Source: Gammaproteobacteria bacterium
Lineage (GTDB): Bacteria; Pseudomonadota; Gammaproteobacteria; Ga0077536
NCBI GenBank assembly: GCA_016209015.1
Contig: JACQWY010000032.1
Location: forward strand, 103,427-167,426
Length of the DNA stretch: 64,000 bases
Reading direction: 5' to 3'
The notes under the pieces were generated by a model. The model was not told the origin of the DNA. It did no database searches and worked only from the letters and a program-made list of their open reading frames with translations. The translations under genes and the position numbers were made by a program. This document shows positions 1 through 64,000 of the stretch, piece by piece (position 1 is the first letter of the stretch; each line of letters begins with the position of its first letter).

Positions 1-134
1 GCGACGTCCCGCAGTCGGGAGATGAAAAAAAGTCCCTCCGACCCCGGTGGATAACTTCGGTGCGCGGGTGGTTTGCGCGGCGCGGTCGTGCTCCGTAGAA
101 TCCAACGCCCCGACTTCCTCGCATCGGATTTCCC

Positions 135-2138
<2,004 letters not shown>

Positions 2139-2705
2139 AGCCGCCCGCACCCCGGTCGCCGTGCAGCGCGGCGGGGCTGCTTGCACACTTCACGCCGCGA
2201 GCAAAGCTGCCTTCAACGGCGCGCGGAGCGCCGCAGGGCACTTGCCGCTCGCCTGCTCGCCGCCCTTCGCCGACGAGCGCTCGTCGTCGAGAGCGTCACC
2301 GGGAGTTGCGCCTCGAAGGGCGGAACGTCGGGGACGCCGGTCGGGTTGCGTGCATCGAGCTCCGCCGTCGGCACGAGATTCGCGCGCTCGAATTCGTTGC
2401 TCCTTCGGATTGAATGGCACCCCGGCACGTCGGCCGTCGTGAGACCTCAGGGTCCCTACGCCGGGCGCCGTCCCGCCCGAGACGGCTCTTTGCGCCGCAG
2501 GACCGGATGGCGCACACGCCTGCGCGCCCGCGGGCTTGTCGCCACGAGGTGACACATTCTCTCGCCCTGCGGGTCGCCGGACCGGCCACGGGCTCGAAGT
2601 GCGCGCCGGCCAAGCCGCGGCAGGGGTGGAAATTCTTCCTGTTTTTCAGAAGTTTCCAGGCCGCCATCCGGCGCAGGGGGCCGGCTGTGTCCGGTGGCGC
2701 CCAAT

Positions 2706-2721
2706 TGGCATGCGGTGTGCT
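2706..2721 (+). promoter_or_regulatory. candidate sigma-54 (-24/-12) promoter
   Basis: TGGCATGCGGTGTGCT close to TGGCAYRN4TTGCW; 27 nt upstream of the ATG at 2748. Confidence 0.4.
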
Positions 2722-2747
2722 GTATCGGGATCACAAGGAGAAAGCCC

Positions 2748-3014
2748 ATGCTGCACGACGAACCACAACTCCAGACCCGTACGCCCGATCGTGTCGCGCC
2801 CCTGGCGACGCTGGTGTCGGTCTACTCCCAGGAACTGGCGGAGCGCCGGGCGCAGCTCGAGCACGACCTCGCCTACTACCGCGGCAAGCTCGCCGAGCTG
2901 GAACGCCTCGACCCGCTGGACTTCACGGGCCTGAAGCGGCTGTACACGACGCACGTCGAGCAGACGAGCTATCTGCTCGACCTCATCGACACGCCGGTGG
3001 AAATCGACACCTGA
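2748..3014 (+). CDS. hypothetical small protein (88 aa)
   Basis: ORF MLHDEPQLQTRTPDR...; AAGGAGA ribosome-binding site just upstream; helical/coiled-coil-like composition. Confidence 0.6.
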   Translation: MLHDEPQLQTRTPDRVAPLATLVSVYSQELAERRAQLEHDLAYYRGKLAELERLDPLDFTGLKRLYTTHVEQTSYLLDLIDTPVEIDT

Positions 3015-3029
3015 AGCCGGCGCGGCGCC

Positions 3030-4829
3030 TCAGGCGCCGGCCTGTCCATACAGGCGTTGGTAGAAGCCGTCCGCGCTGATCAGCGCCTGGTGCGGTCCTT
3101 CCTGGACGATGCGCCCGCCATCGAACACATACACCCGATCCGCTTCCTTCACCGCGCTCAGACGATGCGCGATCACGAGCAGCGTGCGGCCGCGTAGATA
3201 GCGCCCCAGCGCCTCGTGCACCCGCCGCTCGGTGTCGACGTCGAGCGCCGAAGTCGCCTCGTCGAGGATCACGACGTTCGGCTCGGTCAGCAGCATGCGC
3301 GCGATCGCGAGCCGCTGACGTTGTCCGCCCGAGAGCCGCACGCCGTCCCGTCCGATGATCGTCCCCAGCCCCTCCGCCATGCCCGCGACGAAATCGGCGA
3401 GCTGGGCGACTTCGAGTACTTTCCACAGCCGCGCCTCGTCGACCTCGGCGCCGAGCGTGAGGTTGTTGCGGACGGTGTCGTTCAGGAGCGCCGGATGCTG
3501 CAGCACCGTGCCGACGTGGGACCTCACGACGTCGAGGCCGATTTCCTGCACCGGCACACTATCGAAGCACAGCTCGCCGGCTTCCGCCGGATAGAGCCCG
3601 AGGATGACCTGCACGAGCGTCGACTTGCCGCCGCCGCTCGCGCCGACGAAGGCGACGTGCTCGCCGGCCGCGATTTCGAGATCGACGTCGTCGAGGATCA
3701 GCGGCCCGTCGCCGTAACGGAAGCGGATGCCCTTCAGCGAGAGCGCATTCGCGCGCCGGCCCGTGAAGGGATCGCGCAGATGCGGATAGGCCGGCTCCTC
3801 GTCGAGCTTCACGAGCCGGTTGACGCGGTCCAGCGCCGCGGTGGCGGCCTGGAGCTGGAACTGCAGGTTCAGGATCGTGTCGATCGGCCCGAGCATGTAC
3901 CAGAGATAACCGAACACCGCGATCATCTGGCCGATCGAGAGATCCGAAATCAGCACGATCACCATCGCCGCCGTACGGAAGACGTCGATGCCGACGAGGA
4001 AGACGGTGAACGACAGCCGGTTCGCCGCGTCGCTGCGCCAGGAGTAGGCGGCGGCGTGCGTGCGGATGTGATCGGCGAGATCCGTCACGCGCGCGAGGTA
4101 GTGGCGATCGCGGTTCGCGGCGCGGAGCTGGTGTATGGCCTCGAGCGTTTCGGTGAGCGCCTCCTGGAAAGCCTGCAGCGCCGCGTTCTCGCGCCGCTTC
4201 AGCTCCCGGACCTTCTTGCCGATCGCGACCGTGAAGTAGACGGCGACCGGATTCATCACGAGCAGGAAGAGGCCGAGCTGCCAGTTCATCCAGAGCAGCA
4301 CCGCCGCCGCGCCGATCAGCGTCAGCACGCCGACCATGAAACGATTCAGCGTGTCGCCCGTGAACTGATCGATGGTGCCGAGATCGACGATGAGATGCGA
4401 GGACACCGTCGCACCGCCGAGCGCCTCGTACTCAGCCATCGACACGCGCTGCAGGCGCCCGAGCAGGCGTTCGCGCATGCGGAAGATGATCTCCTTGGCG
4501 ATGAGCGCGAAATCGCGGGCCTGCCAGACCTGCAGCACGAGGCTCGCCATACGCAAAAGTATGGTCGCCGCGAGGACGACGCCGAGATAGGCGAGCGGTC
4601 CCTGCCAGGCCTGCGGCAGGAAGCGATCGAGCATCGCGACGAGACGACCGGGATGATGGAGCAGGACTTCGTCGACGAGCAGCGGCATCAGGAGCGGCAC
4701 CGGCACGCTCAGCACGGCGGCGACGATCGCGACGGCATGGGCGCGCACGAGCCGCGGCTTGTGGGCGAGCGCGAGCTCGAGGAGATTGCGCCAGGTGTAA
4801 CGGGCGGGGTCGGTGGACTCGGGTGTCAT
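3030..4829 (-). CDS. ABC transporter, fused permease/ATPase (MsbA-like exporter)
   Basis: N-terminal TM region; 'GASGGGKST', 'LSGGQRQRLAIARMLL', 'VVILDEATSALD'. Confidence 0.9.
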   Translation of the reverse strand: MTPESTDPARYTWRNLLELALAHKPRLVRAHAVAIVAAVLSVPVPLLMPLLVDEVLLHHPGRLVAMLDRFLPQAWQGPLAYLGVVLAATILLRMASLVLQVWQARDFALIAKEIIFRMRERLLGRLQRVSMAEYEALGGATVSSHLIVDLGTIDQFTGDTLNRFMVGVLTLIGAAAVLLWMNWQLGLFLLVMNPVAVYFTVAIGKKVRELKRRENAALQAFQEALTETLEAIHQLRAANRDRHYLARVTDLADHIRTHAAAYSWRSDAANRLSFTVFLVGIDVFRTAAMVIVLISDLSIGQMIAVFGYLWYMLGPIDTILNLQFQLQAATAALDRVNRLVKLDEEPAYPHLRDPFTGRRANALSLKGIRFRYGDGPLILDDVDLEIAAGEHVAFVGASGGGKSTLVQVILGLYPAEAGELCFDSVPVQEIGLDVVRSHVGTVLQHPALLNDTVRNNLTLGAEVDEARLWKVLEVAQLADFVAGMAEGLGTIIGRDGVRLSGGQRQRLAIARMLLTEPNVVILDEATSALDVDTERRVHEALGRYLRGRTLLVIAHRLSAVKEADRVYVFDGGRIVQEGPHQALISADGFYQRLYGQAGA

Positions 4830-5050
4830 GCTCCGTAACCAGCCCCGCGTCTGTCAGGCGGCATGCCAGGGGCGACGGCCGTGCGAGGGCGCGCTAGAAT
4901 CGGGACCCGGGGGCACGGACTATAACACGAGCGCCCGCCGGCCTCGCCGTCTGCAGAAGAGCCGAGGTGGATCCGCCCAGCCGCAACGTCGGCGGGCGAG
5001 CCGCCCGCTATCGCCGCCTCGTGCGGCCGTCCGGACTCACAAGGCGTGTC

Positions 5051-6739
5051 ATGGATCGTGTGTGGTTGAAGCACTACCCGGAAGGCGTGCCCGTCGACAT
5101 CGACGACGCCGGTCCGGCCTCGCTCGTCGCGATGTGCGAGGAGGCCTGCAGCCGCTTCGCCGATCGTTCGGCGTTCGGCAACTTCGGGACTTATCTGAGC
5201 TTCGAAGAGCTCGACGCGCACTCGCGCGCGTTTGCCGCCTACCTGCAGCAGCGGCTCGGGATCGCGCGCGGCGATCGCGTCGCGATCATGATGCCGAACG
5301 TGCTGCAGTACCCGGTCGCCCTGCTCGGCGTGCTGCGCGCGGGCGGCGTCGTGGTCAACACGAATCCGCAGTACACGGCACGCGAGCTCCTGCACCAGCT
5401 CCGGGATTCCGGTGCGCGTGCGATCGTCGTGATGCGCGAGATGCTGCCCGTGCTCGCCACCGTGATCGCGGAGACGGCGCTCGAGCACGTGATCGAGACC
5501 CGGGTCGGCGATCTGCTGGCGTGGCCGCGATCGATACTCTACGATTTCGTCGCCGCGCGCCGCGCGAAGTCCGCGCCGCGCGCCGCGCTGCCTTCCGCCG
5601 TGCATCGTTTCCCGGACGTGCTCGCCGCCGGCCGGCGCCTCGCGCTCGACGCGCCCGCGCTCGGCCCGGAGGACCTCGCATTCCTGCAGTACACGGGTGG
5701 CACGACGGGCACCTCCAAGGGCGCGATGCTCTCGCACGGCAACGTCGTCGCGAACGTCCGCCAGGTCACGGCCTGGTTCAACGGGCTCACGACGCCGGGT
5801 TCGGAAATCATCGTGACCGCCCTGCCGCTCTATCACATCTACGCACTCTCGGTGAATTGCTTCACGTTCATGTGGCAGGGCGGGCTCAACTATCTCGTCA
5901 CGAATCCGCGCGACCTCACCGGCTTCGTGAAAGACATCGCGCGCATTCCGTTCACGGCGATTACCGGCGTGAATACGCTGTTCAATCATCTCGCCATGCA
6001 TCCGGGCTTCCGCACGCTCGATTTCTCGCACCTGCGCTTCACGAGCGGCGGCGGCATGGCCGTACAGCGGCCCGTCGCCGAGGCCTGGCAGGAGCTCACG
6101 GGCAGCGTGATCATCGAGGGCTACGGACTCACCGAGGCGAGCCCGGTCGTGACCATCAATCTGCTCGCGAGCACGGGCTTCACGGGTCTCATCGGCGTCC
6201 CGATGCCCTCGACCGAATGCCGCGTCGTCGACGACGAGGGCCGCGACGTGGCGCCGGGCGATTCGGGCGAGCTGTGGGTGCGCGGGCCGCAGGTCATGCG
6301 CGGCTACTGGCAGCGGCCGGAGGAGACGGCGCAGGTCATCACGGGGGACGGCTGGCTGAAGACCGGCGACATCGCGGTGATGAGCGAGGACGGGCTCTTC
6401 AAGATCGTCGATCGCAAGAAAGACATGATCCTGGTCTCGGGCTTCAACGTGTACCCGAACGAGATCGAGGAAGTCGTCGCGAGCCATCCCGGCGTGCTGG
6501 AAGTGGCCGCCGTCGGCGTGCCCGATCGCAACACCGGCGAGGCCGTGAAGGTCATCATCGTGCGCTCCGACAAATCGCTCACCGCGGAATCCGTCATCGA
6601 GCACTGCCGCGGCATGCTCACCGGCTACAAGATCCCGCGCCACGTCGCGTTCGCGACCGAGCTGCCGAAGAGCAACGTCGGCAAGATCCTGCGCCGCACG
6701 GTGCGCGACATCTACGGCGACGAATCCCCGGCCGGCTGA
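5051..6739 (+). CDS. fadD: long-chain-fatty-acid--CoA ligase
   Basis: N-terminus [18 protein letters not shown] FadD-like; '[16 protein letters not shown]', '[11 protein letters not shown]', '[21 protein letters not shown]'. Confidence 0.9.
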
Positions 6740-7605
6740 GGCGCTTCCAGCAACCAATCCTCGATCGTCAGCGCGCGTGCCGCGGGCCGCGCGCCGTTCA
6801 GCGTCGCGAAATCGTAGAGCGTCGGATCCGCGAGATGCGAGGCGGTGACTGAAGTCAGACTGCGGAACACGTTCTCCACGCGTCCCGGCGCCTCGCGCTC
6901 CCAGTCCGCGAGCATCTTCTTGATCTGCACGCGCTGCAGGTGTTCCTGGCTGCCGCAGAGATTGCACGGAATGATCGGAAAGCGCCGCGCCTCGGCATAG
7001 CGCGCGATGTCCGGCTCGCGACAGTAGATGAGCGGGCGGATGACGACGTTCGCGCCGTCGTCGGAAAGCAGCTTCGGCGGCATCGCCTTCAGCTTCGAGC
7101 CGAAGAACATGTTCAGAAACAGCGTCTCGACGACGTCGTCGCGATGATGGCCGAGCGCGATCTTCGTGATGGCGTGCTCTTTCGCATAGGTGTAGAGCGC
7201 GCCGCGGCGCAGCCGCGAGCACAGCCCGCACATCGTCTTGCCCTCGGGCACGACGCGCTTCACCACGCTGTAGGTGTCCTGCTCGAGGATCTCGAAGGGC
7301 ACGCCGAGCTCGCGCAGGAAGCCCGGCAGGACTTGCGCCGGGAAATCCGGCTGCTTTTGATCGAGGTTCACGGCGACGATCTCGAAATCGACGGGCGCCT
7401 TCTTCCGTAGCTCCAGCAGGATGTCGAGCAGCGTGTAGGAATCCTTGCCGCCCGAGAGGCAGACCATGACGCGGTCGCCGTCCTCGATCATCTGGAAGTC
7501 CGCGATCGCACGGCCGACGTTGCGGCGCAGGCGCTGCTGCAGCTTGCCATGCTCGTGGCGCAGCTTCTGCGCGCGGGGCGAGGGAACGTCGACGCGAATT
7601 TCCAT
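6712..7605 (-). CDS. ttcA: tRNA 2-thiocytidine(32) synthetase TtcA
   Basis: '[16 protein letters not shown]' PP-loop; '[14 protein letters not shown]' CxxC; '[17 protein letters not shown]'; 'PCNLCGSQ'. Confidence 0.94.
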
Positions 7606-7646
7606 GGCGGGCTCGGACTCGGGAGTGGGCTCTGCAGTGCGAACGG

Positions 7647-8717
7647 TCAGCGCGTCTCGCCGGCACCGGCGATGACGTTCTCGTGCGTCCATTCGCGGAC
7701 GAGAGTATAGCCCACCGCGAGCAGCGTCGGCCCGAGGAAGATGCCGATGAAACCGAACGTGAGGATGCCGCCGATGATGCCGAGGAGCACGAGCAGGAAC
7801 GGCAGCGACGCGCCCTGGCTGATGAGATAGGGTTTCACGAAGTGATCGATGCCGCTGATGACGAGCACGCCCCAGGCCGTCATGAACAGTGCCCAGCCCA
7901 TCTGATCCTGGTGCACGAGCCAGAGTATCGCCGGCACCCACACGAGCGGCGGTGCGCCGGGGATGATCGAGGCGATGGCGGTCAGGAGCCCGAGCAGCAT
8001 CGGCCCCGGCACGCCCGCGACGAGGAAACCGAAGCTCGCGATCGTGCCCTGCATCAGCGCCGTGCCGAGCACGCCGTAGACGACGCCGCGGATCGTCGCG
8101 CCGGTCAAGGTGAGCAGATGATAGGCGCGCTTGCCGGCGATGCGCTCCATCGCCGCGTTCAGACGGCGCGAGAGATCGAGGCCGTCGCGATAGATGTAGT
8201 ACGCGGCGAAGACGCTCAGCAGCAGTTGCAGCAGCACCTCGCCGAACGCGAGCCCGCGCCCGAGCAGCCAGCGGCTCACCGGCGCCGCCTGCTGCTGCAG
8301 CCAGTGCACGACCTCGGAACCGTCCTTGCTGTCGTGCAGGTCGTTCCAGTAGCCCGTCGCGGCATCGCCGACGAGCGGCACCTTGTGCAGCCAGTCCGGC
8401 GCCGTCGGCAGGCCTTCGTCGACGACGTGGCTCACGGCGCGCGAGAGATTCGTCATGTTGTCCGTGAGACGCGACGCGAGCACGACCGTCGGCACGATCA
8501 ATACCGCGGCGAGGCAGAGCGTCATCGCGAGCGCGGCCCGCGAGCTGCGCCCGCCCGTCCAGGCGACGAGACGCTGATAGAGACCCCAGGTCGAATAGCA
8601 GACGATCACCGACCACAAGAGCGGCGAGAGGAACGGCGTCATGACGAGGATGCAGCCCGTCGCGAGCAGCCCCAGGGCGGCCAGCGGCAGGAGCATCTCG
8701 ATCCGGAACGGCGTCAT
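7647..8717 (-). CDS. AI-2E family transporter (permease)
   Basis: Multi-TM; start [17 protein letters not shown]-terminal '[31 protein letters not shown]'-like region. Confidence 0.82.
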
Positions 8718-8838
8718 GCGGCGATTAGAAGGGATCGGGACGGGGAGAGCAATACGGGGGGAGAGGCGCGCCGAAATCGCTTTCGTCTCGCAGCTGAGTA
8801 CTGGTGCGAGCGAAGCAGTGCGGAGCTCTCGACACTTG

Positions 8839-9004
8839 GTCGCCCTCGCGCAGGCGAGGGCCCAGTCGGCGACCCGCGGCGCGTACAGTGAACCCCGGGT
8901 CGTCGAATCCTCCACTCCAGCGCCGTGAGCGTTCGACGCTGCCCACGCGGTTCGACGCCTGCGCCGGAGCTGAACGACTGGGCCCTCGCCTGCGCGAGGG
9001 CGAC
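8839..9004. repeat. 166-bp intergenic element bounded by 30-bp perfect inverted repeats (family A)
   Basis: GTCGCCCTCGCGCAGGCGAGGGCCCAGTCG (8839-8868) and its exact reverse complement (8975-9004); related copies near 20.2, 63.7 and 63.95 kb. Confidence 0.85.
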
Positions 9005-9058
9005 AAAGATCAGCCACGGCGGGAGGCGTCGACAGACCCCGCGGTCTGGAGAAGAACG

Positions 9059-9102
9059 GAAAAAAAGAACGCGGCTCGCGTGGACGAGTCCACGCGAGCC
9101 GC
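9059..9102 (-). terminator. candidate intrinsic terminator reading on the minus strand
   Basis: Perfect 15-bp stem GCGGCTCGCGTGGAC/GTCCACGCGAGCCGC (9071-9102), 2-nt loop, followed on the minus strand by a T-rich tract. Confidence 0.6.
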
Positions 9103-9400
9103 CAGGTTGCCAGGGAAATGCCGCCGTCGCGTCGTCGTCGACGCAAGTGCGGAGACGGCGCTGAGCGCCTGCCTGCGCTGCTCGGTGGCAGCGTGGACTG
9201 AACACTCGCCGCGATGGAGGCACGCGGTCTTTTGCAAACCGGGTGCCATCAGGCGCACGCACGAAGAGGCGTGTGTGCGCTCAGAGACTTAGCGACGCGC
9301 GGCGTTCGGTCTCTGCTGCCGGCAGGCGCCGGACTGTCAATCGCCTTGACAGCCCGGCACCGGAAAAGCCGGCGAAAATTAAATTTCTGGACAGCGCGCC

Positions 9401-10531
9401 TCAGCCGACGGCGCGCAGGAACGCGGGCTCGCCGCTCTCTTCGACGTCGAACGCGGGGCGCGCGCCGAGCTTCTTCAGCTCCGGCATCACCTCGCGCGCG
9501 AAGAGCGTCATGCCGTTGCGTGCATCGTCGAGCGGCATGCCGGCGTAGCGGAACACGCCCGTGAAGCCGCAGCAGTCGGTGCGCGAATGAATGTCCTTCA
9601 ACTTCTCGTAGCACTGCTCGGGCGTGCCCCAGATCTGCAGGCTCATGAAGAACTCCGCCATGCCGTCGACGCCCATGTCGGCAATGGTCTGGTTCAACTT
9701 CTCGTAGTATTCGTAGCCCTTCGTGTGCGAGAAGTGATCGCTCGCCATCTCGTAATGCTTCACGACCGACGTCCAGTAGCCCGAGATGTACTTGCGCGCG
9801 AGCGCCTCGGCCTTCGCCGGGTCCTTGTCGCAGGCGACCCAGCCCGCAATGTAGGGACGCGGCGCGGGCACGCCGTGCTGTTCCTCGAACAGCGTGTTGT
9901 ATTCGGCGAGCTCCTTCGCATGCTGATCCCAGGGCTTCTGCGGAATGACGAGGATGCCGATGCCGAGGCGCGCCATGATGAGCGCGGATTCGGGCGACAC
10001 CGACGCCGCATACGTGCGATTCTTGAACGACTTGAACGGCTCGGGGCGGATACGCGCCTTCGGCTGCTTCACGTGCTTGCCGTCGTATTCGCAATAGCCC
10101 TGCTCGAGGCCCTGCAGGATCATCTCCGCCGATTCGACGAAGCGCTCGCGCGAGGCGTTCATGTCGACGCGGAAGCCCTCGAACTCGACGCGCGCGAGGC
10201 CGCGGCCGATGCCGAAGATCGCGCGGCCGTCCGTCTGACAGTCGAGCATCGACATCTTCTCCGCGACGCGCAGCGGGTCGTTCCAGGGCAGGACGACGAC
10301 CATCGTGCCGAGCTTGACCTTGCGGCAGGCGCCGCCGATGTAGGACAGGAACTGCACCACGTCCGGCATCATGGTGTAGTCGGTGAAGTGGTGCTCGATA
10401 CCCCAGACCGATTCGAAGCCGAGTCCCTCGGCCGCGAGCGCGAGCTTCATGTCTTTCTGATAGACGGAATAGTCGGAGACGCCCTGATCGCGCTCCGGGT
10501 TCTGGAATATCGCAGCCATACCTACGTGCAT
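9401..10531 (-). CDS. LLM class flavin-dependent oxidoreductase (luciferase-like)
   Basis: 'GFESVWGIEHHFTDYTMMPDVVQFLSYIGGACRKVKLGTMVVVLPWNDPLRVAEKMSMLD' typical of the family. Confidence 0.87.
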   Translation of the reverse strand: MHVGMAAIFQNPERDQGVSDYSVYQKDMKLALAAEGLGFESVWGIEHHFTDYTMMPDVVQFLSYIGGACRKVKLGTMVVVLPWNDPLRVAEKMSMLDCQTDGRAIFGIGRGLARVEFEGFRVDMNASRERFVESAEMILQGLEQGYCEYDGKHVKQPKARIRPEPFKSFKNRTYAASVSPESALIMARLGIGILVIPQKPWDQHAKELAEYNTLFEEQHGVPAPRPYIAGWVACDKDPAKAEALARKYISGYWTSVVKHYEMASDHFSHTKGYEYYEKLNQTIADMGVDGMAEFFMSLQIWGTPEQCYEKLKDIHSRTDCCGFTGVFRYAGMPLDDARNGMTLFAREVMPELKKLGARPAFDVEESGEPAFLRAVG

Positions 10532-10753
10532 CGTGCATACCTCCTGAAATCGTCATGTGTGCGGGCGGCGTCGCGGCGTACGCCTCGTGAATGACGCGGA
10601 TCCGCCGGGCGTGCGAATGCAACCGGGAGGTGATGTGCTGTCGAGAGAAGCGCTCTGGGCTGCACCGCGCGTCACTGCTACCGGACAGTAGCTTTTTACG
10701 CGCATCCCAGTCAATGCCACCCCGCCGCGAACGGCGGGGTGCATCACGCACGC

Positions 10754-13021
10754 TCAGGCGAGCGGGCCGTCCTGCATGAAACGGCGCAACACGTTCGCGG
10801 TGAGGCGCGAAACGTCGTTGTCGCAGTTCTTCCAGGGCAGGGCCTGGCCCCAGGCGATGGAGCCGGTGGAGAACACCGCGCCGCCGTTCAGCGTCGGCAT
10901 GAGCGTGAGATCGGCGCGGATCTGGAAATCCTGCGTACCGCCGACGCCCGGGTAGTTGAACATGATCTCCTCGCAGACGTGCGGATAGTTGTCCGAATGC
11001 CCTTCCGAGCACGCGAGGAGATACGTTCCGGGCGGCGTGCCGAGGCCGAGGTCGTAGCGATCGAGCTCGAGGCCGGCGGCGCCGCCGAGCGCGAGCCCGT
11101 TCTCGCCGAACACCTCTTTGTCGAGGCCCTCGAACACCCAGGAGACTTCGGGCAGGTAGCTGTCCGGCATTCGCCGATAAGGCTTCGACTCGTCCATGCC
11201 CTCGCTCGTGAAGCCGACGCCGGTGAGCTTCTGCGGCAGGCGGCCGCGATTGCGCCAGATGCCGCCCTTCTCGCCCGTCGTCGCCATGTAGTACTCGCCG
11301 GGCGCGGCCTGCCAGGCGCGCGAGCCGGAATCGAGCTTGCGGATCTCCATGCACCACGGCTCGTCGTCGCGATAGGCGACGACCCAGTAGTAGCCGTTCG
11401 CGCCGAGATACATCACGCGCCCGCCGGCCGCGAGATAGTCCTCGGTGGCATCCATCATGCGCTCCGAGTAGTACTCCGAGTGCGTGCCGTTCAACACGAC
11501 GTTGTACTGACGGAGCAGCGAAGCACCCTCGCGATGCAGATCCTCGTCGGTAATCACGTCGTACTCGAAGCCCATGAGCTCGAGCCAGCCGACGATCGAC
11601 ATGTCCGCGGGGAATTGCCACGGCACGCCGGTCGAGGCCATGCGGTGCTTGGGCCGGAACACCATGATCGGGCGCAGATAGGAGCTGTAGCACACGCCCG
11701 CGCCATCGCCGTGATGATCGTAGGAGGAACGCCCGAACTCCGGATGCGCGCCGAGCAGATAGTCGTAGTCGTTGAGGACGAGCGGATGGCCGGTGACGAG
11801 CTCGACGCCGAGCGCTTCCAGCACGAAGCGCTCGTTCGCATACGCGAGATAGCTCGAGGTCGCCATCAGCATCGCGATCTTCGCCGTCGCGTGCTTCGGG
11901 CGCACGAAGAACGTCAGATGATCCTCGGCGCCGCCGCCGCGCAGGCGCGCCGCGTAGACGCCGCTCTTCAAGTCATCGGGCAGCGTCCATTTGAAGGAGG
12001 GACACCAGCCGCTGTCGATGATCGCGTCGTCGTTGAAGTGGATCCCGCCGTATTCGCCGGGCGCGAGCCGGAAGCAGTCGTTCTTGCCGTTCCAGTTGTA
12101 GCCGGTCATCGCGCGCACCGGGCGGTTCCTGCCGAGGCCGTCGCAACGATAGGGACCGATGTCGACGACGATGTCGCCGATGCCGTTGTCGGTGTAGCCG
12201 GCGCTCGTGTCCCAGCGCGCGAGCAGATGATCCGCGGGCGGCTCGCGGCCGGCGCGGATCGCGTCGAGCTCCTCAGCCGACAGCACGCGGCCCTGCAGGC
12301 CCGAGCGATCGATCTTGCCGTTGTAGAGCCCGGCGACGAACTCGCCGCGACCCGGCGCGTGATCGTGGTAGCCCGCGAACAGGAACGCGCCGCCACAAGC
12401 CGCCGGACCGCTCGTCGCGGGCACGCAGAGCGCGACGCGATCGTCCGTCACCGCGACGCGGCTCAGGAGACTGTTGTACGCCGTGTAAACCGGCTCCTGA
12501 CGCAGGGAGATCGTGCCCGCCGCGGCGTCGTACGTCGCCGCGACGAAATACCAGACGCGCGCGAGGAGCGGCTTGTCGGCCGTGACCTCGACGCGATTCG
12601 TGCCGTCGCCCATCCAGAACGCGAGACGGCCGCCCGTGCCGATGCCGAGCGCATAGCCCTTGCCGCTCGCCGCCGACCACTGCCCGAGCAGGCCCTGTCG
12701 GCCCTTGCCGGGCGTCGTCGGCCAGATGAAGGCGTGGATCGTGAAGCTGCCCGCGGGCGCGAGACGCTGACCCGGATCGGCGACTTCGACATAGCTCCCC
12801 ATCTGCGTGTACTGCTTCGTGACTTTGATGCGGCCGTTGCACGAGGCGTCGATTTCCTTTTCGAGAAAGCCCGGGCCTTCCGGATTCTCGTCGCCGTGGA
12901 TGAGACGGACGATCTGCACGTCGGCCTCCGTCACGTCGTCGCCGCCCACCATGAACTGCACGCCATCGCCGGGCTTCACGCTCAGCTTGTCGCAATAGCC
13001 GTAGAGACTCGGTTTCGTCAT
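10754..13021 (-). CDS. dmfA2: N,N-dimethylformamidase-like large subunit
   Basis: 'GYCDKLSVKPGDGVQFMV...VRLIHGDENPEGPGF...GSYVEVADPG...SFTIHAFIWPTTPGKGRQGLLGQW' matches recalled DMFase large-subunit sequence; LamG-like then hydrolase-like region. Confidence 0.82.
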   Translation of the reverse strand: MTKPSLYGYCDKLSVKPGDGVQFMVGGDDVTEADVQIVRLIHGDENPEGPGFLEKEIDASCNGRIKVTKQYTQMGSYVEVADPGQRLAPAGSFTIHAFIWPTTPGKGRQGLLGQWSAASGKGYALGIGTGGRLAFWMGDGTNRVEVTADKPLLARVWYFVAATYDAAAGTISLRQEPVYTAYNSLLSRVAVTDDRVALCVPATSGPAACGGAFLFAGYHDHAPGRGEFVAGLYNGKIDRSGLQGRVLSAEELDAIRAGREPPADHLLARWDTSAGYTDNGIGDIVVDIGPYRCDGLGRNRPVRAMTGYNWNGKNDCFRLAPGEYGGIHFNDDAIIDSGWCPSFKWTLPDDLKSGVYAARLRGGGAEDHLTFFVRPKHATAKIAMLMATSSYLAYANERFVLEALGVELVTGHPLVLNDYDYLLGAHPEFGRSSYDHHGDGAGVCYSSYLRPIMVFRPKHRMASTGVPWQFPADMSIVGWLELMGFEYDVITDEDLHREGASLLRQYNVVLNGTHSEYYSERMMDATEDYLAAGGRVMYLGANGYYWVVAYRDDEPWCMEIRKLDSGSRAWQAAPGEYYMATTGEKGGIWRNRGRLPQKLTGVGFTSEGMDESKPYRRMPDSYLPEVSWVFEGLDKEVFGENGLALGGAAGLELDRYDLGLGTPPGTYLLACSEGHSDNYPHVCEEIMFNYPGVGGTQDFQIRADLTLMPTLNGGAVFSTGSIAWGQALPWKNCDNDVSRLTANVLRRFMQDGPLA

Positions 13022-13029
13022 GACTCCCC

Positions 13030-13383
13030 CTACTCCGCCATCAGATCGCGCACGTGGCAGAGAAACACCGCGTGCATCGCTTCGTTCTTGTCCGTGTACA
13101 CCGTCCCGTCGAGCGGCGTCGGTGTCGCGCCCGGCTTCACGGGCAGACGGATGAGCCGGTATTCACGATAGGGTTTCGTCGAATAGAGCCCGTAGGACGG
13201 CGGCCGGCGGAAGAAATTCAGCACGCGCTCGAGCGCGTCGCTGTGCTGACCGAGCGGCTTCCTGCGATGTTCCTCGATGAGCTCCGGCGTGCAGAGCGTG
13301 CGCAGCTCTGCTTTCAGTTGGTCGGTGAAGCGGACGTACGCGATCACTTGCTGATCGGACGGCGCGGCCAGGCGGTAGGCCAT
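13030..13383 (-). CDS. dmfA1: N,N-dimethylformamidase-like small subunit
   Basis: Adjacent upstream of the large subunit; 'ALERVLNFFRRPPSYGLYS...KNEAMHAVFLCHVRDLMAE' resembles recalled DMFase small-subunit C-terminus. Confidence 0.75.
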   Translation of the reverse strand: MAYRLAAPSDQQVIAYVRFTDQLKAELRTLCTPELIEEHRRKPLGQHSDALERVLNFFRRPPSYGLYSTKPYREYRLIRLPVKPGATPTPLDGTVYTDKNEAMHAVFLCHVRDLMAE

Positions 13384-13444
13384 GATCTCCCCTCCGGTGT
13401 CTTTGTCGATGCGAGGGGCGAGTATAGCAGCGGCAGGGGCGGCT

Positions 13445-13518
13445 ATCGGGGTCAGAGTCCATTAGCCTCGCGCTAATGGACTCTGACCCCGATTCAATTG
13501 GACTCTGACCCCGATTCA
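13445..13518. repeat. palindromic intergenic repeat with a 22-bp perfect stem plus a direct-repeat half copy
   Basis: ATCGGGGTCAGAGTCCATTAGC/GCTAATGGACTCTGACCCCGAT (13445-13466/13472-13493); TTGGACTCTGACCCCGATTCA repeats at 13498-13518. Confidence 0.85.
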
Positions 13519-14856
13519 GCGGCGCTCGACGCGCATCGCCATCCCGTCGCGCGGCTTCAGCGTCACGCGCGCCACGGGTACGACCTCTGCCCCGGGCATC
13601 GGCCGGAACCGGAACCGCGGCAAGAGCTGCGCGAGCACGAGCTCGGTCTCGAGCATTGCCATGCCCATGCCGATGCAGGTGCGCGGACCGGCGGCGAACG
13701 GCAGGTAGGTGTAGGGCGCGCGCGCCTCCTCGCGGCCCGGCGCGAAACGCTCGGGGTCGAAGCGTTCGGGATCCGGCCAGTGTTTCGGATCGCGATGCAG
13801 CGCATAGGGCACGATCACGAGGTAGGCCCCGGCCGGCACGCGATAACCGCCGTACACCTCCTCGTTCGTCTGCCGCCGCGCGATCGCCCACACCGGCGGA
13901 TAGATCCGCATCGATTCCTGCACGACCTGCTTGAGATACGGCAGACGCGCGAGATCGGCGCTCGTCGCCGGCTTCTCGCCGAGCTCGCGATCGAGCTCAT
14001 CCAGCAGCTTCGCCTCGCAGTCCGGATGCTGCGCGAGGAGGTGGATAGTCCACACCAGCGCCATCGCCGAGGTCTCGTGACCGGCGAGCATGAGCGTGAC
14101 GAGCTCGTCGCGGAGCTGGGTGTCGCTCATGCCCGTGCCATTGCCGTCATAGCGCGCGGCGATGAGCCGGTCGAGGAGATCGCCTTTGCCGGGCCCGCTC
14201 GCGCGTCGGGCGTCGACGAGGCCGTGGACGATTTCGTCGAGCCGGCGCTTGGCGACCTTGAAGCGCCGGTTGTGACGCGTCGGCAGCCAGGGCAGGAGCG
14301 TCAGCAGCGCGCGCGGATCCTGGGTGTGGAGATTGACGACCTCGAGAATGTCCGCGACCTCGTCCGCATAGCGCTCGATGTCCGTGCCGAAGAGCGTCGC
14401 GCCGACGATCTCGAACGTCAGCTTGCTCAGCACGTGATCGAGCATCACCGTCTCCGGCGGCGCCTGTTCCCAGCGTGCGACGAGCGCCGCGGTGAGCGCG
14501 TTGATGCTCGTGTCGAAGGCGTTCACGATGCGCGCGTGGAAGAGCGGCTGGATGAGCTTGCGCTGGCGCTCCCAGTCCGGCCCGTCGTTGCTGACGAGGC
14601 CGTTGCCCATCACTTGGGCCAACACACGGTAGTCGATCGTCCGCTTCGTGAACGCGGGGTGCGCCTGCGCGAGCACGCGCTTGATGTCCTCGGGCTGATT
14701 CAGCACGTGGATGGTCATCAGCCCGCGCCAGCGCACGACGTCGCCGTAGCGGCGGATGAGCAGCGCGAGATGCCCCGGCGGATCCTGCCTGAATTCGGCG
14801 AAGCCGCTGAACGGCCGCGGTCCGGGCGGCAGAGGCAGGGGATGGGAGGCGTCCAT
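13516..14856 (-). CDS. cytochrome P450
   Basis: I-helix 'LAGHETSAMALVWTI', heme-binding 'FAAGPRTCIGMGMAMLE', 'ESMRIYPPVW'. Confidence 0.92.
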   Translation of the reverse strand: MDASHPLPLPPGPRPFSGFAEFRQDPPGHLALLIRRYGDVVRWRGLMTIHVLNQPEDIKRVLAQAHPAFTKRTIDYRVLAQVMGNGLVSNDGPDWERQRKLIQPLFHARIVNAFDTSINALTAALVARWEQAPPETVMLDHVLSKLTFEIVGATLFGTDIERYADEVADILEVVNLHTQDPRALLTLLPWLPTRHNRRFKVAKRRLDEIVHGLVDARRASGPGKGDLLDRLIAARYDGNGTGMSDTQLRDELVTLMLAGHETSAMALVWTIHLLAQHPDCEAKLLDELDRELGEKPATSADLARLPYLKQVVQESMRIYPPVWAIARRQTNEEVYGGYRVPAGAYLVIVPYALHRDPKHWPDPERFDPERFAPGREEARAPYTYLPFAAGPRTCIGMGMAMLETELVLAQLLPRFRFRPMPGAEVVPVARVTLKPRDGMAMRVERR

Positions 14857-14939
14857 GAGCGCTCCAGTGCGGTGATGGGCGATTATAGGCTCAGCCGGCG
14901 TCGTGTGCGCCGCGCCGGCCTGCGATAAAGTACCGCCCC

Positions 14940-15563
14940 ATGCGCACTCTCACGCCCGAGCTCCACGCTCACTTCAAACGCCGTGCCCGCAAACTCTCGC
15001 CGACGCTCGCCCGCGAGCTCGGGACGCTCGGCCCGATCGGTTTTCCGCAACGTCGTTATTGCGATCTCACGACCCATCTCGCACGCGTCGTCGTGGGTCA
15101 GCAGCTCTCGACGAGCGCGGCACGTTCGATCTGGTCGCGCGTCGAGCAGGCCGCGACGGAGCGCGGAATCGCGCTCGCGGAGCTCTGCACCGCCGATCAT
15201 GCCGAGGCACTGCGCCGCTGCGGTCTGTCGGCCGCGAAAGTTAAAGCGCTGGCGGCGATCGGCACCGCCGCGCGCGACGGCAGACTCTCCTCGCGAGCCC
15301 TCGCCCGCCTCGCCCACGACGCGCGCCACGCCGCGCTCTGTTCGATCTGGGGCATCGGCCGCTGGACCGCGGACGTGACCTCGATGTTCTACTTCCGCGA
15401 GCCGGACATCTGGCCGGACGGCGATCTCACCGTGCGCAATACGTTCGCGGGTTTCGTCGCCGAGCAGTCCGCGCTCACGCCTGCTGATGCCGCCGCGCTC
15501 TTCGCGCCGCATCGCTCGTTCCTCGCGCTGTACATGTGGCGGATCGCCGATCGGGGGCCGTGA
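14940..15563 (+). CDS. DNA-3-methyladenine glycosylase (HhH-GPD, AlkA-like)
   Basis: 'ICSIWGIGRWTADVTSMFYFREPDIWPDGDLTVR'-type HhH-GPD region with catalytic Asp context. Confidence 0.85.
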   Translation: MRTLTPELHAHFKRRARKLSPTLARELGTLGPIGFPQRRYCDLTTHLARVVVGQQLSTSAARSIWSRVEQAATERGIALAELCTADHAEALRRCGLSAAKVKALAAIGTAARDGRLSSRALARLAHDARHAALCSIWGIGRWTADVTSMFYFREPDIWPDGDLTVRNTFAGFVAEQSALTPADAAALFAPHRSFLALYMWRIADRGP

Positions 15564-15600
15564 ACGGCAGCTCGTCCGCTCTTCCGGCTCGCTCTTCACA

Positions 15601-15640
15601 GGATGTGCCGACGCAGGAGGCGCATCGATCGCGTCTTCGA
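15601..15640 (+). repeat. dispersed REP-like palindrome, family B
   Basis: GGATGTGCCGACGCAGGAGGCGCATCGATCGCGTCTTCGA; copies at 20411, 24225 (rc), 33162 (rc). Confidence 0.75.
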
Positions 15641-16158
15641 AATTCCAGCCCCGACGATCTGCCACCTGTCGACCTCGATGAGAACTCGCGGAGCGGCAAT
15701 TTCGTCCGCCATCGCCCATCCGATATGCCAGGGGCGACCTACCCCCGACGTCATCCCCGAAGACGCGGGGATCCGGTCGTCGAGCCCCGGCGCTCGCGAT
15801 CATTCCCGGGCACCCTGCGCACGACCTCGCCGTCAGCGCTCTGGAATGGCGGGGTTCGCTGCTCGTGCCGACCTCGAGCGTAGCCTCGGGGGCACCGGCC
15901 GCTGCGCCACCCATGGCCCCGTAGGAAGGCAGCGGAATCCAAGCCGAAACGGGCATCGGATCCTCGTCGCCCGTCTTACGACGCAGCACACCGCGCGGAC
16001 TGCGCGAAATACCCTTCCCGACGCAGACATCCAGTGTCCTCTACCGCCGAAATCCCTGGTCAGCATAGCGCCCGGCCGCTCGCCAGACACCCCAGTCGCC
16101 ACCCGCCCGCCGATCAGGTGTAATGAAACCCCCATCCCGAATCCCATGGAGGTGCGCC

Positions 16159-16803
16159 ATGAAGCTCTATTCCTTCGAGGAGTCCGGCAACAGCTACAAA
16201 GTCCGGCTGCTGTTCTCCTTCCTCGGCGTCGACTACGAACGCGTCGACGTCGATCTCATGGCGGACGAGCAGCATCAGCCGGCGTTCCTCGCGGTGAATC
16301 CGCGCGGCGAAGTGCCGGCGCTCGTCGACGGCGAGGTCCTGCTCTGCGATTCCGCGGCGATCCTGATGTACGTCGCCGCGCGCCACGGGCCTCGGCCCTG
16401 GTGGTCGGACGCGATCGACGAGCAGGCGCACATCCTGGAGTGGCTCGCGTTCGCCGCGAGCTGGGTGCAGTACGGCGTGTTCACGGCGCGCGCGATCCTC
16501 TCCTTCGGGATCTCGGCGAACGGGCTGCCGCACGACTATCGCGGCGAGAGCGTCGAGGCGGCGCAGATGCGCGGCCGGCATTCGCTCGCAATTCTCGATC
16601 AGCATCTCGCGACGCGCGACTGGCTCGCCTGCGGCCGGCCGACGATCGCCGACATCGCGGTGCTTCCCTACATCGCGCTCGCGCCGATGGGCGACGTCGC
16701 GCTCGAACCCTATCCCGCGGTGTGCGCCTGGATCGAGCGCTTCAAACGGCTGCCCGGCTTCGTGTCGATTGCCGGGCTCGACGACCCACGCTACCGGCGG
16801 TAG
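16159..16803 (+). CDS. glutathione S-transferase family protein
   Basis: 'MKLYSFEESGNSYKVRLLFSFLGVDYERVDVDL...NPRGEVPALVDGEVLLCDSAAIL...RPTIADIAVLPYIALAPMG'. Confidence 0.9.
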   Translation: MKLYSFEESGNSYKVRLLFSFLGVDYERVDVDLMADEQHQPAFLAVNPRGEVPALVDGEVLLCDSAAILMYVAARHGPRPWWSDAIDEQAHILEWLAFAASWVQYGVFTARAILSFGISANGLPHDYRGESVEAAQMRGRHSLAILDQHLATRDWLACGRPTIADIAVLPYIALAPMGDVALEPYPAVCAWIERFKRLPGFVSIAGLDDPRYRR

Positions 16804-16908
16804 CTGCCGCTGGCGGGACGCGCCGGTTCCGAGTTCCTGCGCGGGCTCAAGTCCGCGCCGCCGGCCGGCCGCTATCCTCGCCGGAAATCCGAGCGATCAC
16901 GGAATCCG

Positions 16909-18345
16909 ATGCGTCTCCGTCCGGCCCAGCTCGTCTGCAAATCCGCGTGCTGCCGCAGCGCGCTCGCGCTCTGCCTCGCAACGATCTCCGCATTCGGCGC
17001 CGACTTCCCGGGCCTGCATTTCGACTACGGTGGCGATTTCCGTGTGCGCAACGATTTCCTCGACGGCGCGATCACGCTCTCGACGGATGCGCCCCATCAT
17101 CAGCAGAACTATCTGCGGCTGCGCGAACGCGTCTGGGCGAGCGTCGCCGATACTTCGGGCTGGCGCTTCAAGGCGGGTCTGAGCGGCGAGCAGCGCGACT
17201 GGTACAAGTCCGCGTTCGCGAGCCAGTTCCCGGCGGACACGGGCTTCGAAGCGCGCTACGGCATCGTCGATCAGCTCTTCGTCGAATGGCAGGCCCCGGG
17301 CGGGCGCGGTCCGACCGTGACGATCGGGCGCCAGGACATCCTGTTCGGCGAGCGCATGAACGGGTGGCTCGTCTCCGACGGCACGCCTTACGACGCCTCG
17401 TGGACCGCGTTCTTCGATGCGGCACGCGTGCGCTTCACGCCGGCCGGCACGCAGACGCAGCTCGATCTCGTCTGTCTCGTGAATTTCGCGAAGCCCGATG
17501 CCTGGCTGCCGACGATCGGCGATTCGAGCCGCCACTCGCCGGGACCCTACTACCTCACCGAGCAGGACGAGCGCGGCGTGATCCTCTACGCCTCGAACCA
17601 TGCGCTCGCGCACACGGACGTCGATGCCTACTACATGGCGAAGCTCGACGATCGCGTCGCCTCGAACGGCGACGATGCCGAGCTGCACACGCTCGGCGGC
17701 CGCGTGCGCGGCGAGCCCGGGTCGCACTGGCTCTATTCGCTGGAAGGCGCGTACCAGTTCGGCTCGAAACGCGACGCCGGCCTCGGGCGCGCCTACGGCG
17801 GCGGGACCTGGCTCGACATCTCGGCCTGGGGTCTGAACGGGCGCGCTGCCTATCGCTTCCGCGATCGCTACGACGATCAGCTCACGCTCGTCTTCGAATA
17901 CCTCTCCGGCGACGATCCGCAGACCACGGGCCGCGACGAGATGTTCGACATCCTGTGGTCGCGCTGGCCGCGCTGGAGCGAGCTCTTCGTGCACGACAAC
18001 ATCCTCGAGGTCGGCGGGCGCCCGTCGCAGATGGCGAACCTCGAACGCGCGGGCCTCGCCTGGAGCGTGACGCCGCTGCCGGCGGCGACGCTCACGCTCG
18101 GCTACAACGCGCTGTGGGCGCCCGAAGCCCTGCCGACGCGCGCGCTCGACGCGGCGCGAGCGAACTCGCCGCTGTTCTCGCGCGAGGGCAATTTCCGTGG
18201 CCACGACGTGCAGGCACAGATGCTCTATCAGATCGACAAGCACCTGAGCGTGCACCTCTGGGCGGACGGCCTGTGGCAGGGCGGGTTCTATCGCGGCGGC
18301 GAGCTGATCACGTTCTTCCGCGCGGAATTGCTCGCGACGTTCTGA
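16909..18345 (+). CDS. outer-membrane porin, alginate-export-domain type
   Basis: Signal-like N-terminus; 'FDYGGDFRVRNDFLDGA...NYLRLRERVWASV', 'GRQDILFGERMNGWLVSDGTPYD'. Confidence 0.72.
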   Translation: MRLRPAQLVCKSACCRSALALCLATISAFGADFPGLHFDYGGDFRVRNDFLDGAITLSTDAPHHQQNYLRLRERVWASVADTSGWRFKAGLSGEQRDWYKSAFASQFPADTGFEARYGIVDQLFVEWQAPGGRGPTVTIGRQDILFGERMNGWLVSDGTPYDASWTAFFDAARVRFTPAGTQTQLDLVCLVNFAKPDAWLPTIGDSSRHSPGPYYLTEQDERGVILYASNHALAHTDVDAYYMAKLDDRVASNGDDAELHTLGGRVRGEPGSHWLYSLEGAYQFGSKRDAGLGRAYGGGTWLDISAWGLNGRAAYRFRDRYDDQLTLVFEYLSGDDPQTTGRDEMFDILWSRWPRWSELFVHDNILEVGGRPSQMANLERAGLAWSVTPLPAATLTLGYNALWAPEALPTRALDAARANSPLFSREGNFRGHDVQAQMLYQIDKHLSVHLWADGLWQGGFYRGGELITFFRAELLATF

Positions 18346-18409
18346 GGCGGCCGTAACGACGGGCGCGGCGCATCGGACGATGTGCCAGGCCCGGGTGAGC
18401 GGGGCTTAC

Positions 18410-18437
18410 GGAAGCTCTGGACTTATCAAGAGCTTCC
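18410..18437. repeat. hairpin GGAAGCTCT...AGAGCTTCC (relative of the hairpin at 27566)
   Basis: 9-bp perfect arms, directly abutting the stop codon of the cupin gene. Confidence 0.65.
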
Positions 18438-18929
18438 TTACTTCGTCGCGCCGAGCCGGCGCTCGACGAAATCCTCGACCGTCGGGCTCGCGAGCACCTG
18501 ATCGTTCTCGTCGAGCACTTCGAAGGCCACACCGTTCGCCGGCGCGTGAATGCTGAAGAGCATCACGAGGCCTTCCGGGCCCGCGCGCTCCTCGTGCACT
18601 TCGCCGTCCGGCACCTGACCGCGGAAGCCGGCCTTGCGGATCTTGTGGATGGTCTCGAGGCCGCGCTCCTCGATGATGTGCTGCTCGCCCTCGATCACCG
18701 CGACCTTCGTCGTGCCGAGATGGCGGTGATAGTGGCAGTAGGCGTTCGGCGCCCAGCGCACGAGGAGATCCACTTTGTTCGCCGGGATGTCGGAGGCCGC
18801 GACGGCGATCGAATAGTCGATCGTGTAATCCGCATCCGGCTTGCCGGTGTAGCGATCCCACACTACGGAGTTCAGGTCGAAACCGGCGGGCAGCTCGGCG
18901 GTGAAAGCCTGGGGCTTGTTCATGGGCAT
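18438..18929 (-). CDS. cupin-like protein
   Basis: 'VDLLVRWAPNAYCHYHRHLGTTKVAVIEGEQHI' HxH cupin-like motif. Confidence 0.6.
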   Translation of the reverse strand: MPMNKPQAFTAELPAGFDLNSVVWDRYTGKPDADYTIDYSIAVAASDIPANKVDLLVRWAPNAYCHYHRHLGTTKVAVIEGEQHIIEERGLETIHKIRKAGFRGQVPDGEVHEERAGPEGLVMLFSIHAPANGVAFEVLDENDQVLASPTVEDFVERRLGATK

Positions 18930-18985
18930 GGTCCTCGTAATGGCGTTCCCGGGTCGGTGACCGGATTCTAAGAGTTTCCGGGCCC

Positions 18986-19774
18986 TCAATCGAGCGGCGG
19001 CACGGCCCGCGAGGTGACCCCGCCGTCCGCGACCACGATCGAGCCGTTGAAATAGCTCGCCTCGTCGGAGGCGAGGAAGAGACATGCGTTCGCCATCTCG
19101 ACCGGCCGACCGCGCCGGCCCATCGGCACGATGCGGTCGGCGAGCCGCTGCTCGGCGAAGACCGGCGCCGTGACGGCGATCATTTCCGTCTCTATGAATC
19201 CCGGACACAGCACGTTCGCGCGGATGCCGTCTTTCGCATAGGCCGCGCACAGCGATTTCGTGAACGCGTTGATGGCACCCTTCGCCGCGCAATAGGCGTG
19301 GCCGTCGTTGTTGCCGGTGATGCCGAGGATCGACGAGACGTTCACGATCGCCCCCGCCTTCGCGGCGAGCATGTGCGGCAACGCGGCGCGGCAGACGTAG
19401 AACATCGAGTCGAGATTGATGCCGATGACCTCGCGCCATTTCGCGGGCGGTGTGGTAAGTGCTGCGTCCATCGAGTGCGGACTCACCTCGGCCCAGCTAT
19501 AGCCGACCCCCGCGCAGTTCACGACGATGTCGAGCTTGCCGAACTGCGCGATTGCCGCGGCGACCGCGGCCGCGGCTTCGTCCTCGTTCGAGAGATCGGC
19601 GGCCTTGCAGGCCGCGACCGGGCCGAGCTCCGCGCAGATCTCGTCGAGCTTCTTCTGCGTGCGCGAGACACCGAATACCTGCGCACCTTCCTCGGCGAAC
19701 CGCTGCATGCAGGCCCGGCCGATGCCGGCGCCCGCTCCCGTGATCAATGCGACCTTGCCGTCGAGTCGTCCCAC
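18986..19774 (-). CDS. SDR family oxidoreductase
   Basis: 'ALITGAGAGIGRACMQRFAEEGAQV', 'NCAGVG', 'HAYCAAKGAINAFTKSL'. Confidence 0.9.
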   Translation of the reverse strand: MGRLDGKVALITGAGAGIGRACMQRFAEEGAQVFGVSRTQKKLDEICAELGPVAACKAADLSNEDEAAAAVAAAIAQFGKLDIVVNCAGVGYSWAEVSPHSMDAALTTPPAKWREVIGINLDSMFYVCRAALPHMLAAKAGAIVNVSSILGITGNNDGHAYCAAKGAINAFTKSLCAAYAKDGIRANVLCPGFIETEMIAVTAPVFAEQRLADRIVPMGRRGRPVEMANACLFLASDEASYFNGSIVVADGGVTSRAVPPLD

Positions 19775-20040
19775 TCGGACCTCCGAAAAGTGACTGGTAT
19801 GAAAAATGGGGGGTCAGTGTACTCAATCCCGATGGAACCTAGATGAGCGGTCGCGATGGAGCTTGCCGTCCGACGCCCAATTTCCGCGCTGCAATGTGCG
19901 CTTTCCGTCTACCAAGGGTCGCTCGGTCGACCACGGCAGGTAATGTGGGGTCATGTTCGAATGCGCGGGCTAACGTTCGGACGTGGGCCGCTTGCGTCGA
20001 CCGCGAAATCGAACCTGACGCCAATTCCCTCTTGGCGAAC

Positions 20041-20068
20041 GTCCGATTACGCCTTCGGCTAATCGGAC
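20041..20068. repeat. hairpin GTCCGATTACGCCTTCGGCTAATCGGAC
   Basis: 9-bp perfect outer arms plus GCC/GGC inner stem. Confidence 0.6.
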
Positions 20069-20180
20069 CTACGACGTCCTTTCTTTCAGGGATTGAGACC
20101 GGTGGCAGGCGCCTGCGGCCGCCTCTCCGCGCGCCCAGCAGTTCGGAGTGTGCAGAGCTTCCGCGAGAAATACTCCACGG

Positions 20181-20351
20181 CGTCGTCCCGGCGCAGGCCG
20201 GGACCCAGTTGGCGAACCTCGGCTGGCGCAGTCAACGCCGCGTTTCCAGCGTACCGACCCGCGACGTACCGTGTGAATTGAGGATTGGACCCGCGGATGA
20301 TCGTCGACGCCGTGGAGCAATGACTGGGTCCCGGCCTGCGCCGGGACGACG
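20181..20351. repeat. 171-bp intergenic element bounded by 29-bp perfect inverted repeats (family A, variant)
   Basis: CGTCGTCCCGGCGCAGGCCGGGACCCAGT (20181-20209) and exact reverse complement (20323-20351). Confidence 0.85.
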
Positions 20352-20410
20352 ATGAGGAATACTTGGTGGCTGTGCCGGGGCTCGGCCGGGTTTTGCTCAG
20401 AGGTGATATC

Positions 20411-20450
20411 GGATGTTCCGACGCAGGAGGCGCATCGATCGCGTCGTCCT
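20411..20450 (+). repeat. REP-like palindrome, family B
   Basis: GGATGTTCCGACGCAGGAGGCGCATCGATCGCGTCGTCCT, abuts the 3' end of the amidohydrolase gene. Confidence 0.75.
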
Positions 20451-21223
20451 CAGACCTCGACCCCAATCGCCGCCGCCGCCTTGCGCAGCACGCGCGCGAG
20501 CCGCGCCGCCCATTCCGTCTGGCCCGCTTCCTCCGCGATCAAATCCTGGCGCATTTCGATCAGGGCATACGGGATCCCGGCCTGCTCCGCATATACCGGC
20601 ACGCCGTAATCGCCTTCGTCGGTGAGACGATAGGGCGCGTTGTCGCCGACGCAGAGCGCCGTCTCTTCGCGCAAGGCCGCGAGCATCGGATCCGTGAGGC
20701 GGCGATCGCGGTTCGAGAGCAACCCGATGTGCTGCGGACGCGCCGCGCCGAGGTAGACGGGCGTGAAGCTGTGGACGGAGACGTAGAGCAGCGGGCGGTT
20801 CGCCGCCTTGCGCGCTGCTATCGCATTCCCGATGGCGGCGCGATACGGCACGACGATCTCCTGCTGACGCGCCGTCTTCTCCGCTTCACTCAGGTTCTCG
20901 TTCGCGGTGATCGTCGTCGCTTCGCTGATCGTGGGGATCGAATCCTGGCGCCAGAAGTGACGATTGCAGTCGATCACGAGCCGCGAGTAGTTCTGCGCGA
21001 TCAGCGTCGCATCGAATTCCGCCGAGAGCCGTCGCGCGACGCCGAGTGCACCGATGTCCCAGCCGATGTGGCGGGCGATCTCGCTGTCCGGCAGGCCGAG
21101 TCGATTGAGGCATTCGGGGATGCGCTTCGAGGCATGGTCGCAGGTGAGCAGGATCGGGGAGCGGCCGTCCGGCCGTTCGAGGTTCAGGGCCGGCGGTTCG
21201 TGGGGCGCGAGCAGACGGATCAC
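20450..21223 (-). CDS. N-formylglutamate amidohydrolase family protein
   Basis: 'PILLTCDHASKRIPE', 'DIGALGVARRLSAEFDATLIAQNYSRLVIDCNR', 'VSVHSFTPVY', 'ALIEMRQDLI'. Confidence 0.9.
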   Translation of the reverse strand: MIRLLAPHEPPALNLERPDGRSPILLTCDHASKRIPECLNRLGLPDSEIARHIGWDIGALGVARRLSAEFDATLIAQNYSRLVIDCNRHFWRQDSIPTISEATTITANENLSEAEKTARQQEIVVPYRAAIGNAIAARKAANRPLLYVSVHSFTPVYLGAARPQHIGLLSNRDRRLTDPMLAALREETALCVGDNAPYRLTDEGDYGVPVYAEQAGIPYALIEMRQDLIAEEAGQTEWAARLARVLRKAAAAIGVEV

Positions 21224-21309
21224 GGGTTGGACGTCTCCTGGATGGGTTGCGGGTATTCTCGCAGGCGCAAGCTTAACCGCGGCCTAACCGCTGACGGCAA
21301 TCGCAGCTC

Positions 21310-21840
21310 TCATGCCTTGCCTTCGCCCTCCGCCGGATACAGCTCCGGATGCTTGTAGCGCTTCGCCCAGCCGAAGCCCTGCCAGGTCGTGAGCTTCTTC
21401 GGCACGATCTTGAACGTCCAGCACGGCTCGACGTTCACCGAGCCGCGATACTCCTTCGCCTTCGCGCCGAGATAACGCGGGCCGGTATGCTTCTCGCCAA
21501 TCAAGTTCCAGATCGATTTTTCGCCGGTCATGAGATGCGGCCCGACGGCCGCTTCGACGACGACCGCCGTGCCTTCGCAGATGACTTTCCGGATCGGCGG
21601 CACCGGCTCGTCGACCACGAGCGAGACGCGGCCGTCGTGTGCCATGTAGTGACACCACTCCGAGCGCTCGCGGCCGACGATCCAGAACGCGATGCCGTCC
21701 CAGTGATACCAGACGGGTACGACATAGGGCCAGCCGTCCGGCTTCAGGCACGCGAGCCGCGCGAGCCAGGGGCCGTTCAGGAATTCGTTCATCTCGGCGG
21801 GCGTCATGCCGCCGAGCTTGTTGCCGCGCCAGTTGCTCAT
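21310..21840 (-). CDS. pyridoxamine 5'-phosphate oxidase-like FMN-binding protein
   Basis: 'ARLACLKPDGWPYVVPVWYHWDGIAFWIVG' split-barrel flavin fold signature. Confidence 0.82.
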   Translation of the reverse strand: MSNWRGNKLGGMTPAEMNEFLNGPWLARLACLKPDGWPYVVPVWYHWDGIAFWIVGRERSEWCHYMAHDGRVSLVVDEPVPPIRKVICEGTAVVVEAAVGPHLMTGEKSIWNLIGEKHTGPRYLGAKAKEYRGSVNVEPCWTFKIVPKKLTTWQGFGWAKRYKHPELYPAEGEGKA

Positions 21841-21842
21841 CT

Positions 21843-23312
21843 TCAGAAGACCTCGAAGTATTCCTTGTGCTCCCAGTCCGTCACGTGCTGCAGGAAACGA
21901 TCGATCTCGCTCTGCTTCACGGCGAGGATGTAATCGACGAAGGCCGAACCGAAACCCTGGCGGTACACCTCGTTCACCTTCAGCGCCGCGGTCGCCTCCA
22001 TGAGGCTCGCCGGCAGCTTCGGCTTGTCGGAGGAATAGGGTGTGGGATCGAGCGGCCCGGGCTCGAGCTTGCGATCGAGACCGGCGAGGCCCGCGGTGAT
22101 CTGGGATGCCATGTAGAGATAGGGATTCGCGCAGGGCTCGCCGGCGCGGTTCTCGATGTGCGCGGAGTTGTCGCCGGGCTCCCCGAGCACGCGGATCATC
22201 GCGGCCCGGTTCTCCGTGCCCCAGGTGATCTTGTCGGGGGCGAAGGAGTTCGGACGGTAGCGCTTGTAGCCGTTGATCGTCGGCGTACTGAACACGCAGC
22301 CCGCGGCCGCGTTCTCGAGGATGCCGGCGACGAACTGCCGGCCGAGCGCGGAGAGCGGCCACTCGCGATCCTCGCGGTTCGTGAAGAGATTCTCGCCGGT
22401 GTGCGCCGCGCACAGCGACTGGTGCAGATGCCAGCCGCTCGCGAAGAAATTCGGCAGCGCGGGCCGCGTCATGAACGTCGCGTGATAGCCGTGACGGCGG
22501 CAGATCTGCTTCGTCGCCGTGCGGAACAGCAGCATGTTGTCCGCGCTCGTCACGCCGCGCAGCGGGTCGAACGTGAACTCGCACTGGCCCGGGCCCCACT
22601 CGTCCTCCATCGTCCGCAGCGGCAGGCCGAGCCCTTCGAGATTGTCATGCAGGATCTGCAGGATCGGATCGATCTCGTCCTGGCGTTCCTCCGTCAGATA
22701 CTGGAAGCCATGCGCGATGCAGCTCACCCGCGGCGGCTCCGGCGGCCAGCCCGACTGCTCGGGCGTCAGCATGCGATCCTCGATCTTCGTGATGTAGAAC
22801 TCGACCTCGAGTCCGCTCACGTAATCCATGCCGCACGCGTTCAACTCGGCGAGCTTCCTCTTCATCAACGCACGCGTGTCGAAGGGCACGGGCTCGCCGC
22901 TCGAGAGATGCATCTCCGAGAGGATCCAGCCCGTGCGCGCAGCCCAGGGCAGGCGGCGGAACGTCAGCGGATCGGGCACGAGGATCGCATCCGGCCCACC
23001 GGCGAGCGCGGTGACGCCCAAGCCGCCGTCCTGCGAGAACATCGGCGCGAAGATGTGGTTCGTGGTGTCCATGAACAGCGTCGCGGTCTGGAAGTCGATG
23101 CCGTTCTCGAGGGCCAGCAGGAAATCGTGGACCATGACGTGCTTGCCGCGCACGAGGCCATGCTGATCGCCCCAGGCGATGCGGATGGTGCGGAGATCGT
23201 GCTGCTTGATCTCGGCCTTGATGCGATCGATGGCCTCGCGCTGCGCCTGGTTGTGGAGCCCGTGCCGCTCGACGAATTTGCGTTGTCCGACGCTGCCGTC
23301 CTGTATGCTCAT
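21843..23312 (-). CDS. glutamine synthetase family protein (probable gamma-glutamyl-amide ligase)
   Basis: 'GLEVEFYI', 'EDEWGPGQCEFTFDP', 'FMTRPALPNFFASGWHLHQSL', 'YKRYRPNSFAPDKITWGTENRAAMIRV'. Confidence 0.87.
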   Translation of the reverse strand: MSIQDGSVGQRKFVERHGLHNQAQREAIDRIKAEIKQHDLRTIRIAWGDQHGLVRGKHVMVHDFLLALENGIDFQTATLFMDTTNHIFAPMFSQDGGLGVTALAGGPDAILVPDPLTFRRLPWAARTGWILSEMHLSSGEPVPFDTRALMKRKLAELNACGMDYVSGLEVEFYITKIEDRMLTPEQSGWPPEPPRVSCIAHGFQYLTEERQDEIDPILQILHDNLEGLGLPLRTMEDEWGPGQCEFTFDPLRGVTSADNMLLFRTATKQICRRHGYHATFMTRPALPNFFASGWHLHQSLCAAHTGENLFTNREDREWPLSALGRQFVAGILENAAAGCVFSTPTINGYKRYRPNSFAPDKITWGTENRAAMIRVLGEPGDNSAHIENRAGEPCANPYLYMASQITAGLAGLDRKLEPGPLDPTPYSSDKPKLPASLMEATAALKVNEVYRQGFGSAFVDYILAVKQSEIDRFLQHVTDWEHKEYFEVF

Positions 23313-23419
23313 CACCCGCCCCCGTTTGACTCGCCCCGGTCGAGTATAGAGAGCCGCGCCGCGGGCGCCAATGGGCCGGCGATGGCCTATCATGGCGACG
23401 AACGATTCGAGGATCCCGC

Positions 23420-24076
23420 ATGCCTGGAACAAACCTGACGCGCGACGTGCCGCTGCTCCCGGGCCGCTCCGCGCTGCTCGTGATCGACGTCCAGAACTTC
23501 TGCTGCCACGCGTCAGGCGGCATGTTCGCGGGCTGCACGCCCGCCGCGCGGGAGACGCGCTTCGGCTACTACGAGCGGCAGCTCCAGACCGTCGCCGTGC
23601 CGAACATGCAGCGGGCGATCGCGGCGTGTCGCGCGCGCGGGGTCGAAGTGATCTACACGACGATCGAGGCCCTCACCGCGGACGGCCGCGACCAGAGCCT
23701 CGACTACAAGATCAGCGGCATCCTCGTGCCGAAGGGGAGCTGGGAGGCGCGCGTGATCGCCGAGATCGCGCCGGCCGCGGACGAGATCTTCCTGCCGAAG
23801 ACGGCCTCGAGCGTCTTCAACGCGACGAACGTCGAGTACGTGCTCCGCAACCTCGGTGTCGAGCGTCTCGCGATCATGGGCGTGGTGACGGATCAATGCG
23901 TCGAGAGCGCGGTGCGCGACGCCTGTGATCGCGGCTTCCTCGTCACGCTCGTGACCGATGCCTGCGCAACGCTCTCGCAGGAGCGGCACGACGCCTCGCT
24001 GCGGGCGATCAAGGGCTATTGCCGGCAGGTGGCGACGGCGGCGCTCGTGGCGGAGTTGTCCGGGAAAGGGGGCTGA
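23420..24076 (+). CDS. isochorismatase-family cysteine hydrolase
   Basis: 'ALLVIDVQNFCCH', 'LPKTASSVFNATNVEYVLRNLGVERLAIMGVVTDQCVESAVRDACDRGF'. Confidence 0.9.
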   Translation: MPGTNLTRDVPLLPGRSALLVIDVQNFCCHASGGMFAGCTPAARETRFGYYERQLQTVAVPNMQRAIAACRARGVEVIYTTIEALTADGRDQSLDYKISGILVPKGSWEARVIAEIAPAADEIFLPKTASSVFNATNVEYVLRNLGVERLAIMGVVTDQCVESAVRDACDRGFLVTLVTDACATLSQERHDASLRAIKGYCRQVATAALVAELSGKGG

Positions 24077-24224
24077 CGCGCGGAGTGCCGGGGTCTGACG
24101 CGTGGGGGTGACCCGCTGCGCCTTCGCCGAGATCTGGCTCGCCGGAGGCTCACGGAGCAGCGCGTTATCCACGCGCGTCATACCCCGGCTTCCAGGGCGC
24201 CGAATCGAAGGCGATTCCAGAGCG

Positions 24225-24268
24225 CGAAGACCGCGATCGATGCGCCTCCTGCGTCGGCGCATCCTATA
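24225..24268 (-). repeat. REP-like palindrome, family B
   Basis: GATGCGCC-TCCTGCGTC-GGCGCATC perfect 8-bp stem within the conserved repeat. Confidence 0.75.
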
Positions 24269-24273
24269 GAGAA

Positions 24274-25602
24274 TCAGCCCCGCACCAGCTCCGTGATCCC
24301 ATAGATCAACAACCCCACCGAGCCCCCCACCAGCGTGCCGCTGAACCGGATGTACTGCAGATCGCGCCCGATGTTGAGCTCGACCTGCTCGACCATGTAG
24401 CGATCGTCCCAGGCCGCGATCTGACGTTCGATGAATTCGACGAGCTTGCCGCGATAGTCCTCGACGAAACGCGTCGCGGCGGCGTCTACGCGCTCGTTGA
24501 TCCAGGCCTGCATGTCCGTATCCGCGGCGAGCCGCGTGCCGAGCCGCACCCACATCGAGCTCAGGCGCGCGCCGAGCGCGGAATCGGCCGCGCCGAGGTC
24601 GCGGACGATCCAGCCTTTGAAATCCGTCCAGAGCTGATGCAGATACGCCGCGAGCTCGGGGCGGGCGAGGACTTCGTCGCGCAGGCGCTCGAGACGCAGT
24701 CGGTAGGCGGGATCCGATTCCAGGCGCGCGACGAACGTCGCGACCTGCACGTCGAACTCGCGGCGCACGCTGTGATCGGGATCCGCGTTGATCTCTTCCA
24801 GCAGGCGATGCACCGCGGCGACGACCTTGTCGGCGGAGAACCGCCCGAGAATCTCGTCGAGCTGGATACCGACGCGGGCGAGCCACTTGTAGCGCAGCGC
24901 ATCGAGCTCCTTCGCGATGGCGTCGATGATGCGCGCACGGATCTCCTCGCGGTCGAGCATCGCGCCGAGCTGCTTCAGCACGGCGTCGAGCAGCGCCTGG
25001 TGACGGCCGCGATCGGTGAGCGCGCCGAGGAGTTTGCCCGAGAGCTCGGCGACGTCGACCTCGAGCAGGCGGTTCGTCACCGTCGCCTGCAGGTAATGCC
25101 GCACGCGCTCGTCGTCCACGGCATCGAGCATGAAGCGCGCGGCGCGGAGCGCGTAGCCGCTGAGGGCCGCGGCATACCGGGGCGCGACGAGCGCCGCCGA
25201 GAGGCGCTGCGCGGGATTGAATTCGCGGACGCGATCGAGGACCGCGGTCGTCGTGAGGAAATGCGAGACGATGAAGCTCGACAGGCGGCGGCCGAGCGCG
25301 GCGCGGCTGCGCGGAATGATCGCAGTGTGCGGGAACGGCAGGCCGAGCGGATGGCGGAACAGCGCCGTGACCGCGAACCAGTCGGCGAGCGCGCCGACCA
25401 TCGCGGCCTCCGCGAACGCCGCGACCGCGGCGAGGCCGGGATAGCGCCCCTCCAGCGCCCGCGCGGCGGCGTAGAGCACCGTCACTGCGAGCAGCAAGCC
25501 GCTCGCGGCCCACTTCGCGCGCGACAACGCCTGCCTTCGTTCGTGGAGCGCGGAATCGGTGTCGGTCGGGCTCATGAGAAACGGGTCGTGCGTGCTGTCC
25601 AT
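24274..25602 (-). CDS. DUF445 domain-containing membrane protein
   Basis: 'AEAAMVGALADWFAVTALFRHPLGLPFPHTAIIP' N-terminal and C-terminal 'LQYIRFSGTLVGGSVGLLIYGI' signatures. Confidence 0.88.
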   Translation of the reverse strand: MDSTHDPFLMSPTDTDSALHERRQALSRAKWAASGLLLAVTVLYAAARALEGRYPGLAAVAAFAEAAMVGALADWFAVTALFRHPLGLPFPHTAIIPRSRAALGRRLSSFIVSHFLTTTAVLDRVREFNPAQRLSAALVAPRYAAALSGYALRAARFMLDAVDDERVRHYLQATVTNRLLEVDVAELSGKLLGALTDRGRHQALLDAVLKQLGAMLDREEIRARIIDAIAKELDALRYKWLARVGIQLDEILGRFSADKVVAAVHRLLEEINADPDHSVRREFDVQVATFVARLESDPAYRLRLERLRDEVLARPELAAYLHQLWTDFKGWIVRDLGAADSALGARLSSMWVRLGTRLAADTDMQAWINERVDAAATRFVEDYRGKLVEFIERQIAAWDDRYMVEQVELNIGRDLQYIRFSGTLVGGSVGLLIYGITELVRG

Positions 25603-25725
25603 GATCGTCGGACCGCGCGTCCCGCGGGCAATTCCGGGGCGTGACCGATGTCGCGTATGGTCGCAGCACGGCGCCGCGAGGGGAAGCCGTGTTACTCTGC
25701 CGGCACTTCTTCTCCTGCGACCCCG

Positions 25726-27498
25726 ATGGCGAAACCGGACACCTCGCGCCCGCGCGGCGAACTGCGCCGTCTCGGCCTCCTGCTGCGCTTCGTGCGGCCC
25801 TACTGGCCGCGTGCCGTCGCCGCCGGCATCGCGCTCGTCGTCGCGGCCTCGGCCGTGCTCGGCATCGGCCAGGGCCTGCGGCGCGTGATCGATCACGGCA
25901 TCGCGCGCGGCGATCCGGGGCTGCTCGACCAGGCGCTCGTCGGCCTGCTCGGCGTCGTCGCGGTCATGGCCGTCGCGACGTACTGCCGCTACTACTTCGT
26001 GTCCTGGCTCGGCGAGCGCGTGACGGCCGACATCCGCCGCGCGGTGTTCGATCACCTGCTCGAGCTCTCGCCCGGCTACTTCGAGCTGACGCGAACGGGG
26101 GAAGTCATCTCGCGCCTGACGAACGACACCTCGCTGCTCGAAGTCGTCATCGGCTCGTCGGTCTCGCTCGCGCTGCGCAACGTGCTGCTCATGCTCGGCG
26201 GCCTCGGCATGCTCGCCTACACGTCGCTGAAACTGACGGCCTTCGTGCTCGTCGGCGTGCCGGTCGTGCTGCTGCCCATCATCTTCGCCGGCAAGCGCGT
26301 GCGGGCGCTGTCGCGCGCGAACCAGGATCGCCTCGCGGACGTCGCGGCCTACGTCGACGAAACGCTGCACGAGATCCGCACCGTGCAGGCCTATACGCAC
26401 GAGGGCACGGACCGCGCCGGCTTCGGCGCGCGCGTCGAAACCCAGTTCGCGACCGCGAAGCGGCGCATCTCGGTGCGCGCGGCCCTGATCGCGACCGTCA
26501 TCCTGCTCGCGTTCGGCGCGATCGGCCTCATCCTCTGGATCGGCGGCCACGACGTCGTCGCGGGCCGCATCTCGCCCGGCGATCTCTCGGCGTTCGTGTT
26601 CTACGCCGTGCTCGTGGCCGGCGGCTTCGCGGCGGTCGCGGAAGTGATCGGCGATCTGCAGCGCGCCGCGGGCGCGGCCGAGCGTCTCGTCGAATTGCTC
26701 GAGACCGAGCCGCAGATCGTCGCGCCGGCTGCGCCGATCGCGTTACCAGAGCCGGCGCGCGGCGAAGTGGAATTCGAGCGCGTCGTGTTCGCCTATCCCT
26801 CGCGGCTCGACACACCGGCGCTAGACGGTATGAGCCTCCGCGTCGCGCCGGGCGAGAAGCTCGCGCTCGTCGGGCCTTCGGGCGCCGGCAAGACGACGGT
26901 GTTCCAGCTCCTGCTCCGCTTCTACGACCCGCAGTCGGGCAGCATCCGCATCGACGGCGTCGACACGCTCGCCGCCGATCCGCTGGCGCTGCGCCGCCAC
27001 CTCGCGCTCGTGCCGCAGGATCCGGTGATCTTCGCGACGAACGTGCTGGAGAACGTGCGCTATGCGCGCCCGGGGGCCTCGGTCGAGGAAGTGGAGGAAG
27101 CGTGCCACGCGGCCTATGCAAGCGAATTCATCGAACGTCTACCGCAGGGCCTCATGAGCGAGCTCGGCGAACGCGGCGTGCGCCTCTCCGGCGGCCAGCG
27201 CCAGCGCCTGGCGATCGCACGCGCCATCCTCGCGCGCCGCCCGGTGCTGCTCCTCGACGAGGCGACGAGCGCGCTCGATGCGGAATCGGAGCGCCTCGTG
27301 CAACTCGCGCTCGCCGGGCTCATGCGCGATCACACCACACTCATCATCGCCCACCGCCTCGCGACCGTGCTGAACGCGGATCGCATCGCCGTGCTCGAGC
27401 ACGGACGCATCATCGAGGTCGGCACGCATGCGGAGCTCGCGGCGGCGGGCGGGCTGTATGCGCAGCTCGCGGCGTTGCAGTTCGGGTTGGAGGCGTGA
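25726..27498 (+). CDS. ABC transporter, fused permease/ATPase
   Basis: 'VGPSGAGKTTVFQLLLRFYDP', 'LSGGQRQRLAIARAIL', 'VLLLDEATSALD'. Confidence 0.92.
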   Translation: MAKPDTSRPRGELRRLGLLLRFVRPYWPRAVAAGIALVVAASAVLGIGQGLRRVIDHGIARGDPGLLDQALVGLLGVVAVMAVATYCRYYFVSWLGERVTADIRRAVFDHLLELSPGYFELTRTGEVISRLTNDTSLLEVVIGSSVSLALRNVLLMLGGLGMLAYTSLKLTAFVLVGVPVVLLPIIFAGKRVRALSRANQDRLADVAAYVDETLHEIRTVQAYTHEGTDRAGFGARVETQFATAKRRISVRAALIATVILLAFGAIGLILWIGGHDVVAGRISPGDLSAFVFYAVLVAGGFAAVAEVIGDLQRAAGAAERLVELLETEPQIVAPAAPIALPEPARGEVEFERVVFAYPSRLDTPALDGMSLRVAPGEKLALVGPSGAGKTTVFQLLLRFYDPQSGSIRIDGVDTLAADPLALRRHLALVPQDPVIFATNVLENVRYARPGASVEEVEEACHAAYASEFIERLPQGLMSELGERGVRLSGGQRQRLAIARAILARRPVLLLDEATSALDAESERLVQLALAGLMRDHTTLIIAHRLATVLNADRIAVLEHGRIIEVGTHAELAAAGGLYAQLAALQFGLEA

Positions 27499-27565
27499 GG
27501 GGCTGCATGACGAGAACTCGTCATCAGGGAGGATCAGGCGGGTGAAGCTCTCTTACTACGCCTAG

Positions 27566-27677
27566 GGAAGCTCTGAACAAGTTCAGAGCTTCCGGCGGCA
27601 CAGGGATGTGCCGCCGTGAACAGTGGCGTAAGCCATTGTTCACGTAAGGTCGGCAAGAACCACGCTTCTTGCCGACC
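27566..27677. repeat. cluster of four consecutive hairpins
   Basis: Stems 27566-27593 (13 bp), 27594-27615 (9 bp), 27616-27643 (12 bp, one G.T), 27648-27677 (12 bp). Confidence 0.85.
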
Positions 27678-27842
27678 GTGCTCTGAAAAGTCCAGGATGG
27701 GGACGAGGATCGATATGGCTGCAGTTGGCCGGTTCGATCCTGATGTGAACTCGATCTTGAATAGGACAGCGCCATCGACCTCGAGAGGGATCGGCAGCAG
27801 ATTGTCGAAGGCGATACCAAGTGTAACGCCACGCGCCGGCCG

Positions 27843-28031
27843 TCAGCGGGGAGCTTCGATCCCGAGGTCTTTGCAGATCTTACGCACAAGTTGGTCATCT
27901 ATCTCCCGGTGACGCGGGACTGCCGACCGCTTGCCGGATTCCTGATGCTGCCACCAGGACTGCCGCCCACCCTCTCGCGACAGGGCACATCCCATCAGCT
28001 CGAGATGGCGGACCAGATCCCGCCGCTTCAT
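27843..28031 (-). CDS. hicA: HicA-like toxin (possible active-site variant)
   Basis: 'MKRRDLVRHLELMGCALSREGGRQSWWQHQESGKRSAVPRHREIDDQLVRKICKDLGIEAPR'; overlaps the upstream HicB-like gene. Confidence 0.72.
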   Translation of the reverse strand: MKRRDLVRHLELMGCALSREGGRQSWWQHQESGKRSAVPRHREIDDQLVRKICKDLGIEAPR

Positions 28032-28240
28032 ACGGCGATTTCCATCTCCTCGTATTCGCCTCCCGCCGCGCGGAGGGCATCCAGCCGATTGAATTCGAGC
28101 GCCTCCCTCAGCGTGACACGCAGCGTATCGAGCAATCCCTCGCGCGAGGCTTCCTGACAATTCACGCCGGGCACTTCCTGGATCCAGCCGATCCACCAGG
28201 CGCCTTCCTGTTTGATGACGGCCGTGTAATTCGTATTCAT
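28028..28240 (-). CDS. hicB: HicB-like antitoxin
   Basis: 'MNTNYTAVIKQEGAWWIGWIQEVPGVNCQEASREGLLDTLRVTLREALEFNR' short HicB fold; 4-nt overlap with the toxin gene. Confidence 0.75.
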   Translation of the reverse strand: MNTNYTAVIKQEGAWWIGWIQEVPGVNCQEASREGLLDTLRVTLREALEFNRLDALRAAGGEYEEMEIAV

Positions 28241-28341
28241 GGCCAGAGTGTATTCCTATTCCTACGGCAGCAAAATCAGGCAACGGGCGTGACCGCCGTG
28301 TCCGGTCGGTGAGAATTTCCTTTGCTGATCGGGCATACGCC

Positions 28342-29988
28342 TCAACTCCCCGCGATCGCCGCCCCGACCAGCGCCTGCGCCTCGTGGATGATGGCCTCCA
28401 GGTGATCGCGCCCTTTGAAGCTCTCGGCGTAGATCTTGTAGATGTTCTCCGTGCCCGAGGGCCGCGCGGCGAACCAGCCGTTCGCGGCGACGACCTTGAT
28501 GCCGCCGATCGCCTGATCGTTGCCGGGCGCTCTGCTCAGCACCTGCTCGATGCGCTCGCCGGCGAGCGTCTTGCCGGTGACGGCGGCGGGCTCGAGCTTC
28601 TTCAGGCGATCTTTCTGCGCGGGCGTCGCCGGCGCGTCGATGCGATCGTAGTAGGGCGCGCCGAATTCCTGCGTGAGCTCGCGGTAGCGCTCGCCGGGGT
28701 CCTTGCCCGTGACTGCGGTGATCTCGGCGGCGAGCAGATTGAGGATGAGGCCGTCCTTGTCCGTGCTCCACACCGTGCCGTCGCGACGCAGGAACGAAGC
28801 CCCCGCGCTCTCCTCGCCGCCGAAGCCGAGCGTGCCGTCGTAGAGGCCGTCGACGAACCACTTGAAGCCGACCGGCACTTCGACGAGGGTGCGGCCGAGG
28901 CGCGCGGCGAGACGGTCGATCATGCTCGAGCTGACGAGCGTCTTGCCGATGCCTGCGGCCGCGCGCCAACCCGGTCGATGGCTGAAGAGATGGTCGATCG
29001 CGACCGCGAGGTAATGATTCGGCGCGAGCAGCCCGGTGCTGCGCGTGACGATGCCGTGACGATCGTGATCGGCATCGCACGCGAACGCGACCTGGAATCG
29101 ATCCTTCAGGCCGACGAGACTCTGCATGACGTGCGTCGACGAGGGATCCATGCGGAGCTGGCCGTCCCAGTCGACCGTCATGAAGCGGAACGTCGGATCG
29201 ACGAGCGGATTGACGACCGTGAGGTCGAGGCGATAGTGCTCGGCGATCCGCCCCCAGTAGTGCACGCCCGCGCCGCCCAGCGGATCGACGCCGAGCTTCA
29301 CGCCGGATTTCGCGATCGCCTCCATGTCGACGACGGACGCGAGATCGGCGACGTAGGCCGTGAGGTAGTCGTGGGTGTGCGTCGTCGCGGCGAGGCGTGC
29401 GGTCTCGTAGCTCACGCGCTGCACGCCCTCGAGCTTCGCGGCGAGGAGCTCGTTCGCGAGCTTCTCGATGACGGTGGTCGCATCGGTGCCGGCCGGGCCG
29501 CCGTTCGGCGGATTGTACTTGAAGCCGCCGTCCTGAGGCGGATTGTGCGAGGGTGTGATGAGGATGCCGTCCGCGAGGCCGGCGCTGCGGCCGCGGTTGT
29601 GAGCCAGGATCGCATGCGAGACCGCGGGCGTCGGCGTGTAGTCCGTGCCGGTCGCGATCATGACGTCGATGCCGTGCGCCGCGAGCACCTCGAGCGCGCT
29701 CGCATGGGCGGGCACCGAGAGTGCGTGCGTGTCCATGCCGAGGAAGAGCGGGCCCGTGATGCCCTGTTGCTTGCGGTAGCGGCAGATCGCCTCGGTGATC
29801 GCGAGGATGTGCGCCTCGTTGAACGAGCGATGGAACGCCGAGCCGCGATGGCCCGAGGTGCCGAACGCGACGCGCTCCGTCGGCACGCCGGGGTCGGGCG
29901 TTTCCGTGTAGTACGCGGTGATGAGCTTCGGCACGTCGACGAGCATGTCGGGCGTCGGCAGGTGGCCGGCGGCGGTACTGAGTTTCAT
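28342..29988 (-). CDS. pgm: phosphoglucomutase (alpha-D-glucose-phosphate specific)
   Basis: 'GTSGHRGSAF', 'ILITPSHNPPQDGGFKYNPPNGGPA', 'ACDADHDRHGIV', 'GFGGEESAGASFLRRDG', 'RPSGTENIYKIY'. Confidence 0.95.
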   Translation of the reverse strand: MKLSTAAGHLPTPDMLVDVPKLITAYYTETPDPGVPTERVAFGTSGHRGSAFHRSFNEAHILAITEAICRYRKQQGITGPLFLGMDTHALSVPAHASALEVLAAHGIDVMIATGTDYTPTPAVSHAILAHNRGRSAGLADGILITPSHNPPQDGGFKYNPPNGGPAGTDATTVIEKLANELLAAKLEGVQRVSYETARLAATTHTHDYLTAYVADLASVVDMEAIAKSGVKLGVDPLGGAGVHYWGRIAEHYRLDLTVVNPLVDPTFRFMTVDWDGQLRMDPSSTHVMQSLVGLKDRFQVAFACDADHDRHGIVTRSTGLLAPNHYLAVAIDHLFSHRPGWRAAAGIGKTLVSSSMIDRLAARLGRTLVEVPVGFKWFVDGLYDGTLGFGGEESAGASFLRRDGTVWSTDKDGLILNLLAAEITAVTGKDPGERYRELTQEFGAPYYDRIDAPATPAQKDRLKKLEPAAVTGKTLAGERIEQVLSRAPGNDQAIGGIKVVAANGWFAARPSGTENIYKIYAESFKGRDHLEAIIHEAQALVGAAIAGS

Positions 29989-30137
29989 GGCTGTCCTTCT
30001 GCTTTCGTTCCGGGGTGGACCCTGTCCCGATCATAGCGGCGATCGGGGGGCGCGGTGCAGGCGCATGCCGTGCTCCGGTATCATCCGCCCATGCCGTTTT
30101 CCGCCGATCGACACCGGGCCGGTCCGGGGCCTGCCGC

Positions 30138-31619
30138 GTGAACCCGCTGCGCAAGCTCGCCGGCGAGACGGCGATCTACGGGCTGAGCACGATCGTGGGG
30201 CGCCTGCTGAACTACGTGCTCGTCCCGTTCTTCACCTATGTGTTCGGGCAGCCGGCGGATCTCGGTCTCAACACCGAGTTCTACGCCTATATCTCCTTCC
30301 TCGGCGTGATCTTCACCTACGGCATGGAGGCGGCGCTCTTCCGCTTCGGCACGACGGAGGACGATCCGGCGCGGGTCTATGCCACCGCGCAGCGCGCCGT
30401 GCTCGTTTCGACGCTCGCACTCGCCGTGCCCGTCATGGTGTGGGCCGGACCGATCGCCGGGGCGCTGCGCCACGGGGGGCATCCGGAATACGTGGTGTGG
30501 AGCATGCTCATCGTCGCGCTCGACGCGCTGACGGCGCTGCCGTTCGCGCGCCTGCGCGCCGCGCACCGGGCCTGGCGCTTCGCGAGCTTGAAGCTCGCGA
30601 ACATCGCCGTGAACCTCGCGATCAATTTCTTCCTCATCGGCTGGTGCAAGTGGCACTACGAGCACGCACCGGAATCGCTGTGGGCGCAGTTCTATGATCC
30701 GCGCATCGGTATCGCCTATGCCTTCATCGCGAACGCCGTCGCGAGCGGCGTGACGCTGCTGCTGCTCGCCCCGGAGTTCCGCGGGCTCGGCGCCGGTTTC
30801 GACGCGACGCTGTTGAAGCGCATGCTCCGCTATGCGCTGCCATTGCTCGTCGTCGGCCTCGCCGGCATGGTGAACGAGACGCTCGATCGCATTCTGTTGA
30901 AATACCTGCTGCCCGAAGAGACCGCGCTCACCGCCGTCGGCATCTACGGGGCGTGCTACAAGATTTCGATCATCATGTCGCTCTTCATCCAGGCCTTCCG
31001 CTATGCGGCCGAGCCGTTCTTCTACGCACATGCCGCGAGCGAGCGCGCGCCGGAGACGTACGCGTTCGTGATGAAGGCCTTCGTGGTCTGTTGTGCCGGC
31101 ATCTATCTCGGCACGCTCGTGAACATGGCGTGGATCCAGTATCTCGTCGGGCCGAATTATCGCGCCGGCCTCGGCGTCGTGCCGATACTCCTGCTCGCGA
31201 ACCTCTGTCTCGGCGTCTATTACAACCTCTCGATCTGGTACAAGCTCACGGACCGCACCGGCGCCGGAGCGCTCATCACGCTCTTCGGCGCGGCCGTTAC
31301 GCTCGCGCTGAACTGGCTGCTCATCCCGCGCCTCGGCTACCTGGGCTCGGCCTGGGCGACGCTCGCCTGCTATGCGCTCATGGCCGCGGTCTCGTATCGC
31401 GCCGGCCAGCGCCACTATCCCGTGCCCTACGAGAGCGGGCGGCTGCTCGTCTACGTCGGCGCGGCTATCCTGCTCGCGTCGGGCGCGGCACGGATCGTGC
31501 TCGATGCGCCCGTACTCGAGCTCCTGGCGAGGAATCTCATGCTGCTGCCTTTCATCGCCCTCGTCCTGTGGTGGGAACGGCCGGCAGTCGCGCGCCTGCT
31601 GCGGGCGCGTGCGGCATGA
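30138..31619 (+). CDS. polysaccharide/oligosaccharide flippase (MATE/MVF-like)
   Basis: GTG start; ~12 hydrophobic segments; 'LAGETAIYGLSTIVGRLLNYVLVPFFTYVF'. Confidence 0.82.
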   Translation: MNPLRKLAGETAIYGLSTIVGRLLNYVLVPFFTYVFGQPADLGLNTEFYAYISFLGVIFTYGMEAALFRFGTTEDDPARVYATAQRAVLVSTLALAVPVMVWAGPIAGALRHGGHPEYVVWSMLIVALDALTALPFARLRAAHRAWRFASLKLANIAVNLAINFFLIGWCKWHYEHAPESLWAQFYDPRIGIAYAFIANAVASGVTLLLLAPEFRGLGAGFDATLLKRMLRYALPLLVVGLAGMVNETLDRILLKYLLPEETALTAVGIYGACYKISIIMSLFIQAFRYAAEPFFYAHAASERAPETYAFVMKAFVVCCAGIYLGTLVNMAWIQYLVGPNYRAGLGVVPILLLANLCLGVYYNLSIWYKLTDRTGAGALITLFGAAVTLALNWLLIPRLGYLGSAWATLACYALMAAVSYRAGQRHYPVPYESGRLLVYVGAAILLASGAARIVLDAPVLELLARNLMLLPFIALVLWWERPAVARLLRARAA

Positions 31620-31644
31620 GCGGCACCGCAGCGGGGCGCGCGCG

Positions 31645-33162
31645 ATGACCGATCCCGACGGCGCGCGCAGTGGGCACGCGGAGGCGCTGCTCGACCGCGG
31701 CTTCTTCGGCCATCCGCGCGGACTGAAGACGCTGTTCTTCACCGAGCTCTGGGAGCGCTTCAGCTATTACGGGATGCGCAGCATCCTGATCCTGTTCATG
31801 ACGGCCGCGGTCGCGGACGGCGGCCTCGGTTTCGCGGTGCCGAAAGCCGGCGCGATCTATGGCGTCTACACCGCGAGCGTGTATCTGCTGTGCCTGCCGG
31901 GCGGCTACATCGCGGATCGTCTGCTCGGGCAGCGCCGCGCGACGCTCGTCGGCGGGCTCGCGATCATGATCGGACACTTGAACCTCGCCGTGCCCGGGAT
32001 CGTCACGTTCTATGCCGGCCTCGGGTGTGTCGCGATCGGCACGGGTTTGTTGAAGCCGAACATCAGCACCATGGTCGGCCAGCTCTACGCGCCCGGCGAT
32101 GCGCGCCGCGACGCGGGCTTCTCCATCTACTACATGGGCATCAATCTCGGCGCGTTTCTCGCGCCGCTCGTCTGCGGCTCGCTCGCGCAGGGCACGCTCG
32201 TGCGCGACTGGCTGGCGGCGCACGGGCATGCGGCGGGAGAGGCCTGGCACGTCGGCTTCGGCATGGCGGCGCTCGGCATGGCGTTCGGCCTCGTGCAATA
32301 CGTGCGCGGCGGTGCCGCACTCGGCGCGGCGGGACTGCCGCCGGCGCCCGACCCGCGCGCGTGGTGGCCCGTGCTCGGCGTACTGGCCGCGTCGCTGCTC
32401 GCGATCGGCGGCGCGATCGCGGCCGGTGTCACCGCGGCGCAATTGAGCGGTGCGCTCGGCAGCGCCTTGCTCGTCATCACCGTCGCATTCTTCGCCGGCC
32501 TCTTCCTCGTCGGCCGGTGGACGGCGGCCGAACGTCGCCAGCTCCTCGCCGTGCTCGCGCTCTTCTTCGGCGCCTCGGTGTTCTGGTCACTCTTCGAGCA
32601 GGGCGGCTCGACGCTCACGCTCTTCGCCGAGCGCAACACGGCGCGCGAAGTGCTCGGCTTCACGATACCCGCGAGCTGGTTCGCGTCCTTGAACGCGATC
32701 CTGATCATCGTCTTCGCGCCGCTCTTCGCCTGGGGCTGGACGCGGCTCGGCTCGCGTGAGCCCTCGGCGCCCGCGAAGTTCACGCTCGGTCTCGCCTTCG
32801 TCGCGGCGGGCTTCGGTGTGCTCGTGCTCGCAGCGCTCGCCGCGCAAGGTGGCGTGAAAGTGAGCCCGTGGTGGCTCGTCGCGACCTACGTGCTGCACAC
32901 GATAGGCGAGTTGTGCCTGAGTCCCGTGGGCTTGAGTGCGATGACGAAGCTCGCACCCGCGCGCATCGCGGCGCTCACGATGGGCGTGTGGTTCCTCGCG
33001 ACCTCGGTCGGCAATTATCTCGGCGGGCGGGTGGCGGGGCTCTACGAGGCGTTCACGCTGCCGCAGCTCTTCGGCGCGGTGACGGCGTTCGCCGCGGCGG
33101 CCGCGATCGTGATGGCGCTGACGGTGGGGCCGTTGCGGCGGATGCTGGCGGAGCGGGAGTAG
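31645..33162 (+). CDS. POT/PTR family proton-dependent oligopeptide transporter
   Basis: 'LFFTELWERFSYYGMRSILILFM' (ExxER), 'DAGFSIYYMGINLGAFLAPLVCG'. Confidence 0.93.
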   Translation: MTDPDGARSGHAEALLDRGFFGHPRGLKTLFFTELWERFSYYGMRSILILFMTAAVADGGLGFAVPKAGAIYGVYTASVYLLCLPGGYIADRLLGQRRATLVGGLAIMIGHLNLAVPGIVTFYAGLGCVAIGTGLLKPNISTMVGQLYAPGDARRDAGFSIYYMGINLGAFLAPLVCGSLAQGTLVRDWLAAHGHAAGEAWHVGFGMAALGMAFGLVQYVRGGAALGAAGLPPAPDPRAWWPVLGVLAASLLAIGGAIAAGVTAAQLSGALGSALLVITVAFFAGLFLVGRWTAAERRQLLAVLALFFGASVFWSLFEQGGSTLTLFAERNTAREVLGFTIPASWFASLNAILIIVFAPLFAWGWTRLGSREPSAPAKFTLGLAFVAAGFGVLVLAALAAQGGVKVSPWWLVATYVLHTIGELCLSPVGLSAMTKLAPARIAALTMGVWFLATSVGNYLGGRVAGLYEAFTLPQLFGAVTAFAAAAAIVMALTVGPLRRMLAERE

Positions 33163-33204
33163 AAGACGCGATCGTTGCGCCTCCTGGCTCGGCACATCGT
33201 ATAG
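33162..33204 (-). repeat. REP-like palindrome, family B
   Basis: GAAGACGCGATCGTTGCGCCTCCTGGCTCGGCACATCGTATAG begins at the stop codon of the POT gene. Confidence 0.7.
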
Positions 33205-33249
33205 AACCGGGGCCGGCGGGACGCGTGTTCCCGCCGGCCTCGCGAGCGA

Positions 33250-34221
33250 TCACTTGATGACGAGCGGATTCACCGGCGCACCGGCGCCGTTCACGATCTT
33301 GAGCGGCGCGGCGGTGTAGAGGAACGTGTACTGCTTGTCGGCGGCGCAGTCCGCGGCGAGATCGTCGAGCCATGCGATCTCGGTGAGCGTGACGCCGAGA
33401 TTGCGCATCAGGGCGTTGTGGAGCGGCAGCACGACACCCGAGACCGGATCGACCGTTACCTCGTTCGCAATCGTGTCGGTGACGAGATTCGGGATCTCCA
33501 TGTCCTGGAACCACTTCACGAGCTCGGGCGAATACGTGAGCCCGGGCTCGACGAAGTTGCCGTAGAACTCCTCGCGCTTCACCCTGTAGAACTTCGCGAT
33601 CCAGCCGGTGCGCACGACGAGCACGTCGCGCTTCTGGATTTCCGTGCCCTGCGCCATCGCGCACGCCATGAGGTCTTCGTGCGTGAACGTCTCGCCGACG
33701 TCGAGCACTTCCTTGTTACGCCAGCGCGCGATGTCCAGCAGGATTCCGCGGCCGACGACGCCCTTCTCCGCGATCGGCATGATGCTCGCCTTGGACAGGC
33801 CGCCGATCGTCGTCTTCGCGTCGTAGCCGTTCCAGATCTGATCGTCGCACCAGACGTGGCCGAGCGCGTCGTACTGCGTCGAGCCTTGCGGGAAGCAGGT
33901 CATGTAATCGTCCGCGTAATGGCAGCCGCCCGCGAAGGCGGGGCCCTTGCCCGCGATCCAATGACCTTCGTCCATCACGTTCACGCGGATCGCGCCGGAG
34001 CGCCCCGGCCACACGGGATCGCCTTCGGGGCTCGCCATCTTCACCTGCAGCGTGAACACCTTGCCGGACTTGATGCAGCCAGCGGCCTTCACGATCAGAT
34101 CGGGCGTGAGGTAATTGAGACTGCCGACCTCGTCGTCCGGGCCCCACTTGCCCCAGTTCTTCGGTGCGTCCTTCAGCAGCTCGCCGACCGACGGGACGGC
34201 ATTGTTCGGTGTGCTCGACAT
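33250..34221 (-). CDS. cyclase family protein (metal-dependent, kynurenine-formamidase-like superfamily)
   Basis: 'STQYDALGHVWCDDQIWNGY', 'GVVGRGILLDIARW', 'EIQKRDVLVVRTGW'. Confidence 0.82.
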   Translation of the reverse strand: MSSTPNNAVPSVGELLKDAPKNWGKWGPDDEVGSLNYLTPDLIVKAAGCIKSGKVFTLQVKMASPEGDPVWPGRSGAIRVNVMDEGHWIAGKGPAFAGGCHYADDYMTCFPQGSTQYDALGHVWCDDQIWNGYDAKTTIGGLSKASIMPIAEKGVVGRGILLDIARWRNKEVLDVGETFTHEDLMACAMAQGTEIQKRDVLVVRTGWIAKFYRVKREEFYGNFVEPGLTYSPELVKWFQDMEIPNLVTDTIANEVTVDPVSGVVLPLHNALMRNLGVTLTEIAWLDDLAADCAADKQYTFLYTAAPLKIVNGAGAPVNPLVIK

Positions 34222-34362
34222 GTATTCGCTCCTCGTTGTGATGGCGTGCGGCGTGGGCAACGGTGGGGCAAATTTGCAGATGCGCTCAAGGCTGTCAAGC
34301 CGGGCGCGGCCCAGCGCGTCGCGGGTCTGCGCGGCGCGCTGGGCGAGTGGCGAAAGCGCGCC

Positions 34363-35355
34363 TCAGGCGGCGCGCTTGATGCGAAGCAGCAGGAGCAGCG
34401 CGGAGCCGAGGAGCGGGAACGCGGCGGGCACGGGGACGGGGACGATCGCGTTCTGGAACGCGCCGGCGATGATGCCGTGGACGAGCGTCGTCGGGTGGAC
34501 GTCGTCCCAGTAGACGCGTTGCGCGCCGAGATCGGAGCACAGATTCGGATCCGTCGCGCCGCTGATGCAGCCGTCGGTCGTGTTCGTGATACCGAACGCG
34601 GCGGGATTCGCGAGCACGAAGTTGAACGCGGTGTAGACGTCGACGAGGTGGATGCCCGCGCCGCCGCCCGACACGATGTTCGAGAGGCCGAGGTTGAAGT
34701 CGTTCACTGCCTGCGAATACTCGTTCTGCAGACCGAGGACGTTCGCGCGCGGCGTGCGCCCGATGTCGGGCAGGTTCGCGATGTAGACGTCCGCGAAGCC
34801 GAGCGTAGTGCGCATGTAACCGAGCACGACATTCACGTTCGAGAGCGCGGTCGGCACGACGTCGGCAGGTGTCGCGAAACCATTGTCCTGGGCCGAGAGG
34901 ATGTCGTTCGCGCCGATCCACAGCACCGCCGCGGCATTCGTGCCGGTCACGACCGGCGCGGTGAGAACCTCCGTACCGAGACCGTACGCGGCGGTTGCGA
35001 GCAGGGAGCCGACGACGGGTACGGCGTTCAACGTGCTGTCGAGCGAGTTGTCCGACACGCCGAAACCGGGCGTGTTGTAGAGCCCGCTGTAGGCACCGAC
35101 GATCGCCCGGTCGCTCACGGCGATGCCGGGATGCGCGGCGGCGAAGTAGTCGACCCACACCGGGCCGTTCGTCGCGCCGCCGTTGCCGGGATAGTTCGGA
35201 GTCGGCACAGCACCGCCGGTGGCGGCGTACAGGTTGCCGTTGTCCGAAAGACTGTCGCCGAAGACATAGAGGTTGCCGGGACTCGCTGCTGCGGCGGTGC
35301 CCAATCCGAGGCCGAGAACGAGCGTGAATGCTGCCGTGAGCTTGTGCATGGACAT
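34363..35355 (-). CDS. secreted SGNH/GDSL hydrolase with exosortase-type C-terminal tail
   Basis: Signal peptide; 'LYVFGDSLSDNGN', 'LWIGANDI', 'DDVHPTTLVH'; C-terminus 'VPVPVPAAFPLLGSALLLLLRIKRAA'. Confidence 0.85.
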   Translation of the reverse strand: MSMHKLTAAFTLVLGLGLGTAAAASPGNLYVFGDSLSDNGNLYAATGGAVPTPNYPGNGGATNGPVWVDYFAAAHPGIAVSDRAIVGAYSGLYNTPGFGVSDNSLDSTLNAVPVVGSLLATAAYGLGTEVLTAPVVTGTNAAAVLWIGANDILSAQDNGFATPADVVPTALSNVNVVLGYMRTTLGFADVYIANLPDIGRTPRANVLGLQNEYSQAVNDFNLGLSNIVSGGGAGIHLVDVYTAFNFVLANPAAFGITNTTDGCISGATDPNLCSDLGAQRVYWDDVHPTTLVHGIIAGAFQNAIVPVPVPAAFPLLGSALLLLLRIKRAA

Positions 35356-35453
35356 GGGTGTTCCCCCCGTGCGTGCTGTTGTTCGTCGATTTCGCCGACG
35401 ATCCGTCCGGCGTGCCGCCAGCATAACGAGGTCGGGCGTCTCCGGACAGCGAA

Positions 35454-36341
35454 TCAGAGCGGGTGGTGAAAGCACTCCTCGAGGAACGCGACGAAGGTGC
35501 GCACGGTCGCTGGCGGCTCACGGTGCGCATAGACGGCAAAGAGCGGGATCGCAGCCGGCGAGCATTCGGCGAGCACGGGCTGCAGACGGCCGGCGGTGAG
35601 ATCCGCGCGCACCATGTAACTCGGAAGCTGGACGAGGCCGAGGCCGGCAATCGCGGCCATGCGCACGGCGTCGCCGGTCGTCGCCTCGAAATCGCCCTGC
35701 ACGCGGATGACGGTCTCGCCCTCCGCCGTCATCAGCAGCCACATGCCCTTGCGCTGGCCCTGCGAATAGCGCAAGCAGTTGTGCCCGACCAAGTCCGCTG
35801 GCGTCGCTGGCGCGCCGTGGAGCGCGAGGTATGCCGGCGCGGCGCAGACGACGAGCCGCACTTCGGCGATCTGGCGTGCGACGAGGCTCGAATCGTGGAG
35901 CGATCCGATGACGATCGCGACGTCCACGCCTTCCTCGAGCAGGCCGAGCGGGCGGTCGCTCAGCGTGAGCTGCACCTGGACTTCGGGAAACCGGTGGGCG
36001 TATTCGGCGAGCACGGGCGCGAGCTGGAAGCTGCCGAAGGATGTCGGCGCGAGCACCTTCAGCCGGCCATGGGGTTTCGCGTTGAACCCGCTGACCTGCC
36101 GCTCGAGCTCCGCGAGCGCACCGAGCACGTCGCGACAGCCCTGGAGATACGCCTCGCCGGCCTCGGTGAGCCGCAGCCGCCGCGTGCTGCGGCTGAACAG
36201 CCGGATCCCGAGCGCGTGCTCGAGCTGCTGGATGTGCTTCGTGGTCATCGCCTTGGAGATCCGCAACGCTTCAGCAGCGCCCGAGAAACTGCCGAGCTCC
36301 GCGACGGTCACGAACGCCTGCATGCTCGAGAGCTTATCCAT
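35454..36341 (-). CDS. LysR-family transcriptional regulator
   Basis: 'MDKLSSMQAFVTVAELGSFSGAAEALRISKAMTTKHIQQLEHALGIRLFSRSTRRLRLTEAG'. Confidence 0.93.
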   Translation of the reverse strand: MDKLSSMQAFVTVAELGSFSGAAEALRISKAMTTKHIQQLEHALGIRLFSRSTRRLRLTEAGEAYLQGCRDVLGALAELERQVSGFNAKPHGRLKVLAPTSFGSFQLAPVLAEYAHRFPEVQVQLTLSDRPLGLLEEGVDVAIVIGSLHDSSLVARQIAEVRLVVCAAPAYLALHGAPATPADLVGHNCLRYSQGQRKGMWLLMTAEGETVIRVQGDFEATTGDAVRMAAIAGLGLVQLPSYMVRADLTAGRLQPVLAECSPAAIPLFAVYAHREPPATVRTFVAFLEECFHHPL

Positions 36342-36719
36342 GCCTTCGCCCGCTTCGTTCCCGCTTCATGGCGCGATTATGTCGCGCCCGGCGCCGCGGC
36401 GCCCGCGCGTCGGTGCGAATGTTCACGATCGGAATGCGCGCCCCACGCCGTGCCGGAAATTCAAGACATCCTTCCCGGCGTGATGCGGCTCACGACATGC
36501 GGCGGCGTAGGGGTGACGCAAGACCGGGATTCAGTGTCGCGAACGCGATCGGACGCCTTTTGTTCACTCAGAGGAAACAATCTTTCTTCGGATCCCGGGT
36601 TGATGCGACACGATCCGTTCACTATCTTTCATTGCATTGCAGCAATCTGCTCGATCGCGCGGCGGTGGCATTGAGGGACCTGCACCCCTTTCAGTCATTG
36701 TCATTGCAGGAGATCATCC

Positions 36720-36968
36720 ATGAAGAAGCGCTTTATCCTGGGGTTGGGCTGCCTCACCACGTTCCTCACGCTGTCGAGCGTGCAGGCTGCAGACCACTGC
36801 GCGTGGCCGATGCTGCGTGCGACGAACCTGCGGCCCGCGTGCGAGCAGTACGGCTCGTCCGGCCTGAGCGGCCTGTACGAGAACAACCGCCACATCGCCG
36901 AGCTCGTGGCCTCGCCGGTCACGCACAAGATTGCGGCCGTCACGCCTCACGCGACGACCGGTTCCTGA
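36720..36968 (+). CDS. small secreted hypothetical protein (82 aa)
   Basis: MKKRFILGLGCLTTFLTLSSVQA signal peptide, own intrinsic terminator downstream. Confidence 0.6.
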   Translation: MKKRFILGLGCLTTFLTLSSVQAADHCAWPMLRATNLRPACEQYGSSGLSGLYENNRHIAELVASPVTHKIAAVTPHATTGS

Positions 36969-36989
36969 TCGCAACGACGCGACCTCGGA

Positions 36990-37023
36990 CCCCACCGCGC
37001 GGTCATCCGCCGGTGGGGTTTTT
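36990..37023 (+). terminator. intrinsic terminator
   Basis: CCCCACCG...CGGTGGGG stem followed by TTTTT. Confidence 0.8.
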
Positions 37024-37100
37024 CGTGTCTGGAGGATTTGATTGAGGGCTTCGGCGGTCGCGCGAAGCCCTGAGGAGCGGGATCTGTCTCGAAAGGCGTC

Positions 37101-37250
37101 TCAGCGCGGCTTCGTGTTCTGAGGCGGCTCTGCCGAGAGCTTCATGAACATGTTGGCCAGATAACCCACGATCCCGATGGTTATGACCACCACACCCAGG
37201 CTCATGAGGCCGATGTCGGTGGCGAACAGCTCTTGCATTAATGCCATCAT
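37101..37250 (-). CDS. DUF3149-like small membrane protein (49 aa)
   Basis: Unlisted short ORF MMALMQELFATDIGLMSLGVVVITIGIVGYLANMFMKLSAEPPQNTKPR; one TM segment. Confidence 0.6.
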   Translation of the reverse strand: MMALMQELFATDIGLMSLGVVVITIGIVGYLANMFMKLSAEPPQNTKPR

Positions 37251-37598
37251 AAAATTTCCCTGATTTTCCGGAGCCCCGCATCACCCTACGCCTGCCCCCG
37301 GTCGCGATTCTGACCTGGATCAACAAGCCCGAGGCCTCGTCCTACACCGGCACCCGGCTTTGTCCGACAAAAAACTGGCGCACACGCAAGATATTTGCGC
37401 TAGACTGCCATGAACTTCGAAGCCGGCGCGCCGTATCGCCGCCGGTCTCGCCTAACCGAGCACTTCAGATTCGTCCCCGTCGTGCGTTCGTTAGAAGAAT
37501 CTGCCGCCTTGCGGCATTTCGGTTGCGATGGGCTTTGTGCATGGGCCGTCGGAACTGTGAATGAGGATCACGCACGACAATCTGATGAGACAATCTGC

Positions 37599-37868
37599 AT
37601 GAATATCTATGTTGGTAACCTGGCCTATTCCGTCACCGATGAGGATCTCCGCGAAGCGTTCTCCGCTTCGGGCCAAGTCACGCGCGCAAGCGTGGTGAAG
37701 GACAAGTTCTCGGGTCAATCCAAGGGCTTCGGCTTCGTCGAAATGCCCGATGGCGTCGAAGCCAATAACGCCATAAAGGCCATGAACGATAAGCCCCTGA
37801 AGGGCCGTAACCTGCGCGTCAACGAAGCTCGTCCCCGCGAAGAGCGCCCGCGCCGCGCGTCGTTCTAA
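37599..37868 (+). CDS. RRM-domain RNA-binding protein
   Basis: 'MNIYVGNLAYSVTDEDLREAF', RNP1 'SKGFGFVEM'. Confidence 0.92.
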   Translation: MNIYVGNLAYSVTDEDLREAFSASGQVTRASVVKDKFSGQSKGFGFVEMPDGVEANNAIKAMNDKPLKGRNLRVNEARPREERPRRASF

Positions 37869-37932
37869 GTCCGCGGGCGGGTCACCGCCCACGAACGTCT
37901 TCAGGGTGCGCGGCCTCGTGCCGCGCGTCCTT

Positions 37933-40479
37933 TCAGAACAAATCGTCCAAGTCGTCCGCGCCGCCCCCCGGCATGCGCCCGTGCGTCTGCACGTAGGCCT
38001 GGATGAGCTGCGATTCCCGCGACGTGTAGAGCGCCGCTTCCTCGAACACGAATGAACCGGCCTCGACTCCGGCAGCAAGCTGCCCGGCGAGCCCGGCACG
38101 CAGATTCTCGACCCCTTTGATGACCGTCACCATGCCGGTGGCGTCGATGAGCTGGAACACTCCGGCCTCCGCAGGCACGCCTGCGATCGTCGCCGCATCG
38201 AAGCGCAGACTCGTCGTGGGCGGCAGCGGCGCCGCGCAGATTCCGGCTGCGAGATTGCAGCGCAGACAGCGCGCCGCTTCGCGCCGTCCCTCGGCGTCCG
38301 TATAAGCACACTCGACCTCGTCCCAGCCCGCGCGTGCGGCCGGCTCGCGCAGCGGCGGCTTCACCCGCGGCCGGCGATTGAAGCCGTCCTCGCGTCCCAG
38401 CGACTGCATCGGCTCGTCCGGCGGCAGCAGCACCTCGCTGATGTCGCCGTCGCCGCCGAGTGCGAGATCGATGGCCGCCGCCGCGATCCGCCCGTGCGCG
38501 ACGGCTTCGATCAGCGTCGCGGACCCGAGCACGCAATCGCCGCCCGCGTAGACGCCCGCACGGCTCGTCATGAGGGTGTCGGCGCGCACGACGAAACGGC
38601 CGCTCGCGTCGACGTCCACGCCGAAATGCGCGGCGCGATGCGGGCGCTGACCGACGGCGGCGATCACGAGGTCGACGGCGTGCGTGCGCTCCGTGCCCGG
38701 CACCGGCACGGGCCGGGCGCGACCCGAGGCGTCCGGCTCGCCGAGGCGCATTTCCTGATAGGTGATTGCGAGCCGCGCCTCGCCGTCGTGCGGCTCGATG
38801 CGTATGGGTGCCAACAGATAATGCACATTCACGCCTTCGTCGAGGCAACCCGCGAGCTCGTCCTCGCGTGCCGGCATCTCGGCCTGCGTGCGGCGATACA
38901 CCATGTCGACTTCCGCACCGAGTCGCCGCGAGGAACGCGCGTTGTCCGTCGCGACGTTGCCGCCGCCGATCACCGCGACCTTGCGGCCGGTCATGATGCC
39001 GCCCTCGGTGTTCACGAGCCCCATGGTCGCGGCGCGCAGGAACGTCGGGCTGTCGACGACACCCGGCAAATCGTCGCCCGGCACGCCGAGCGCATCCCCG
39101 GCCTGACAGCCGATGCCGATGAAGATCGCCTCGTAGCCGGCGGCGAACAGCGCAGCGACGTCTTCCACCCGCGTGTCGTAACGGAATTCGACGCCGAGGC
39201 GCGCGACTTCGCCGACCTCGTTCGCAATGACCTCGATCGGCACGCGATACGACGGAATGCCGTAGCGCGCCATGCCGCCGCCGGCGGGATGCGCGTCGAA
39301 AACGGCGACCGCATGGCCCTGCTTCGCGAGGTAGTACGCGACGGTCAGGCCCGCCGGCCCGGCGCCGATCACCGCGGCACGCCGGCCGCTCGGCGGCAGG
39401 CGTTTCGCATGCGCACGCCAGCGACCGTCGTCGTTGTCCGCGGCGAGACGCTTGAGACTGCGGATCGCGATCGGCTCGTCGAGCTCACCGCGCCGGCACA
39501 CGCCCTCGCACATCGCGAAGCAGGCGCGCCCGAGGATGCCGGGGAACGGCAGCTTCTCGCGCACGACCGCGACGGCTTCCCCATAGCGCCCTTCCGAAGC
39601 GAGCTGCACGTAACGCGGCACGTCGATGCCGGCGGGGCACGCCGCCTCGCAGGGCACCCTCGAAGACTCGCGATGCGCCGGATCGAGCGTGCGATCGATC
39701 AGCGCGCCCGTCGGGCACACCGTCACGCAGGCCTGGCAGAAGCGGCAGCCCGACTCGACGAGCGTCTCGGCGATCGCGCCGACATAGTGCCGCGTGCCGT
39801 CAGCCGTCTCGATCGCCTTCACTTCGAGGCAACCCACCTCGCGGACGTCGTTGCAGGCCGTCAGACAGCGCCTGCAGTCGATGCACAGGTTGTAATCGCG
39901 ATCGAAGAACGGCTCGCTGCGCGAGACGGTGAGATCGTCGGGCCTGTAAACCGGCGTATTGTTCGGAATGCCGATGTGATCGGCGATCTTGCGCAGCTCG
40001 CAGGACGCGAAGATCTCGCAGCAGCGCGTCGCCGGCGGGTTACCGTAGGAGCACTGCGAGCGACTGCAGCCTTCGCGCTGCGGACAGGTCAGACAGACGT
40101 GCGGGTGATGCGCGAGGATCTTCGCGAGCTTCGTCTGGCGCGCCGCGATCACGGCCGGCGTCGCAGTACGTATGGAGAGACCGGGCGCGACGGCGAGATC
40201 GCAGGAACGGTGCAGGCCGTCGCGGCCGTCGACCTCGACGAGACAGAGCTGACAGCCCTCGCCACCGCCGCCGCGCCGGAGCGCCGGCGGCAGATCGGGA
40301 TGCGCGCAGAGCGCGGGAATGTAGACGCCGGCGTGATGCGCGGCGTTCAGGACCGAAGCGCCCGCCGGTGCCGCGACGGCGGTGCCGTCGAGCACGAAGC
40401 TCACCGGCGCCCCGAACGCCGCGGCATCCGCCGCGCGGCTCATCGTCCACCATTCGTGCTTCGCTCCCGCACCCATCGC
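37933..40479 (-). CDS. bzdV: BzdV-like Fe-S/FAD oxidoreductase (2Fe-2S + 2x[4Fe-4S] + GltD-like)
   Basis: 'CAHPDLPP...GEGCQLCLVEV'; 'CIDCRRCLTACNDVREVGC'; 'CRFCQACVTVCPTGAL'; 'VIGAGPAGLTVAYYLAKQGHAVAVFD'; exact start uncertain. Confidence 0.75.
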   Translation of the reverse strand, partial: AMGAGAKHEWWTMSRAADAAAFGAPVSFVLDGTAVAAPAGASVLNAAHHAGVYIPALCAHPDLPPALRRGGGGEGCQLCLVEVDGRDGLHRSCDLAVAPGLSIRTATPAVIAARQTKLAKILAHHPHVCLTCPQREGCSRSQCSYGNPPATRCCEIFASCELRKIADHIGIPNNTPVYRPDDLTVSRSEPFFDRDYNLCIDCRRCLTACNDVREVGCLEVKAIETADGTRHYVGAIAETLVESGCRFCQACVTVCPTGALIDRTLDPAHRESSRVPCEAACPAGIDVPRYVQLASEGRYGEAVAVVREKLPFPGILGRACFAMCEGVCRRGELDEPIAIRSLKRLAADNDDGRWRAHAKRLPPSGRRAAVIGAGPAGLTVAYYLAKQGHAVAVFDAHPAGGGMARYGIPSYRVPIEVIANEVGEVARLGVEFRYDTRVEDVAALFAAGYEAIFIGIGCQAGDALGVPGDDLPGVVDSPTFLRAATMGLVNTEGGIMTGRKVAVIGGGNVATDNARSSRRLGAEVDMVYRRTQAEMPAREDELAGCLDEGVNVHYLLAPIRIEPHDGEARLAITYQEMRLGEPDASGRARPVPVPGTERTHAVDLVIAAVGQRPHRAAHFGVDVDASGRFVVRADTLMTSRAGVYAGGDCVLGSATLIEAVAHGRIAAAAIDLALGGDGDISEVLLPPDEPMQSLGREDGFNRRPRVKPPLREPAARAGWDEVECAYTDAEGRREAARCLRCNLAAGICAAPLPPTTSLRFDAATIAGVPAEAGVFQLIDATGMVTVIKGVENLRAGLAGQLAAGVEAGSFVFEEAALYTSRESQLIQAYVQTHGRMPGGGADDLDDLF

Positions 40480-40487
40480 GCTTCTCC

Positions 40488-41120
40488 TCATTCGATGCTG
40501 ACGTGGCCCTTGTAGTAGGCGCCGCGACACGCCCCGGCGCGCACGGCCGCGACGAAAGTCTGCATGTCGCTCACCGGCACGCAGAACTCCGTCGCGCAAC
40601 GCGCGACTGCCGCGCTGCGATGGCAGTCGCTGCCGCCGAGTCCGGGCAGGCCGCGTTCGTGCGCGGCCTGCAAGGCACGCGCATTCGTCTCGCGATCGTT
40701 GCCGCCGTTGTGGGTCTCGAGCGCGGCGATGCCGCCGAGAGAGCGCGCGCCGTCGAGCAGGCTCGCGACCCCCGTTTCGCGATAGGGATGGGCCGGTACG
40801 CAGATGCCGCCGAGCGCCGCGATGCGGGCCGTGAGCTCGTCGATCGGCAGGTAGTTGTCGCGGCCCCAGCAGTTCCAGGAATCGTCCACGACGCCGTAGA
40901 CGAGCACGTGTCCGCGATCCGTCGAGGCTTCGACGCCGCGCAGCACCAGGAGCTCGAATTCCCCGGCGAGCGCTTCGATCGGCGCCGAAGCTTCATACGA
41001 GTGGTGCTCGGTGACGACGACGCCGTCGAGCCCCTGATCCTTCGCGCGGCGCAAGAGATCGCCCGGCTCGAGCCAGTTGTCGTGCGAGTACTTCGTATGA
41101 CAGTGGCAGTCGATCCACAT
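40488..41120 (-). CDS. PHP-domain metal-dependent phosphoesterase-like protein
   Basis: 'MWIDCHCHTKYSHDNWLEPGDLLRRAKDQGLDGVVVTEH', 'GGSDCHR'. Confidence 0.85.
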   Translation of the reverse strand: MWIDCHCHTKYSHDNWLEPGDLLRRAKDQGLDGVVVTEHHSYEASAPIEALAGEFELLVLRGVEASTDRGHVLVYGVVDDSWNCWGRDNYLPIDELTARIAALGGICVPAHPYRETGVASLLDGARSLGGIAALETHNGGNDRETNARALQAAHERGLPGLGGSDCHRSAAVARCATEFCVPVSDMQTFVAAVRAGACRGAYYKGHVSIE

Positions 41121-41129
41121 GGCCCGTGC

Positions 41130-41579
41130 TCAGGGCAGGGCGAATTCGAGATTGATGCGCTTCGAGGGCACGAACTTGTGGCGCGCGAAGAACCGCTCCA
41201 GCGCGAAGTCGTCCCAGTTCACGAGCGTGTAGACCTTCGTCACGCCCGCCGCCTTCATGTTCATCATGAACTGATCGAGCAGCTCGCTCGCGAGACCTTT
41301 GTGCTGGAGCGCGGGATCGACGCCGAGTGAATCGATCGTCGCCGTCGTCTCGGGGATCCCGAACTCGCCGAAGTAGACGTCGCCCATGATGAAGCCGGCG
41401 ACCCTGCCGTCGATCTCGGCGACGATTGATGAATTGATGCTGCGGGTCGGATCCGTGATGAGCGCGATCTTCCGCTCGTAGTATTCGCGGCGCGACTGGC
41501 GGCTCGCCTTCTCGTCGATCGCGACGATGGCGTCGAGATCGCCGGCCTTCAGCACACGCAGGATGCGGTCCTCTGACAT
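41130..41579 (-). CDS. GNAT family N-acetyltransferase
   Basis: 'MSEDRILRVLKAGDLDAIVAIDEKASRQSRREYYERK...SLGVDPALQHKGLASELLDQFM'. Confidence 0.85.
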   Translation of the reverse strand: MSEDRILRVLKAGDLDAIVAIDEKASRQSRREYYERKIALITDPTRSINSSIVAEIDGRVAGFIMGDVYFGEFGIPETTATIDSLGVDPALQHKGLASELLDQFMMNMKAAGVTKVYTLVNWDDFALERFFARHKFVPSKRINLEFALP

Positions 41580-41619
41580 GTCGTCCCTCCTTGCGGGAAA
41601 CCGCCCGCGGGCGGCGCTG

Positions 41620-41880
41620 TCAATCGAACAGTTCGTCCGTCGCCGGCGCATCCGCGCGGCGTCGCACGTAGAGCGTGCCGAGCACCTGGCCCAGGGCTTC
41701 GCCGGCATCGAGGCAGCTCGTGCATTCGTCGCCGCAGCGCGGCGGCAGGCCGCGGATCTCGACCTCGTAGCCGAGCGCGCGATAGTTCTGCGCCATTTCC
41801 GAGAGCCGCGGCTCGGAGAGCGTCGAGAGGCGCTGCCAGCCGTCGTCCTGTACCTGTTCTGCCGGGACGATGGGGATCAC
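41620..41880 (-). CDS. small Cys-containing protein (86 aa) within the bzd-like operon
   Basis: GTG-start reading VIPIVPAEQVQDDGWQRLSTLSEPRLSEMAQNYRALGYEVEIRGLPPRCGDECTSCLDAGEALGQVLGTLYVRRR...; lies between the ferredoxin and GNAT genes. Confidence 0.5.
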   Translation of the reverse strand: MIPIVPAEQVQDDGWQRLSTLSEPRLSEMAQNYRALGYEVEIRGLPPRCGDECTSCLDAGEALGQVLGTLYVRRRADAPATDELFD

Positions 41881-41894
41881 GCGGCGCACGGCGG

Positions 41895-42179
41895 CTACCA
41901 AGAATGCCCGATCGCGCCCGGCGTGCAGGCGCTCGCGCAGGGCAAGGGTCCGCGCCCGGTCGAGGGTTTGCACTCGGCGCAATCGTAAGCGAGGCTGCGG
42001 CGGAACTGCTCCTTCACGTGCACGACCTCGTCGTCGTAATCGTCGACCATGGATTCGAACATGCCTTTCGGGCACGCGCCCAGGCAGGCGCGACCGACCG
42101 GGCAGGTGATGCACTGGTCCGTGTCGATGCTGATGTAGTACTCGCCCGAGCCGTCCTTGTAACCGTAGTTCGCGATCAC
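41895..42179 (-). CDS. bzdM: ferredoxin (electron donor to benzoyl-CoA reductase)
   Basis: 'IDTDQCITCPVGRACLGACPKGMFE...AYDCAECKPSTGRGPLPCASACTPGAI' Fe-S Cys motifs. Confidence 0.75.
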   Translation of the reverse strand: MIANYGYKDGSGEYYISIDTDQCITCPVGRACLGACPKGMFESMVDDYDDEVVHVKEQFRRSLAYDCAECKPSTGRGPLPCASACTPGAIGHSW

Positions 42180-42189
42180 GGCGCCGGCC

Positions 42190-43107
42190 TCAGGCGAGGA
42201 GGGGCTTAGCCGGCCCCTGTTTCTGCACGAGCGTGTGGGCGAACAGCGCGCCGCCGAGCGCGCCGGCGATCTGGCTGTCGATCTTCGTCGCCATGGCCTG
42301 GATGCCCAGCAATTTCTCGATGCGCTTCACGACGCCGGGGTTCTTCGCGATGCCCCCGGTGATGAAGAAGCCTTCCTCCACACCGATGCGCTCCAGCAGC
42401 GACACCACGCGTTCGGCCATCGCCTGGCAATACGCCGCGATCACCTTGTTCTTCGTGTAACCGCCCTTCAGCAGCGCGAGCGCTTCCGACTTCGCGAACA
42501 CGACGCACACCGAGGACACGGCCTCGGGCTCCTGGTCGACGTCGAACGAGCGCCCGCCGAGCTCGGCGATCGGGATCTGCATGAGATCGGAGATCACTTC
42601 CATGCCGCGGCCGGTTCCCGCCGCGCACTTGTCGTTCATGAGGAAGTTCGTAACCTTGCCCTTCTCGTCGCAGTGGATGGCCTTGCAGTCCTGGCCGCCC
42701 ATGTCGAGGATCGTGCGCACCGAGTTGCCGCCCATGTAGTTCGCGCCGCGCGCATGGCAGGCGATTTCCGTGATGGCCTTGTGCGAGAACGGCACGTTGA
42801 CGCGGCCGTAGCCGGTGCCGACGACGAAGTGCACGTCGTTCAGCGTCATGCCGGTCTGGCCCGCGATGCCCTTGAACGCATTCAGCGCGGAATCCGGCGA
42901 GTTGCTGCCGGTGCGCATGGAGCTGTAGGCATAGAGCTCGCCGTCGGCGACGGCGACGCACTGCGAGCTCACGGAGCCGACGTCGATGCCGAGCGTGAGC
43001 GTCTTCGCGCTCCGCCAGTCCTTCGTCTCGTCCACCCAGACGTTCTCGGCCCAGCGCCAGAATTCGGGTTTCTCGCCGGCGGCGGGCGTAGCGGCTTCTG
43101 CATTCAT
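42190..43107 (-). CDS. bzdQ: class I benzoyl-CoA reductase ATPase subunit (BzdQ/BcrD-type)
   Basis: 'TLGIDVGSVSSQCVAV', 'VVGTGYGRVNVPF', 'DMGGQDCKAI', 'NDKCAAGTGRGMEVI', 'VCVVFAKSEALALL', 'GGIAKNPGVV'. Confidence 0.87.
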   Translation of the reverse strand: MNAEAATPAAGEKPEFWRWAENVWVDETKDWRSAKTLTLGIDVGSVSSQCVAVADGELYAYSSMRTGSNSPDSALNAFKGIAGQTGMTLNDVHFVVGTGYGRVNVPFSHKAITEIACHARGANYMGGNSVRTILDMGGQDCKAIHCDEKGKVTNFLMNDKCAAGTGRGMEVISDLMQIPIAELGGRSFDVDQEPEAVSSVCVVFAKSEALALLKGGYTKNKVIAAYCQAMAERVVSLLERIGVEEGFFITGGIAKNPGVVKRIEKLLGIQAMATKIDSQIAGALGGALFAHTLVQKQGPAKPLLA

Positions 43108-43126
43108 CGTTGATTCCCCTCGGCGT

Positions 43127-43936
43127 TCAGGCGCGTTGCGTGGCGGCGAGCAGCGCACAGCCGAGCGCGCTCACGTATTCCGGCATGTCGGGCAGCTTGA
43201 TTTCGTCCACCCCCATCGCGGTCTGCAGCGATTTCACGAAGCCCGTGTTGTGGACCATGCCGCCGATGAGCACCACGTCGTTGTCGATGCCGACCCGGCG
43301 CACCATCGCGCACACGCGGCTCGCGACGGCGTCGAGCACGGCCTTCGCGATGTCCTCTTTCGGCGTCGAGGAATGGATGAGCGAGACGACTTCGGATTCC
43401 GCGAAGACGGTGCACTGCGCATTCATCGGGATCGAGCGATCCGAGCGCAGGCTCGATTCGCCGAACTCCTTCAGCGACATCTGCAGCGCGCGGCTCATCG
43501 CCTCGGCGAACGAGCCCGCGCCGGCCGCGCACTTCTCGTTGCCGGCGAAGTCCGTCGCCTTGCCGGAGCCGTCGGTCTTGATGCCGCGGCCCTCCTCGGC
43601 GCCGACGTCGACGATCGTGCGCGCGCTCGGGTAGAAGAACGACGCACCCTTCGCGCCCGCGGACATCTCGGTGACGCTGTCCGTCGCGAACTTCACCATC
43701 TTGCGACCCGCCCCCGTCGCGTAGACGGCACCGACCGCGCCGCGGTCGAGCCCGGCCGAGGCGAGCGCCTCCTCGAAGGCCTGATCCGCCGCGGCATCCG
43801 CGTCGAGATCGCCCGGGAACATGAGGTGTTTGCCCTTGACCACGAATTGCAGCGCGGGTGCACCCTCGACTTTCGCATCCTCGAGCAGCACCACTTTGAC
43901 GGTGCGCGAGCCCATGTCGATACCGGCGGTGATCAT
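43127..43936 (-). CDS. bzdP: class I benzoyl-CoA reductase ATPase subunit (BzdP/BcrA-type)
   Basis: 'AGIDMGSRTVKVVLL', 'TGAGRKMVKFA', 'NEKCAAGAGSFAEAM', 'QCTVFAESEVVSLI', 'GGMVHNTGFV'. Confidence 0.87.
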   Translation of the reverse strand: MITAGIDMGSRTVKVVLLEDAKVEGAPALQFVVKGKHLMFPGDLDADAAADQAFEEALASAGLDRGAVGAVYATGAGRKMVKFATDSVTEMSAGAKGASFFYPSARTIVDVGAEEGRGIKTDGSGKATDFAGNEKCAAGAGSFAEAMSRALQMSLKEFGESSLRSDRSIPMNAQCTVFAESEVVSLIHSSTPKEDIAKAVLDAVASRVCAMVRRVGIDNDVVLIGGMVHNTGFVKSLQTAMGVDEIKLPDMPEYVSALGCALLAATQRA

Positions 43937-43953
43937 GTCGTTGCGTCCTCCGT

Positions 43954-45264
43954 TCAGGCGGCCGTCTTGCGCAGGCCGAGTTGTTCCATGAAGGCGTCGA
44001 CGCGGCCCTGCGTGCGCACTTCGTCGAATTCGCGCTCGTCGCCCATATTGCCCTCGAAAGTCATGACGGGTATGCCCGAGCCGGCGAGGCCGAGGCGATT
44101 CTCCATGATGCCGAGCGAGAGCCCTTCGCAGCCGCGGTTCAGGTGCAGCATCACGCCGTCGACGTGCCATTCCTTCACGATGCGCATCATCATCTCGGTC
44201 TTCAGGCGCGCGTCGTAGAAGTGCTGCCACTGCGGCTTCGAGAGATTCCATTCCGCGTAGAGCTTCAAGGCCGTGTCGCGATCGTTCATCTCGATGCCCT
44301 TGTCCCACGGCAGCGTGCGGCCGCCCCAGCTGCCGTCGGGCTTGTCTTCCCAGATGCCCTCGAGGCCGAAGGTATAGAGCGAGCCGACCGAGACCGTGCC
44401 GAAGGTTTCGAGATAACGGAAGATCTTGAGGAAGCTCCACGGGGGTTGCGTGTCGGAGATGACGCGGCAGCGCTCGTTCGGCACCGCGGCGATGCCGCGC
44501 GCGACGCGATCCTTCACCTCGTCGTAGAGCTCATCATAGAAGTCCGCGCACCACTGCGCGGACTTGTGCAGCGTCGCGAGCACGTAGAGCGAGTACATCG
44601 TCTTTTCGTCGAGCGGCGCGGGACGTGCCTTGTTCAGCGCGCAGATGTCCGCCCAGCGGCTCGTCGAGCGCATCTCGTTCCTGATCGCGCGAATGAGGCG
44701 CTCGTCGTCACACTTCCGGCCCGTCGCCTTCTCGATGAACTCGATGCCGTCGTGAAGCTGGTTCGCGACGTAAGCGATGCGCTGGGCGTCGAGATCACGA
44801 TGCGGTCCGACGCCGACGTCGAGATAGAACTGCGGCACCTTCTCGTGCTGCGCGACGTGCTGGTACCACTTCGAGTGCGAGCAGCAGATCTGGGTCTGGA
44901 AGATGAAATCCGGTTTCGGGAACGTGCCGCCGAACGCGTATTTGTTCAGATGCATGCCGCCCCAGTAGATGCGCATGTAGGCGCAGAGATCGCGCGCGAA
45001 GCCATAGGCCTCGGCGGCATCCATGCATTCCTTCGCGAAGCGGCGATCGTGCGAGGCGGAGGCCGCATAAGGCTCGCCGGTCAATGAATAGACGTCATCT
45101 CCGAACGCGGTCGGGATCGCGTCCAGCGCCCAGGCGGAGCCCGACCAGCGCAGCCCGCCGTTGTCCTTGGCGCGTGCGTAGTTCAGGTAATACTGCTCGC
45201 GCAGCTCCTTCGCCTTCTTCCAGAGCTTCAGCGGTTCGGTCGGATAGCGGTTCTCGGCGGTCAT
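43954..45264 (-). CDS. bzdO: class I benzoyl-CoA reductase catalytic subunit (BzdO/BcrB-type)
   Basis: '[57 protein letters not shown]', '[18 protein letters not shown]', '[19 protein letters not shown]'. Confidence 0.87.
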
Positions 45265-45280
45265 GGCGTGGCCTCCCGGC

Positions 45281-46420
45281 TCAGAACAGGTCGTCTTCGC
45301 GCAGCGTCTCGAGGAAGGCCTCGATGCGGATGCGGAACGGACCGATCGGATTCGTGATGTCGAACTCGAGGAAGAGCGTCGGGATGCCGGCCGCCTCGAG
45401 ATGGCGTTTCAGGTCGGGATAATCGCCTTCGTGCGGATCGCAGAACTTCTGCTGCAGGAACACCGCGGCCTGCGCCTTGTAATTCTGCGCGAGCTTCAGC
45501 ACGTGATCGAAGCGGGTGTGCTCGGGATAGTCCTTCGTCGGGCACGCCGGGCGTTCGCAGTAGCGGTCCGCGATCGCCGCGACCGCGTCGCCGTTCACCT
45601 TCACCTCGTTCCAGAAGTAGCGCGATCCCGAGCACTGGTCGTCGATGACGATCGTCGCACCCACGGATTCCACCATCGCCATGAAGCCGCAATCGTCGTT
45701 CTCGGAGCCGATGGTCATGAGCCGCACGCCTTCTTCCCGTTCCATCTCGCGATCCGGCAAGGCGGCGATCACGCGCTTCAACTCCGCGTTGTGCTCGCGC
45801 TTGTCGACGAACTGCGCGGTCAGCGCGGCGTAGACGGCTTCGAGCCCCGTGACTTTCGGATTCGCTTCCTTGCGGAATTCGTAGAGCGCGCGGAGCAGGC
45901 GACGGTTCTCGTTCACGACGCCGATCGCCTCGTTCAGCGCGGCCTCGTCGAGCGCGCGGCCCGTGAGCTGCTCGAGGAACTCGCGGAAGCGTCGGACCTC
46001 GTGGCGGTGCGCGGCTTTCGCATGGCGACTCTGCACGTCGTTCGGCATCGGGCAGTAGTAGTCCCACTGCACGGACGGCACGTGGCGGCGCCAGGCGTCG
46101 AAGGCCTGCCGGTACTGGATGCAGGATTGGGTGAGCGTCACGCCGTCGGCGTAGTCGAAGCGGCCGAGCAGCCCCTGCGCGAGCGAGTCGCGGCAGAACG
46201 GGCAGAACATGCCGAAGATGTGCGGCTCGGAGACGTTCTGGGGCTCGTGGGCGCCGAGCACGCGCACCGGCAGCATGCCGGCCGCGATCAGGAGCTCCTC
46301 GGGCGTGTAAGTGCACATCGTCGCCACGACCTGACCGCCGGTGCGGGCTTTCCAGTCCCGCGCGTAGTCGTGGCGCCGCTCGTACCAGGCCGTGAATTGG
46401 CCGAACAAGCCGCTTCCCAT
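45281..46420 (-). CDS. bzdN: class I benzoyl-CoA reductase catalytic subunit (BzdN/BcrC-type)
   Basis: '[22 protein letters not shown]', '[43 protein letters not shown]', '[34 protein letters not shown]'. Confidence 0.87.
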
Positions 46421-46475
46421 CGGGGGTCCTCCATCAGCTCAGCGTTGTCGGTCCGGCCTCGGTCGGGCCGGTAAA

Positions 46476-46515
46476 GGCAGCATATCGCAGAATATGCATT
46501 ATGTTGCATGCTGCC
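46476..46515 (-). promoter_or_regulatory. candidate operator: nested dyads with TGCA cores upstream of bzdN
   Basis: GGCAGCAT(46476-46483)...ATGCTGCC(46508-46515); ATGCA-N6-TGCAT at 46494-46509; minus-strand CATAAT -10-like hexamer inside. Confidence 0.5.
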
Positions 46516-46535
46516 GGGACGGCTTCCAGGCGGGT

Positions 46536-46549
46536 TTGACGCAGATCAA
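46536..46549 (-). promoter_or_regulatory. candidate FNR/AcpR-type box upstream of bzdN
   Basis: Minus strand TTGATCTGCGTCAA, one mismatch from TTGAT-N4-ATCAA; centred ~122 nt upstream of the bzdN ATG. Confidence 0.5.
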
Positions 46550-46865
46550 CGAAATGCGAGGGCGGGATGCGGGGCGTACACCCCGCGAGCGCGACGAAGT
46601 CGATCGTGGCCGCGGTGCCCGAGGCACCGAGGTCGAGAAGGATGACCGCCGCGACGGCGGCCGCCGGCCGGACGATGCCGTGCCTCGTGAGCAGCCGGTA
46701 AGAGGCGGACCCGTGGCCATGTCCGTCCCCGCGTTCAGCGGTTCGACGGTCGGCCTCCGGAGTGGCGGTGGGGCTGCGGACTGCAGGACGACGCCTTCGG
46801 CCGTGTCATCGGCCGGCGGGTCACTGCTCAGGGCAGGCGGCCGCGGCTCCCCGCGGCCGGCGCGC

Positions 46866-47813
46866 TCAGATCCCGCCGCCGTCCTGGTACGCTTCGGCGC
46901 GGGACTGGGCCTGCGAGACGTTGCTGCCCGGCGGCACGCTGTAGGTGAGCCAGACGTTGCCGCCGATCGTCGAGCCGCGGCCGAGGGTGATGCGGCCGAG
47001 CACGGTCGCGCCGGCATAGATGACGACGTCGTCCTCGACGATCGGATGGCGCGCGTTGCCCTTCACGAGCGTGCCGTCCTCGGCCGCCGTGAAGCGCTTC
47101 GCACCGAGCGTGACCGCCTGGTAGAGACGCACGTTGCGCCCGATGATCGCCGTCTCGCCGATCACGACACCCGTGCCGTGATCGATGAAGAAGCTCTCAC
47201 CGATCGTCGCGCCCGGGTGGATGTCGATGCCGGTCGCGGAGTGCGCGATCTCGGCGATGATGCGCGCGACGAGCGGCAGGCCCGCGAGATAGAAGACATG
47301 CGCGATGCGGTGATAAGTGACCGCCGTGAACCCCGGATAGCAGACGAGCACCTCGTCGACGCTGCGCGCCGCCGGGTCGCCGCGATAGGCCGCGATCATG
47401 TCCGTCTCGAGCAGCGCGCGGATCCCGGGCAGGTAGCCCGCGAATTCGCGCACCACCGCCGCGGCGCGCGCCTCGTGCTCCGCGCAGTGCGCCGGATCCG
47501 TGAACGCGAGCTCGAGACGGATCTGCTCCGTGAGGTCGCGCAGCGCACGGGCGAGCGTGTCGCCCACGAAATAATCCGCGCCCTCCGCCGTCAGCCCGGC
47601 GGGGCCGAGCCCGTTCGGAAAGAGCGCCGCGCGCAGCCCCTGCAGCACGTCGGCGAGCACGTGCGGCGAGGGCAGCTTCGCGAGGTTCGAATCGCAGAGA
47701 TGATTACGCGAGCCCTGCGCCTTCACGCGTTGCGCGCGGAGATCGGCGACGATGGCTTCGATGCCCCAGGCCGTGCCCGGGTGTGCGGTGAAGGGGAGGT
47801 CGGTCGTACTCAT
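46866..47813 (-). CDS. serine O-acetyltransferase
   Basis: C-terminal hexapeptide repeats 'GIDIHPGATIGESFFIDHGTGVVIGETAIIGRNVRLYQAVTLGAK'. Confidence 0.9.
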   Translation of the reverse strand: MSTTDLPFTAHPGTAWGIEAIVADLRAQRVKAQGSRNHLCDSNLAKLPSPHVLADVLQGLRAALFPNGLGPAGLTAEGADYFVGDTLARALRDLTEQIRLELAFTDPAHCAEHEARAAAVVREFAGYLPGIRALLETDMIAAYRGDPAARSVDEVLVCYPGFTAVTYHRIAHVFYLAGLPLVARIIAEIAHSATGIDIHPGATIGESFFIDHGTGVVIGETAIIGRNVRLYQAVTLGAKRFTAAEDGTLVKGNARHPIVEDDVVIYAGATVLGRITLGRGSTIGGNVWLTYSVPPGSNVSQAQSRAEAYQDGGGI

Positions 47814-47955
47814 CGGGTTCACTCCTGGCTCGGGCGCCCTGGATACCCTGTGCGGAGCCCGTGCGAAACGGGGCGTCGGCGATCCGGTCAGCGTCGGTCG
47901 GTATGGCGCCAAACTAAAGAGCCGTCCCCGGCCCGTCAAGGCCGATGCATTCCCG

Positions 47956-50097
47956 CTACGGCGCAGGGGTTTGGTGCGTGCGCGGCCCGAACAGCCTGGC
48001 GACGAGCGGCGAGGCGGGCTTCGCCCGGGCGAGTCGCGTGTTGTCGAAGTAATCCTGCATCCGGCATTCGCCGTGACCGAACGCGCCGAAGCGGAAGCGC
48101 AACGTCGCCTCGAGCGCGCCTTCGAACACGACGCCGAGCAGGAGACCGTCCGCTCTCACGAGCCGCACGGGCACCCCGGCTTCCTGCCGCCAGCAATGGC
48201 TGTAACCGAACGGCAGCACGAGCAGCGAGCGGCCCGCGCTCTTCGCGCGGAGCTCGAGGCCGTTCGGCACGATCCGGATCGCGCGGTCGACGGCCGTCAC
48301 GAACGCGCCGGGCTCCGCGTGCGCGAGGATCGCCTGCCTCGCCGGGTCGATTTCACCCGCCGCGAGCCGCGCGAGCGTGCGGTTCGGATCCGCCTCGCCG
48401 ATCGTTTCGACGGGCGAGTAGCCGTCGATGTTCGCGCCCGCGACGTCGTAGAGCACGAGCTCGCCGCCCGGCGCCGCCACGCGGCGCTTTTCCGTCGCGC
48501 GATCGCCGAGCTCGACGAGCGGCCGATCGGTGACGATCGTGCGCACGCCGAAGAGCGGGAAGAGCGCCGCGCTCTCGCGGCCGAGGGTGAAGATGTTCCG
48601 TTCGAGGTGTTTGCCCGCCGGGACGAACGAAGGGCCGAGCGCGTAGAGCAGCGGCGAATAGACCGAGCTGTATTCCTCGAGCGTCGGCACGCCGAACCAC
48701 CACAGGCCCATCAGCCGGTGATCGTTGCCGGTCGCCCGCGCGACCTCGTGCTGGCGCCCATACTGGCCGCCGTTCCAGAGGATGGGCGCCTTGTCGGCGA
48801 TGCCCGAGATGTTGACGGTGCGGCCGCGGAATGCGCTGCCCGGCGCGATTGCGAGCGCCTCGCGCAGATCGCCCGGGATCGCCGCGAGCTGCGGCGGCCA
48901 GGGCTGGCGCGTCGGATTCGGCGGGATCGGCTGCCAGAGGCCGTAGCCGAGGAGCGCGACGACGGCCGCGATGCCGGGCAGCGCGCGCGGCAGCCGCGGT
49001 GCGAGCCATGCGACCGGCACCCACAGGAGATCGCCGAGCCGCGACAGCGCGTAGCCCGCGACGATCGCGTACGCCGGCCACAGCACGAACTCGAAATACG
49101 CGAGATGGATGCCGACCCAGCCGAGCTGCGGGATCGTGGCGAGATAACTCCCAAGCGCTATCGCCGCTTCGGCGGACAGCATGACCAGCGCGAAGCGGCG
49201 CAGCCGTCCCTGCGCGACGATCGCCGTGACGAGCGCGCCGCAGCCGGCGGCCGCTCCCGCGATCGTGCTGTTGCCGCCCTGGAAGACGAGCGCCCCGGTC
49301 GCGAGCGTGATCGTGTCGGGGGCGAACTCGCCACCGAAGAGTCCGGCCGGGGAATTGAGCAGCGTCGCCAGCACGAAGGGCACCGCGCCGACGGCGAGCA
49401 GCAGCACCGCAGTCGACACCAGCCCTCCCAGGCGCCAGGGCACGTCTCGCCGATCCTCGAGCAAGGAAGCGCACGAGAATCCCAGGAGTGCGGGGACGAG
49501 GATCAGCAACGCGAGCGTGAGCGCGACGGTGAGCCAAAGTGAGCAGAGCGCGAACGTGACGGCCCAAAGCGGGCCAGATACTCCGCGCGCCATGCGGTAA
49601 CACGCGCCGATGGCGATCGCCGCAACCGCGATGGCAGCGCCGGTCTGTGGAGCGAGCGGCATGATCGGGTAAACGAGGGGATGGGGCCACAGGGGATACG
49701 CGACGATGATCACCAACCAGCCCGCGAGCGCTGCCGCGCTGGGCGATGCGCGTACGCTTCGGGCGAGAAACCAGGTTGCCGCGAAGAGTTCGACGGCCGA
49801 GACCGTCATCAGCACCACTTGGCTGGGCGATTCCCGGTCCGCCAGCCAGGCGGCCCACAACTCCGGAAAATAGACCGCCTTGAACGGATACCAGCTCGCG
49901 CCGAGCGACTGCAGCGGATTCCATCCATCTTCCAATCCCGACCACGCTCCGAACTCGAATTGAGCCTTCACGTTGGCCAGGACGTAGCTCCCATCCAGGC
50001 ACCAGTCGAGCAGCCAGTCGTGGTTCAGCGTGAAGACCACGCCGCAGAATGCGGCGAGCAATGCGACCTGGAAGGGAAAGGTCCCGAAGCGGTCCAT
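47956..50097 (-). CDS. large polytopic membrane protein (possible glycosyltransferase-like)
   Basis: ~12 hydrophobic segments followed by a soluble C-terminal region; sits in the polysaccharide locus. Confidence 0.55.
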   Translation of the reverse strand: MDRFGTFPFQVALLAAFCGVVFTLNHDWLLDWCLDGSYVLANVKAQFEFGAWSGLEDGWNPLQSLGASWYPFKAVYFPELWAAWLADRESPSQVVLMTVSAVELFAATWFLARSVRASPSAAALAGWLVIIVAYPLWPHPLVYPIMPLAPQTGAAIAVAAIAIGACYRMARGVSGPLWAVTFALCSLWLTVALTLALLILVPALLGFSCASLLEDRRDVPWRLGGLVSTAVLLLAVGAVPFVLATLLNSPAGLFGGEFAPDTITLATGALVFQGGNSTIAGAAAGCGALVTAIVAQGRLRRFALVMLSAEAAIALGSYLATIPQLGWVGIHLAYFEFVLWPAYAIVAGYALSRLGDLLWVPVAWLAPRLPRALPGIAAVVALLGYGLWQPIPPNPTRQPWPPQLAAIPGDLREALAIAPGSAFRGRTVNISGIADKAPILWNGGQYGRQHEVARATGNDHRLMGLWWFGVPTLEEYSSVYSPLLYALGPSFVPAGKHLERNIFTLGRESAALFPLFGVRTIVTDRPLVELGDRATEKRRVAAPGGELVLYDVAGANIDGYSPVETIGEADPNRTLARLAAGEIDPARQAILAHAEPGAFVTAVDRAIRIVPNGLELRAKSAGRSLLVLPFGYSHCWRQEAGVPVRLVRADGLLLGVVFEGALEATLRFRFGAFGHGECRMQDYFDNTRLARAKPASPLVARLFGPRTHQTPAP

Positions 50098-50119
50098 GAC
50101 TGCGACGGGCCGACGCGTT

Positions 50120-51259
50120 TCACCGCCCACCCGAGATCGCCTCCGCAATGATCTTCGCGACAAGAGCCGGTACTTCGTCGGGCAGGCCGATCCACATCGG
50201 CAATCGCAGCAGGCGGCCGCTCGAATCCTCGGTGACCGACATGGACGATCCCGTGCGCGCGAATCGTCGCCCGGCAGGCGAGCTGTGCAGAGGAACGTAA
50301 TGAAAGATCGCGTGTATCCCGCGCGCCCGCAATGCGGCGATGACGCGCGGCCGCGCTTCGGCATCCGGCAGCATGATGTAGTACATGTGCGCGTTGTGCG
50401 TGCAATGCGCCGGCACGATCGGACGTCTCAACAGGCCTTCGCGTTCCAGGGGTGCCAGCGCGGCATCGTATGTCGCCCAGATGCGGAGCCGCGTACGCGT
50501 GATTTCTTCGGCCTGCTCCATCTGTGCGTAAAGGAAGGCGGCAGTCAGGTCGCCGGGCAGATAGGACGAGCCCAGGTCCATCCAGGTGTACTTGTCCACT
50601 TCACCACGGAAGAACTGCGATCGGTTCGTGCCCTTTTCGCGGATGATTTCGGCACGAGCGACATGAGCGGGATCGTTCAACAGCAGCGCGCCACCCTCGC
50701 CCGATATGATGTTCTTGGTTTCGTGGAAGCTCAGCGCGCCGAAGTGGCCGATCGAGCCCAGCGCACGCGAGGCGTAGCGCGCGCAGATAGCCTGTGCCGC
50801 ATCTTCGATTACGATCAGCCCCCGGCGGGCGGCGATATCCATGATGGTGGGCATCTCGCAGCCGACGCCTGCATAGTGTACCGGCACGATCGCCCGCGTG
50901 CGGTCCGTAATCGCTTCTTCGATCAGCGTCTCATCGATGTTGAGGGTATCCGGCCTGATGTCCACGAACACGGGAACCCCGCCGCGCAGCACGAATGCAT
51001 TCGCGGTCGACACGAAAGTGAAGGAGGGCATGATGACTTCATCCCCGGGACGGATGTCGATCAGGATTGCCGTCATTTCGAGCGCTGCTGTGCACGAATG
51101 GGTGAGCAGGGCTCGCCTCGTGCCCGTCGTCTCCTCCAACCATCGGCTACAGCGACGTGTGAACTCGCCGTCGCCGGCCAGAACCCCGAAGCCCTTCGCC
51201 TCGTCGATGTAGGCGTGCTCTCTCCCCGTGAGGTGGGGCCGATTGAATGGGATGTGCAT
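50120..51259 (-). CDS. wecE: DegT/DnrJ aminotransferase, WecE/RffA-like (dTDP-4-amino-4,6-dideoxygalactose transaminase)
   Basis: 'MHIPFNRPHLTGREHAYIDEA', 'EVIMPSFTFVSTANAFVLRGGVPVFVDIRPDTLNIDE', 'GALSFHETKNIISGEGGALL'. Confidence 0.87.
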   Translation of the reverse strand: MHIPFNRPHLTGREHAYIDEAKGFGVLAGDGEFTRRCSRWLEETTGTRRALLTHSCTAALEMTAILIDIRPGDEVIMPSFTFVSTANAFVLRGGVPVFVDIRPDTLNIDETLIEEAITDRTRAIVPVHYAGVGCEMPTIMDIAARRGLIVIEDAAQAICARYASRALGSIGHFGALSFHETKNIISGEGGALLLNDPAHVARAEIIREKGTNRSQFFRGEVDKYTWMDLGSSYLPGDLTAAFLYAQMEQAEEITRTRLRIWATYDAALAPLEREGLLRRPIVPAHCTHNAHMYYIMLPDAEARPRVIAALRARGIHAIFHYVPLHSSPAGRRFARTGSSMSVTEDSSGRLLRLPMWIGLPDEVPALVAKIIAEAISGGR

Positions 51260-51361
51260 GATCAGGTCGCTCTTCGGTTCGATACTGGACGAATCGCCAC
51301 GACGGCACGAGCTACCCGCATCGGAGGCTCGGCTGCTGCGGCTGCGAATTCCGGACGCCTC

Positions 51362-51721
51362 TCATCCCTGACTGCTCACGATCACGCCGCACATGATGAA
51401 ACCGATGCCCAGGACCTTGGGCCAGGTGAGAGGTTCGTGGAGCACGAGCCAGCTGAAGAAGAGAACCAGAGCGAAGGACAGACTCACGAACGGATAGGCG
51501 TGGCTGAGCTCCAGCTTCGTCATGGCAATCATCCAAGACAATCCCGCCAGAATTGCAGCCAGGAAGCCGCTGGCCACCCAGGGGTTGACGAGGAGCAACG
51601 CGAGGAAGCGAATCCGCTCCAGCCCGTCGGGCAGAGCACCGGCCTGAACCACTTGCCATTTGATCACGATTTGCCCGTACACCGTCAGCAGAACGGTCAG
51701 GAGGACGTAGAAATAACCCAT
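51362..51721 (-). CDS. small DMT/EamA-like membrane protein (ArnE/F-like)
   Basis: Four TM helices over ~119 aa; 'YGQIVIKW', 'LELSHAYPFVSLSFALV'. Confidence 0.7.
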   Translation of the reverse strand: MGYFYVLLTVLLTVYGQIVIKWQVVQAGALPDGLERIRFLALLLVNPWVASGFLAAILAGLSWMIAMTKLELSHAYPFVSLSFALVLFFSWLVLHEPLTWPKVLGIGFIMCGVIVSSQG

Positions 51722-51763
51722 CGAGTGGCTCCCCGTGAACTTGATGCGGTACCGTGCGGTTGC

Positions 51764-52618
51764 TCAACGCCGGACGGCGACGGCAAGCAACGAACCGCCC
51801 ACGGGGAAACGCGCCCCGCGTCGGATCGCGGCGCACTCCAGGTCGAGAATGCGCTCCAGCAGCCGGTTCGTCACTGCGCCGATCTCGAATTCGCGTGAAT
51901 GTGGCTCGTGCTCGTTCCGGTGCAGACGTCGCGTGGCCACCATCAGAGGCAGCAGCAACGACACGAACGAAGTCCGGAGCACGCAACTGAAGCCGGCATG
52001 CCGCAACCTGACCGCCAGTTCGTCCGCAGTGTAGCGCCGTACGTGTCCGGCGATATCATCGGCCCGAGACCACAGCCAGCTGTGTTGTGGCACCGTGATG
52101 ATAACGCCACCGCCGGGCCGCAGTGCCTGCCGCATCTCGTCGAGGACGCGAACGTCGTCGACGATGTGTTCCAGCACGTCGAATGCGCCTACGACGTCGA
52201 ACTCGTCTCGAAACGGGATCTCCTGGGCATCCATCTGGAACAACTCGACGCCCGGCAGCCGGGCGGCCGCGAACTTCAATCCCTCCGCCGCCAATTCACT
52301 TCCGCGGATCGTCGCTTGTGGAAATGCATCGCGAATGCCGGCCAGCACGTAGCCCGTGCCGCAGCCGACCTCCAGAATGTCGGTGCAGTTTGGAAAATAT
52401 CGCTCGAGCGCCCAGAGAATCAGCCGGTTCCTGGCGCGAAACCAGAAATGCCGCTCTTCGACGGCGGCCAGCGCGGCGAAGTCCGTCGGATTGGCCGCAT
52501 CTCGCTGCAGCCGAGGCGCAAAGCAGTAAATGCCTTCCCGGGTCTCCGGCTGCCAGTTGCACGTCGGGCATTGCCAGCCGCCTTCGAAGGAGCCCCCACA
52601 GCCGAGGCAGCGCTTCAT
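51764..52618 (-). CDS. class I SAM-dependent methyltransferase
   Basis: N-terminal Cys pairs 'CLGCGGSFEGGWQCPTCNW'; 'ILEVGCGTGYVLAGI', 'FDVVGAFDVLEHIVDD'. Confidence 0.85.
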   Translation of the reverse strand: MKRCLGCGGSFEGGWQCPTCNWQPETREGIYCFAPRLQRDAANPTDFAALAAVEERHFWFRARNRLILWALERYFPNCTDILEVGCGTGYVLAGIRDAFPQATIRGSELAAEGLKFAAARLPGVELFQMDAQEIPFRDEFDVVGAFDVLEHIVDDVRVLDEMRQALRPGGGVIITVPQHSWLWSRADDIAGHVRRYTADELAVRLRHAGFSCVLRTSFVSLLLPLMVATRRLHRNEHEPHSREFEIGAVTNRLLERILDLECAAIRRGARFPVGGSLLAVAVRR

Positions 52619-52690
52619 GCGATGTCCGCGCGTCCCGCGCTCGTCGGACACGTCGCGTCCAGCCTCGGGAAAACGCTCACTGCCGCAGCT

Positions 52691-53611
52691 TCAGGGTTCG
52701 AGTATCGCGAGCCCTATGCCGGTCGCACCGTATGCGTTGCCGTTATAGAGCGCATAGTGTCGCCCGGCCCAGACGAGGGGATGGGCGTAACAGATCATTT
52801 CCTGATCCCAGCCGTCCGCGGACACGTCCACCCCCAGCGGCTCATCGGCTCGAACCCAGTGGACGCCGTCCCGTGACGAGGCAGTGCCTACCCGGTAGGT
52901 GTCCGCGCCGCCGCGATACGTGAACCACATCTCGTATCCCGCAGCGTCACGCCTCACCACCGGCCGGGCGATGGCGTATTCGTCGGGCCGGTAATCGAGG
53001 CAGAGATGGTCGCTGCAGGTCCAGGTTACGCCGTCATGCGACTCGGCATACTTGACCGTGTAGTAATGTTTCGGCTTCGCCGCTTCGGATTCGCGCTCCC
53101 ACTTCGTCGCGGAGATGTACCACATCTTGAACATGTCGCCTTCGACGAGAACGTACGGCGCTCCGGTGATGAACGGGTCATGGTGATTCCTGCCGAGCAC
53201 CGGCGCCCGGGAGGCGCGTACGTAGCTCAGCCCGCCGTCGTCGGAAACTGCGAGCCCGATGTGGAAAGAGAACGGGACTTCCACGGCTTTGGACCAGCCC
53301 GTGTAGTACATGAACCTGCGTCCGTCTCGCTGAACGATGGAATTCGGCATGACTCCGCAATCGTCGAAAGCCCCGAGATCGCCGAGCTCCAGCGTAGGCT
53401 CGGCCGAGACGGCGAGGACGCGACCTGGATCCCGGATGTCGAAATCGAACCAGCCGCCCCGCGCCCGGTTTTGAGCGTCCCGGGCCGCAAAGTGAACCCG
53501 GTATTTGCCGTGCCCCAACGATTCGGGAAACGGATTCTGCGCGTGGGAACGCATCCAGCCGTGCCCGGACGGCGAGAATACGAGCCCCAGTTTCTGCCAA
53601 CCTGCCGTCAT
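52691..53611 (-). CDS. glycosidase-like beta-propeller protein
   Basis: Repeated 'HDPFITGAPYVLVEGDMFKMWYIS', 'SRDGVHWVRADEPLGVD' blades typical of GH43/GH32-like folds. Confidence 0.6.
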   Translation of the reverse strand: MTAGWQKLGLVFSPSGHGWMRSHAQNPFPESLGHGKYRVHFAARDAQNRARGGWFDFDIRDPGRVLAVSAEPTLELGDLGAFDDCGVMPNSIVQRDGRRFMYYTGWSKAVEVPFSFHIGLAVSDDGGLSYVRASRAPVLGRNHHDPFITGAPYVLVEGDMFKMWYISATKWERESEAAKPKHYYTVKYAESHDGVTWTCSDHLCLDYRPDEYAIARPVVRRDAAGYEMWFTYRGGADTYRVGTASSRDGVHWVRADEPLGVDVSADGWDQEMICYAHPLVWAGRHYALYNGNAYGATGIGLAILEP

Positions 53612-53619
53612 TGTGGACC

Positions 53620-54318
53620 TCACTCGTGCATTCGCTTCTGCATGGACTCGAGCAACCCCAGGAATTTGTCGCTCGTCATGTTGAATCGCTTGGTGCCCTC
53701 CACCGCGTACACCGCGTCCGCGGGGGTGTCTTTGGCGATGAACGCGTTCGCGCCGACATAGTTGCGTTCGCCGATCTTCACGAAATTCGAAACCGTACAG
53801 TTCACGCCGAGGAACGAGTAGGCGCCCACCGTCACTTCGCCCGCCATGCACGCGTGGGATGACAACCATGCATGATCCTCGATCACGCATTGATCACCGA
53901 TCTGGCACGCCGACCAGATCACCACATTAGTGCCGATCCGGACATCGTGATTGATGGTGTTGTTCTCGAGGATGAAGCAGTTCTCGCCGCAACGCAGTTC
54001 GTCGTGGGTGGAGACTTTGGAGCTCACGTAGCTCGCACATTCGTAGCCCTTGTTCTTGACGGCCGAGAACTTCTCCGCGCGGAGCTGGTTCATACGCTGG
54101 AAGCCCAGAGGCACGAACATCAGATATTCGGAAGGCGGAAACTCACTCTCGACGTTCGCGAAATCGACGAGCGGCAAGCCTCTGAACGCGGCGGCTGCCA
54201 AATAATCCTTCTCCACGGTGAAGCCGCAGACTTCATGCGCGCTGTCATTGGTGAAATAGCGCGCCGCGACGTCTGCACCCCGCCCGCATCCGAAAATGAT
54301 CACTTTCGCCATTCGCAC
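53620..54318 (-). CDS. NeuD/PglD-like acyltransferase with left-handed beta-helix
   Basis: 'MAKVIIFGCGRGADVAARYF', hexapeptide 'NNTINHDVRIGTNVVIWSACQIGDQCVIEDHAWLSSHACM'. Confidence 0.78.
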   Translation of the reverse strand: MRMAKVIIFGCGRGADVAARYFTNDSAHEVCGFTVEKDYLAAAAFRGLPLVDFANVESEFPPSEYLMFVPLGFQRMNQLRAEKFSAVKNKGYECASYVSSKVSTHDELRCGENCFILENNTINHDVRIGTNVVIWSACQIGDQCVIEDHAWLSSHACMAGEVTVGAYSFLGVNCTVSNFVKIGERNYVGANAFIAKDTPADAVYAVEGTKRFNMTSDKFLGLLESMQKRMHE

Positions 54319-54370
54319 TTCCTCGACTGCTTCACGCGATACTGTCGTCGGGTTGACGGTCCGACGCCGT

Positions 54371-55534
54371 TCATCTGCAAATGAGGTGGTTCCACTTCAC
54401 GCAGCTGCGGCCGGATGCCGTCAGGCGGCGCGCGAAAGCGTCCTGACTGTATGGATTGACGCCGAGCACCAGCAGCAGCCGTTCGTCCGCCTCGGCGAGC
54501 GAGGCGAAGTCCACGACCGGACGGCCCTGAAATTCGCCTGCGCCACCGTCGATGACGCAGGCCGCGACTCGCGCCCAATAGTCCGGGCAGTAAGCAGCGA
54601 GCAGCATGCTCCAGGTACTCGTGCCGAAGTTGAGTACCCTCGCGAAGCCTTCGCTCGAACGCACGAGATAGTCGCTGCACTCGGAGTAGGATGCAACGTA
54701 GCGGCAGCGCAGCGAATAGAGCGCGGCAGGATCCACGCGCGGGGGGTCCGGTTCGCCCCCGCTCGCCGACGGGCGCGAGAATACCATCAGCTGCTTGTCG
54801 CGAATGGAGTCGACCGCCGGAGCAGCTTGCCAGCGTCGTGGAACGAGGCCCGCCTGACGGCCGAGCGCGGCGAGGTGCTCCGGCGTGAACGAGTAGTTTT
54901 GATCGCTGAACATGAACTCGGCATTCGGCACCGCGGCGTCGGGACAGACGATGACCAGGACGCCGCCGTCGCTGAGGCTTCCGGCCAGTACCTGCAGGAA
55001 TTCGCGGGGATTCGCCGTGTGCTCGAGCACGTTCGTGGAGTAGACGAGATCGTAGGACCCAAGCAGGGACAGGCGCTCGTCGACTTTCGCCGTGATGACC
55101 GGGAATCCGGCACGACGCGCGTTTTCGCTTTCCTGCTCCGAGGGCTCGATGCCGTCGAATCGGGCGCCCGGCAGGTGTTTCCGCATCGCCGCCATCATCC
55201 AGCCGCGACCACAGCCCGCGTCGAGCACGCTGACGGGCTCCTGGCCACCGATCGCATCGGTGATCCACCGAGCCATCGCCGCATAGCGCGGCCGGTCGTA
55301 GTTCGCGGCCCCCGGGCGCTCGTAAAAGCTGTACTGGCGTTCGTAGAAATCGGTTCGCGCCAGGTGGCGCATGCCGACCCGCTGCAACAGACCGCAACCA
55401 CGGCAGTGCGCTTTCGACAGCGGTTCGTGCACGAGTCGGCCCGCTGTGGTCATTGAGTGGCTCCAGGGTGCCGGAATCATTTCGAAGTCCAGGCCACCGC
55501 ACACGACGCAACCTGTCTCGGATACGGGATTCAC
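54371..55534 (-). CDS. class I SAM-dependent (C-)methyltransferase-like protein
   Basis: GTG start overlapping the upstream stop; zinc-type 'CVVCG...CRGCGLLQ'; 'VLDAGCGRGWMMAAM'. Confidence 0.8.
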   Translation of the reverse strand: MNPVSETGCVVCGGLDFEMIPAPWSHSMTTAGRLVHEPLSKAHCRGCGLLQRVGMRHLARTDFYERQYSFYERPGAANYDRPRYAAMARWITDAIGGQEPVSVLDAGCGRGWMMAAMRKHLPGARFDGIEPSEQESENARRAGFPVITAKVDERLSLLGSYDLVYSTNVLEHTANPREFLQVLAGSLSDGGVLVIVCPDAAVPNAEFMFSDQNYSFTPEHLAALGRQAGLVPRRWQAAPAVDSIRDKQLMVFSRPSASGGEPDPPRVDPAALYSLRCRYVASYSECSDYLVRSSEGFARVLNFGTSTWSMLLAAYCPDYWARVAACVIDGGAGEFQGRPVVDFASLAEADERLLLVLGVNPYSQDAFARRLTASGRSCVKWNHLICR

Positions 55535-56493
55535 GATTTCACCTGCTCCTCGATGGCCCGCGGCGCGACATTTCCATGCAGCCGCCTCACGATCGTGTAG
55601 GGACGTCCCTTGGTCTCGATGAATATTCTCGACACATAGAGGCCGACCACTCCGACGCTGAAAATCCCCAGGCCGCCCAGGATCCAAACCGAGACCATCA
55701 CCGAGATCCAGCCCGCGAGCGAACGGCCGGTGAAGTGCAGGACGACGAGATAGGCCGCGAAGACCAGCGACGTGAGGAGTATCGCGAGGCCCAGGAAAAA
55801 GATCGCGAACAACGGCACCTCGCTGAACGACGTGATGCTGTCGAGGAGCATGCTCAGCCGCCCCAGCAGTGTATAGCTGCTCACCGGCCGCTGGCCTTTG
55901 ACGAACTCCACGCCATGCTGCCTGAATCCCGTGATGACCCAGAGGCCGCCGATCGCCGTCTTGTTCTCCTTGTGCTGAACCAATGCATCGACATAAGTGC
56001 GCGTCATGAGCCGCACTGTGCTGTGATTGTCCGGCACGTGAATCGGGAGCATGAAGTTAATCATTCGCCAAGCCAGGGCGCCGCTCACCTGCTCCCACCA
56101 TCCGCCCTTGCGCCGCCGTTGATAGCCGTAGACCACGTCCCAGTTTTCCGCTCGCATGCGCTCGTAAAACAGTCCCAGCAGCTCGGGGGGTTCTTCGAGA
56201 TCGATGTCGATGAGGAATACGAACTCGCCCCTGGTGTGGCAGAGCCCCGTCATCATGGCTTTGTGATGGCCGAAATTCCGCGAGAGTTCGACGACACGCA
56301 CGTGGGGATCACGGGCAACGACACCGAGCGCGACATCGAGTGCATTATCCGGCGATCCGTCGTCGACCAACACGATCTCGTACTCGGAAGTGATCTTTCG
56401 TGCCTCCGAAGTGATCCGCGCGCAGAACTCTTCGACGTACGCGGCGGACTTATAGAGAGTCGCAACTACGGAGAGCGTGGGGGTGTCGCTCAT
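55531..56493 (-). CDS. GT2 family glycosyltransferase (GtrB/ArnC-like, C-terminal TM)
   Basis: 'SVVATLYKSAAYVEEF', 'EIVLVDDGSPDNALDV', 'NFGHHKAMMTGL', 'FLIDIDLEEPPELL'. Confidence 0.9.
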   Translation of the reverse strand: MSDTPTLSVVATLYKSAAYVEEFCARITSEARKITSEYEIVLVDDGSPDNALDVALGVVARDPHVRVVELSRNFGHHKAMMTGLCHTRGEFVFLIDIDLEEPPELLGLFYERMRAENWDVVYGYQRRRKGGWWEQVSGALAWRMINFMLPIHVPDNHSTVRLMTRTYVDALVQHKENKTAIGGLWVITGFRQHGVEFVKGQRPVSSYTLLGRLSMLLDSITSFSEVPLFAIFFLGLAILLTSLVFAAYLVVLHFTGRSLAGWISVMVSVWILGGLGIFSVGVVGLYVSRIFIETKGRPYTIVRRLHGNVAPRAIEEQVKS

Positions 56494-58031
56494 GAAGCGT
56501 ATTCCCGTTTCAGCGCCGGGCGATCCGTTTTCCCGTTCGCGTTCTTCGGCAGCGCGTTCACGAAGTGGATTTTCGTGGGCAGCATGTACTTCGGCAAGCG
56601 CATGCCCAGCATCCGCCGCACGTCCGCGGTTCGGAGCGCGCACCGGCTTGCCACGACGGCGATGAGTTCCGACATTTCGCTCTGCTTGCGATGCAGCACC
56701 GCCGCTTCGTCGACTCCCTCTATGTCCAGAAGCGCGTGCTCAATCTCTTCGAGCTCGATGCGGTAGCCCATGTGCTTTACCTGCAGGTCTCGTCGTCCGA
56801 CGAAGTGCAGCTCGCCGGTGTGCGGATCGCGCCGAACCAGATCGCCGGTGCGGTAAAAGATTTCACGAAAGTCGGCCTGCAGCGGATTCTGGACGAACGC
56901 GACGGATGTGAGGTCGGCGCGGCCGAAATAGCCGAGGCCGACGCAAGGACCACCGAGGAACAGCTCGCCACACTCACCGGGCGCGACAGGCTTCCCGTCA
57001 TCGAGCACGAGTTCCGAGAAATGGTCGGCAAGGCGTCCCAGCATCGGAATCCCATCCAGGTCAATGAAATCCGATTCACCCAGCAGCCGCGAGGAGCAGA
57101 TGCAAGTGCACTCGGTGGGGCCGTAGACGTTGTGCAGCTCGGTGCCCGGGGTCATTTCGTCGAACAACGCCTTTAGCTTCACTTTCGGAAAACCCTCACC
57201 ACCGAAAATTATCCGACGCAGCGGGCCGAGCGCGGCGCGCGTCGCGAGCTTCGTGACCTGCAGGAACATGAGGAGCGAAGGCACGGAGAACCATGTGGTA
57301 CAGGCGGTCGCACGGACCCGGGCGGTCAGAGCAAACGGGTCCTGCACGGTAACCGCGTCGAACGGCACCAGGGTTCCACCGGTGAAAAACGTCGAATAGA
57401 TGTCGAAAACCGAGTTGTCGAAATACAGTGGGTTCAGATGTGTGTGCACGTCGTCGGACCGGAATCCATAGGCCTCCCGGAGCCACGCAATAAAGTGCAG
57501 GAGATTGTCATGGCTGATCGCCGCGCCCTTCGGTGTTCCGGTCGATCCGGACGTGAACATTACATACGCCGGCGTGGCACCTGTAATACCGCGAGGTTCT
57601 TCGATCGCCGCGTCGCTCGCCGTCGCACAGAACGCCGGCATGCGTTCGACCGGATCGCAGTCGACTGCCGGGATTCCGCCGACCGCCGAGCCTTCGCCCG
57701 AGGCGAATACGATACTGGGTCGGCACTGCGCGAGAATGGCATCGCGGCGGCTAGCTGGATTGCGGGGATCCAGAGCGACGTACGGCGCCCCGAGCTTCAC
57801 GGCCGCGAGCATCAGCGCATAGGCGGCCGGCGACTTCTCAAGAGCGATCGCGATGCGGTCCCCGGTCCGGATCCCGCGGTCGATCAGAAATCGCGCGGCG
57901 CGATTAGCCAGGCGATCGAGATCCACGTAACTGAGCTGCAAAGCGTCGTCGAAATAAATCGCCCGACGTTCGCCGTGGACCGCGACGACTTCCGCAAACG
58001 CCCGGCCAATACTGCATGCTTCTAGCCCCAT
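56490..58031 (-). CDS. amino-acid adenylation domain protein (NRPS-like, DltA-like)
   Basis: 'TPAYVMFTSGSTGTPKGAAISHDNLL', 'YGPTECTC', 'FYRTGDLVRRDPHTGELHFVGRRDLQVKHMGYRIELEEIE'. Confidence 0.9.
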   Translation of the reverse strand: MGLEACSIGRAFAEVVAVHGERRAIYFDDALQLSYVDLDRLANRAARFLIDRGIRTGDRIAIALEKSPAAYALMLAAVKLGAPYVALDPRNPASRRDAILAQCRPSIVFASGEGSAVGGIPAVDCDPVERMPAFCATASDAAIEEPRGITGATPAYVMFTSGSTGTPKGAAISHDNLLHFIAWLREAYGFRSDDVHTHLNPLYFDNSVFDIYSTFFTGGTLVPFDAVTVQDPFALTARVRATACTTWFSVPSLLMFLQVTKLATRAALGPLRRIIFGGEGFPKVKLKALFDEMTPGTELHNVYGPTECTCICSSRLLGESDFIDLDGIPMLGRLADHFSELVLDDGKPVAPGECGELFLGGPCVGLGYFGRADLTSVAFVQNPLQADFREIFYRTGDLVRRDPHTGELHFVGRRDLQVKHMGYRIELEEIEHALLDIEGVDEAAVLHRKQSEMSELIAVVASRCALRTADVRRMLGMRLPKYMLPTKIHFVNALPKNANGKTDRPALKREYAS

Positions 58032-58044
58032 CCAGCCTTTCCGA

Positions 58045-58794
58045 TCAGAGCGTCAATCCGCCGTCCAACTCGAGAACCTTGCCATGGAAATAGTCGTTCT
58101 CGACGATGAAGCGGAGCGCGTGATAGAGATGCCGCAGTTCTCCGAGGCGTTTCAGCGGGATCGACTTTCTGAGCTTGTTCAGCGCATCTTCCGACACTGC
58201 GGCTCTCGTCGATGCCGTGTCGAAGAAGCCCGGGGCGAGCCCGGCAACGCGTACACCGAACGCACCCAGTTCCTTGGCAAGGGTCATGGTCAACGCGTTG
58301 ACGCCGGCCTTGGCGGCCGAATAAGCCGCTTGTCCGACGTTGCCGACCGCGCAAATCGAACCGATATTAATGATGACGCCGGGACGCCGGTTCTCGACCA
58401 TGGCCCGGGCGGTTCGTGCACTCACGACGAAAGCGGAGTTGAGCGTCGCGGCGATCACCTCGTTCCAGGCGCCGAGATCGTGGGCCTGCAGCCGTCCGTC
58501 CCGAAAGGCGAGGACCGGCGAATTGAAGATATATCCGGCGTTGTTGATCACCACGTCAAAAAGCCCGGCCGCCGAAGCTTCGGTCAGTACCTGATCGAGA
58601 GCCCCAGGGTCGGTGACGTCGCATCGAGCGAAGTGCGGCGACGGGCCGTCCCAAACCGTCGCCGGCAACCCATCGAGGCGCACGTCCAATCCGAGCACTT
58701 CGTCACCGTCCTCGCTGAATCGCTCGACGAGATACCGCCCGATGCTACCCCCGGCTCCGGTGATCAGAATGCGGCGATGCTCGCCGGGGTTCAT
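58045..58794 (-). CDS. SDR family oxidoreductase (FabG-like)
   Basis: 'ILITGAGGSIGRYLVERF', 'VINNAGYIFN', 'AAYSAAKAGVNALTMTLAKEL'. Confidence 0.9.
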   Translation of the reverse strand: MNPGEHRRILITGAGGSIGRYLVERFSEDGDEVLGLDVRLDGLPATVWDGPSPHFARCDVTDPGALDQVLTEASAAGLFDVVINNAGYIFNSPVLAFRDGRLQAHDLGAWNEVIAATLNSAFVVSARTARAMVENRRPGVIINIGSICAVGNVGQAAYSAAKAGVNALTMTLAKELGAFGVRVAGLAPGFFDTASTRAAVSEDALNKLRKSIPLKRLGELRHLYHALRFIVENDYFHGKVLELDGGLTL

Positions 58795-59021
58795 GGGGAG
58801 AGTCCGCGTGACACGAGGAGCTGCTCGAGGGCGGCCACTGAAGTGATGGACTGAACTTCGTCCGGCGTCAGATCGACCTCGAATTCGGCTTGGATCCCGA
58901 CGACGAGCGCGACGTACTTGAGCGAGTCCCAGTCTTCGGAATTGCTGAATTCGCCGATCGCGATGACTTTCTCGAGCGGTTCGTCGAATACGCCTTCAAT
59001 ACACTTTCGCAATCGATGCAT
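58791..59021 (-). CDS. acyl/peptidyl carrier protein
   Basis: 76 aa; 'SNSEDWDSLKYVALVVGIQAEFEVDLTPDEV' with phosphopantetheine-type DSLK. Confidence 0.87.
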   Translation of the reverse strand: MHRLRKCIEGVFDEPLEKVIAIGEFSNSEDWDSLKYVALVVGIQAEFEVDLTPDEVQSITSVAALEQLLVSRGLSP

Positions 59022-59150
59022 ACGGGGTTCCCAAGTCTGCGGGGGCGACGGGGGCGGACTCGCCGCGGCAATGCACCGAGAAAACCTGCCCGCCAAAACG
59101 ATTTGGGATTATAAACAAGACTTCGGAATGGAGACACCCGGCGGGCTGCC

Positions 59151-59855
59151 TCAAGCTGGCCGAGAGTACTTCATGTAGCTGCCGGCATCCGGGCCGGTGT
59201 TCAGGAGAAGGTCCAGTATCGAGACGCCATGCTCGAAGGGCGCATGGAGCTGGGAATACTCTCGATAGCCCGAATAGTCCATGTAGGCCACGTCGATACC
59301 ACGTGCAGCGAATTTCGATTCGTCGAGATAGGATTTCGCCGCCGGCCCCGACAGATAGACCGTGCCCCCGAGCGCCTCGCAGACCTCGACGAGACGGTCT
59401 GTCTTGTCGCCCGTTTCCGTTGCGCCATACGCGCTCGACCACGACAGGCGCGTCCCGATGTTCAGCACCCCGGTGATTGCCGACAGGAAGCGATAATTGA
59501 CGCGCGACAAAAGGTCCTCGCGGCAGCCCAGATAAAGATCCTCGAGCAGATCGCGATACGCATGAAAAAAAGGCGCCTTGGCATAGTTGTGGCGCAGCGT
59601 CGCCCAGTGCTGTCGTGCCCAGTTCGGATCGCTGATCCGCGTCTCGTCGATCCGCTGGAAATATTTGCCTTTGACCGTCACCGGGATTGTGAGCCAGGCC
59701 AGACCGGCCGGCGTCTTGATCATGTTGCGGTTGCGCCAGTCCCGCCGCGTGTACTGGACTTCATCGTAGAGGACGAATTCATCGACTAGGCCGATGAGAT
59801 CGAAGTAGCCCTTCCAGGGAACGTAGTTGGACTGAACGATCGCTATCCGTTTCAT
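59151..59855 (-). CDS. WbqC family protein
   Basis: 'MKRIAIVQSNYVPWKGYFDLIGLVDEFVLYDEVQYTRRDWRNRNMIKTPAGLAWLTIPV' WbqC signature. Confidence 0.92.
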   Translation of the reverse strand: MKRIAIVQSNYVPWKGYFDLIGLVDEFVLYDEVQYTRRDWRNRNMIKTPAGLAWLTIPVTVKGKYFQRIDETRISDPNWARQHWATLRHNYAKAPFFHAYRDLLEDLYLGCREDLLSRVNYRFLSAITGVLNIGTRLSWSSAYGATETGDKTDRLVEVCEALGGTVYLSGPAAKSYLDESKFAARGIDVAYMDYSGYREYSQLHAPFEHGVSILDLLLNTGPDAGSYMKYSRPA

Positions 59856-60167
59856 GGCATCCCGGTGCTGGCTCTAAGTCTTAAACACGGCGGCGCCGTA
59901 TCAGGAACGCCGGGCCGGTGCCGGCAGATCACACGTGAATCTTCGCGCGACGCAGAGTGCACGCGCGATTGCTGCCAGAGCAGGTGGCGCATTCTACACG
60001 CGGTCCGGGAGCGGTGCGCGATTGCCGGGAAGACGAGCGCGGCTGGGGGACATACCTTCCCTGGTTAGACTAACTAAACAGCGGGGGGCATACATCTCGC
60101 GCATGCGCCAATCTGCCGTCTACGCTGGCATTTCCGTACCGCACATTGGTAAAAGGAGAACCTCTAG

Positions 60168-60659
60168 ATGCAAGTCTCGTCCAGAGTTTGGGCCGCTGGC
60201 CGCAGGGCGGCGATCGCAGCAATTTTAATGATTAGTGGATTCACTCATGTCGAGGCCGCCGGTGTAGTGCTGTTTACAAACACCTGCCCGGCACAGTCGC
60301 AAACGTCTCAGGTCGTCAAGGATGGCGTTCAAGCGATAAAGGACGCTGTCGACGCCGGCTACTCCATTAGGATTTCGCAAAGTGACGGAGCCGGAGCCGT
60401 ATGGTACGAGGAGATCGTTGCATTGCGGCTCTTGAATGGACCTTCAACCTATTTAGCGAGCGGCCTGCTTACCGTCCAGCCACCTCAAGATGGGAACGGC
60501 GTGCCGATTTGGAAAAACGGCTTCTTCATGGCAAGTGTGAACACCCAAGGTGACTATAGGTGGGGGCAATACTTGTTCGGTTCTGACACTTGGGGCCTAA
60601 GCTCTGCATGGCCTGTGTCCACATCAACTTGCATTGTAACCACTTGGTACAAGTACTAG
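60168..60659 (+). CDS. secreted hypothetical protein, tandem paralogue 1
   Basis: Signal-like N-terminus; 'VLFTNTCP...WGQYLFGSDTWG...CIVTTWYKY'; [12 protein letters not shown]. Confidence 0.65.
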   Translation: MQVSSRVWAAGRRAAIAAILMISGFTHVEAAGVVLFTNTCPAQSQTSQVVKDGVQAIKDAVDAGYSIRISQSDGAGAVWYEEIVALRLLNGPSTYLASGLLTVQPPQDGNGVPIWKNGFFMASVNTQGDYRWGQYLFGSDTWGLSSAWPVSTSTCIVTTWYKY

Positions 60660-60741
60660 TTCGACTAACCGACAATGGCATGGGTCCGTGATCACCTTTT
60701 GCCGTTGTGTCCGGTTTGACTCGGACTAAGTAGGGAGCGCT

Positions 60742-61227
60742 ATGTTTATGAAGACCATCCATTTCGCTTTCGGGGCAATCGTTCTTCTCGTCAGCTTCTC
60801 ATCCCGCGCGCAGACGCCCGTTAAGCTTTTTGAGAACACGTGCCCGACAACGCAGCAATCGCAGCAATCGATTCAGACTGGTATCCAGGCCATACAAAAC
60901 GCCGTAACTGATGGGTCAAGAATCCACGTTTCGATGGTCGATCAGGACGGCGCACACTATTTCGCAGAGATATCTGGAATACGCGTCGTCGTGAACGGCC
61001 CCGGAAGTGTTTACTACGCAAGCGGCGTCCTCCCAATGCGGCCATACATTGACGGTGCGCCAAATCTGGTATCCAAGAATGGCTGGTTCGTTGGGGGAGT
61101 CGATACGAACGGCCTTTACTATTGGGGTGGCTATCTGTTCGGCACAGACACCTGGGGGACGAGCACCGCGTCGTCGAATGCAGCGACCCAGTCCGGTTGT
61201 TTCGTCACGACATGGTGGGCTCAGTGA
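60742..61227 (+). CDS. secreted hypothetical protein, tandem paralogue 2
   Basis: Signal peptide; 'KLFENTCPTTQQSQQSIQTGIQAIQNAV...WGGYLFGTDTWG...CFVTTWWAQ', alignable with the preceding ORF. Confidence 0.68.
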   Translation: MFMKTIHFAFGAIVLLVSFSSRAQTPVKLFENTCPTTQQSQQSIQTGIQAIQNAVTDGSRIHVSMVDQDGAHYFAEISGIRVVVNGPGSVYYASGVLPMRPYIDGAPNLVSKNGWFVGGVDTNGLYYWGGYLFGTDTWGTSTASSNAATQSGCFVTTWWAQ

Positions 61228-61322
61228 AATAGCGCGGACACCGTTCGAAGATGATCAAGTGATTAACCAAGCGGGGCGACGCACCTGCATCGTCGAAGTC
61301 CCGCGCTCGGTCCCTCCGGGGT

Positions 61323-62138
61323 TCAGGCATCCCGGCGACGCAGCGCTCCCAATGAAACCATCCCGGAGCCGAGAAGCCAGACTGCCGCGGGAAGCGGCAC
61401 GGTAGCCGGGGTGGGTGCATAGTCGAGCACCACATTGTCGAAGAACGCTTCGGTGCGATTGGACGACTCGGTCGAAGCCGTGGACAGCATTATGCGCAAC
61501 GCCTGACCAAGGAATGGATTCGCGGCGCCGCTGTCGTAGGCCAGAGTGTCGGTTCCGAAAGAGTCGGGCCCCAGATTCAGACCATCGCTCGAGGAAGCCA
61601 ACAGTTCGCTGCCCGCGAACAGTTGGAGCGAATAATCGAAGGTGGCACTCAGCAGGCGCCGGCCTACGTTCACGTGCAAGTTGTAGGTCATATTCGGGAG
61701 AAGTACGTCGCCCAGAACCTGCGAGAGGCTCGTCACGTCACCCGAGCCGAAGGTTTGAACATAACCGAGGTTGTCACCGGTCCACCACTTTGTGGTCCAG
61801 TTCGGGGCGCCGAGATTCGGAGAGAAAGCACCCGCCGCACCATTATTCGTCAGGGAGATCGCGGTCCAGTCCGCGAGCGATCCAAAACTGACCTGCCCGC
61901 CCGCGATCACCTGGCTATACGGTCCGTTGCCGATATTGAACGCGAGGTTCGCGACTTCGAATGATGGGTTGAGCAGCGGCGCGAATGACTGCGCCGGGGT
62001 GACCAAACCACGGATGCCCGGCCTGGAGAAGCTCGAATCAGCTGCGGGCGCGGTCGGCGCCAACGCCAAACCGTACGCGAGCGCCACACAGGCGCCCGCC
62101 GCGCCGGGCGCCCGATAAAAACTGGTAGTGACTTTCAT
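61323..62138 (-). CDS. secreted VPLPA-CTERM (exosortase-type) sorted protein
   Basis: Signal peptide; C-terminus 'TVPLPAAVWLLGSGMVSLGALRRRDA'. Confidence 0.8.
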   Translation of the reverse strand: MKVTTSFYRAPGAAGACVALAYGLALAPTAPAADSSFSRPGIRGLVTPAQSFAPLLNPSFEVANLAFNIGNGPYSQVIAGGQVSFGSLADWTAISLTNNGAAGAFSPNLGAPNWTTKWWTGDNLGYVQTFGSGDVTSLSQVLGDVLLPNMTYNLHVNVGRRLLSATFDYSLQLFAGSELLASSSDGLNLGPDSFGTDTLAYDSGAANPFLGQALRIMLSTASTESSNRTEAFFDNVVLDYAPTPATVPLPAAVWLLGSGMVSLGALRRRDA

Positions 62139-62520
62139 CCCTTGTCCTCACTGGTTCCATACGCCTTTGCAGAAAACCCCGGAGCGCCGAGGGCCGAATC
62201 ACGCCACGCAAGAATGCAAATAAGTGTTTCGTACTCCTCATGATGCGGAGGTGTCAAGGCAAGCGACGGACAACGGGCGGGAACCCACCCAATTTTGCAA
62301 TGGACTAGCCGAAAGGAGCTTCCGATGTCCGCTCCGGCCCGAAATCAAACCGCATTCAGCGGTCGAGCGGAAGGGAGCAAATCACTGCACGCGTGCGTGC
62401 GGCGCCACCAACGGTCCGGGCAAGTTCCCGTCTGAAGCGTTGGATGCGAATCGGAATTTTCCGCGGCTCCGGAGCAAGGTTTACAATACGTCGCTGGATT
62501 CTCCACCGCGATCGATTCCC

Positions 62521-63597
62521 ATGACCGACAGCATCAACAACCTCAACGTCCTCTCGCAGGACCTCCTGCCCACGCCCGAACAGGTCAAGACCGAGCTTCC
62601 GCTCACCGCGAGCGCCGAGCGCACCGTGCTCGCCGGCCGTTCGGCCGTGATGCGCATCCTGGACCGCAAGGATCCGCGCCTGTTCGTGGTGGTCGGGCCC
62701 TGCTCCATTCATGATCTCGAGGCCGCGCGCGAATACGCCGCGCGCCTCAAGGCGCTCGCCGACGAAGTGAGCGGCACGATGCTGCTCGTCATGCGCGTCT
62801 ACTTCGAGAAGCCGCGCACGACCGTCGGCTGGAAGGGCCTCATCAACGATCCCGACATGGATGACTCCTTCCACATCGAGAAGGGCCTGCATCTCGCACG
62901 CGAGCTCCTGCTGCAGCTCGCCGAAATGGGCCTGCCGGCCGCGACCGAGGCGCTCGATCCGATCACGCCGCAGTACCTCTCGGACCTCATCACGTGGACT
63001 GCGATCGGCGCGCGCACCACGGAATCGCAGACGCATCGCGAAATGGCGAGCGGGCTGTCGACGCCGGTCGGCTTCAAGAACGGCACGGACGGCGGGCTCG
63101 CGGTCGCGGTCAACGCGCTGCAGTCGGCCTCGCGGCCGCACCATTTCCTCGGCATCAGCGCGGACGGCCAGTGCGCCGTCTTCCGCACGCGCGGCAACCG
63201 CTACGGCCACGTCGTGCTCCGCGGCGGCAACGGCCGGCCGAACTACGATTCCGTCTCGATCGCCATGGCCGAGCGCGAGCTCGCGGCGGTGAAGCTGCCG
63301 ACGAACATCGTCGTCGACTGCTCGCACGGCAATTCGAACAAGGACCCGGCGCTGCAGCCGCTCGTCGCCGAGAACTGCGCGAACCAGATCCTGGAGGGCA
63401 ACCGGACGATCGTCGGCCTCATGCTCGAGAGCCACCTGCACTGGGGCAATCAGTCGATCCCGGCGGACTTGCGCGATCTGAAGTACGGCGTGTCGGTCAC
63501 GGACGCCTGCATCGACTGGCCGGCGACGGAGAAGCTCATCCGCGCCATGCACGCGAAGCTCGCGACGGCGCTGCCGGGGCGGCTCGGCGCGGGCTGA
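62521..63597 (+). CDS. 3-deoxy-7-phosphoheptulonate synthase (class I DAHP synthase)
   Basis: 'LFVVVGPCSIHDLEAAREYA', 'MRVYFEKPRTTVGWKGLINDP', 'GARTTESQTHREMASGLSTPVGFKNGTDG', 'VDCSHGNSNK'. Confidence 0.96.
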   Translation: MTDSINNLNVLSQDLLPTPEQVKTELPLTASAERTVLAGRSAVMRILDRKDPRLFVVVGPCSIHDLEAAREYAARLKALADEVSGTMLLVMRVYFEKPRTTVGWKGLINDPDMDDSFHIEKGLHLARELLLQLAEMGLPAATEALDPITPQYLSDLITWTAIGARTTESQTHREMASGLSTPVGFKNGTDGGLAVAVNALQSASRPHHFLGISADGQCAVFRTRGNRYGHVVLRGGNGRPNYDSVSIAMAERELAAVKLPTNIVVDCSHGNSNKDPALQPLVAENCANQILEGNRTIVGLMLESHLHWGNQSIPADLRDLKYGVSVTDACIDWPATEKLIRAMHAKLATALPGRLGAG

Positions 63598-63649
63598 GAG
63601 ACAAAAGGCCACGTCCAGGCTGCGCAAGCCCGGACACCTTTCTCGATCC

Positions 63650-63816
63650 GTCGCCCTCGCGCAGGCGAGCGCCCCGACGGTGACTCGCGGTACGCACAGT
63701 GCACCTCGCGTGCCCGTGCCGAACGGCTCGCGAGGAGCGACGATTCCGCGTCGGACCCGAGGTTCGACCGGACCGCCGAGGCTGAACGACTGGGCCCTCG
63801 CCTGCGCGAGGGCGAC
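63650..63816. repeat. 167-bp family A inverted-repeat element
   Basis: GTCGCCCTCGCGCAGGCGAG... left arm (three substitutions versus the 8.8-kb copy) and CGACTGGGCCCTCGCCTGCGCGAGGGCGAC right arm (63787-63816). Confidence 0.8.
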
Positions 63817-63925
63817 GGCTCCGTGAGACTCAGCGCCTCACTCCTCGATATTCACCCGGACTTCATTCCGCGCGTCAGCGCGCACCGATGAACGACTCAC
63901 CGGCACACGCGATGAAGCTCAACTC

Positions 63926-64000
63926 GTCGCCCTCGCGCAGGCGAGGGCCCAGTCGGTGACCCGCGGCACGCACAGTGAACCTCGGGTCCTGTCTCGGGAA
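63926..64000. repeat. family A element, cut by the window end
   Basis: GTCGCCCTCGCGCAGGCGAGGGCCCAGTCGGTGACCCGCGGCACGCACAGTGAACCTCGGGTC. Confidence 0.8.

Follow-up and report, generated by a model that had tools for sequence, protein, structure and literature searches.

The window, i.e. the whole 64-kb stretch of DNA analysed here, carries a benzoyl-CoA reductase (bzd) operon on its minus strand. The features are listed below in the order in which the operon is read.

46536..46549, minus strand: candidate FNR/AcpR-type activator site TTGATCTGCGTCAA, with its centre predicted at -41.5 from the motif and from relatives
46508..46513, minus strand: most likely -10, CAGCAT, a weak hexamer placed by inference 22 nt after the FNR box
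46499..46503, minus strand: predicted transcription start at about 46501, from an FNR box at -41.5 as in the PN promoter of Azoarcus sp. CIB (PMC6678401)
46494..46509, minus strand: operator 1, ATGCAACATAATGCAT (TGCA-N6-TGCA), 13/16 to the BoxR/BzdR consensus, predicted to span -8 to +8
46475..46490, minus strand: operator 2, degenerate, CTGCGATATGCTGCCT (10/16), which follows operator 1 at a distance of exactly 19 bp
46427..46432, minus strand: Shine-Dalgarno sequence GGAGGA
45281..46420, minus strand: bzdN, benzoyl-CoA reductase subunit N (TIGR03190, 744 bits; cut-off 454)
43954..45264, minus strand: bzdO, subunit O (TIGR03191, 907 bits)
43127..43939, minus strand: bzdP, BadF/BcrA-type ATPase subunit (TIGR00241, 200 bits; PF01869, 160 bits), its start inferred inside a longer ORF
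42190..43158, minus strand: bzdQ, subunit Q (TIGR03192, 574 bits)
41895..42179, minus strand: bzdM, ferredoxin-like, 79% identical to its positional counterpart in the closest relative (L007)
40488..41708, minus strand: GNAT-family and PHP-domain genes (PF00583, PF02811/PF13263), syntenic in other bzd operons
37933..40530, minus strand: bzdV-like iron-sulfur/FAD oxidoreductase gene, 70% identical to that of L007, the last recognisable gene of the cluster

The start codon of bzdN is at 46420-46418, with GGAGGA ahead of it. The bzdN, bzdO, and bzdQ products exceed the curated cut-offs by wide margins, and the order of the bzdM-like ferredoxin, GNAT, PHP-domain, and iron-sulfur/FAD oxidoreductase genes is that of other bzd operons. 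The bzdW, bzdX, and bzdY genes, which follow directly in L007, were not found after the bzdV-like gene (window positions 37000-37933). No BzdY above the cut-off of 464 bits was found in the genome, where the best score is 119 bits; the partial BzdY of L007 scores 444 bits. TIGR03189 is of little use for detecting BzdW in this clade, as the syntenic L007 gene is itself below the cut-off. Two BadI-like 2-ketocyclohexanecarboxyl-CoA hydrolases are encoded elsewhere, at L147:9269-10066 (contig C56; 437.5 bits) and L148:6686-7480 (C65; 432.6 bits), with a cut-off of 467.6 bits. Judging from the genes, a mixed route with a Bzd reductase and a Bad-type ring opening is possible.

Motifs in front of bzdN

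The preliminary description had placed an FNR-like box next to nested TGCA dyads upstream of bzdN. Both were read directly on the minus strand. TTGATCTGCGTCAA occupies 46549-46536, 129 nt before the bzdN start, and has a single mismatch to TTGATNNNNATCAA. ATGCAACATAATGCAT lies at 46509-46494, 89 nt before the bzdN start, and forms the ATGCA-N6-TGCAT dyad. The outer arms (GGCAGCAT at 46476-46483 and ATGCTGCC at 46508-46515) and the pair of GCATAT (46480-46485) and ATATGC (46492-46497) are likewise present where claimed. The distance of "about 42 nt" from the box to a CATAAT hexamer has to be corrected; it is 46 nt from the first base of the box to the start of CATAAT, and the gap between them is 32 nt. 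Upstream, 445 bp (46421-46865) separate bzdN from a serine acetyltransferase-like gene; the G+C content of this intergenic region is 71%, while the operator stretch (46475-46515) has only 46%.

The window has a single occurrence each of the FNR pattern with up to one mismatch (0.58 expected) and of TGCA-N6-TGCA (0.60 expected). Neither motif alone is significant across 64 kb, and each could be due to chance. Their position before bzdN is significant: in 500 shuffles of the 300-nt upstream region, neither the FNR box nor a 13/16 operator arose. The reality of the motifs is settled by their conservation in relatives. ATGCA-N6-TGCAT is present at two places only in the 5.7-Mb genome. The second place (C36:105542) overlaps the start codon of an unassigned ORF and offers no evidence of regulation. 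As for other 13/16 matches in the genome, the one at C29:109551 was rejected because it lies within a coding frame, and that at C39:99713, where a diguanylate cyclase gene begins, was set aside. A further 13/16 match is at C32:94160.

Are the motifs shared by other bzdN promoters? Eighty relatives were fetched, and operators were scored as 16-mer matches to the published BoxR/BzdR consensus ATGCACTATAGTGCAT (PMC6449761) with a threshold of 12/16. In the upstream set of 78 regions (77 relatives and the window), which was only lightly thinned, an operator of at least 12/16 was found in 69 regions (1.0 on average and at most 4 in shuffles), and 51 had an FNR box (0.12 in shuffles), the window being included in both counts. 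As a control for kinship, one sequence per 90%-identity BzdN cluster was taken without the window (n=23); the operator was found in 19, the FNR box in 14, and both in 14. Thus, both motifs are conserved in related bzdN promoters, and a strict FNR box is missing in about a third of the relatives. At the place homologous to operator 1, L007 has GTGCAACATAGTGCAT, and L015 has the identical FNR-box 14-mer at -125. A contig labelled Desulfobulbus (Thermodesulfobacteriota; L077) has a bzd operon, a linked BzdR, and an FNR box and operator resembling those of Rhodocyclaceae; this locus may reflect either transfer or mis-binning.

The nested dyads are best read as a strong and a weak palindromic operator at a distance of 19 bp from each other. 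Since two tandem palindromes necessarily make larger dyads, the nesting is explained. A TGCA-N6-TGCA palindrome near ATGCACTATAGTGCAT is thus present together with a repeat (13/16 and 10/16; per-position P of the latter match = 0.0007), as expected of BoxR/BzdR operators, in which the palindrome is usually repeated. Among the site pairs upstream of bzdN, a spacing of 19 bp is the most frequent (28 of 69 sequences), followed by 38 (17) and 30 bp (15). The TGCA(N15)TGCA of OR1, the PN operator, may accordingly represent the matching half-sites of two operators 19 bp apart. No other site of at least 11/16 that could serve as an upstream OR2/OR3-type operator was found within 300 nt of the bzdN ATG. 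In the upstream regions of L007-L086, BzdR/BoxR operators are placed in 19-bp (or 30-bp) increments that keep register with the FNR box.

The perfect 8-bp outer arms, GGCAGCAT and ATGCTGCC, might instead suggest an RNA hairpin or terminator. However, a start near 46501 would leave the 5′ arm untranscribed, no T-run follows the dyad, and the relatives keep the TGCA palindromes and the 19-bp spacing rather than the outer arms, so that this reading is barely credible. It is also very unlikely that the operator is read not by BoxR but by another TGCA-recognising regulator, such as a BenR/XylS-type AraC protein. The sites of BenR/XylS do contain TGCA, in the form TGCA-N6-GGNTA (PMC6678401, PMC6449761), whereas both half-sites are TGCA here and form a palindrome with 13/16 to ATGCACTATAGTGCAT, and the same motif is present at boxC and boxR.

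The -10 hexamer and the position of the FNR box

In the relatives, hexamers with A2 and T6 are located 21 or 22 nt past the FNR box, and a -10 at one of these spacings was found in 13 of 15 clustered relatives. In class 50, whose operator is displaced downstream by 10 bp, all 14 sequences still have the -10 (TAGAAT or a variant of it) at spacing 22 (5/5 after clustering). Thus, the -10 stays put when the operator shifts, and the operator does not supply it. Because the relatives keep the -10 at 21-22 nt after the FNR box, the -10 of the window is most likely CAGCAT (46513-46508), which would centre the FNR box at -41.5 rather than -51.5. The box of AcpR at PN of Azoarcus sp. CIB is also centred at -41.5 (PMC6678401). 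CAGCAT matches TATAAT at only three of six positions, with A2 and T6 retained; such a weak hexamer fits an activator-dependent promoter and leaves room for CATAAT.

Use of CATAAT (46503-46498) as the -10, with the FNR box centred at -51.5, is improbable, even though this hexamer is a better match to the consensus (5/6) than CAGCAT and the 39-42 and 58 classes also have A/T-rich hexamers at spacing 31. In the window, CATAAT forms the middle of the operator, which is A/T-rich in all BoxR/BzdR sites (consensus CTATAG) and so mimics a -10. In addition, class 50 has no hexamer with A2 and T6 at spacing 31, and -51.5 is not known to be an established activating position of FNR. The earlier caveat that the box might be centred near -51.5 is right in its arithmetic for CATAAT, but the geometry most likely does not apply, as the conserved spacing points to CAGCAT.

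Regulators encoded in the genome

The genome encodes six CRP/FNR-family proteins. One of them, on contig C24 (L001), has CxxC-x5-C and a central C, a helix ETISR, and a score of 188 bits to a solved FNR; its PRK11161 score of 225 bits is just under the cut-off of 228. With the 4Fe-4S cluster cysteines and the FNR-type recognition helix, it qualifies as an Fnr orthologue. FNR boxes also lie just before nosZ (L142:2652-2665) and hemN (L138:6401-6414), which are usual FNR targets. The host thus seems to be a denitrifier whose Fnr regulon is active. Three similar CRP-family regulators without the FNR cysteines and with a helix motif CSREMVG are encoded at G000 C2:92566 (10.8 kb left of the window) and on C12 and C59.

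It had been noted that no bzdR lies nearby, and this holds: the single BzdR/BoxR homologue of the genome is on another contig (C32), beside box genes. It is 52% identical to Aromatoleum BzdR, scores 370 bits with NF006015 (cut-off 204), and has an HTH and a shikimate-kinase-like domain, as expected for BoxR. The gene adjoins boxC and boxB, with a benzoate-CoA ligase gene in the same region. In this 19-kb box region, only two sites of at least 11/16 are present, at boxC and upstream of boxR. The absence of either regulator would have spoken against the proposed control; both are encoded.

Other genomes, too, have a bzd operon with no repressor gene linked to it. At least 18 other fetched bzdN loci have operators and no bzdR in the examined flank. 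A BzdR/BoxR homologue was found in all 20 genomes tested, including most of those with such loci; the unlinked homologue is some 10-20 kb away on the same contig in some of them and far away in others.

Proposed control and origin of the operon

The bzdNOPQM... operon probably has a PN-like promoter that is activated by Fnr, repressed in trans by BoxR, and released by benzoyl-CoA. From the computed motifs, their conservation and spacing, the two regulators, and the same operator at the box genes, I infer the binding events, the start site, and the benzoyl-CoA response as follows. Under oxygen limitation, dimeric Fnr would bind TTGATCTGCGTCAA at -41.5 and activate RNA polymerase at the weak -10 CAGCAT, with transcription from near 46501. 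A BzdR/BoxR-family repressor would bind the TGCA-N6-TGCA operator overlapping the -10 and the start site, and a second dimer would probably bind the degenerate operator 19 bp downstream. Initiation would be blocked until benzoyl-CoA releases the repressor. Expression of the operon thus probably requires both the absence of oxygen and the presence of benzoyl-CoA. Since BoxR is the only such repressor in the genome and the box genes have the same operator, one BoxR, acting in trans, would govern both the aerobic and the anaerobic benzoyl-CoA routes, while Fnr would decide the anaerobic one.

The promoter shares with PN of Azoarcus sp. CIB/Aromatoleum the FNR/AcpR box at a predicted -41.5 upstream of bzdN, in line with the conserved -10 spacing, and an OR1-type operator of the BzdR kind over the -10 and +1 (PMC6678401). 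It differs from PN in the lack of OR2, OR3, and a linked bzdR, in its weak -10, and in a predicted leader of about 80 nt compared with 75 nt. In Azoarcus, OR1 alone mediates repression but not release by benzoyl-CoA (PMC6678401). As OR2 and OR3 are missing here, inducibility may differ, and the induction of the window promoter may follow other rules than that of PN. With the BoxR/BzdR regulon of Betaproteobacteria (PMC6449761), the locus shares the 13/16 match to ATGCACTATAGTGCAT and a box cluster that includes boxR and has the same sites. That study saw BoxR/BzdR control of bzd genes only where bzdR is linked (EbN1; PMC6449761), whereas the anaerobic operon here would depend on BoxR in trans. 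For Azoarcus sp. CIB, BoxR has already been described as acting on a bzd promoter, since it also represses PN there (cited in PMC4424350). BoxR would likewise act on the bzd promoter in trans here; BzdR is also present in that Azoarcus, in contrast to BoxR alone in this genome. In summary, the analysis supports a promoter that is ordinary in kind and functional-looking, and mostly as first proposed, with its geometry corrected. The idea of a conserved Azoarcus-type control by FNR and a BzdR-type repressor gains support from the two encoded regulators and the two conserved motifs.

The bzdN gene was found in 1 of 36 genomes of the family and in none of 143 other relatives searched, whereas BoxR is present in 27 of the 36. 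The BoxR of this genome groups with the family BoxR proteins (support 100/99). Thus, the operon was probably acquired and the repressor resident, and the operon would have been placed under the resident BoxR. In five of six family members of its own clade (L100-L104; not L105), sites of 13-15/16 lie near boxR. The rarity of bzdN in the family, the weak -10, the eroded operator 2, the lack of bzdWXY past the bzdV-like gene, and the lack of a BzdY above the cut-off might also be taken as signs of a relic, that is, an operon acquired with its promoter, now decaying and little regulated today. This is unlikely, because bzdNOPQM and the bzdV-like gene are intact and of full length, the Fnr box and operator 1 are well preserved, and the BadI-like hydrolases could finish the pathway. 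Regarding the acquired operon under resident control, a more far-reaching version can be put forward only tentatively. In this version, a horizontally acquired reductase operon that came without a repressor gene and ring-opening genes of its own fell under the control of the host's BoxR and Fnr, its product goes to a BadI-type rather than a BzdY-type hydrolase, and the BzdR/BoxR operators follow a 19-bp lattice that is in phase with the promoter. Such a lattice, if true, would bring the two published operator types, TGCA-N6-TGCA and TGCA-N15-TGCA, under one scheme.

The Azoarcus control logic, in which anoxia is sensed via Fnr and the substrate via benzoyl-CoA, would thus extend to a lineage that has apparently gained the operon recently and uses the host's own aerobic-pathway BoxR. 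The comparative set points to a simple rule of 19 bp for BzdR/BoxR operators and to a guide for reading the -10 boxes in such promoters. The bzdN locus offers a case in which regulatory capture following gene transfer can be tested.
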